Assembly (NCBI GenBank): GCA_025449975.1
Contig: JANWIG010000036.1
Coordinates: 1 to 32,966, forward strand
DNA length: 32,966 nucleotides
Reading direction: 5' to 3'
DNA from: Thermoactinomycetaceae bacterium
Lineage (GTDB): Bacteria > Bacillota > Bacilli > Thermoactinomycetales > Thermoactinomycetaceae
Part shown: positions 1 to 32,966 of the stretch, piece by piece
Layout: every line of letters starts with the position of its first letter
How positions within the stretch are numbered: position 1 is the first letter of the stretch
Notes under the pieces: generated by a model
Told to the model about the DNA's origin: nothing
Seen by the model: the letters and a program-made list of their open reading frames with translations, nothing else
The model's database searches: none
Program-made: the position numbers and the translations under genes

Positions 1-689
1 ATCCGCATGGCAGGTATAACCACATTTTTTGCATCTGAACTGGATGCCATTTCGATTCGCTTTTTCACGATGATTACATTTACAGGTTTGACTGGTGTAG
101 TCTGGTTTAACTAATTCAAAGCGGATCTGGATCCCCACCGTTTCAGCCTTGTATTTAATAAACTCTTTCAATGAATAGAAAGACCATGAATGAAGATTTC
201 TACCCGCTTCCTTCGTGGATTTAGCACGATTTCGAATATCCGTCAAACTTCCATTCGAATGATATCAACACCGTTGGTCCATGCGAAATCTACGATTTGA
301 TGGCTGATTTTATGGTTCTGATCTTTCATCCAACGAGACTCTTTATCTTTCGATTTTTTGATGGCGGAAAGTTTTTTCAGTTTACCTAGCTTTCTTCGTC
401 TAGCCGCAAAACGTCTACGAACAAAAGCAACTTGGTTTCCTTTGAAGAATAATGATTTTACACTGGCGACAGCGATGGATCTCAGTCCTAGATCCACTCC
501 CATGACTTTCGTTTCTTTTCGTTGTTCTACTTCAAAAGTGATGGGAATAGCGATATACCATTTTCCTTTTTTACCGTATAGCTCGCTGGCACCCTGTTTG
601 AATGGTTGCTCTAAGCAATCCCATGAAGGGATTACCGAGCAACGCCGTCTTTCATCCCACGATTCAAACCGTGGGATGAAAGACGGCAT
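1..689 (-). pseudogene. tnpB: Decayed IS200/IS605-family TnpB (OrfB), frameshifted, 5'-truncated and cut by the window edge
   Basis: TnpB is an RNA-guided RuvC-like nuclease carried by IS200/IS605 elements. Reading the minus strand, the frame contains the RuvC-I motif GVDLGLRS (Asp codon 492-494) and then the RuvC-II block ending in MEV and a TGA stop (243-245). A one-base shift right after the RuvC-II Glu (249-251) restores an open frame to position 1. That frame encodes the expected continuation: TDIRNRAKST, a zinc-finger-like CKC...CKKC, and CHAD, whose last Asp (1-3) is the RuvC-III position. The simplest reading is a one-base deletion (GAAGATTTG to GAAGTTTG). The usual N-terminal 100 or more residues are missing. 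The open frame upstream of about position 610 only runs through a hairpin repeat and is probably not TnpB sequence. The gene is inactive as it stands. A sequencing error could explain the shift but not the missing N-terminus. Confidence 0.85.
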
Positions 690-698
690 TTTTTGTAA
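602..698. repeat. Hairpin repeat, copy 1 (probable end of the IS200/IS605-type element)
   Basis: An 18-bp perfect inverted repeat (644-661 and 670-687) with an 8-nt loop lies inside a 97-nt unit whose second copy is at 26411-26507. A minor stem (AATCCC 617-622, GGGATT 628-633) sits beside it. The unit abuts the tnpB remnant on the side where the left end of such an element would be, which fits the subterminal hairpins of IS200/IS605 ends. Read on the plus strand the stem is followed by a T run, so it could also stop transcription coming from upstream. Origin as a transposon end is an inference; the repeat itself is directly visible. Confidence 0.75.
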
Positions 699-727
699 GT
701 GAATTTCGAAAAACGGTGGAATTTCCC

Positions 728-756
728 TTGCATATGTTAGACATTTTCAGTATAAT
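728..756 (+). promoter_or_regulatory. Sigma-A promoter of the S10 operon
   Basis: TTGCAT (-35, 728-733) and a perfect TATAAT (-10, 751-756) are separated by 17 nt. Transcription would start near 763, giving a leader of about 128 nt before rpsJ. It lies 30 nt past the hairpin repeat. Confidence 0.85.
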
Positions 757-758
757 AG

Positions 759-1199
<441 letters not shown>

Positions 1200-1232
1200 T
1201 CTTTTATTTTCTAATGCTAGGAGGTGTATAAG

Positions 1233-1856
1233 ATGAAAGGAATTCTCGGTAGAAAGATTGGGATGACGCAGATTTTTAATGAAAATGGCGTTGTGATTCC
1301 AGTTACCGTTATTGAAGCCGGTCCATGTGTTGTACTGCAAAAGAAAGAAATCGATCTAGATGGTTATGAAGCGATCCAACTCGGTTTTGATGAGAAAAAA
1401 GAGCATCGTGCCAATCGTCCGGAGATGGGACACGCGAAAAAAGCAAATGCCAAACCACAGAAGTTTATCCGTGAAATCCGTGGTGTAAACTTAGATGAGT
1501 ATGAGGTTGGGGCAGAAGTTAAAGTGGATCTATTTTCTCCTGGGGAGTTCGTCGATGTAACGGCTACTTCCAAAGGAAAAGGATTTACTGGTTCCATTAA
1601 GCGTCATAATTACTCACGTGGTCCGATGTCTCATGGTTCTCACTATCATCGTGGAGTAGGTTCACTAGGTGCAGTGGGACCATCTCGTGTGTTTAAAGGG
1701 CATAAATTGCCAGGACGTATGGGCGGAGAAAAAGTTACGATTCAAAATCTTGAGGTAGTACGAGTAGATGGCGAGCGTAATTATCTTTTAGTGAAAGGTT
1801 CCGTTCCAGGTCCAAAAAATGGTTATGTTGTAGTGAAATCAGCAGTAAAACGCTAA
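1233..1856 (+). CDS. rplC: 50S ribosomal protein L3
   Basis: L3 is an early-assembly 50S protein whose central loop approaches the peptidyl transferase centre. The protein has 207 residues, starts [15 protein letters not shown] and carries the conserved [14 protein letters not shown] and [13 protein letters not shown] blocks of the central extension (around residues 130-165). The ATG at 1233 is chosen over a GTG nine bases upstream because AGGAGG (1219-1224) is then 8 nt away and the N-terminus matches the family. Second gene of the S10 operon. Confidence 0.97.
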
Positions 1857-1881
1857 TCATTAAAGGAAGGGAGGATTTATC

Positions 1882-2508
1882 ATGCCAAAGGTACAAGTGC
1901 TAAATATGGAAGGTCAGCAAGTTGGGGAAATGGAATTAGCGGAGAATGTATTTGGCATTACCCCCAATGAGTCTGTTCTTTATGATGCGATTGTGATGCA
2001 ACAAGCCTCGTTGCGCAGAGGAACTCATGCGACAAAAAATCGGGCGGCAGTAAGAGGTGGCGGTAGAAAGCCTTGGCGTCAAAAAGGTACAGGACGTGCT
2101 CGGGCTGGTAGTATCCGTTCTCCACTTTGGGTAGGTGGTGGTACGACATTTGGACCCCAACCTCGTAGCTATGCTTATAAACTGCCGAAGAAGGTTCGTC
2201 GCCTTGCTATTAAATCCGCACTATCTACCAAAGTGATTGATAATGAGTTGGTTGTCGTTGATCAGTTACAGCTGGAACAACCTAAAACACGTGAAATGGC
2301 AAAAGTACTTAACAATCTCGGTGTAGATCGGAAAGCGCTGGTTGTTACAAATGGGGTAGAAGAAAATACCCAGCTAGCTATTCGCAATATTCCTGGAGCC
2401 AAATTGATCTCAGCAGATGGGTTGAATGTGTTGGATGTTGTCCGTCATGATAAACTCATTCTCACCCGTGATGCAGTCAATCGCGTTGAGGAGGTGCTTG
2501 GTCAGTGA
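1882..2508 (+). CDS. rplD: 50S ribosomal protein L4
   Basis: L4 is an assembly protein of the 50S subunit with a long loop reaching the peptide exit tunnel. In some bacteria it represses its own S10 operon. The 208 residues include the tunnel loop rich in Arg and Gly (about residues 45-90, [19 protein letters not shown]). A GGAGG site precedes the ATG. The stop overlaps the rplW GTG start by 4 nt, which suggests translational coupling. If the operon is autoregulated as in Gammaproteobacteria, this is the candidate repressor. Confidence 0.97.
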
Positions 2509-2795
2509 AGAACCCACGCGATATTATCCGTCGTCCCATCATTACCGAACAGAGTACAGAAATGATGGAACAAGGTAAGTATGTATTTGATGTAGATGTT
2601 CGTGCGAACAAAGTCGAGATCAAACAAGCGATCGAATCGATTTTTGAAGGTGTTAAAGTTTCCAAAGTAAATACGATCCAAGTTCGTCCTAAGAAAAAGC
2701 GTTATGGTCGTTATACAGGTTATACAGCGAAACGTAAAAAAGCGATCATCACCTTAGCAGAAGGAAGCAAGGCCATTGAAATTTTTGAATCATAA
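2505..2795 (+). CDS. rplW: 50S ribosomal protein L23
   Basis: L23 lies at the exit of the peptide tunnel and forms the docking site for trigger factor and the signal recognition particle. The 96-residue product begins [19 protein letters not shown] and ends with the basic [22 protein letters not shown] block typical of the family. It starts with GTG inside the rplD stop (4-nt overlap). The GAGGAGG sequence in the end of rplD (near 2487-2493) serves as its ribosome binding site. Confidence 0.96.
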
Positions 2796-2829
2796 TCTTT
2801 ATATCATAAAATAAAGGAGGGAAATGGAA

Positions 2830-3660
2830 GTGGGTATCAAGCATTTTAAACCAACGACACCATCACGTCGTCATATGACAGCTTTGACTTTTGAAGAAAT
2901 CACCACAAATAAGCCTGAAAAATCCTTAGTTGTGGATCTTCCTAAAAAGTCGGGGCGTAACAACCAAGGTCGGATCACTGTACGTCATCAAGGTGGTGGA
3001 CACAAGCGGAAATACCGCATTATCGACTTCAAACGCAACAAGGATGGCATACCCGGCAAAGTTGCCACGATCGAGTATGATCCCAATCGTTCAGCAAATA
3101 TCGCATTAATCCATTATCTTGATGGTGAGAAACGTTATATTTTAGCTCCACAAGGGTTAAAAGTTGGCATGGTTGTCCATTCGGGTCCGGATGCGGATAT
3201 TCGCGTCGGAAATGCATTACCACTTCGTAACATTCCAGTCGGTTCGGTGATTCATAATATCGAATTAAAACCGGGTCGTGGAGGTCAATTGGTCAGAGCA
3301 GCAGGTGCATCCGCACAATTGCTAGGTAAAGAAGGAAAATATGCGATCGTTCGTCTCACTTCTGGTGAAACTCGGATGGTTCTGATTGATTGCCGCGCTA
3401 CGATCGGTCAAGTAGGTAATGTAGAGCACGAATTGATTAATGTTGGTAAAGCAGGTCGTTCCCGTTGGCTCGGTAAGCGTCCAGCCGTTCGCGGATCGGT
3501 TATGAACCCAGTGGATCATCCACACGGTGGTGGTGAAGGTCGTGCACCGATCGGTCGTAAGTCACCGATGACTCCATGGGGTAAACCAACACTTGGTTAT
3601 AAGACTCGTAAGAAGAACAAGTCTTCTAATAAGTACATTATCCGTCGTCGCAAAAAGTAA
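2830..3660 (+). CDS. rplB: 50S ribosomal protein L2
   Basis: L2 is among the most conserved 50S proteins. It binds 23S rRNA domain IV and is needed for subunit association and peptidyl transfer. The 276-residue product carries [20 protein letters not shown] near residue 50 and the [13 protein letters not shown] motif containing the conserved His near residue 229. I chose the GTG at 2830 because it aligns with the family start (M-x-I-K-x-[FY]-K-P) and stands 9 nt from GGAGG (2816-2820). An ATG at 2824 is only 3 nt from it and is the alternative. Confidence 0.96.
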
Positions 3661-3710
3661 ACATCATTTTTTCTTTTTAATTCAACCTCACATGAAGGGG
3701 GGTAAAATGG

Positions 3711-3992
3711 ATGGGTCGTAGCCTCAAAAAGGGACCTTTTGCAGATGATTTTTTGTTGAAAAAGGTTGAAGAACTCAACGAAAAAAATGAAAAACGGGTG
3801 ATCAAAACGTGGTCTCGTCGTTCGACGATCTTCCCTGATTTTGTGGGTCACACTTTTGCCGTTCACGATGGTCGTAAACATGTACCTGTTTATGTGACCG
3901 AAGACATGGTAGGTCATAAGTTGGGTGAGTTCGTTCCAACCCGTACCTTTAGAAGTCATGCTGGTGACGATAAAAAAACACGTAGACGTTAG
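3711..3992 (+). CDS. rpsS: 30S ribosomal protein S19
   Basis: S19 forms a head complex with S13 and contacts the A-site finger and tRNAs. The 93 residues show the family start [10 protein letters not shown] and the core block [27 protein letters not shown] strong GAAGGGGGG site lies about 10 nt upstream. The 50-nt gap after rplB has no obvious terminator stem. Confidence 0.97.
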
Positions 3993-4029
3993 TCGATAGA
4001 CAGCTAACGAGAGAGGGGGTTGCTTGCGT

Positions 4030-4362
4030 ATGTCTGCAAAAGCCGTGGCACGTTATGTGCGAATTACTCCACGAAAAGCGCGTCTGGTCATTGATCTAAT
4101 TCGTGGCAAGTCTGTAGATGAAGCGATTGGTATTTTGAAGTTTACTCCACGCAGTGCCTCACCGATTATTGAAAAAGTGCTGATGTCAGCAGTCGCCAAT
4201 GCAGAACAAAATCATAAGATGGATCGTTCCAATTTGGTTGTGACAAAAGCCTTTGTAGATGAGGGGCCGACACTAAAACGGTTTATTCCACGTGCTCAAG
4301 GTCGAGCAAGTCGGATCAACAAACGTACGAGTCATATTACCGTTATCGTGGATGAAAAATAA
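4030..4362 (+). CDS. rplV: 50S ribosomal protein L22
   Basis: L22 lines the peptide exit tunnel with its beta hairpin and is a site of macrolide resistance changes in other bacteria. The product has 110 residues, with [20 protein letters not shown] at the N-terminus and the tunnel hairpin region [20 protein letters not shown] near residues 80-100. The ATG at 4030 matches the family start; a TTG at 4024 is too close to the GAGAGGGGG site. Confidence 0.96.
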
Positions 4363-4389
4363 TCTTTTTAAAATAAGGAGGGAAGTAGA

Positions 4390-5049
4390 TTGGGTCAAAA
4401 GGTAAGTCCAATAGGTCTGCGCGTTGGAATTATCCGTGACTGGGATTCCAAATGGTATGCAGACAAAGATTATGCTGAGTTGTTACATGAAGATATTCAG
4501 ATTCGTGACTACGTCAAAAATCGTCTAAAAGATGCCGCTGTCTCCCGAATTGAAATTGATCGTGCAGCCAATCGGGTAAACATTTCGATTCATACGGCGA
4601 AGCCAGGCATGGTCATTGGGAAAGGTGGATCCGAAGTTGAAGCATTGCGCTTAGCCATTTCAAAAATGACCGACAAACGGGTTCATATCAATATCAACGA
4701 AATTAAAAATCCTGAAATGGACGCCCAGTTGGTCGCTGAAAGCATTGCCCAACAGTTGGAGCGTCGGGTTTCTTTTCGTCGTGCGATGAAGCAAGCGATT
4801 CAACGTGTGATGCGTTCGGGAGCCAAAGGAGTTCGGACACTTGTCAGTGGACGTTTGGGTGGTGCTGATATCGCTCGGAGCGAAGGATATAGCGAAGGTA
4901 CTGTACCGCTTCATACTCTTCGTGCCGATATCGATTATGGATTCGCAGAAGCACACACCACTTATGGTCGGATCGGAGTTAAAGTGTGGATTTATCGGGG
5001 TGAGGTTCTCCCAACCAAAAATAAGGTTGAAGTTAAAGGAGGCGAGTAA
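4390..5049 (+). CDS. rpsC: 30S ribosomal protein S3
   Basis: S3 lies at the mRNA entry tunnel and has helicase-related contacts. The 219 residues hold an N-terminal alpha/beta part, a KH domain with the signature [10 protein letters not shown] (near residue 75) and a C-terminal domain ending in NKVEVKGGE. It starts with TTG, which is supported by the family N-terminus [19 protein letters not shown] and by AAGGAGGGAAG just upstream. It lies 3 nt before rplP. Confidence 0.97.
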
Positions 5050-5052
5050 TCC

Positions 5053-5481
5053 ATGTTAATGCCAAAGCGTGTGAAATACCGTCGTCAACACCGCGGTAGA
5101 ATGAAAGGGCAGGCAAAGGGTGGAACGGAAGTCACTTTCGGTGAATACGGTTTACAAGCTTTAGAGCCTTCCTGGATTACGAACCGTCAGATCGAAGCAG
5201 CTCGTATCGCGATGACCCGTTATATTAAACGTGGTGGGAAAGTTTGGATCAAGATTTTCCCAGATAAGCCGATTACGCAAAAGCCACTTGAGGTACGGAT
5301 GGGAAGCGGGAAAGGTTCACCAGAAAAATGGGTTGCTGTTGTCAAACCAGGAAAAGTCATGTTCGAATTGGCAGGGGTACCGGAAGAAGTAGCTCGTGAA
5401 GCGATGCGTTTAGCAGCAAACAAACTTCCGATTAAAACAAAATTCGTAAAACGTAAGGCGGGTGGAGCAGATGAAAGCTAA
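5053..5481 (+). CDS. rplP: 50S ribosomal protein L16
   Basis: L16 contacts the A-site tRNA and organises the 50S active site. The 142 residues start [19 protein letters not shown] and include [19 protein letters not shown] (around residue 78), both typical. The ribosome binding site AAAGGAGG is inside the end of rpsC. Its 3' end overlaps the next gene, rpmC, by 11 nt. Confidence 0.97.
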
Positions 5482-5683
5482 AGAGTTGGTTGAGATGACC
5501 ACCGCCGAGATCGAGCAAAAACTCACATCATACAAAGAAGAGCTGTTTAACCTCCGTTTTCAAAAGGCGATCGGTCACTTAGAAAGTCCAGCACGCCTTC
5601 GTCAAGTGCGCAGAAACATTGCGCGTTGCAAAACGGTGTTGCGTGAACGTGAACTGGGCATTGAAAGGAGGAAACAGGGATGA
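5471..5683 (+). CDS. rpmC: 50S ribosomal protein L29
   Basis: L29 is a small two-helix protein near the tunnel exit next to L23. The 70-residue product starts [18 protein letters not shown] and contains [15 protein letters not shown], the core of the family. The ATG at 5471 matches other L29 proteins; a GTG nine bases upstream is open but not needed. It overlaps rplP by 11 nt and rpsQ by 4 nt. Confidence 0.95.
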
Positions 5684-5946
5684 GTCAGCGCACAACGCGC
5701 CGTAAAGTTCGGATCGGTAAAGTGGTCAGCGATAAAATGGATAAAACGATTGTGGTCAGTGTGGAAACGTACCGTAGACATCCATTGTATGGTAAGCGCG
5801 TAAAGTACTCCAAAAAGTTCAAAGCTCATGATGAGTTAAATCAAGCAAAAGTGGGCGACATTGTACGGATCGTAGAAACACGTCCGCTTTCCAGAGATAA
5901 ACGTTGGCGTTTAGACAAGATCGTGGAGGAAGCAGTGATTATTTAA
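5680..5946 (+). CDS. rpsQ: 30S ribosomal protein S17
   Basis: S17 is a primary 16S-binding protein with an OB fold. The 88 residues contain [21 protein letters not shown] and [16 protein letters not shown], the family blocks. The ATG overlaps the rpmC TGA by 4 nt, with AAAGGAGG located 11 nt upstream inside rpmC. Confidence 0.96.
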
Positions 5947-5981
5947 TGATTTGGAATGATTGATCGAAAGGAGGAGTAACG

Positions 5982-6350
5982 ATGATTCAACAGGAAAGTC
6001 GCCTTCGGGTTGCTGACAACTCCGGTGCAAAAGAGATTATGTGTATTCGTGTGTTGGGTGGTTCGAAAAAGAACTATGCGGGCATTGGTGACATTATTGT
6101 AGCTTCAGTGAAACAAGCTACACCCGGCGGCGTTGTTAAGAAAGGCGATGTGGTCAAAGCGGTAGTGGTCCGCACAGTTCGTCCAAAACGTCGTCCAGAT
6201 GGCACCTATATTCGGTTTGATGAAAATGCTGCCGTTGTGATTAAAGAAGATAAGAGCCCTCGGGGTACACGGATCTTCGGTCCAGTAGCTCGCGAATTGC
6301 GCGAACGTGACTTTATGAAAATCATTTCTCTTGCTCCTGAAGTACTATAG
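5982..6350 (+). CDS. rplN: 50S ribosomal protein L14
   Basis: L14 lies at the subunit interface, forms bridge B8 and is the docking site of the silencing factor RsfS. The 122-residue protein begins [18 protein letters not shown] and ends [12 protein letters not shown], as usual for the family and of the same length. AAAGGAGG lies 7 nt before the start. It begins the spc part of the cluster. Confidence 0.97.
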
Positions 6351-6398
6351 AGAATTGGGAATCGAGAAATCACCCTGAATGAGTAAGGAGGTGCAACG

Positions 6399-6794
6399 AT
6401 GGCTAAAAAAGAAAGTAAAAAGCCAAACAAGCTTCATATCAAAAAAGGCGATATGGTGATCGTCATGCGAGGAAAGGACAAACCTCGTAAGAAGAAAAAA
6501 GGCGATGGTACGGTTGAATACAGCAAAGGTCGTGTGCTGAAGGTATTACCGAAAGAAAATCGCGTGCTTGTCGAAGGTTGCAACATGGTAACGAAAGCTG
6601 CTCGTCCAAGCCAAGCAAATCCACAAGGTGGCTTGATTGAGATTGAAGCACCAATTCATATCTCCAATGTAATGATTGAAGATCCAAAAACGAAAGAACC
6701 TACTCGGGTTGGTTATAAGTTTATCGAAGATAAAAATGGCAAAACAAAGAAAGTACGTTATGCGAAAAAGTCAGGGACGATTTTAGATAAGTAG
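6399..6794 (+). CDS. rplX: 50S ribosomal protein L24, longer than usual
   Basis: L24 is an assembly initiator that binds 23S rRNA domain I through a KOW fold. Typical blocks are visible: [26 protein letters not shown] and [10 protein letters not shown]. At 131 residues it is about 28 longer than the roughly 103-residue Bacillus protein. The surplus is a basic N-terminal extension (about residues 1-12), a Lys-rich insert after GKDK (about 29-42) and a slightly longer C-terminal loop. The ATG has AAGGAGG 8 nt away, so the extension is likely to be translated. Confidence 0.95.
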
Positions 6795-6821
6795 ATTTTT
6801 GGATGAAAGGAGGTCTAATTG

Positions 6822-7364
6822 ATGGCCGCTCGTTTAAAAGAACGTTATCTACAAGAAGTTGGTCCAGCTTTGATGAAAAAGTTTGCATATAAATCGGTTA
6901 TGCAACTACCTAAGATTGAAAAAGTCGTCATCAATATGGGTGTAGGTGAAGCTGTTCAAAACTCCAAAGTCCTCGATCATGCTGTAGCTGATTTGACTGC
7001 GATTTCTGGTCAAAAACCTGTTATCACTCGGGCTAAAAAATCGATTGCTGGTTTTAAGCTTCGGGAAGGAATGCCTATTGGCGTGAAAGTGACTTTACGT
7101 GGAGAACGCATGTATCACTTCTTAGATAAATTGATGAACGTAGCTTTACCACGTGTACGTGATTTCCGTGGTGTATCACCTAAATCATTTGATGGTCGTG
7201 GCAACTATACGTTGGGAATCAAAGAACAGCTGATTTTCCCAGAAATCGACTATGATAAAATCGATAAAGTTCGTGGAATGGACGTCGTCATTGTAACAAC
7301 AGCCCAAACGGACGAAGAGGCTCGTGAACTGTTGGGCTTAATGGGTATGCCATTCCGTAAGTAA
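6822..7364 (+). CDS. rplE: 50S ribosomal protein L5
   Basis: L5 binds 5S rRNA and contacts the P-site tRNA elbow. The 180-residue product starts [21 protein letters not shown] and carries [36 protein letters not shown] and a C-terminal [12 protein letters not shown], all typical. The ATG at 6822 is preferred to an in-frame TTG one codon upstream because the GGAGG (6809-6813) spacing of 8 nt is better. Confidence 0.97.
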
Positions 7365-7377
7365 CTTGCTTGAATAA

Positions 7378-7584
<207 letters not shown>

Positions 7585-7606
7585 ATAAGGAAGGAGGGAC
7601 TTCATT

Positions 7607-8005
7607 ATGGTAATGACAGATCCTATTGCTGATATGCTGACGAGAATCCGTAACGCAAACATGGTTCGTCATGAGAGCGTCGAGATTCCAGCTTCTCGTG
7701 TGAAACGAGAAATCGCAGAGATTTTGAAACGTGAAGGATTCATCCGTGATGCTGAATATATTGAAGATAATAAGCAAGGGATCATCCGGATCTTCTTGAA
7801 GTACGGAACGGACAACGAAAAAGTGATCACAGGTTTAAAACGGATTAGCAAACCAGGACTGCGTGTTTATTGCAAATCGACAGAAATTCCACGTGTACTC
7901 AGAGGTTTGGGGATCGCAATTTTGTCTACTTCCAAAGGAATTATGACGGATCGTGAGGCACGCCAAAATAACGTTGGTGGAGAAGTGCTTGCATACGTTT
8001 GGTAG
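7607..8005 (+). CDS. rpsH: 30S ribosomal protein S8
   Basis: S8 binds the central domain of 16S rRNA and in Enterobacteria represses the spc operon. The 132 residues begin [18 protein letters not shown] and include the C-terminal RNA-binding block [31 protein letters not shown] precedes the start. Confidence 0.97.
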
Positions 8006-8032
8006 ACAACGTAGAAGGATGGAGGTGAAATC

Positions 8033-8572
8033 ATGTCTCGGATTGGTAAAAAACCGATTGATGTGCCTAATGGTGTAGAAATAAAAATCGCTGGTAGCAC
8101 TGTTACGGTTAAAGGACCAAAAGGAACGTTAACTCGGAGTTTTAATCCAGATCTGACTTTGAAACTGGAAAACAATCAACTATTGGTAGAACGTCCTAGT
8201 GACCATCGGACTCATCGTGCTTTGCACGGCACAACCCGAAGCCTGCTCGCCAATATGGTGGAAGGAGTTACGAATGGCTTTTCCAAAACATTGGAATTAA
8301 AAGGTGTCGGTTACCGTGCAAATAAAAGAGGAAAGCAATTGGTGTTGAATTTAGGTTACTCACATCCAGTTGAATATACACAACCTGAAGGAATCGAAAT
8401 TGAGGTTCCTAATCAAACGCAAATCATTGTCAAAGGGATTGACAAACATTTGGTCGGGCAAGTTGCCGCAAATATTCGCTCTTATCGTGAACCAGAACCA
8501 TATAAAGGCAAAGGAATTAAATATTCCGATGAGGTTGTTCGCCGCAAAGAAGGTAAAACCGGTAAAAAGTAA
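8033..8572 (+). CDS. rplF: 50S ribosomal protein L6
   Basis: L6 lies near the factor-binding site at the base of the L7/L12 stalk. The 179 residues form the usual two homologous domains. The second ends with [20 protein letters not shown] (near residue 155), a hallmark of the family. GGAGG sits 8 nt before the ATG. Confidence 0.97.
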
Positions 8573-8601
8573 AGTAGCTTAGAGAAAGGAGGATGCCTAG
8601 C

Positions 8602-8967
8602 ATGATAAAAAAAGAAGCTCGTAATAAACAGCGGAAAAAGCGTCATTTGCGTGTTCGTAAAAAGCTGTTTGGAACACCTGAACGTCCACGTTTAAATGTG
8701 TTTCGCTCCAATAAAAACATCTATGCTCAATTAATCGATGACGTAAAAGGCACGACTTTGGTGGCTGCTTCGACGAAAGATAAAGCTTTTAATGCTGATG
8801 TTTCTACTGGAACGGTTGACGCTGCCCGGATCGTTGGACAAATGATTGCTGAGCGTGCTCTTGAAGCTGGTATTAAGCAAGTCGTTTTTGATCGTGGTGG
8901 TTATCTCTATCATGGTCGAGTCAAAGCTTTAGCAGAAGGTGCTAGGGAAGGAGGTCTCGAATTTTGA
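8602..8967 (+). CDS. rplR: 50S ribosomal protein L18
   Basis: L18 binds 5S rRNA together with L5. The 121-residue product includes [20 protein letters not shown] and the C-terminal [24 protein letters not shown] blocks. An ATG at 8593 abuts the AAAGGAGG site and is rejected; the ATG at 8602 has a 9-nt spacing. The stop overlaps the rpsE TTG by 4 nt. Confidence 0.96.
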
Positions 8968-9476
8968 GCAAACAAAGAAGCAGAAAAGACGTTCCACAAT
9001 CCGAATTTATGGAAAAAGTGGTTAACATTAACCGTGTGGCAAAAGTTGTCCAAGGCGGTCGCCGTTTTAGCTTTAGTGCGCTTGTAGTGGTTGGTGATGG
9101 TAAAGGCAGAGTGGGTGCAGGGATCGGAAAGGCATCGGAAGTACCTGAAGCGATTCGCAAAGGTGTGGAAGCTGCGAAAAAGAACTTGATTACAGTACCT
9201 TTATATGGAACGACCATTCCTCATGAAGTGATCGGACACTTTGGGGCAGGTAAAGTTCTCATGAAACCAGCTGTAAAAGGTACTGGAGTCATCGCGGGTG
9301 GAGCTGTTCGTGATGTACTGACTGTAGCTGGTGTTGGTGACATTGTCTCCAAATCAACAGGTAGCAATAACCCAATCAATATGGTTCGTGCAACCTTACA
9401 AGGTTTGCAAGCTTTAAAACGTCCAGAAGATGTCGCAAGATTACGCGGAAAATCGGTTGAAGAACTGTTAGGATAA
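8964..9476 (+). CDS. rpsE: 30S ribosomal protein S5
   Basis: S5 lies at the mRNA entrance and influences decoding accuracy. The 170-residue protein has the N-terminal S5 fold ([20 protein letters not shown], near residue 15) and the C-terminal domain with [19 protein letters not shown]. It starts with TTG inside the rplR stop. GGAGG lies about 9 nt upstream, within rplR. Confidence 0.96.
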
Positions 9477-9489
9477 AGGAGGGATGACC

Positions 9490-9678
9490 GTGGCTAAAAA
9501 ACTTTCCATTACCCTTAAACGGAGTATGATTGGTTGTAATGAAGTCCAACGTGTCACCCTGCGCACACTCGGTCTAAAAAAGCGTGAGAAGACCGTTGTA
9601 CATCAAGATAATCCTGCGATTCGTGGGATGATTGCAAAGGTGAAACATTTGGTTGATGTGACTGAAGTTGATGAGTAA
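9490..9678 (+). CDS. rpmD: 50S ribosomal protein L30
   Basis: L30 is a small 50S protein. The 62-residue product contains [20 protein letters not shown] and [20 protein letters not shown], which match the family well. The GTG at 9490 is chosen because the ATG at 9484 directly touches the AAGGAGGG site (9476-9483). Confidence 0.95.
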
Positions 9679-9714
9679 TGTGCGGGACATGTTGAAGAGG
9701 AGGTGCAAGTAGCG

Positions 9715-10155
9715 ATGAAACTGCATAGTTTAAAACCGGCTGAAGGTTCTCGACACAAGAAAAAACGTGTAGGGCGTGGAACATCTTCCGGACATGGGAA
9801 AACGTCAGGTAGAGGTCATAAGGGACAAAAAGCCCGTTCGGGTGGAGGTGTACGTCCTGGCTTTGAAGGCGGACAAAACCCGATTTACAGACGTTTGCCG
9901 AAACGTGGTTTTACCAATCCAAATCGAGTGGAATATGCGATCATTAATCTAGACACATTGAATCGTTTCCCTGCTGGAACAGAAGTAACTCCAGAACTAC
10001 TCGTACACCAAGGCATTATTAAAAACCTCAAAGATGGGTTAAAAGTTTTAGGTGATGGAGAAGTAAATGTACAACTCACTGTAAAAGCTCATAAGTTCTC
10101 ACGTTCAGCCGCAGAAAAAATTGTTGCTGCGGGTGGAACGACGGAGGTAATCTAA
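9715..10155 (+). CDS. rplO: 50S ribosomal protein L15
   Basis: L15 is a late-assembly 50S protein. The 146 residues show [20 protein letters not shown], the Gly/Arg-rich extension [20 protein letters not shown] and a C-terminal [20 protein letters not shown]. The ATG at 9715 follows GAGGAGG by 11 nt. The stop overlaps the secY start by one base. Confidence 0.96.
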
Positions 10156-11474
10156 TGTTTCAAACCCTAGGCAACATCTTTAAAGTGGAAGATCTTCGTC
10201 GACGGATCTTGTTCACGTTGCTTTTGTTGATCGTTTTTCGGATTGGAAGCTTTATACCAGTTCCCAATACAAATGCGGATGTAATAAAAGCATGGGCGAA
10301 CGAGGGTCAGGGTGTTTTTAATCTGATTAACGCTTTTTCTGGTGGAGCTTTCACGAACTTCTCGATCTTTGCCATGGGGATCATGCCTTACATTACCGCA
10401 TCCATTATCGTTAACTTGTTGACAATGGATGTTATTCCGGCATTGGCTCGTTGGGCAAAAGAGGGAGAGACAGGCCGCCGGAAACTTTCCCAATTTACTC
10501 GTTACTTTACGATCGGTTTAGCTTTGATTTACTCGATTGGAATGTCGATTGGTTTTAATAACTATTTTGGTGGTTTAAACACAGTTGGTGTCTCTTTTAT
10601 CGAAGATACCTCATTTTGGGGTTATGCGTTGATCTGTTTGACACTGACCGCTGGTACGGCTTTCTTAATGTGGCTTGGAGAGCAGATTACGGATAAAGGG
10701 ATCGGAAATGGTATTTCGATTATCATCTTTGCGGGGATTCTTGCCTCGGTTCCGAGTACGATTTCCTTGGCATATCCCACCTTGTTCCCTACAGGTGGTA
10801 ATGTTACGATTGGCGTGTTAAAATCAATTGGCATTCTCCTTGTTGTAATTGCCTTGATCGCTGCTGTGATCTTTATTCAACAAGGTGTTCGGAGAATTCC
10901 CGTTCAGTATGCAAAGCGGATTGTGGGACGGAAGATGTATGGTGGTCAATCCACCCATATTCCGATGAAAGTGAATGCAGCAGGAGTGATTCCAATCATC
11001 TTTGCTGTTTCATTGGTCATGTTTCCATATACGATTGCGAACTTCTGGAAGGGAAATCCGATTGCTGATTGGATCATCACCAACTTTGATTATACCCAAG
11101 CACCATTAGGAATGATTCTCTACGTCTTATTTATCATAGGTTTTACTTATTTCTATACCTATGTACAGATCAATCCAAATCAGTTGGCTGATCAATTGAA
11201 AAAGAATGGCGGTTTTATTCCTGGTGTGCGCCCAGGTAAAATTACCGAGAAATATATTACGAAAATACTCAACCGGTTAACCTTAACTGGGGCGATCTTC
11301 TTAGCTTTAATTGCGATTTTGCCGGTGTTTTTCATTATGCTGGCGGGCTTGCCTGAAGCGATACAAATTGGCGGAACATCCCTCTTAATTGTCGTCGGAG
11401 TCGCCCTTGAATTGATGAAAACAATTGAGAGTCAGCTGATCCAGAAGCACTATAAAGGGTTTATGAAAAAGTAG
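10155..11474 (+). CDS. secY: Protein translocase subunit SecY
   Basis: SecY is the channel-forming subunit of the SecYEG translocon in the cytoplasmic membrane. The 439 residues contain about ten membrane segments. Recognisable parts are FRIGSFIPVPNTN near residue 30, the GNGISIIIFAGI block in the middle, the cytoplasmic loop RRIPVQYAKR and the C-terminal loop NPNQLADQLKKNGGFIPGVRPG. The ATG overlaps the rplO stop by one base, so translation is probably coupled. A 219-nt gap with a possible weak terminator follows before adk, so expression of later genes may be partly separate. Confidence 0.97.
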   Translation: MFQTLGNIFKVEDLRRRILFTLLLLIVFRIGSFIPVPNTNADVIKAWANEGQGVFNLINAFSGGAFTNFSIFAMGIMPYITASIIVNLLTMDVIPALARWAKEGETGRRKLSQFTRYFTIGLALIYSIGMSIGFNNYFGGLNTVGVSFIEDTSFWGYALICLTLTAGTAFLMWLGEQITDKGIGNGISIIIFAGILASVPSTISLAYPTLFPTGGNVTIGVLKSIGILLVVIALIAAVIFIQQGVRRIPVQYAKRIVGRKMYGGQSTHIPMKVNAAGVIPIIFAVSLVMFPYTIANFWKGNPIADWIITNFDYTQAPLGMILYVLFIIGFTYFYTYVQINPNQLADQLKKNGGFIPGVRPGKITEKYITKILNRLTLTGAIFLALIAILPVFFIMLAGLPEAIQIGGTSLLIVVGVALELMKTIESQLIQKHYKGFMKK

Positions 11475-11567
11475 TAGAAATCCCCGGTGGTATGAGAGCT
11501 GAAATGTTGGCTAAGAATGGTTATATCTATAGTAAAGGATGCTTACTTTAACACTTAGTTGACAAGA

Positions 11568-11597
11568 CAAGCCCGGTCTATTCCGGGGGGTTCTTTC
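11568..11597 (+). terminator. Weak terminator-like hairpin in the secY-adk gap
   Basis: In the 219-nt gap, CCCGG and CCGGG form a 5-bp stem with a short loop, flanked by AA and TT that could extend it, followed by a T-rich but interrupted tail (TTCTTTCT). A TTGACA at 11559-11564 has no good -10 partner. The hairpin may cause partial termination or mRNA end protection rather than full termination. Nothing else in the gap is convincing. Confidence 0.35.
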
Positions 11598-11690
11598 TAC
11601 ATCTTGTATCCTCCGTCACTGGTAGATTGTCGTTCGTTGTGTTTGCGTCAAAGATCAATTATTTAGAACAACCGACATCGGGAGGAATGA

Positions 11691-13107
<1,417 letters not shown>

Positions 13108-13108
<1 letters not shown>

Positions 13109-13426
13109 TGGACGTGACAACGGCTGATAATCGTCCAAACCTAGGACAGATCGTCCAAGTATTACGTGGTCGAGAGGCTAGGAATTTTGCGATTGTCATC
13201 GGATTTGAAGAACCGCATTTCGTATGGATTGCTGATGGGAATCAGCGAAAAGTAGACCGTCCAAAAAAGAAAAATGTGAAGCATGTCCAACCTACAAACG
13301 TTGTGGTAGAAGAGATTGCTCGCGTTTTAAATGAAACGGGTCGTGTACCGGATGCCATGTTGCGATACGCCCTGAACCAATATTTGCTTAAACATAATAT
13401 TGCTGAGCAGAAAGGAGAGTACATCA

Positions 13427-13449
<23 letters not shown>
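13108..13449 (+). CDS. KOW-domain RNA-binding protein (YbzG-like)
   Basis: This 113-residue protein sits between map and infA, where Bacillus carries ybzG. The first half ([20 protein letters not shown], then [19 protein letters not shown]) looks like a KOW/L14e-type SH3 barrel with a basic patch, implying RNA or ribosome contact. The C-terminal half (about 70-113) is a less clear helical tail that runs 23 nt into infA. The start is uncertain among GTG 13105, ATG 13108 and GTG 13114; ATG 13108 is chosen. The exact role is unknown. Confidence 0.85.
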
Positions 13450-13790
<341 letters not shown>

Positions 13791-13809
13791 TGAAGGAGGT
13801 GTAAACTAG

Positions 13810-14178
13810 ATGGCACGGATTGCTGGGATTGACTTGCCTCGCGAAAAGCGTGTAGAGATCGGTTTGACTTATATCTACGGCATTGGTCGGGCAAAGTCAC
13901 TTGAAATTTTGAATGCAACGGGTATTAACCCTGATACTCGTGTACGGGACTTGACTGAGGAAGAAGTGAATTCACTTCGTTCCTATATCGATAAAAATGT
14001 GTTGGTCGAAGGTGACTTGCGCAGAGATGTCGCGCTAAACATTAAACGGTTAATTGAGATCGGATGCTATCGAGGAATTCGCCATCGTCGTGGTTTACCT
14101 GTTCGTGGTCAAAGAACCAAAACCAATGCTAGAACGAGAAAAGGTCCACGTCGTACCGTAGCTAATAAGAAAAAATAG
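13810..14178 (+). CDS. rpsM: 30S ribosomal protein S13
   Basis: S13 is a head protein that contacts the P-site tRNA and bridges to the 50S subunit. The 122-residue product begins [20 protein letters not shown] and ends with a basic tail containing [27 protein letters not shown] lies upstream. It is the first gene of the alpha part of the cluster. Confidence 0.97.
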
Positions 14179-14197
14179 GAAGTAAGGAGGGAATACA

Positions 14198-14596
14198 GTG
14201 GCGAAACGCAAAGGTGTTACTCAACGTACAAAACGTCGTGCTAAAAAGAGTATTGAGTCTGGTGTAGCTCACATTCGTTCTACTTTTAACAATACAATCA
14301 TCACCATTACCGATCCTCGCGGAAATTCCGTAGCTTGGTCGAGCTCTGGTACAGTTGGTTTTAAAGGAAGCCGTAAGAGTACCCCGTTTGCTGCGCAAAT
14401 GGCTGCAGAGCAAGCTGCAAAAGCTGCGATGGAAAACGGTATGAAAACAGTAGAAGTATTGGTTAAAGGTCCAGGTGCAGGTCGTGAAGCTGCGATTCGT
14501 AGTTTACAAGCTGCCGGATTGGAAGTTAGCTTGATTAAAGATATGACTCCAATTCCCCACAATGGTTGCCGCCCGCCAAAACGCCGTCGTGTATAA
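14198..14596 (+). CDS. rpsK: 30S ribosomal protein S11
   Basis: S11 is a platform protein near the E site. The 132 residues include [19 protein letters not shown] and [20 protein letters not shown], with the C-terminal [13 protein letters not shown] tail. It starts with GTG after AAGGAGGG. A 162-nt non-coding stretch separates it from rpoA. Confidence 0.97.
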
Positions 14597-14620
14597 TCCT
14601 ATGATTGGTGCGAACATTGG

Positions 14621-14648
14621 TTTACTTTGTGGTAGTTAGGTATATACT
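14621..14648 (+). promoter_or_regulatory. Possible internal promoter before rpoA
   Basis: TTTACT (14621-14626) and TATACT (14643-14648) are spaced by 16 nt in the 162-nt rpsK-rpoA gap. A small inverted repeat, ATTCAT/ATGAAT, lies downstream near 14680-14700. The match is fair only, and the gap may instead hold a leader structure for control of rpoA. Confidence 0.3.
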
Positions 14649-14758
14649 GGATAGGACGAATCCTGTAAAAATGAACCAATTCATTTGCTCTTATGAATAG
14701 GTGGTAAGGTAAAGAGGATTGCCCGGAACGCGACGTTTCGAAGGAGGGTTTGCGAGCC

Positions 14759-15703
14759 GTGATTGAAATAGAAAAACCAAGAATTGAAACGGTTGAAATT
14801 AGCGAGGATCATCGTTATGGAAAGTTTGTAGTCGAACCTCTAGAGAGAGGTTACGGAACGACACTTGGCAACTCCTTACGCCGTATTTTACTCTCCTCAT
14901 TACCAGGTGCTGCCGTTACCTCGATTCAAATAGATGGAGTACTGCATGAGTTTTCTACGATTCCCGGTGTTGTAGAAGATACAACGGAAATTATTTTGAA
15001 TTTGAAGAAGCTTGCGCTTCGTATTCATTCCGATGAAGAGAAGATCTTGGAGTTAGAATATCATGGTAAAGGCAATGTAACTGCAGCAGATATTCGCGCA
15101 GATAGCGATGTAGAGATTTTAAATCCTGATCTGCATATTGCCACACTTACCGAAGGAGCGCATCTCCGGATGCGAATGACTGCAAATGTTGGGCGTGGAT
15201 ATGTGCCAGCTGAAAAAAATAAGCGTGAAGATCAGCCGATTGGTGTCATTCCAATTGACTCCATCTACACCCCTATTGAACGGGTAAACTACCAGATTGA
15301 GAATACTCGGGTTGGGCAAGTAACCAACTATGATAAGCTTACATTGGAAGTTTGGTCAGATGGAAGTTTGATTCCTGACGAAGCAGTCAGTTTGGGTGCA
15401 AAAATCTTAAACGAGCATTTGATGCTATTCGTTGGTCTAACTGAAGAAGCAACCAAGAAAGATATCTTTACTGAAAAAGAAGTAGACAAAAAAGAAAAAG
15501 TCATGGAAATGACGATCGAGGAATTGGATCTTTCTGTCCGCTCCTATAACTGTTTGAAACGTGCAGGCATTAACACGGTGCAAGAGCTGACTCAAAAAAC
15601 GGAAGAAGATATGATGAAAGTACGAAATCTAGGACGGAAGTCTTTAGAAGAAGTACAAGAAAAACTGAGAGAATTGGGACTCAGTTTGCGTAAAGATGAT
15701 TAA
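14759..15703 (+). CDS. rpoA: RNA polymerase subunit alpha
   Basis: Alpha dimerises to seed RNA polymerase assembly and binds UP elements and activators. The 314 residues equal the Bacillus length. The N-terminal domain has [20 protein letters not shown] (near residue 32). A linker rich in Lys and Glu follows near 240. The C-terminal helix-hairpin-helix domain (about 245-314) has [17 protein letters not shown] and [12 protein letters not shown]. The GTG at 14759 ([14 protein letters not shown]) fits the family and lies 11 nt from GGAGG; a TTG at 14750 lies only 2 nt from it. Confidence 0.97.
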
Positions 15704-15726
15704 TACTCGAAGGGGGAGGGAGTACA

Positions 15727-16116
15727 ATGGCATACAGCAAGTTGGGCAGAAATTCTTCCGCCCGCAAGGCGTTACTACGCGACTTGGTAACCGATCTAAT
15801 GATCAATGAACGGATCGAAACAACCGAGGCAAAAGCGAAAGAAGTTCGCTCAATCGCCGAAAAGCTGATCACTTTAGGTAAACGTGGTGACCTACATGCT
15901 CGTCGGCAAGCGGCTAGTTATGTTCGTAAGTTTCGCTCACGCACTGTAAAAGATGGCGAAGAAGTGAAACATGAACAAGTGGACGCTGTAAAGAAATTAT
16001 TTGATGAGATTGCTCCACGGTATAAAGAACGCAACGGCGGTTATACCCGAATTTTAAAACTTGGACCGCGTCGTGGTGACGGAGCTCCAATGGTCTTTCT
16101 CGAATTGGTAAAATAA
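15727..16116 (+). CDS. rplQ: 50S ribosomal protein L17
   Basis: L17 sits near the tunnel exit. The 129-residue product starts [20 protein letters not shown] and ends with [17 protein letters not shown], both typical. The central [20 protein letters not shown] part is the lineage-specific insert also seen in short Bacillus L17 proteins. It is the last gene of the alpha segment and is followed by a terminator. Confidence 0.97.
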
Positions 16117-16139
16117 GAGGTTTCTCTTGTGACTGAAAG

Positions 16140-16190
16140 AAAGGGTGAGGGCAGGATCAACCGGGTCCTGACAACTACCCTTTTTTCTTT
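16140..16190 (+). terminator. Rho-independent terminator of the ribosomal super-operon
   Basis: AAAGGGT (16140-16146) pairs with ACCCTTT (16177-16183), enclosing an inner stem CAGGA/TCCTG (16152-16156 and 16166-16170), followed by a T-rich run. The ecfA1 ribosome binding site (AAGGAG, 16192-16197) is immediately downstream, so ecf expression may depend on read-through. Confidence 0.8.
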
Positions 16191-16205
16191 TAAGGAGTTC
16201 TTTCT

Positions 16206-17054
16206 ATGTCAACCATTGTTCGTCTGTCAGATGTATGGTTTCAATATCAACACGATGAGCAAGGTGCAAATCAATGGGCCCTTTGTCAGATCGACCTAAC
16301 GATTGAAAAAGGGGAATATATCGCCATCATCGGTCCCAATGGTTCTGGAAAATCCACGCTTGCTCGGATGTTTAATGGGCTGCTTGTCCCGACAAAGGGA
16401 ACGGTACAAATCGCTGATTACTTTACTCATGATGAAAATGACCTATGGGAAATTAGGCGAATGGTTGGAATGGTGTTTCAAAATCCCGATAATCAAATTG
16501 TCTCGACAACGGTTCGAGATGATATCGCATTTGGTTTGGAAAACTTAGGGATTCCGCGAAGGGAAATGATTCGGCGGATTGATCAAGCCATCGAGGTAGT
16601 CGGACTAACTGGACTAGAAGAACAGGCACCACATTATCTATCTGGTGGACAGAAACAACGATTATGTATTGCAGGGATTCTCGTGATGCAACCAAAGGTG
16701 ATTCTATTTGACGAAGCAACCTCCATGCTCGATCCACAAGGACGAAAAGATGTCCTCCAATTGATTGATCAACTCCATCGCCAAGGGAAAACGGTGATTC
16801 ATATTACTCATGCCGCCGAAGAGGCTTTTCTGGCAAAAAGGATTATCGTCATGAATCAAGGAAAGATTGAACTCGATTTGCCAAGGGATGAATTATATCG
16901 ACAGGCTGAATGTTTACAAAAATGGGGTTTGGAAGTACCGCTGCCGGTTCAACTTCATCGTCGCTTGCGTGAATTAGGCGTGCCGCTGACCGATTTGATC
17001 CATTCGGAAGAAGAGCTAGTGAGTCAACTATGCAGATTACTATCGAAAAACTAA
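16206..17054 (+). CDS. ecfA1: ECF transporter ATPase subunit A1
   Basis: This is one of two ATPases of the energy-coupling-factor module that powers uptake of vitamins and metal ions with interchangeable S-components encoded elsewhere. The 282 residues hold Walker A GPNGSGKS (43-50), Q-loop Gln92, signature LSGGQKQR (from 145), Walker B ending in Asp169-Glu170 and switch His202. The start ATG is supported by AAGGAG about 8 nt upstream. It overlaps ecfA2 by 25 nt and forms an operon ecfA1-ecfA2-ecfT-truA as in Bacillus. Confidence 0.95.
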   Translation: MSTIVRLSDVWFQYQHDEQGANQWALCQIDLTIEKGEYIAIIGPNGSGKSTLARMFNGLLVPTKGTVQIADYFTHDENDLWEIRRMVGMVFQNPDNQIVSTTVRDDIAFGLENLGIPRREMIRRIDQAIEVVGLTGLEEQAPHYLSGGQKQRLCIAGILVMQPKVILFDEATSMLDPQGRKDVLQLIDQLHRQGKTVIHITHAAEEAFLAKRIIVMNQGKIELDLPRDELYRQAECLQKWGLEVPLPVQLHRRLRELGVPLTDLIHSEEELVSQLCRLLSKN

Positions 17055-17893
17055 ACTATATTTATTTAGAGGGTACTCCCTTTGAGCGGCATGCCATCAA
17101 AGAATTGGATCTATCAATTCCTAGTGGATCTTATTTGGCGATCCTCGGTCAAACAGGTTCAGGGAAATCAACTTTAATCCAACTGATTGCCGGTCTATTG
17201 CAGCCTACTTCAGGTAGAATCCAAATCGGTCCCTACTCTTTCGAAGCTGGGAACAAGCAGAAGATGCTGGCGCGCAGGCATGTAGGGGTAGTTTTTCAGT
17301 ACCCTGAACATCAGTTGTTTGCGGAAACGATCGAAAAAGACATCGCCTTTGGCCCTAAAAATCAAGGCCTTTCAGAAAAGGAAATAGCCGAACGTGTCAA
17401 AATGGCTATGGAGTGGGTGGGTCTACCAACCACGTTATTAAATCGCTCTCCTTTTCAATTAAGCGGTGGTCAGATGCGGCGAGCGGCGATCGCTGGTGTA
17501 CTCGCTCTTCTCCCCGATATTCTCATTTTAGATGAGCCAACCGCAGGACTTGACCCCAAAGGGCGAGAGGATCTATTGGAGATGATCGATCGATTGCATC
17601 GCGAGCGGCAGATGACCGTTATTTTGGTCACCCATGATATGAATGCAGCAGCCAAATATGCTGATTTCCTGCTTGTTTTATCGGAAGGATCGTCTGCCTT
17701 ATTTGGTACTCCAGCCGAAGTCTTTCAAAAGCAAGAAGAACTGACTCACTTGGGATTAGACTTACCGGATATTACCCGTTTGATCATGCGAATCAATCGG
17801 TCCGCTAGTCTATCTTTGCCAACCAATCGATTTACATTGGACGATTTGGTCGAGTCTCTTCTAGCGCGGTTGAGGAAAGGCGAGGATCTATGA
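17030..17893 (+). CDS. ecfA2: ECF transporter ATPase subunit A2
   Basis: Second ATPase of the ECF module, paired with EcfA1 on the cytoplasmic face. In its 287 residues, Walker A is GQTGSGKS (40-47), the Q-loop Gln is at 90, the signature LSGGQMRR starts at 144, Walker B is ILILDEP with Glu169, and the switch His is at 202. A C-terminal extension of about 60 residues after the nucleotide-binding core is usual for this subunit. It overlaps ecfA1 by 25 nt and ecfT by 4 nt. Confidence 0.95.
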   Translation: MQITIEKLNYIYLEGTPFERHAIKELDLSIPSGSYLAILGQTGSGKSTLIQLIAGLLQPTSGRIQIGPYSFEAGNKQKMLARRHVGVVFQYPEHQLFAETIEKDIAFGPKNQGLSEKEIAERVKMAMEWVGLPTTLLNRSPFQLSGGQMRRAAIAGVLALLPDILILDEPTAGLDPKGREDLLEMIDRLHRERQMTVILVTHDMNAAAKYADFLLVLSEGSSALFGTPAEVFQKQEELTHLGLDLPDITRLIMRINRSASLSLPTNRFTLDDLVESLLARLRKGEDL

Positions 17894-18684
17894 GTCAAAT
17901 TTCCATTGGACAATTTATCCCGGGTCGATCTATTTTGCATCAATTGGATCCAAGAGCCAAGCTCTTTTTCGTGTTCTCATATATGATTCTTATTTTCTTT
18001 GCAAACAACGTTACCACTTATTCCATGCTACTTGTTTTTACAGGACTTTGTATCCTGTTATCTCAGATTTCACTAGGGATTTATATAAAAGCGTTAAAAG
18101 GCATTTTCTATTTAATTATTGCAATGATTATTCTCCATCTTCTCTTCACTAAAGGGGGAGAGATCCTCGTTAGAGTGGGATTTTTGACGGTCTATGAAGA
18201 GGGATTCAGGCAGGCGATCTTTATTTCCTTGCGCTTGCTGTTGCTTGTACTGATGGCTTCCATCTTGACATTTACGACTTCTCCTCTCGAGTTGACCGAT
18301 GCTTTTGAGAGTATGCTCAAACCATTTGTCCGTTTTGGTCTACCCGCTCATGAATTTGCTCTGATGATGTCGATGGCTTTGCGTTTTATTCCAACCTTAT
18401 GGGATGAAACCGAAAGGATTAAGAAAGCGCAGATGGCTCGGGGAGCCGACTTCGAAAGCGGTAGTCTATTTCGAAGGCTTAAAAGTTATGTTTTTATTTT
18501 GATCCCCTTGTTTATATCGATTTTTCGTCGAGCAGATGAGTTGGCAATGGCAATGGAAGCGCGTTGTTATCGAGGGGGACCCAATCGTACGAAGCTACGT
18601 CAGTTGCATTATTCTTCTCGTGATCTTGCTCTGCCCATGATCTTGCTCCTCCTGATTATCGGGATTTGGCTCTTGAGGAAGTAG
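17890..18684 (+). CDS. ecfT: ECF transporter transmembrane subunit EcfT
   Basis: EcfT is the membrane scaffold that couples the two ATPases to the substrate-binding S-component. The 264 residues contain several hydrophobic segments. The C-terminal half has two coupling-helix motifs: AQMARGADF (near residue 180) and AMEARCYRGG (near residue 220), each with the Ala-Arg-Gly-type signature that touches the ATPases. The start overlaps ecfA2 by 4 nt. No S-component gene is present nearby, as expected for a group II (shared) module. Confidence 0.95.
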   Translation: MSQISIGQFIPGRSILHQLDPRAKLFFVFSYMILIFFANNVTTYSMLLVFTGLCILLSQISLGIYIKALKGIFYLIIAMIILHLLFTKGGEILVRVGFLTVYEEGFRQAIFISLRLLLLVLMASILTFTTSPLELTDAFESMLKPFVRFGLPAHEFALMMSMALRFIPTLWDETERIKKAQMARGADFESGSLFRRLKSYVFILIPLFISIFRRADELAMAMEARCYRGGPNRTKLRQLHYSSRDLALPMILLLLIIGIWLLRK

Positions 18685-18693
18685 GGAGTAGAG

Positions 18694-19449
18694 ATGAGAA
18701 AAGTAAAACTAACGATTGCCTATGATGGCACGGATTTTGCCGGATTTCAGCGCCAACCACATCAACGAACGGTTCAGGGGACATTGGAAGAGACCTTATC
18801 TCGTATTCTTCGCGAAGAGATTCAAATTTATGGTTCGGGTCGGACGGATGCCGGTGTCCATGCTCTCGGTCAAGTATGTCATTTTACAATGAAATGCCCC
18901 GTACCGATCGCAAAACTTCCCTATCTTTTACGACGTGCCTTGCCCCGCGACATTACGGTCCTATCTAGTGAAGAGATAGATGATCACTTTCACGCTCAAT
19001 TTAGCGCTTGCTGGAAAAAGTATAGCTATCTGATTGAAACAAATCCGATCCCAGATCCCTTTGCCCGTCGATATCGGACGCATTTACCTTATCCACTAGA
19101 CCTAAAAGCGATGAATCAGGGCGCGGCAAGGCTCGTCGGGACCCATGATTTTACCTCTTTTTGCTCTGCCAAAACGGAGGTTGTGGATCGGGTACGAACG
19201 ATTTATCAGTGCGAGGTAAAGGAAGAGAAGGGATGCGTTTCGATCGAAGTGGTTGGAAATGGCTTTTTATACAACATGGTTCGCATTATTGCGGGCACAC
19301 TCTACGAGGTAGGTAGAGGAAAAAGGCAGGCAGAGGAGATTACCGGGATCCTAGAAAAAAAGGATCGCACTTATGCCGGACAAACACTGCCGCCTGAGGG
19401 ATTACGGTTAGTAGAGGTCGGGTACACCCCTTGGAGGGATGAAACCTAA
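18694..19449 (+). CDS. truA: tRNA pseudouridine(38-40) synthase TruA
   Basis: It isomerises uridines 38-40 in the anticodon arm of many tRNAs. The 251-residue protein has the catalytic motif GRTDAGVHALGQ with Asp52 and the typical TFTSF-like DFTSFCSA and NGFLYNMVRI blocks. It follows ecfT after 9 nt with a GGGAGTAGAG site, so it is likely co-transcribed with the ecf genes. Confidence 0.95.
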   Translation: MRKVKLTIAYDGTDFAGFQRQPHQRTVQGTLEETLSRILREEIQIYGSGRTDAGVHALGQVCHFTMKCPVPIAKLPYLLRRALPRDITVLSSEEIDDHFHAQFSACWKKYSYLIETNPIPDPFARRYRTHLPYPLDLKAMNQGAARLVGTHDFTSFCSAKTEVVDRVRTIYQCEVKEEKGCVSIEVVGNGFLYNMVRIIAGTLYEVGRGKRQAEEITGILEKKDRTYAGQTLPPEGLRLVEVGYTPWRDET

Positions 19450-19530
19450 CTTTCAATGTATAGAGAATCGAATGGATGGAATAGGAATAATTATAAATGA
19501 AGTAAGACGTTGAACTGTCAAGATTTTAAA

Positions 19531-19559
19531 TTGACATCATACCAGAATTAAGATATGAT
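19531..19559 (+). promoter_or_regulatory. Sigma-A promoter of rplM-rpsI
   Basis: A perfect TTGACA (19531-19536) and TATGAT (19554-19559) are separated by 17 nt. The start of transcription would be about 19566, roughly 105 nt before rplM. Confidence 0.85.
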
Positions 19560-19565
19560 AACTCT

Positions 19566-19671
19566 TGGTATTTTCCACTTTTAGCCCCGGTGGAAAACAT
19601 TGTTCGGCGCAATATCAATCATTTTGAACATATTAGCGGACATGCCGCTTCGAGATAGAGGAGGGAATCTC
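19566..19671 (+). promoter_or_regulatory. Probable L13 leader of rplM-rpsI mRNA
   Basis: Firmicutes carry a structured L13 leader before rplM that is thought to mediate feedback control by L13. Here an 8-bp stem (TTTTCCAC 19571-19578 with GTGGAAAA 19590-19597) is followed by ATTG/CAAT (19599-19602, 19610-19613) and AGCGG/CCGCT (19635-19639, 19645-19649) hairpins, then GAGGAGGG. Position and hairpin-rich design fit that family; a covariance-model search would decide. Confidence 0.6.
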
Positions 19672-20109
19672 ATGCGTACTACTTATATGGCCAAGCCACT
19701 AGAAGTTGAACGGAAATGGTATGTGATCGATGCCAAAGGGAAAACATTGGGTCGGTTAGCATCTGAAGTAGCGAAACTTTTACGTGGAAAACATAAGCCG
19801 CAATTTACTCCCCATGTCGATACAGGGGATTTCGTGATTGTTGTGAATGCATCTCAAGTTGAACTTACTGGTAAAAAGCTTCAAAAGAAAATCTACTATC
19901 GTCACACTCGTTATCCAGGTGGATTAAAGAAGATTACTGCTGGTGATTTACGTGCTACTCGTCCGGAACGGATGATCGAATGGGCAGTAAAAGGAATGCT
20001 TCCAAAGGGTCCTCTCGGACGTCGTCAATTTAAAAAGCTAAAAGTATATGCAGGTTCTGAACATCCACATCAAGCCCAACAACCCACTCCATGGGAATTA
20101 CAAGGTTAA
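19672..20109 (+). CDS. rplM: 50S ribosomal protein L13
   Basis: L13 is an early 50S assembly protein and probable regulator of this operon. The product has 145 residues, the Bacillus length, starting [20 protein letters not shown] and containing [20 protein letters not shown] and [21 protein letters not shown] longer frame from 19600 runs through the leader and is rejected, since GAGGAGGG lies 6 nt before 19672. Confidence 0.97.
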
Positions 20110-20128
20110 TTAAAGGAGGTCGAAACAC

Positions 20129-20521
20129 GTGGCAGTTGTTCAGTTTTACGGTACGGGTCGTCGGAAAGAATCTGTTGCACGGGTTCGCCTAGTGGCTGGA
20201 GACGGACGGATCGTTGTAAACGGAAAAGCTTTAGATGACTATTTTGGATTAGAAACTTTAAAAGCAATCGTTCGCCAACCGCTCGTTCTCACCGATACAT
20301 TGGGTCGCTATGATGTATTGGTCAATGTCAACGGCGGAGGATTCACTGGTCAAGCTGGCGCAATTCGTCATGGTATTGCACGTGCTCTGCTTCAAGTAAA
20401 CCCTGATCTCCGTCCTGTGCTGAAAAAAGCCGGATTCCTCACCCGTGACCCACGGATGAAAGAACGTAAAAAATACGGTCTCAAAGGCGCTCGTCGTGCA
20501 CCTCAGTTCTCCAAACGGTAA
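20129..20521 (+). CDS. rpsI: 30S ribosomal protein S9
   Basis: S9 is a 30S head protein whose C-terminal tail reaches the P-site tRNA. The 130-residue product starts with GTG ([20 protein letters not shown]) after AAAGGAGG and ends with the basic tail [17 protein letters not shown]. It is co-transcribed with rplM and followed by a strong terminator. Confidence 0.97.
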
Positions 20522-20542
20522 TATTGCTTATATATCGTTTCC

Positions 20543-20580
20543 AACCCTTTCTCGGATTGCCGAGGGAGGGTTTTTATTTT
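20543..20580 (+). terminator. Rho-independent terminator after rpsI
   Basis: AACCC and CTCGG on the left pair with CCGAG and GGGTT on the right, around an ATTG loop (20556-20559) and an internal bulge, followed by a long T-rich tail. Confidence 0.9.
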
Positions 20581-20890
20581 TTTAAGTATAATCTCCTAAC
20601 TGATTTATCTTATTTTGGGTTGAAGTTTTAATCGCACAGCTGATCGCTCGGTATGTTATGAAAAGATTGCACGATGGTCAATGGGTCGAGCAGAAAGAGC
20701 CAAAACAATAATGAGAAAGTGATTGTTTGTTAGGTGAATGAGCTGAAAACCATATAAGTTATTTCTAGGCTGACTTATTTATTAAAAACAGTCGGTTGTT
20801 TAATGTCACCGCATCGACGGGATTTGATCAAGATAAAGCTTCCAAAGAGGTTGTATGGACTGGTGGTGGAAGCTTATGGAGAGCTTGTAA
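20581..20890. other. Gene-free stretch after rpsI
   Basis: About 310 nt with no recognisable gene. A 38-codon frame (20803-20919) exists but lacks a ribosome binding site and ends inside the next terminator, so it is probably chance. A short inverted repeat AAACAAT/ATTGTTT lies near 20702-20727. This may be decayed sequence at the boundary of the accessory block. Confidence 0.4.
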
Positions 20891-20932
20891 AAATGAAAGC
20901 CAACCTCTCACTGTTTTAGTGAGAGGTTGGCT
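20885..20932 (-). terminator. Strong terminator of the minus-strand membrane-protein gene
   Basis: A perfect 15-bp stem (20898-20912 with 20918-20932) and 5-nt loop. On the minus strand it is followed by a T-rich tail (CTTTCATTTTT), so it best serves the gene at 21020-22165. On the plus strand the tail is poorer. Confidence 0.88.
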
Positions 20933-21019
20933 CTTCTGTTAGTAAGACATTCAAAACAGCAGATCTACTCTGTCTTTATCCGAGTTGGATGTTCGTAGCT
21001 TCTTAGACTCTCCATGCCC

Positions 21020-22165
21020 TTATGGAGCTCTCGTTACTTTCACCGGTTTAAAAATGGAAAGTAGGTAGAGCACTAAACCAGCGAGTCCCAACCCTAAAAT
21101 GACGTTGAAGGATTGCCCCGTGTATAGGCTGCTACCGAAGTAGAAAATTTCACGTAGCCCTTCACTGGCAAAGCGGATGGGGATCCAAGGGCGAATGAAT
21201 GTTACGAAGAAATCGGGGAGCATTTCTTTTGGTGTCATAAGAACACCCATACCCAAGAGCATCACGATCATAAATAGCGTGATGGCAGGCTTGCCGATCC
21301 ATGCAGTAACTGCGGATACGAGTAAGAAGAAACAGAATGCGGCAAAGGATACGAAGGAAGCAACTAAGAAGAAGCTCGGCATATGGATCCCAGCGATGAG
21401 TCCTAAGGTTGCAACAGTAAATCCTGAGAAGAGGGCAATCATCACGCCAAATAAGATTTGATCACCCATGAGGCGTAAGGTTTGTCTACGCGTTAAGGAT
21501 TCCTTTTTCATCATGTTAGAGGTTGCTAAGAATAAAACGAAACCGCCAATTAATGCACCGACCCAAGCCGGTACCGCCATTAAGGTCGGAGCGCTCCCGT
21601 TTGCAGTAGCGGGAGGAATCGCATTGAATAGCTTTTCTTCAACCACGATTGGATTTGCGAGTACAGCTGCTTTGTTTGCAGCAATGGGTTGATCGCCCAT
21701 CTGTTGGATCAAGTTGGCGGAGTATTGTTGGTTTAATTGTTCGACTAAAGTAGTTAAAGCCGTTTTGGCAAAGTTCGCACCTGTCATGTTAAAGCCTTGG
21801 TTAATATAGATTTTTAAAGTGGCAGCTTGATTGTTCGGGACCGCGTTTTGCAGGCGATCGTTATAGCCTTCAGGGATGACCAGTGCGGCGTAATACTTTT
21901 TATCATCAAATAACTTTTCAATGTTTTCTTCCTTTTCATTGGTAAAAGCTAACATCGGCTCTTCGCTATCAGTGCTTTGCCTCATCTTCTTTACAGCTGC
22001 TTTTACAGCATCTACATGGACTCCTTCATCATTGACGATGAGGGCAACGGGTAAATTTCTTACCTTGGGGTCACCTTGAGCAAATAGGTTTACTGAAAAG
22101 AGAGCGATGATCAATATCACAGCGATGGGAGCAGCCCACGCTAATTTTTCTTTAAATAATCTCAA
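21020..22165 (-). CDS. YhgE/Pip-like or ABC-2-type membrane permease
   Basis: A 381-residue membrane protein with one N-terminal membrane segment (about residues 11-30), a large extracytoplasmic domain (about 31-200) and five or so further membrane segments in the C-terminal half. This is the plan of ABC-2/YhgE-Pip export permeases. No ATPase gene is next to it. It starts with TTG (RLFKEKLAWAAP), preceded by a GGAAG-type site, and is divergent from a TetR regulator, the arrangement of an inducible export or stress system similar in layout to Bacillus yhgD-yhgE. The substrate is unknown. It lies in the accessory block between rpsI and ybaK. Confidence 0.75.
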   Translation of the reverse strand: MRLFKEKLAWAAPIAVILIIALFSVNLFAQGDPKVRNLPVALIVNDEGVHVDAVKAAVKKMRQSTDSEEPMLAFTNEKEENIEKLFDDKKYYAALVIPEGYNDRLQNAVPNNQAATLKIYINQGFNMTGANFAKTALTTLVEQLNQQYSANLIQQMGDQPIAANKAAVLANPIVVEEKLFNAIPPATANGSAPTLMAVPAWVGALIGGFVLFLATSNMMKKESLTRRQTLRLMGDQILFGVMIALFSGFTVATLGLIAGIHMPSFFLVASFVSFAAFCFFLLVSAVTAWIGKPAITLFMIVMLLGMGVLMTPKEMLPDFFVTFIRPWIPIRFASEGLREIFYFGSSLYTGQSFNVILGLGLAGLVLYLLSIFKPVKVTRAP

Positions 22166-22189
22166 GCGACTTCTTCCTTTCTACAATTT

Positions 22190-22204
22190 TGAACAGGCTG
22201 TTCA
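22190..22204. promoter_or_regulatory. Candidate TetR operator between the divergent genes
   Basis: A perfect 7-1-7 palindrome TGAACAG-G-CTGTTCA. Its right half (TGTTCA) lies 17 nt before a TATAAT (22222-22227), so it overlaps the -35 position of a plus-strand promoter for the regulator and lies upstream of the minus-strand gene. Binding is inferred from position and symmetry. Confidence 0.55.
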
Positions 22205-22295
22205 GTTTTACGTAAATATCTTATAATCTGGGAGAAGGTAAAAGCAATCGACAAAAATGGATGGGTTGTTGATTATAAAAAGAAGGTGGGTTTTC

Positions 22296-22889
22296 TTGAG
22301 CATTTATGTAGAGAAGAATCGAAGGACCAAACGACTGATTCAAGATTCCTTTTTGCAGATGTTAGAGAATAAGCCGTTTGAAGCGATTACGATCGGAGAT
22401 ATTGCGAAAAGAGCGAAAATCAATCGGGGAACCTTTTATCTGCACTATAAAGATAAATTCGATTTGCTCGAGCAAATCGAACAGAAGTTGTTTGCGGATT
22501 TAGGAACTCATATTGATCAGTTGCAATCGCGTTATACAGCTACTCTTACGTTTGAAGAAGAACAAGAGCGATTGGCTGTTACATTTTTCAGCTTTATTGA
22601 AAGGCAATCACCTGTGTTAAAGATCTTGTTGAGCGATCATGGTCGGGCAGGTTTTCATCTTCGGTTTCGAGATGCCTTTGCGGAAAAAGTGCGTTTGAAT
22701 TTGGAGAAAAACAAGGACTTCAATGCGAAATTAAAGGTTCCTTTAGAATACTTTTTATCCTTTATCACATCTGCCTTTTTGGGGTTAATTGAACAATGGC
22801 TTCAAGATGGTTTGGATCAGACGCCTCAAGAAATGACCGCTTTGTATATCGACATTATTTCCTTTATTCGAGATGGAAACGGGGCATAA
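22296..22889 (+). CDS. TetR/AcrR-family transcriptional regulator
   Basis: A 197-residue repressor-type protein. The N-terminal helix-turn-helix is clear (ITIGDIAKRAKINRGTFYLH, near residues 30-55), followed by YKDKFDLLEQIE. The C-terminal all-helical ligand domain looks like the TetR_C_8 type seen next to YhgE-like genes. TTG at 22296 is chosen because AAGGTGGG (22283-22290) stands right before it; an ATG at 22257 has no such site. It probably controls itself and the divergent permease through the palindrome at 22190-22204. The ligand is unknown. Confidence 0.85.
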   Translation: MSIYVEKNRRTKRLIQDSFLQMLENKPFEAITIGDIAKRAKINRGTFYLHYKDKFDLLEQIEQKLFADLGTHIDQLQSRYTATLTFEEEQERLAVTFFSFIERQSPVLKILLSDHGRAGFHLRFRDAFAEKVRLNLEKNKDFNAKLKVPLEYFLSFITSAFLGLIEQWLQDGLDQTPQEMTALYIDIISFIRDGNGA

Positions 22890-23001
22890 GGACTTGTCCA
22901 TAAGGAGATCAATCTTTACGAACCAATGGATCGAAGGAGCAATATCGCTAGAAAATCGGAAATGAGCTTTACGGAGAAATAATTTAATAAAGAGATGTAT
23001 G

Positions 23002-23035
23002 GGATGGATTTGATCTTTAATCCATCCTTGTTTAT
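23002..23035 (+). terminator. Terminator after the TetR gene
   Basis: A 9-bp stem GGATGGATT (23002-23010) and AATCCATCC (23019-23027) with an 8-nt loop, followed by TTGTTTATTT. Confidence 0.75.
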
Positions 23036-23138
23036 TTCGTTATACGAAATATTTAAGTTAAACTTCCACTTCATACAATTAAATAGAGATGAGGTGAGCT
23101 TATAATAAAAATGTGGTAGATTTGTTATCATAATGATA
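23034..23138 (+). promoter_or_regulatory. Two small palindromes upstream of the synthase-like gene
   Basis: ATTTCGT-TAT-ACGAAAT (23034-23050) and TATCAT-A-ATGATA (23126-23138) are perfect. The second lies between a TATAAT (23101-23106, without a good -35) and the ribosome binding site GGAGG (23150-23154). They could be operators, but neither matches a regulator box I know with confidence. Confidence 0.35.
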
Positions 23139-23163
23139 GTCGGACTAATGGAGGAAATAGAAG

Positions 23164-23982
23164 ATGAGTAAGAAAGCTTTTCCTAAAGATGCTATACGTG
23201 TACTAAAGGATACAAGTCGCACTTTTTATATTCCGATCACCTTTTTACAAAAGGACTTAAAGTATGCAGTCGCCTCGGCCTATTTGGTATTTCGAGCAAT
23301 TGATGAGATCGAAGACCATGAAGATGTGGACAATAATGTAAAGTATACGATTTTAATGCAGATTAGTGAATTATTTAAACGATCATTTAATAACGAAGAG
23401 TATCTACAGATTCTTGGACCCACACGAAGTAAAATGCCCGAAGTGACGCTTCGAATGGAAGAATGGCTCCAAACTTGTCCGCGTGAAGTGTTGCCGTTGA
23501 TTATGAATTCTGCGAGTGAAATGGCATTTGGTATGGCGAAATGGGCAAAAGCAAATTGGAAAATTCGTACACGTGAAGATTTGGATGACTATACATATTA
23601 CGTAGCTGGGCTTGTCGGGGTCATGCTTTCCGATCTCTGGGAGTGGGCTGCTGGTGTGAAAACAGATCGGGATCTTGCGATCGGTTATGGACGCGGTCTT
23701 CAAGCTGTAAATATTTTGCGTAATGAGCGAGAAGACCTCATTGAGCGTGGTGTAAGCTTTATGCCAGATGGTTGGACACGGGCAGAGTTATTTGATTATG
23801 CAAAAGAAAATTTAGCTAAAGCAGATGAATATCTGAAGTTAATCGATAATCGACCGATTTCATTGTTCTGTCGGCTACCCCTCGCTTTAGCCCATAAGAC
23901 TTTAAAAGCGATGCAAGAAGGGCGTGAAAAAATGACGCGGGCAGAGGTAGAACAAACCGTCAAAGAAGTGCAAGTGGATTAG
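23164..23982 (+). CDS. Squalene/phytoene synthase family protein
   Basis: A 272-residue member of the trans-isoprenyl diphosphate head-to-head synthase family, whose members join two prenyl diphosphates in terpenoid or carotenoid synthesis. Seen: SRTFYIPI (18-25), the first Asp-rich motif DEIED (47-51) in YLVFRAIDEIED, YTYYVAGLVG (143-152) and the second motif region NILRNERED (183-191). The usual second motif is N-x-x-R-D-x-x-E-D; here the first Asp is Asn187, which may alter metal binding. No prenyl-transferase or desaturase gene is close. It may still make squalene-like products, or act on a single diphosphate. It starts with ATG after GGAGG. Confidence 0.85.
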   Translation: MSKKAFPKDAIRVLKDTSRTFYIPITFLQKDLKYAVASAYLVFRAIDEIEDHEDVDNNVKYTILMQISELFKRSFNNEEYLQILGPTRSKMPEVTLRMEEWLQTCPREVLPLIMNSASEMAFGMAKWAKANWKIRTREDLDDYTYYVAGLVGVMLSDLWEWAAGVKTDRDLAIGYGRGLQAVNILRNEREDLIERGVSFMPDGWTRAELFDYAKENLAKADEYLKLIDNRPISLFCRLPLALAHKTLKAMQEGREKMTRAEVEQTVKEVQVD

Positions 23983-24040
23983 TCTTTTACTTTGGCTGTT
24001 TTTTTCGATGATTGGGAAGCCGGATAAATGGAGGAATAGG

Positions 24041-24634
24041 ATGAGTCACTGGGATCAAATATTTAATCAAGAAACATATGTTTATGGTACGGAAGCAAAT
24101 GTGTTTATACAAGAAGCGGTGAAGTATTTACCCGAAAAGGCAAAAGTAGCGGCATATGCGGAAGGGGAGGGACGAAATGCCGTTTTTTTGGCGCAAAAGG
24201 GTTATCAAGTAACCGCTTATGACTATGCACTTTCAGGACTAGAGAAGACAAGGGCACTTGCGAACAAGCAGAATGTCTCGGTAGAAACGAAACGCGTTGA
24301 TCTTGTTGCCGATTCACTGCCAATCAATGTCTATGATGCAGCGATTATGGTATTTGGTCATTTTCCAAAAGATCAGCAATATCAGGTGTTGAATAAAATC
24401 GTTGGCTCATTAAAAGAAGGTGGTCTGCTGCTTTTGGAATTATATGAAGATGCTCAGCTCAACTATGGGACTGGTGGTCCCAAAGATATCGATATGCTGT
24501 ATAATGCGGTCGACTTGCTTCAATGGAGTCGACAATATCACATCAAGCACTTCTTTACTGGTGAAGTGGAGCGGTATGAGGGTAAATTGCATCATGGTTT
24601 AAGTAGTGTCGTACAAGTGATCATCCAAAAATAA
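24041..24634 (+). CDS. Class I SAM-dependent methyltransferase
   Basis: A 197-residue Rossmann-fold methyltransferase of the TehB/Methyltransf_25 kind. Motif I reads AAYAEGEGRNAVFLAQKGYQ (near residues 38-57), in place of the commoner D-x-G-x-G form. An acidic residue in VTAYDYALSG follows at the end of strand 2, and motif LKEGGLLLLELY lies near residue 130. The start ATG at 24041 follows GGAGG (24031-24035); a frame open from 24008 is not supported. The substrate is unknown. It lies 58 nt after the synthase-like gene, so the two may share a transcript. It is near the place of B. subtilis ybaJ but is shorter, and orthology is unsure. Confidence 0.82.
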   Translation: MSHWDQIFNQETYVYGTEANVFIQEAVKYLPEKAKVAAYAEGEGRNAVFLAQKGYQVTAYDYALSGLEKTRALANKQNVSVETKRVDLVADSLPINVYDAAIMVFGHFPKDQQYQVLNKIVGSLKEGGLLLLELYEDAQLNYGTGGPKDIDMLYNAVDLLQWSRQYHIKHFFTGEVERYEGKLHHGLSSVVQVIIQK

Positions 24635-24735
24635 ATGTTGGATATCATCGTTAAGTGAAAAGTAGTAATTTCCTACTTTATCTTCCATATATAAAAATAC
24701 GAAGATAAGAAATGGATCTCGAAGCATACGAGAAG

Positions 24736-24785
24736 GAGTCTGTCCCTGAGGAATCACTATCTCCTTGGTAGCAGGCTCTTTTTTT
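24736..24785 (+). terminator. Terminator between the methyltransferase and the YczE-like gene
   Basis: GAGTCTG (24736-24742) and CAGGCTC (24772-24778) pair, with inner pairing possible, followed by seven Ts. An outer AGCATAC/GTATGCT pair (24723-24729 and 24786-24792) encloses it. Two weaker inverted repeats, AAGTAG/CTACTT and TATCTTC/GAAGATA, lie at about 24659-24707. Confidence 0.75.
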
Positions 24786-24821
24786 GTATGCTCCTCCATA
24801 CGTATTCCAATTTTTTAGGAG

Positions 24822-24849
24822 TTGACTTGGGGGTGTATGGTAATATTAT
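24822..24849 (+). promoter_or_regulatory. Possible promoter of the YczE-like gene
   Basis: TTGACT (24822-24827) and TATTAT (24844-24849) are spaced by 16 nt in a very AT-rich stretch. Confidence 0.5.
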
Positions 24850-24918
24850 ATATATTTTAAATATAACTATATGAATATAGTAATATATATATCACCTTTA
24901 TTAGAAAGAGATGAAAAA

Positions 24919-25593
24919 ATGAATACAGTTTTTAGACGGATGATACTCTATGTTTCCGGAGCATTTGTCTTAGCACTAGGTGTTAGCTTGTCGATCATCG
25001 CTGGGTTTGGGGTTTCTCCTGTCTCCTCTTTACCCTATGCATTATCGTTAACGATGGGCTTTTCAGTAGGAGCGATGACTGTAGTGGCCAATTTCCTCTA
25101 CCTGATTTTACAGGCAATTTTTAGTAAACAGCTAAAAATTAAACAAGCGATTATTCAAATGATGTTGATTGTTTTGTTTGGCTTCTTTATTAATCTCACG
25201 CTTGCTCTCTTGCAGTTTATTTTACCAGAATCTTCCCATTTCGTTTTACGTTGTGTTTATCTGATTGCTAGTTTATTTGTAATTGCGATTGGTCTTTTGG
25301 GTTACTATACGGCTAAGTTTCCTTTGATGCCTTTTGATGGTTTAACATACGCAGTAAGCGATTTTTTTAAATGGAAAGTTGGGAAAGCGAAGACGGTCAG
25401 TGATTTAACCAATGTGATTGCTTCATCGGTCATTTGCTTAGTTGAATTGCATCATCTCGGTTCCATTGGCATCGGTACGTTTATTGCTGCTTGGTCGATT
25501 GGTAGAATTTTGGGGCGACTGATTGACCGATACCAACAACCTCTTCAAAATTGGGCCTACAAAACCGATTCTTCGCGAAAAACTGCTATGTAG
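24919..25593 (+). CDS. YczE/YitT-like integral membrane protein
   Basis: A 224-residue, very hydrophobic protein with about five membrane segments. It starts MNTVFRRMILYVSGAFVLAL and contains GFGVSPVSSLPYALSLTMGF and PLMPFDGLTYAVSDFF, which resemble the YczE family of Gram-positive membrane proteins. The function of that family is not settled; in Bacillus, YczE affects lipopeptide synthesis. The ATG at 24919 is chosen although its GAAAGAG site is weak; a frame open from 24871 begins in AT-rich promoter DNA. It appears to be a single-gene unit with its own promoter and terminator. Confidence 0.75.
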   Translation: MNTVFRRMILYVSGAFVLALGVSLSIIAGFGVSPVSSLPYALSLTMGFSVGAMTVVANFLYLILQAIFSKQLKIKQAIIQMMLIVLFGFFINLTLALLQFILPESSHFVLRCVYLIASLFVIAIGLLGYYTAKFPLMPFDGLTYAVSDFFKWKVGKAKTVSDLTNVIASSVICLVELHHLGSIGIGTFIAAWSIGRILGRLIDRYQQPLQNWAYKTDSSRKTAM

Positions 25594-25602
25594 ATGGATT
25601 TA

Positions 25603-25656
25603 AGAGGAACCGTCCGAATCCGTTGTCTCCCCTGTGGCGGGGTTCTCTTTTGTTTT
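25603..25656 (+). terminator. Terminator after the YczE-like gene
   Basis: AGAGGAACC and GGTTCTCT pair with one bulge, with an inner CCCC/GGGG stem, and the stem runs into a T-rich tail (TTTTGTTTT). Confidence 0.7.
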
Positions 25657-25739
25657 ATGGGGGATGCTAGTATGCTGAGTACAGGAATGTCTACAATAGT
25701 AAATAGTTAGGAGAATGATGTTAAAGGGGATTCGAGAAG

Positions 25740-26198
25740 ATGGGTGGAGAGATTGTTGATTTCGAACAAAAATATAATGAACGTAGAGAAAAAATCCGTG
25801 TAGAGGCATTGCGGAAATTTCCATGGAGTGAAGTGGAACATTTTCGGGTTGAAGCGGTAGAACCAGTCATACAACCTTTATCTGAGCAAAAACGAACCGT
25901 ATTATTGGAGCTGGTTTATCGCTTGATCTTTGAAGCGTATGCATATGGAATGTCGGAAGCCAAAAAAGCCTTGGCCTTTAAGCGAGGATTATCGAGGGAT
26001 GTGGATTGGGATACGGTCTATTTGCATGTCTATAAAAAGGCTGGGGAACAGCTGATTCAAGATACCATTCATGATTTTGCGGTGTTTTATTGGATGGAGG
26101 AATGGAATAGTCAGGGTATTTACTTTTTATTTGAAGATATTCTCCAGTGTTGGTTTGTTGAAGGAGTACAAGTTGGATTAAAATCCAATATTCGTTAA
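25740..26198 (+). CDS. ybaK: DUF2521 protein (YbaK-like)
   Basis: A 152-residue, mostly helical, probably soluble protein of unknown function. It is identified mainly by position: Bacillus carries the DUF2521 gene ybaK directly before cwlD. Visible parts are an N-terminal charged region (EQKYNERREKIRVEALRKFP), a helical centre with MSEAKKALAFKRGLSRDVDW and a C-terminal aromatic block FAVFYWMEEW. AAAGGGG lies 9 nt before the ATG. A terminator follows, then the remnant element before cwlD, so its transcription is separate from cwlD here. Confidence 0.75.
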   Translation: MGGEIVDFEQKYNERREKIRVEALRKFPWSEVEHFRVEAVEPVIQPLSEQKRTVLLELVYRLIFEAYAYGMSEAKKALAFKRGLSRDVDWDTVYLHVYKKAGEQLIQDTIHDFAVFYWMEEWNSQGIYFLFEDILQCWFVEGVQVGLKSNIR

Positions 26199-26214
26199 CG
26201 AAATGAGTAGAATA

Positions 26215-26255
26215 AAAGAATCTTGAACAGATGATGGATCAAGGTTCTTTCTTTT
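26215..26255 (+). terminator. Terminator after ybaK
   Basis: AAAGAATCTTGA (26215-26226) pairs with TCAAGGTTCTTT (26239-26250) with one G-U pair, followed by CTTTT. Confidence 0.8.
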
Positions 26256-26263
26256 GCGGCTGA

Positions 26264-26410
26264 TCGGATCCTCCCATGGCTGAAGCCGATGGAATTTTTG
26301 AGCGGTTGGTGTCCGCAGTCCGTCACCCCATCCGATGCGATGAAATCTCCCCACATAGATGGAACGCTGATTGGTTTTGAGCATCATTCGTATGTTATTT
26401 CATAGAGAAT
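26264..26410 (-). mobile_element. Probable right-end (omega-RNA-like) remnant of an IS200/IS605-type element
   Basis: Read on the minus strand this stretch ends in a small hairpin (CCATGGCTGAAGCCGATGG in plus orientation, 26274-26292) followed by a GGGAGGATCC-like end. Such a GGC-TTCAG-CC...GGGAGG ending is, from memory, common at right ends of TnpB-carrying elements, where the omega-RNA lies. It is joined directly to the hairpin repeat at 26411-26507, so both ends of an element may be present with tnpB deleted. A 69-codon minus frame across it (26178-26387) is not a convincing gene. Identification rests on recognition and context. Confidence 0.5.
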
Positions 26411-26507
26411 ATTGTTATTCTTAGCAATTCTATAAAGGGATTACCGAGTAATGCCACCATTCATACCACAATTTCAACTGCGGGATGAAAGGTGGCATTT
26501 TCTGTAA
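26411..26507. repeat. Hairpin repeat, copy 2
   Basis: Aligns without gaps to 602-698; over the last 85 nt about 68 positions agree by eye. The hairpin arms are 26453-26470 and 26479-26496 with an 8-nt loop; 15 of 18 pairs are kept. Three pairs differ from copy 1 by changes on both sides (26456:26493, 26457:26492, 26470:26479), so pairing is preserved. Same orientation as copy 1, but no tnpB follows. Confidence 0.75.
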
Positions 26508-26523
26508 AAAATAGGTCATACTA
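26495..26523 (+). promoter_or_regulatory. Probable sporulation sigma (E or G) promoter of cwlD
   Basis: CATACTA (26517-26523) matches the -10 pattern of forespore sigma G and is close to that of sigma E. GCATT (26495-26499), 17 nt upstream, is a fair -35 and lies in the right end of the hairpin repeat. In Bacillus cwlD is read by sigma E and sigma G. Confidence 0.5.
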
Positions 26524-26554
26524 TGAGAAAAGTAGAAAAGTGGGGAGATGTTAT

Positions 26555-27283
26555 ATGCCATATATAAATCGTTATAAAAAGTTCCGTTTACTGAGCCGGA
26601 TAATATGTTGCTTAATGATTGTTTTATTTGCCCAAACAATGATCAGCTTGCCCGTGTCAGGGCAGATTCCACTGCTGGGGAAAGTGATTATGATCGATCC
26701 CGGGCATGGGGGAGCAGATGGTGGAGCAGTAAGTAAAGATGGACTGGTTGAAAAAGAAGTGACATTGAAGATTAGTAAATATTTACGTGAGTTTCTTCAA
26801 CAAGCTGGAGCCAAAGTGATCATGATCCGAGAAAGTGATCGGGATTTATCGGATCCTCAGCTAAAGGGATTGAGCAAGAAAAAAACACAGGATTTGATGC
26901 GACGGGTGGAGCTAGTTCGAAAAAGTCAGCCTGATTTATTAATCAGTATCCATCTTAATGCCTTTCCAGGTGAACGTTGGCACGGAGCGCAGACATTTTA
27001 TAATCCAGCAAACGAAGAGAATAAAAAGTTGGCGAGCTTTATTCAAAAATCTTTGATTGTCTATTTGGAAAATACACAGCGAATACCCAAAGCGAAGAAT
27101 GATGTCTATCTATTAAAACATTCTCCAGTACCGACAGCATTGGTTGAAACGGGCTTTTTATCCAATCCAAAAGAAGCTAGTTTGCTGGCTTCCAAAAGGT
27201 ATCAAAAGAAAGTAGCGGCTGCAATCTATTACGGGATTTTAAATTACTATTCAGGTAAAAAGATACCGGAATTTGCGATATAA
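26555..27283 (+). CDS. cwlD: N-acetylmuramoyl-L-alanine amidase CwlD
   Basis: CwlD removes peptide side chains from spore-cortex peptidoglycan so that muramic-delta-lactam can form, which is needed for cortex lysis at germination. The 242 residues have an N-terminal membrane anchor or signal (about 12-36) and an Amidase_3 domain with zinc ligands His51 (DPGHGG), Glu66 and His133 (SIHLNAF) and catalytic Glu198 (VETGFLSN). The ATG at 26555 follows GGGGAG (26543-26548). A longer frame beginning in the hairpin repeat is rejected. It is followed after 45 nt by salA, as in Bacillus. Confidence 0.95.
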   Translation: MPYINRYKKFRLLSRIICCLMIVLFAQTMISLPVSGQIPLLGKVIMIDPGHGGADGGAVSKDGLVEKEVTLKISKYLREFLQQAGAKVIMIRESDRDLSDPQLKGLSKKKTQDLMRRVELVRKSQPDLLISIHLNAFPGERWHGAQTFYNPANEENKKLASFIQKSLIVYLENTQRIPKAKNDVYLLKHSPVPTALVETGFLSNPKEASLLASKRYQKKVAAAIYYGILNYYSGKKIPEFAI

Positions 27284-27328
27284 TAAAGTGCGTATACTTG
27301 AATATGGCACCGAGGTGTTTAGTGAAAA

Positions 27329-28438
27329 ATGATCACACAGGAAAAAGTGTTAGAGGCATTGCGAGAAGTGAAGGATCCAGAGCTGAATAAAAGCTTAGTA
27401 GAACTGAATATGATTCGTAATATCCAGATCTCTGGAACCCGTGTTTCGTTGGATGTTATTTTAACGATTCAAGGCTGTCCGTTGAAAGTGAAGATTCAAG
27501 AAGATGTTGAGCAGGCGATCAAAGGGTTAGGTGCTACCGAAGTGCAGGTCAACCTTGGAGCGATGACCGATGAAGAGCGAGCTGCATTAGCAGAACGTTT
27601 ACGTCAAGAGCGCCAGCAAAGCAACCCTGCCCAAGGACAGCAGCAGGAATCAGCTTCTGCCCCGCTGTATTCAGAAACCAGTTCAGCTGAATTTATCGCG
27701 ATTGCTAGTGGGAAGGGGGGCGTAGGTAAGTCAACGGTTGCGGTCAACTTAGCAGTGGCTCTTGCGAGAGAGGGGAAACGGGTAGGAATCATCGATGCTG
27801 ATATTTATGGATTTAGTGTGCCGGATATGATGGGGATCGAACAACGACCTGTCGTGATCGATGAAACGATCATTCCCGTCTCGCGCTTTGGTGTAAAAGT
27901 GATGTCGATGGGCTTTTTTGTCGAAGACAATACACCAGTAGTTTGGAGAGGTCCTATCCTAGGAAGAATGCTTAGAAACTTCCTCAGTGAGGTTCATTGG
28001 GGAGAACTGGATTATCTCTTACTCGATCTTCCGCCAGGAACAGGGGATGTCGCTTTAGATGTTCATCAGTTGATTCCGCAAAGTAAAGAGATTATCGTGA
28101 CCACCCCACATGCTACTGCTGCTTTTGTCGCTGCAAGAGCTGGAGCGATGGCCATACATACCAAACATGAAATTCTTGGTGTAGTGGAAAATATGTCTTG
28201 GTTTGAGACAAAACAAGGCGATAAGGAGTATGTTTTTGGTCGAGGTGGCGGCGAAAAGTTGGCTCAAGCATTAAATGTGGAGTTGTTAGCACAGATTCCA
28301 TTACAAGCACCGGATCAAAAAGAGATCGATGATCCCGAGTATTCGCCATCGATTTATGACGTTTCCCACCCAATTGGGAAAATTTATCAGGAGCTTGCCC
28401 AGAAAGTAATAGAGAAAACTTCTGCAGTAAAACAATAA
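27329..28438 (+). CDS. salA: Mrp/ApbC-family P-loop ATPase SalA
   Basis: A 369-residue protein with an N-terminal MIP18/DUF59 domain (about 1-80, Cys50 in QGCPL), a Gln/Ser-rich linker (about 95-120) and a MinD/Mrp ATPase domain with deviant Walker A GKGGVGKST (128-136) and DADIYG. Relatives carry Fe-S clusters to target proteins; the Bacillus protein is called SalA and represses scoC, the negative regulator of exoprotease genes. The C-terminal CxxC of many Mrp proteins is absent (ENMSWFETKQGDKEYVFGRG). It lies between cwlD and gerD, the Bacillus position. Confidence 0.93.
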   Translation: MITQEKVLEALREVKDPELNKSLVELNMIRNIQISGTRVSLDVILTIQGCPLKVKIQEDVEQAIKGLGATEVQVNLGAMTDEERAALAERLRQERQQSNPAQGQQQESASAPLYSETSSAEFIAIASGKGGVGKSTVAVNLAVALAREGKRVGIIDADIYGFSVPDMMGIEQRPVVIDETIIPVSRFGVKVMSMGFFVEDNTPVVWRGPILGRMLRNFLSEVHWGELDYLLLDLPPGTGDVALDVHQLIPQSKEIIVTTPHATAAFVAARAGAMAIHTKHEILGVVENMSWFETKQGDKEYVFGRGGGEKLAQALNVELLAQIPLQAPDQKEIDDPEYSPSIYDVSHPIGKIYQELAQKVIEKTSAVKQ

Positions 28439-28455
28439 AAAATGTTTTTTTATAA

Positions 28456-28493
28456 AAAAGATGACCTCAAAAGGATGGAGGTCATTTTTTTTA
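28456..28493. terminator. Bidirectional terminator between salA and gerD
   Basis: ATGACCTC (28461-28468) and GAGGTCAT (28478-28485) pair, with an A run on the left and eight Ts on the right, so it can serve both converging genes. Confidence 0.88.
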
Positions 28494-28504
28494 TTGATAT
28501 CTTA

Positions 28505-29146
28505 TTAGGAGCCACCGCCGTCATTACCGTCACTTTCTGTTCCTTCTTCTTCTCCGCCCTCTCCCGCTTCTTTATTCTTGTCTTTTTCCTTATTTTGTGT
28601 AGGGAGTTTAACCACTTTATTTAATTTTTCTTGGAAGCTGGGGATTTGAATGACTTCTTCCATGATTTTCATAGCCTCTTGTCGATATTCTTGGCTTTTA
28701 AAGATCTCCATCACTTGTTTGGAAAACTGGGGGTCTTTCATAATATCAAGGATTAGTTTTTGGTATTCAGGATCTTTTAATAACGTTTTTATAAGTTGCT
28801 TATGTTGTTCTTCACTTGCTTTAGCGATTCCATGGGCGATGGACGGAGAGACTAATAATTTTTCCCATTCTTTTTTGGTCACTTCTTGGGTAAACGATTT
28901 GGCTATAGCCTGTTCGATTTCTTTGCCGGAAAGAATAATATTTTGTTTAAACTCTTGATCACTCATTAAATCTTGGATTGCTTTTTTTCCATCAGCTGTT
29001 CGGATCACATCTAAAACCATCTCTTTGGTTTTTTGATAATCAGGAGTTGTGGACTGTTGGGTTTGTTGTGGAGCAGCTGACGTTGTGCAAGAAGTTAAAA
29101 AGAGGAGTAGGAGTACGACAACGTGTATGATTCGATTCCGCTGCAT
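28505..29146 (-). CDS. gerD: Spore germination lipoprotein GerD
   Basis: GerD is a forespore-made lipoprotein that clusters germinant receptors into the germinosome in the spore inner membrane. The 213-residue product has a signal peptide with lipobox LTSC (Cys20), a Gln/Thr-rich linker, a helical core (about 35-180, with repeated KDPEYQK and KDPQFSK units) and an acidic Gly-rich tail. The start ATG at 29146 follows GGAGG; an upstream TTG at 29173 is rejected. Its promoter has a very good sigma-G form. Confidence 0.92.
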   Translation of the reverse strand: MQRNRIIHVVVLLLLFLTSCTTSAAPQQTQQSTTPDYQKTKEMVLDVIRTADGKKAIQDLMSDQEFKQNIILSGKEIEQAIAKSFTQEVTKKEWEKLLVSPSIAHGIAKASEEQHKQLIKTLLKDPEYQKLILDIMKDPQFSKQVMEIFKSQEYRQEAMKIMEEVIQIPSFQEKLNKVVKLPTQNKEKDKNKEAGEGGEEEGTESDGNDGGGS

Positions 29147-29182
29147 AGTGATGTCCTCCGTTTTCTGTTTCAAGTTATATGT

Positions 29183-29212
29183 TAATATGGTAATTTTATT
29201 GTATCTTTATGC
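29183..29212 (-). promoter_or_regulatory. Sigma-G promoter of gerD
   Basis: On the minus strand GCATA (29208-29212), an 18-nt spacer and CATATTA (29183-29189) match the forespore sigma-G pattern almost perfectly. gerD is a sigma-G gene in Bacillus. Confidence 0.8.
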
Positions 29213-29278
29213 CTGACTAGTCAAGCGCAGCAGGATTTTGTTAAAATCAGAGGAGTATTGAAACGGGAGAGCTGATCC

Positions 29279-30004
29279 ATGACACTTCGAAAATTGATTT
29301 GGTGGTTTTTTTCAACTTTAATGATTGGAACTTTATTAAGTATGATTCTTGGTTTTTCGCTGCAGGTATATCCTTTTGAACACTGGCTTTTTTTGTTATT
29401 GGCGGGTTCTACCAATGCAACTGTAGCGGGGTTGGGTTTTTTTTCATATCTTATTTTTAATTGGTTAGGAACTGGTTTTTTGCGAAATCCTAAGCTTTTT
29501 ATGTGGTTGCAAATAGGGCTAATTGTTTTAGCGATTGGTAGTGTCATATATGCCTTTACGACCCAATATGCTGGCTCGGATCTGTGGATGTTTTTATCGG
29601 TCATCTTGGTGATTGTGATTGTCGCTGTGGTGGTTGCGCTCAGAAAAGCGAAGTTAACAGGGAAAAAGACGTTTATTCCGGCCTTATTTTTTATGGTTGT
29701 AGCTACGATTCTTGAGTCATTACCATGGATTCAACCCAAAGAACAGACCGATGTGACACTCGCTTCCATTTATCTTACGGTGATCACTTTGCTAGTCTGT
29801 AATGCTTGGCAAATTTTAAATCTACATAAGTGGATAAAAAAGCCGCAAACCGAGACAAAATTGGCGAATAAAGTAGTCAGTAAGGGAAAAGGAATGGAAG
29901 AGACAAAAGATTTACCTCAAACCAAACAAGAAACATCTGCAGCACAAAAGAATGCCAAACCGAAGAAAAACAAGTCAAATAAAAAGAAGAAGAGAAAGAA
30001 ATAA
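29279..30004 (+). CDS. kbaA: KinB-signalling pathway activation protein KbaA
   Basis: KbaA is a membrane protein needed for the KinB kinase to start the phosphorelay into sporulation. The 241 residues have about six membrane segments (about 1-180). After those, the C-terminal 55 or so residues are hydrophilic and very Lys-rich, ending in KKNKSNKKKKRKK. The Bacillus protein is about 198 residues, so this tail is extra. The ATG follows a GGGAGA site. It is divergent from gerD. Confidence 0.9.
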   Translation: MTLRKLIWWFFSTLMIGTLLSMILGFSLQVYPFEHWLFLLLAGSTNATVAGLGFFSYLIFNWLGTGFLRNPKLFMWLQIGLIVLAIGSVIYAFTTQYAGSDLWMFLSVILVIVIVAVVVALRKAKLTGKKTFIPALFFMVVATILESLPWIQPKEQTDVTLASIYLTVITLLVCNAWQILNLHKWIKKPQTETKLANKVVSKGKGMEETKDLPQTKQETSAAQKNAKPKKNKSNKKKKRKK

Positions 30005-30010
30005 CAAATC

Positions 30011-30039
30011 AAAAGGTGATTCATTGACGAATCACCTTT
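30011..30039. terminator. Shared terminator between kbaA and pdaB
   Basis: AAAGGTGATTC (30012-30022) and GAATCACCTTT (30029-30039) form an 11-bp stem with a 6-nt loop. The T tail is better on the minus strand (TTGATTTGTT), so it mainly serves pdaB. Confidence 0.75.
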
Positions 30040-30051
30040 GTTGTAGCTGGA

Positions 30052-30816
30052 CTATTGGACAGGATCGATTTTTACATTGGAGTTGGCAATTAATTCAGAG
30101 ACAGTGACAAACTCATAACCTTGGTCACGTAACTGATCAATAATTACCGGTAACGCTTCATGAGTTTGACGGCATGAGTCACTGGCATGCATTAAGACAA
30201 TATCTCCCGGATGGGCTTTTCCAACAACCCGCTTGATGATCTGATCCACACCAGGGTTCTTCCAGTCGAGGGAGTCTGTATCCCATTGAATCGTTTTATA
30301 TCCCATTTGCTCGGCAATTTTTAGAACGCGTTTGTCAAAATCGCCATTGGGGAAACGGATTAAATTTGGTTTTTTTCCGGTCAACTTGGTTAAGATGGCG
30401 TCTGCTTTCCCAATTTGTGTCCGAATCTGTTCTTCATTATATTGGCTATAATTATCATGTCGATGTCCGTGGCTGCCAATTTCATACTTCATATCGACGA
30501 TTCGTTTCACAATATTGGGATGTGATTCTGCCCAAGGAGAAGAGAGGAAAAATGTTGCTTTTTTTACTCCTTTTTGTTCGAGTACATCTAAGATCGGTCC
30601 TGTTCTTTCTTCTCCCCAACTAATATCAAACGTTAAGGCAATTTGTTTTTTATCTGTTTTTACACTATAGATTGCAGAGGGATCATCGGATAAAGATGAA
30701 AAGACCTGTATATCATTTTTCTCAGCATAGAAGATCCCCATGGCGAAAAGAAACGTGACGACAATGAGGGCAATTTGTTTTAACTTTTTTCCTGAGATAA
30801 TCCAGAAAAAATTCAT
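30052..30816 (-). CDS. pdaB: Polysaccharide deacetylase-family sporulation protein PdaB
   Basis: PdaB is needed to keep spores stable after dehydration and belongs to the NodB-fold deacetylases. The 254 residues have an N-terminal membrane segment (about 14-30) and the deacetylase domain: Asp64 in LTFDISWG, metal His116 and His120 in SHGHRHD, RFPNGDFD and LMHAS with His210. The second Asp of the usual TFDD is Ile65, as in other PdaB proteins, so catalysis is doubtful. GGAGG stands before the ATG. Position next to kbaA matches Bacillus. Confidence 0.93.
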   Translation of the reverse strand: MNFFWIISGKKLKQIALIVVTFLFAMGIFYAEKNDIQVFSSLSDDPSAIYSVKTDKKQIALTFDISWGEERTGPILDVLEQKGVKKATFFLSSPWAESHPNIVKRIVDMKYEIGSHGHRHDNYSQYNEEQIRTQIGKADAILTKLTGKKPNLIRFPNGDFDKRVLKIAEQMGYKTIQWDTDSLDWKNPGVDQIIKRVVGKAHPGDIVLMHASDSCRQTHEALPVIIDQLRDQGYEFVTVSELIANSNVKIDPVQ

Positions 30817-30951
30817 CGCTTGAAACCTCCAACTTTTTTGAATATGTTTATCCGGTTCAAATTGGCAACTCTTATGAAGACCTGTCCTTTAAAAATGTAT
30901 GCAACAGGACGAGGGTTATGTATAATCAACGAGGTTCAAAAGGAGGATTTT

Positions 30952-31554
30952 ATGAAACGCTTTTGGCAAGCTGTCAAAGGGGAAAAACAGTATCTTATTC
31001 TTACGGCTAGTATTTTTTTGATCAGCATGATTTATAGCTATTTTTATGCGGATGAGTTGTATCGGAGTTTAGTAAATACTCCAGCATTTCAACAGATTAT
31101 GGAGATGGTAAAAAATAGTCAACAAAATCCTACCTTTCTCAATGTTTTTTTGAACATCTTTCTCAATAATCTACGAGCTAGTTTGATCTTATTGGTGTCT
31201 GGACTGTTGTTTTGTTTTATTCCGTTTATCGGAATTATTTCGAATGGCTTGATTCTCGGAGTCGTTTTAGGTAAGGCTTCCGTAGAAATGGGTCTACATC
31301 CCATTATGGTTTTTATTCAATACATTCTCCCACATGGGATTTTGGAACTTCCTGCTCTTTTTTTAGCAGCAGCCATGGGGATTCATCTTGGTGTGATGGT
31401 ATTTCGGTTTATCTTCCGGCGAAAACAAAGAGAAAACATAAAGATGCAGTGGAAGCAATTGCTGAGAACTCTTCCGATCTATGGCTTAGGAATTGTGATC
31501 CTTTTATTTTTTGCGGCAATTATTGAATCGCTGTTGATTTTATCTTCTATTTAG
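30952..31554 (+). CDS. Stage II sporulation protein M (SpoIIM/DUF95) family membrane protein
   Basis: A 200-residue membrane protein with about five hydrophobic segments. It starts MKRFWQAVKGEKQYLILTAS and has the SpoIIM-type core FLNIFLNNLRASLILLVSG and PHGILELPALFLAAAMGIHL. SpoIIM works with SpoIID and SpoIIP in peptidoglycan remodelling during engulfment, but many SpoIIM-family proteins have no proven sporulation role. ATG at 30952 follows AAAGGAGG (30939-30946); a frame open from 30820 is rejected. In B. subtilis this gene is not between pdaB and rRNA. Confidence 0.8.
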   Translation: MKRFWQAVKGEKQYLILTASIFLISMIYSYFYADELYRSLVNTPAFQQIMEMVKNSQQNPTFLNVFLNIFLNNLRASLILLVSGLLFCFIPFIGIISNGLILGVVLGKASVEMGLHPIMVFIQYILPHGILELPALFLAAAMGIHLGVMVFRFIFRRKQRENIKMQWKQLLRTLPIYGLGIVILLFFAAIIESLLILSSI

Positions 31555-31859
31555 AAGGAAAAGCGGAAGGATGCTAGATGGAGATGACAGAAAAATAGAG
31601 ACCCTTTGAGGTCAATGGTCAAGAGCGAGACAAGAAAAGGAACCTATATCTTATAAAGATAGGTTCTTTTTTTATATGTAAAAAAGAATGACGATTCATC
31701 GGCAAATAAATTAATTCTTATTGAACTTTCTCTGATGGATTCTCTTTTTTATTGTAAATATTCATCGTTATTATAGAATTTAAATATGGAATTCAAAAGA
31801 ACGGATGACCGTTATCATTTTTACAAATAACTTGGATCAAATGAGAAAAGGTGATTAAA
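31555..31859 (+). other. Intergenic region with terminator and AT-rich upstream region
   Basis: A terminator for the SpoIIM-family gene occupies 31640-31672. From 31680 the DNA is very AT-rich and leads into the lipoprotein gene, with TATTAT-like boxes near 31770 and a short inverted repeat ACGG/CCGT at 31801-31812. No gene is visible. Confidence 0.5.
31640..31672 (+). terminator. Terminator after the SpoIIM-family gene
   Basis: GAACCTAT plus TCTT pair with AAGATAGGTTC around ATAA, with a 2-nt bulge, followed by a run of Ts. Confidence 0.85.
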
Positions 31860-32684
31860 TTGAAGAAAATTTCTATCCTTTCCGGAATCATAGGGTCTGT
31901 TATGCTCCTATCTGCCTGTTCATGGTTTTCTTCTAGCGATCCTGCGCAAAATACTTCGCAGCAAAGTTCTTCTTCGAGTACAGCTCCAACAAGTCAAACT
32001 GGCTCTGAAGGTAGCGAAGGAGCAGGGAATGTAGGTAGTTCTACTAGTTCCACTGGTTCGGGAGATGCGACAGGAAGTGGAACCAATCATGGTTTAAAGA
32101 GTACAGGAAAAACGATGAGTAAGGAATTAGCGAATGAGTTGCTGGAATCTGCGAAACAAGGAAAGTTGAATGATTGTGAGTTTACGATCGGTACCAAGTT
32201 GCAAGAAGTGATTTCCAAATGGGGAGATCCTCAAGCTGGGGATGTGAGTGTAGCCATTTATCGCTCCAAAAGATGTTCTTTCTATACCGACTATAGTGAA
32301 ACAACCATTCCAGTTGCTCCGGCTCCTACTGCGAGCGATGAAGAAAGCGGTAGCTCAAATGATGAAGAAGGAGCAGAAAATGGTACGGAAGATGGTACAG
32401 AAAATGCAAATATAGAATCCACTGATGAACAGAGTGAAGAAACTCGTCAGCTAGAAACGCCAATCGAAGAAGAGGCGATTGATGATTTAAGTAAGTTAAA
32501 TATTGTTGCGATTGTGAGCAGCGATGCAAAATATCGCAATATCAGCGTAGAATCGGTAAAACAAGCATTAGGCAAACCGACGAAGGAACAGAAACGGAAA
32601 CTGATTTATCAAGCGGGTTCGTATACATTGGAGTTCCCTTACAATCAAAATAAACTGATTACCTCTGTTGTCGTAGCTAAGTAA
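31860..32684 (+). CDS. Acidic lipoprotein, DUF4309 (YjgB)-like
   Basis: A 274-residue secreted lipoprotein with lipobox LSAC (Cys20). A Ser/Thr/Gly-rich linker (about 23-75) follows. The region SAKQGKLNDCEFTIGTKLQE to WGDPQ and the C-terminal SVESVKQALGKPTKEQ block with the closing LEFPYNQNKLITSVVV resemble the DUF4309/YjgB domain. Between the two halves lies an acidic, low-complexity insert (about 155-215) rich in Glu, Asp, Ser and Asn. TTG at 31860 gives MKKISILSG after AAAGGTG; a GTG at 31851 is the alternative. The function is unknown. Confidence 0.75.
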   Translation: MKKISILSGIIGSVMLLSACSWFSSSDPAQNTSQQSSSSSTAPTSQTGSEGSEGAGNVGSSTSSTGSGDATGSGTNHGLKSTGKTMSKELANELLESAKQGKLNDCEFTIGTKLQEVISKWGDPQAGDVSVAIYRSKRCSFYTDYSETTIPVAPAPTASDEESGSSNDEEGAENGTEDGTENANIESTDEQSEETRQLETPIEEEAIDDLSKLNIVAIVSSDAKYRNISVESVKQALGKPTKEQKRKLIYQAGSYTLEFPYNQNKLITSVVVAK

Positions 32685-32696
32685 GGTGATCGCGAG

Positions 32697-32736
32697 GAGA
32701 GGCTTATGGGTTGAAAATAAGCCTCTCTTTTTTTTA
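32697..32736 (+). terminator. Strong terminator after the lipoprotein gene
   Basis: A perfect 11-bp stem GAGAGGCTTAT (32697-32707) and ATAAGCCTCTC (32717-32727), 9-nt loop, then nine Ts. Confidence 0.92.
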
Positions 32737-32757
32737 TCAATAAAATAAAATTTATGC

Positions 32758-32786
32758 TTGCATTTGTTTTTTAACTGTGCTATATT
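32758..32786 (+). promoter_or_regulatory. rRNA operon promoter
   Basis: TTGCAT (32758-32763) and TATATT (32781-32786), spacing 17 nt, behind an A/T-rich upstream stretch (AATAAAATAAAATTT) that can act as an UP element. Confidence 0.8.
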
Positions 32787-32792
32787 AATAAA

Positions 32793-32880
32793 CGTCGCCG
32801 CAAGAGAGCGGCAAACAAAAAATCTGCTCCTTGAAAACCAAAGAGTGATACATGACCTCGTTCAATTTAAAGTAAGAGCC
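32793..32880 (+). other. 16S rRNA leader with hairpin and boxA-like site
   Basis: GCCGC/GCGGC (32797-32801 and 32808-32812) forms a small stem. TGCTCCTTGAAAACC at 32825-32839 resembles the boxA antitermination site of Bacillus rRNA operons, which is recognised by NusB-S10. Confidence 0.6.

Positions 32881-32966
<86 letters not shown>

What the first reader, a model, noticed from the sequence alone, without database searches (positions are those of the whole stretch)
602..698. Covarying hairpin repeat, second copy 25.8 kb away
The 97-nt units at 602-698 and 26411-26507 align without gaps, about 80% identical over 85 nt by eye. Differences at 647/684, 648/683 and 661/670 are matched by changes on the other arm in copy 2, so the pairing is conserved despite sequence drift. 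That is the mark of a selected structure, not a random duplication. It may be the subterminal hairpin of a transposon family or a small non-autonomous element spread through the genome.
Basis: partly seen in the sequence, partly recalled or inferred. Interest (0 to 1): 0.65.

Follow-up and report, generated by a model that had tools for sequence, protein, structure and literature searches.

The report
Self-corrected IS608-like transposon end hairpins
The two hairpin repeats are the left ends of small single-strand 'jumping gene' elements whose DNA hairpin was rewritten, probably in one copying slip, into a near-perfect mirror repeat, which erased the short guide the element should need to jump.

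Summary
In detail: the 97-nt units at 602-698 and 26411-26507 align without gaps (76 of 97 identical) with three double changes, though three other pairs are broken in copy 2. They are left ends (LE) of IS608-like IS200/IS605 elements, read on the minus strand: copy 1 belongs to a tnpB remnant, copy 2 to a decayed remnant without genes. In relatives the unit lies just upstream of a Y1 TnpA gene. The signals match IS608 (TTAC, guide AAAG at +16 to +19, GAAT, TCAA), and one precise empty site was found.

The tight pairing is not the conserved state. Most family copies keep the guide side as an unpaired bubble. In both window copies that arm was rewritten to match the other arm, losing AAAG. Of 125 complete copies, 0 of 4 bubble pairs are closed in 106, 1 in 8, 2-3 in none, 4 in 11. 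On a tree with the arm masked, 9 rewritten copies need 9 changes. This is the signature of quasipalindrome template-switch correction, recurrent and predicted to immobilise the element; immobilisation is untested.

The parts
1..694 (-). Copy 1: remnant of an IS608-like element, left end at 694, running off the window (contig) start
   Evidence: LE plus tnpB fragment on the minus strand; the window is a whole contig, G000:C36
695..698 (-). TTAC left cleavage/target site (CL) of copy 1, on the host side
   Evidence: TTAC in 109 of 128 family copies with these four letters aligned and in 12 of 12 rewritten copies; IS608 CL = TTAC (PMC5934647 passages)
644..687 (-). Hairpin 2 of copy 1: outer helix, closed bubble and inner hairpin, an 18-pair stem
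676..679 (-). Position of the TnpA left guide (GL, +16 to +19): reads TCAT where 92 of 105 copies without the rewritten arm read AAAG
   Evidence: IS608 GL = AAAG
656..675 (-). Inner hairpin (IPL equivalent), +20 to +39
   Evidence: inner helix 92.7% of cells paired in 51 copies
605..643 (-). Hairpin 1 of copy 1, second LE hairpin with an internal loop
1..596 (-). tnpB fragment of copy 1 (right limit approximate): N-terminal part missing, frame broken near 243-246
   Evidence: PF01385 (4.6e-9) and PF07282 (2.8e-15) in two frames
26504..26507 (-). TTAC (CL) of copy 2
26411..26503 (-). Copy 2 left end: hairpin 2 (26453-26496) with the guide lost (TCAT) and partly decayed, and hairpin 1
26270..26303 (-). 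Decayed right-end hairpin of copy 2 (counterpart of GAAT-hairpin-GTGTCAA)
   Evidence: read from the sequence against complete right ends; inference by eye

Best explanation
Both units are left ends of IS608-like (IS200/IS605) elements. A working left end has a short inner hairpin flanked by the TnpA guide AAAG on its 5' side and by AT on its 3' side. These flanks do not pair with each other, yet they are enclosed by an outer helix that does pair, so the end is a quasipalindrome with a functional mismatch bubble. Shown: the bubble is open in most copies, and in a minority (including both window copies) the guide-side arm has been replaced, without intermediates, by the complement of the other arm. 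Inferred: during replication the nascent strand switched template inside the hairpin (quasipalindrome correction). Also inferred, from IS608: because the guide must pair with TTAC for TnpA to act on the left end, the rewritten element cannot excise and stays as a fossil. The apparent covariation of the two window copies is then partly family covariation in the outer helix and partly this homogenisation, not selection for a perfect stem.
For: Family identity: Y1 TnpA (PF01797, 1.3e-39) and TnpB (PF07282, PF01385) in one complete element; TnpA matches solved ISHp608 TnpA chains at 8.2e-27 and 8.9e-27; cut and guide sites as in IS608; one gapless empty site of 299 nt, TTAC present once. Bubble open. 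One-step rewriting: of 125 complete copies 106 have 0 of 4 bubble pairs closed, 8 have 1, none 2 or 3, 11 have 4; independent closure at the observed single rate would give about 1e-5 such copies. In Geobacillus jurassicus an open and a rewritten copy (L238, L268) differ in the first 140 nt at exactly the 4 guide-arm positions (12 differences in 452 aligned). Independent origins: 9 changes for the 9 rewritten copies placed on a tree of 119 rows with the arm masked, single clade rejected, p-AU 0.0016. A further outer mismatch is closed in 10 of 11 rewritten against 65 of 114 other copies (Fisher p 0.049). Pattern counts with up to 2 mismatches in 42 genomes, not started from a rewritten copy alone: 85 open, 9 guide-side rewritten, 4 other-side rewritten. 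An exact pattern that admits every intermediate, over a collection of 84,980 species genomes: 39 open, 6 guide-side, 4 other-side, 2 one-step intermediates, n = 51.
Against: No transposition assay: that the rewritten end is dead rests on IS608 biochemistry. The 4 other-side rewritten copies in Shimazuella kribbensis keep AAAG, and each resembles a different open sister, so they neither show nor exclude continued movement. L014, a rewritten copy cut off at a contig end, resembles copy 1 and could be a rewritten copy that moved. Only 4 of the 11 complete rewritten copies of the main set have a demonstrably open sister of 96% or more in the same genome; L035 has one at 94%; for copy 1 the nearest (L007, 96.5% on 57 columns) lacks the arm, so its state is unknown; the other 5 have none above 81%. 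13 of 105 copies without the rewritten arm also lack an exact AAAG. The query, from which the 143 copies came, was the rewritten copy 1, so proportions in that set favour rewritten copies. The tree rests on short sequences and a quick search.
Confidence: 0.74

Rival explanations
1. The tight hairpins are selected: the rewritten left ends were kept because they work as strong terminators or insulators facing out of the element, for example upstream of rpsJ.
For: Copy 1 gives an 18-pair stem followed by a T run on the + strand, scored as terminator-like; as DNA, five rewritten ends fold at -19.5 to -24.8 kcal/mol against -4.5 to -12.4 for four open ends (copy 1 confirmed).
Against: Copy 2 does not score as a terminator, folds at -15.4 and has three broken pairs. 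Regions upstream of rpsJ from 22 relatives and near cwlD from 13 relatives gave no left-end match beyond one weak hit (L195, E 0.056), so there is no sign of long retention. Rewritten copies are the minority in every count made.
Confidence: 0.12
2. Ordinary compensatory evolution of a selected structure, including the bubble pairs.
For: Outer helix and hairpin 1 covary beyond the shuffles.
Against: The four bubble pairs are almost never paired in 51 open copies, and no copy has two or three of four closed.
Confidence: 0.05
3. Homogenisation by recombination between different copies (gene conversion from a rewritten donor) rather than within one hairpin.
For: Genomes hold many similar copies.
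Against: Rewritten arms mirror the outer arm of their own copy, which differs between copies (GCCATC/GATGGC, GCCGCC/GGCGGC, GTCGTC/GACGAC); 7 of the 8 genomes and both Geobacillus genomes show a single rewritten copy at up to 2 mismatches (the own genome has two more that this pattern misses, L011 and L014).
Confidence: 0.06
4. Library or assembly artefact: foldback molecules at quasipalindromes made false perfect hairpins in draft genomes.
For: Two rewritten copies lie at or near contig ends (L014, L031).
Against: 14 guide-side rewritten copies are seen in 11 genomes; six of them are in named records with different accession prefixes, and one lies inside a 2.1 Mb contig (G014:C6). No reads were examined.
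Confidence: 0.05

Closest known systems
IS608 (ISHp608) of Helicobacter pylori, IS200/IS605 family
   Same: Y1 TnpA, TnpB, TTAC and TCAA cut sites, AAAG guide at +16 to +19, GAAT guide beside the right hairpin, insertion 3' of TTAC
   Different: A second left-end hairpin and an outer helix that encloses the guide, so that the end is a long quasipalindrome; whether IS608 has a comparable outer helix was not compared here; circular intermediate and activity not tested
Quasipalindrome-associated template-switch mutation in bacteria and yeast (PMC7202029, abstract and introduction)
   Same: Clustered changes copied from the other arm, giving a more perfect inverted repeat
   Different: Here the repeat is a transposon end and the changes hit the transposase guide
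Template switching that creates and maintains RNA hairpins (PMC8794818, abstract and opening text)
   Same: Multi-base apparent compensatory change by a single event
   Different: There it makes or preserves a stem; here it closes a bubble whose openness is the conserved state
Non-autonomous IS605 derivatives (PATE/MITE type; meaning of the names recalled; PMC3119063 seen in the listing only)
   Same: About 390-400 bp with both ends and no transposase gene
   Different: Here they also keep an omegaRNA-like stretch and a promoter-like signal (by eye)

Membership tests
IS200/IS605, IS608-like | Y1 (HUH) transposase TnpA beside the end | tested here: met
   PF01797 1.3e-39 and ISHp608 TnpA chains for the element of L065; TnpA frames downstream of the unit in L031, L037, L048, L053, L057 (by eye). 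The window's own genome has no PF01797 match
IS200/IS605, IS608-like | TnpB with OrfB/TNB domains (optional) | tested here: met
   for L065 and for the window fragment
IS200/IS605, IS608-like | CL TTAC and GL AAAG 5' of the left hairpin | tested here: met
   Family: TTAC 109 of 128, AAAG 92 of 105 copies without the rewritten arm
IS200/IS605, IS608-like (active left end) | The window copies themselves carry GL AAAG | tested here: not met
   Both read TCAT: members by descent, predicted inactive
IS200/IS605, IS608-like | CR TCAA and GR GAAT at the right hairpin | tested here: met
   Seen in complete right ends of relatives (not counted over all copies, and some end in GTCTCAA or GAGTCAA). Copy 1's right end is off the contig, copy 2's is decayed
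IS200/IS605, IS608-like | Insertion 3' of TTAC without target duplication | tested here: met
   One gapless empty site, G033:C30:33828-34126, for the element at G030:C1:257037; one site of four searched
IS200/IS605, IS608-like | Single-strand excision with circular intermediate | not testable with these tools
   needs a transposition assay
Quasipalindrome template-switch correction | Several changes at once, each matching the other arm | tested here: met
Quasipalindrome template-switch correction | Event observed from a known parent during replication | tested here: inconclusive
   The sister pair in G. jurassicus shows only the guide-arm changes in the first 140 nt, but the parent and the replication step are inferred

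The most novel reading that the evidence does not exclude
IS608-like elements of Bacillales carry their transposase guide in the mismatch bubble of a quasipalindrome, so ordinary replication template switching repeatedly rewrites it and switches elements off in one step, in either direction: the guide is lost if the 5' arm is rewritten, and the conserved A just 3' of the inner hairpin is lost if the other arm is rewritten. This would be a built-in, host-independent decay route specific to hairpin-reading single-strand transposons.
Probability: 0.55. Interest if true: 0.6.

Novelty: new variant of a known kind. Interest (0 to 1): 0.45.

Why it matters
It warns that tight, covarying hairpins in repeats can come from a mutational process rather than from selection, with a natural control in the same family (open sisters). 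It also makes a testable claim about how single-strand transposons die: the bases the transposase must read sit where template switching is most likely to overwrite them.

Tried and rejected
I first read the four other-side rewritten copies of Shimazuella kribbensis as one amplified family that kept its guide and stayed mobile (note). The alignment of longer stretches shows each closest to a different open sister, so I dropped that argument.

Empty sites for the window's own two insertions could not be mapped: regions upstream of rpsJ and near cwlD in relatives carry no solid left-end match, and by eye the spacers are too diverged to align. Of 13 sites whose flanks were joined I searched 4: one gave a gapless empty site in G033 (and a one-sided match in G026); one gave diverged matches with gaps in G033 and G030; the other two gave only partial matches outside their own genome.

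Rfam found nothing at the elements: in the window only a partial 16S rRNA at its end, and 0 matches at E 0.01 in 5 loci. No tRNA in the window. Asked for up to 400 genomes of the order, searches returned 42. The rewritten pattern (up to 2 mismatches) misses three rewritten copies known from the alignment (L011, L014, L123).

Rows dropped: the four palindrome self-matches; 18 of 143 copies from the bubble count because a needed column was a gap; 24 of 143 from the tree for short length; rewritten and short or near-identical copies from the 58 rows, and 7 more of those 58 (L046, L048, L093, L094, L128, L134, L136) before the alignment, as divergent or with an altered hairpin 1.

Literature: nine searches ran. 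None of the rows listed joined template switching with IS200/IS605 ends, but three of these searches hit far more papers than they listed (100, 135 and 293 papers), and only the held open library was searched. PMC5934647 was read in passages, PMC8794818 and PMC7202029 as abstract and opening text, all others as listings. omegaRNA work on Geobacillus IS605 elements and on standalone omegaRNAs is recalled, not read.

Full report
What is there. The window is one whole contig, number 36 of 70, of a 2.52 Mb draft genome. The two genomes that the tools place in its genus carry contigs equal in length to records of Thermoflavimicrobium dichotomicum and T. daqui, so the window comes from a close relative in Thermoactinomycetaceae; its own name was not shown.

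The family. From the stretches fetched I collected 143 non-overlapping left ends in 24 genomes and aligned them. Read on the minus strand of the window, 109 of the 128 copies with those columns filled have TTAC just before the first element base. In L031, L037, L048, L053 and L057 the unit is followed by a TnpA frame. The element of L065, about 1.76 kb, holds TnpA (PF01797, 1.3e-39) and TnpB (PF07282, PF01385) and ends in GAAT-hairpin-GTGTCAA. Its TnpA matches ISHp608 TnpA structures at 8.2e-27 and 8.9e-27. Smaller elements of about 390-400 bp keep both ends and no transposase gene.

Match to IS608. PMC5934647 (passages) gives CL TTAC, GL AAAG, CR TCAA, GR GAAT, with guides just 5' of each hairpin, pairs A+16:T-3 and A+17:T-4, and an A and a T at +42/+43, in the 3' extension of the left hairpin, that are essential for a stable complex. 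Here AAAG lies at exactly +16 to +19 in 92 of 105 copies without the rewritten arm, and AT directly follows the inner hairpin in 95 of 105; that this AT is the counterpart of +42/+43 is inference. One empty site confirms the boundaries: the joined flanks of the element at G030:C1:257037 match G033:C30:33828-34126 without a gap over 299 nt, 91% identical, TTAC present once. Only 4 of 13 joined sites were searched and only one gave this clear result.

The window copies. Copy 1 starts at 694 on the minus strand and joins a tnpB fragment whose N-terminal part is missing and whose frame is broken near 243-246. Copy 2 has its left end at 26503 and a decayed right hairpin near 26270-26303 (by eye). 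Regions upstream of rpsJ from 22 relatives and near cwlD from 13 relatives show no left-end match except one weak hit at E 0.056 in L195, so both insertions look lineage-specific. The own genome has no Y1 TnpA match and five TnpB matches: the window fragment, one with stops, two at contig starts, and one with an open frame of 279 aa that I did not examine further. The draft may hide an intact element in its gaps.

The conserved structure is an open bubble. On 51 non-redundant copies without the rewritten arm the outer helix, inner hairpin and hairpin 1 pair in 90.7% of cells. Cells paired, cells changed on both sides, pair types and covariation score exceed all 500 shuffles, and pairs changed on both sides are reached by 3 of 500; slid controls fall to 37-48% of cells paired. 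Relatedness alone can exceed such shuffles, as the tool warns, so the slid controls matter too. Forcing the bubble closed shows the four pairs beside the guide unpaired in 51/51, 50/51, 51/51 and 47/50 cells. These 51 rows exclude rewritten copies by choice, and 7 of the 58 rows selected were left out.

Rewritten copies. In 12 of 143 copies, in 9 genomes, the guide-side arm reads TTCAT, the complement of the other arm (11 complete, plus the truncated L014). Among 125 complete copies the number of the four bubble pairs closed is 0 in 106, 1 in 8, 2 or 3 in none, 4 in 11. At the single rate seen, about 1e-5 copies with all four would be expected. The further outer mismatch is closed in 10 of 11 rewritten and 65 of 114 other copies (Fisher p 0.049). 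The search that gave these copies used the rewritten copy 1 as query and is biased towards it. Separate patterns with up to 2 mismatches in 42 genomes give 85 open matches in 18 genomes, 9 guide-side rewritten loci in 8 genomes (10 rows, one locus on both strands) and 4 other-side rewritten loci in 1 genome. An exact pattern that admits every intermediate, run over the collection of 84,980 species genomes, gives 51 matches: 39 open, 6 guide-side, 4 other-side, 2 single-step; it reached Geobacillus, Paenibacillus and Brevibacillus. In 9 further genomes there are 22 matches, 20 open and 2 guide-side rewritten; the two Geobacillus genomes with a rewritten copy have 7 and 5 open ones. In all, 14 guide-side rewritten copies in 11 genomes.

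Independence. The 9 rewritten copies complete enough for a tree need 9 changes on a tree of 119 rows with the arm masked, and one clade is rejected at p-AU 0.0016 (short sequences, quick tree). Four of the 11 complete rewritten copies have a demonstrably open sister in the same genome at 96% or more outside the arm (L030, L031, L032, L055) and L035 one at 94%. For copy 1 the nearest, L007, lacks the arm, so its state is unknown. The other five have none above 81%. In G. jurassicus L238 and L268 differ in the first 140 nt only at the four guide-arm positions. In Shimazuella kribbensis the four other-side rewritten copies each resemble a different open sister, so three or four events are likely. 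Hairpin 1 shows the same kind of change in L009 and L048 by eye.

Mechanism. Clustered changes matching the other arm of the same hairpin are what quasipalindrome template switching produces (PMC7202029; PMC8794818). That replication made them here is inferred. Loss of AAAG should stop TnpA from acting at TTAC, and rewriting the other arm replaces the A just 3' of the inner hairpin; both are predictions from IS608 and were not tested. As DNA, five rewritten ends fold at -19.5 to -24.8 kcal/mol against -4.5 to -12.4 for four open ends, and copy 2, partly decayed, at -15.4. Copy 1 also scores as a terminator on the + strand, copy 2 does not.

Verdict. The unusual point is that the tight, covarying pairing in these two copies is best read as the mark of a recurrent mutational event that erases the transposase guide, not of selection for the stem.

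Noticed in passing
L071:1590-2000, L075:1578-1975, right part of the element in L065 (relatives): Elements of about 390-400 bp without a transposase gene keep an omegaRNA-like stretch, a TTGCTT-17-TATAAT promoter-like signal after hairpin 1, and the right end: candidate guide RNA genes that could serve a TnpB made elsewhere. One stem of this stretch differs between gene-bearing and gene-less elements on both sides, by eye; Rfam has no match.
   Followed up: partly
window 1 (contig start); L014, L028, L029: The draft assembly breaks at these repeats: the window contig starts inside tnpB, two other contigs start with a tnpB end and one contig ends inside a left-end hairpin.
   Followed up: partly
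L048 and L076 (G010:C1:53096-53208): Hairpin 1 was extended into a long palindrome beyond its usual limits, as if template switching had copied sequence that was not palindromic before.
   Followed up: partly
L175-L178 (Shimazuella kribbensis): The rewritten copies found in this genome have the 3' arm rewritten, while those found elsewhere have the guide-side arm rewritten; reason unknown.
   Followed up: no
L122 (G026) and L145 (G030): The same left end with the same 20-nt flank in two species of one genus: probably an insertion shared by descent.
   Followed up: no
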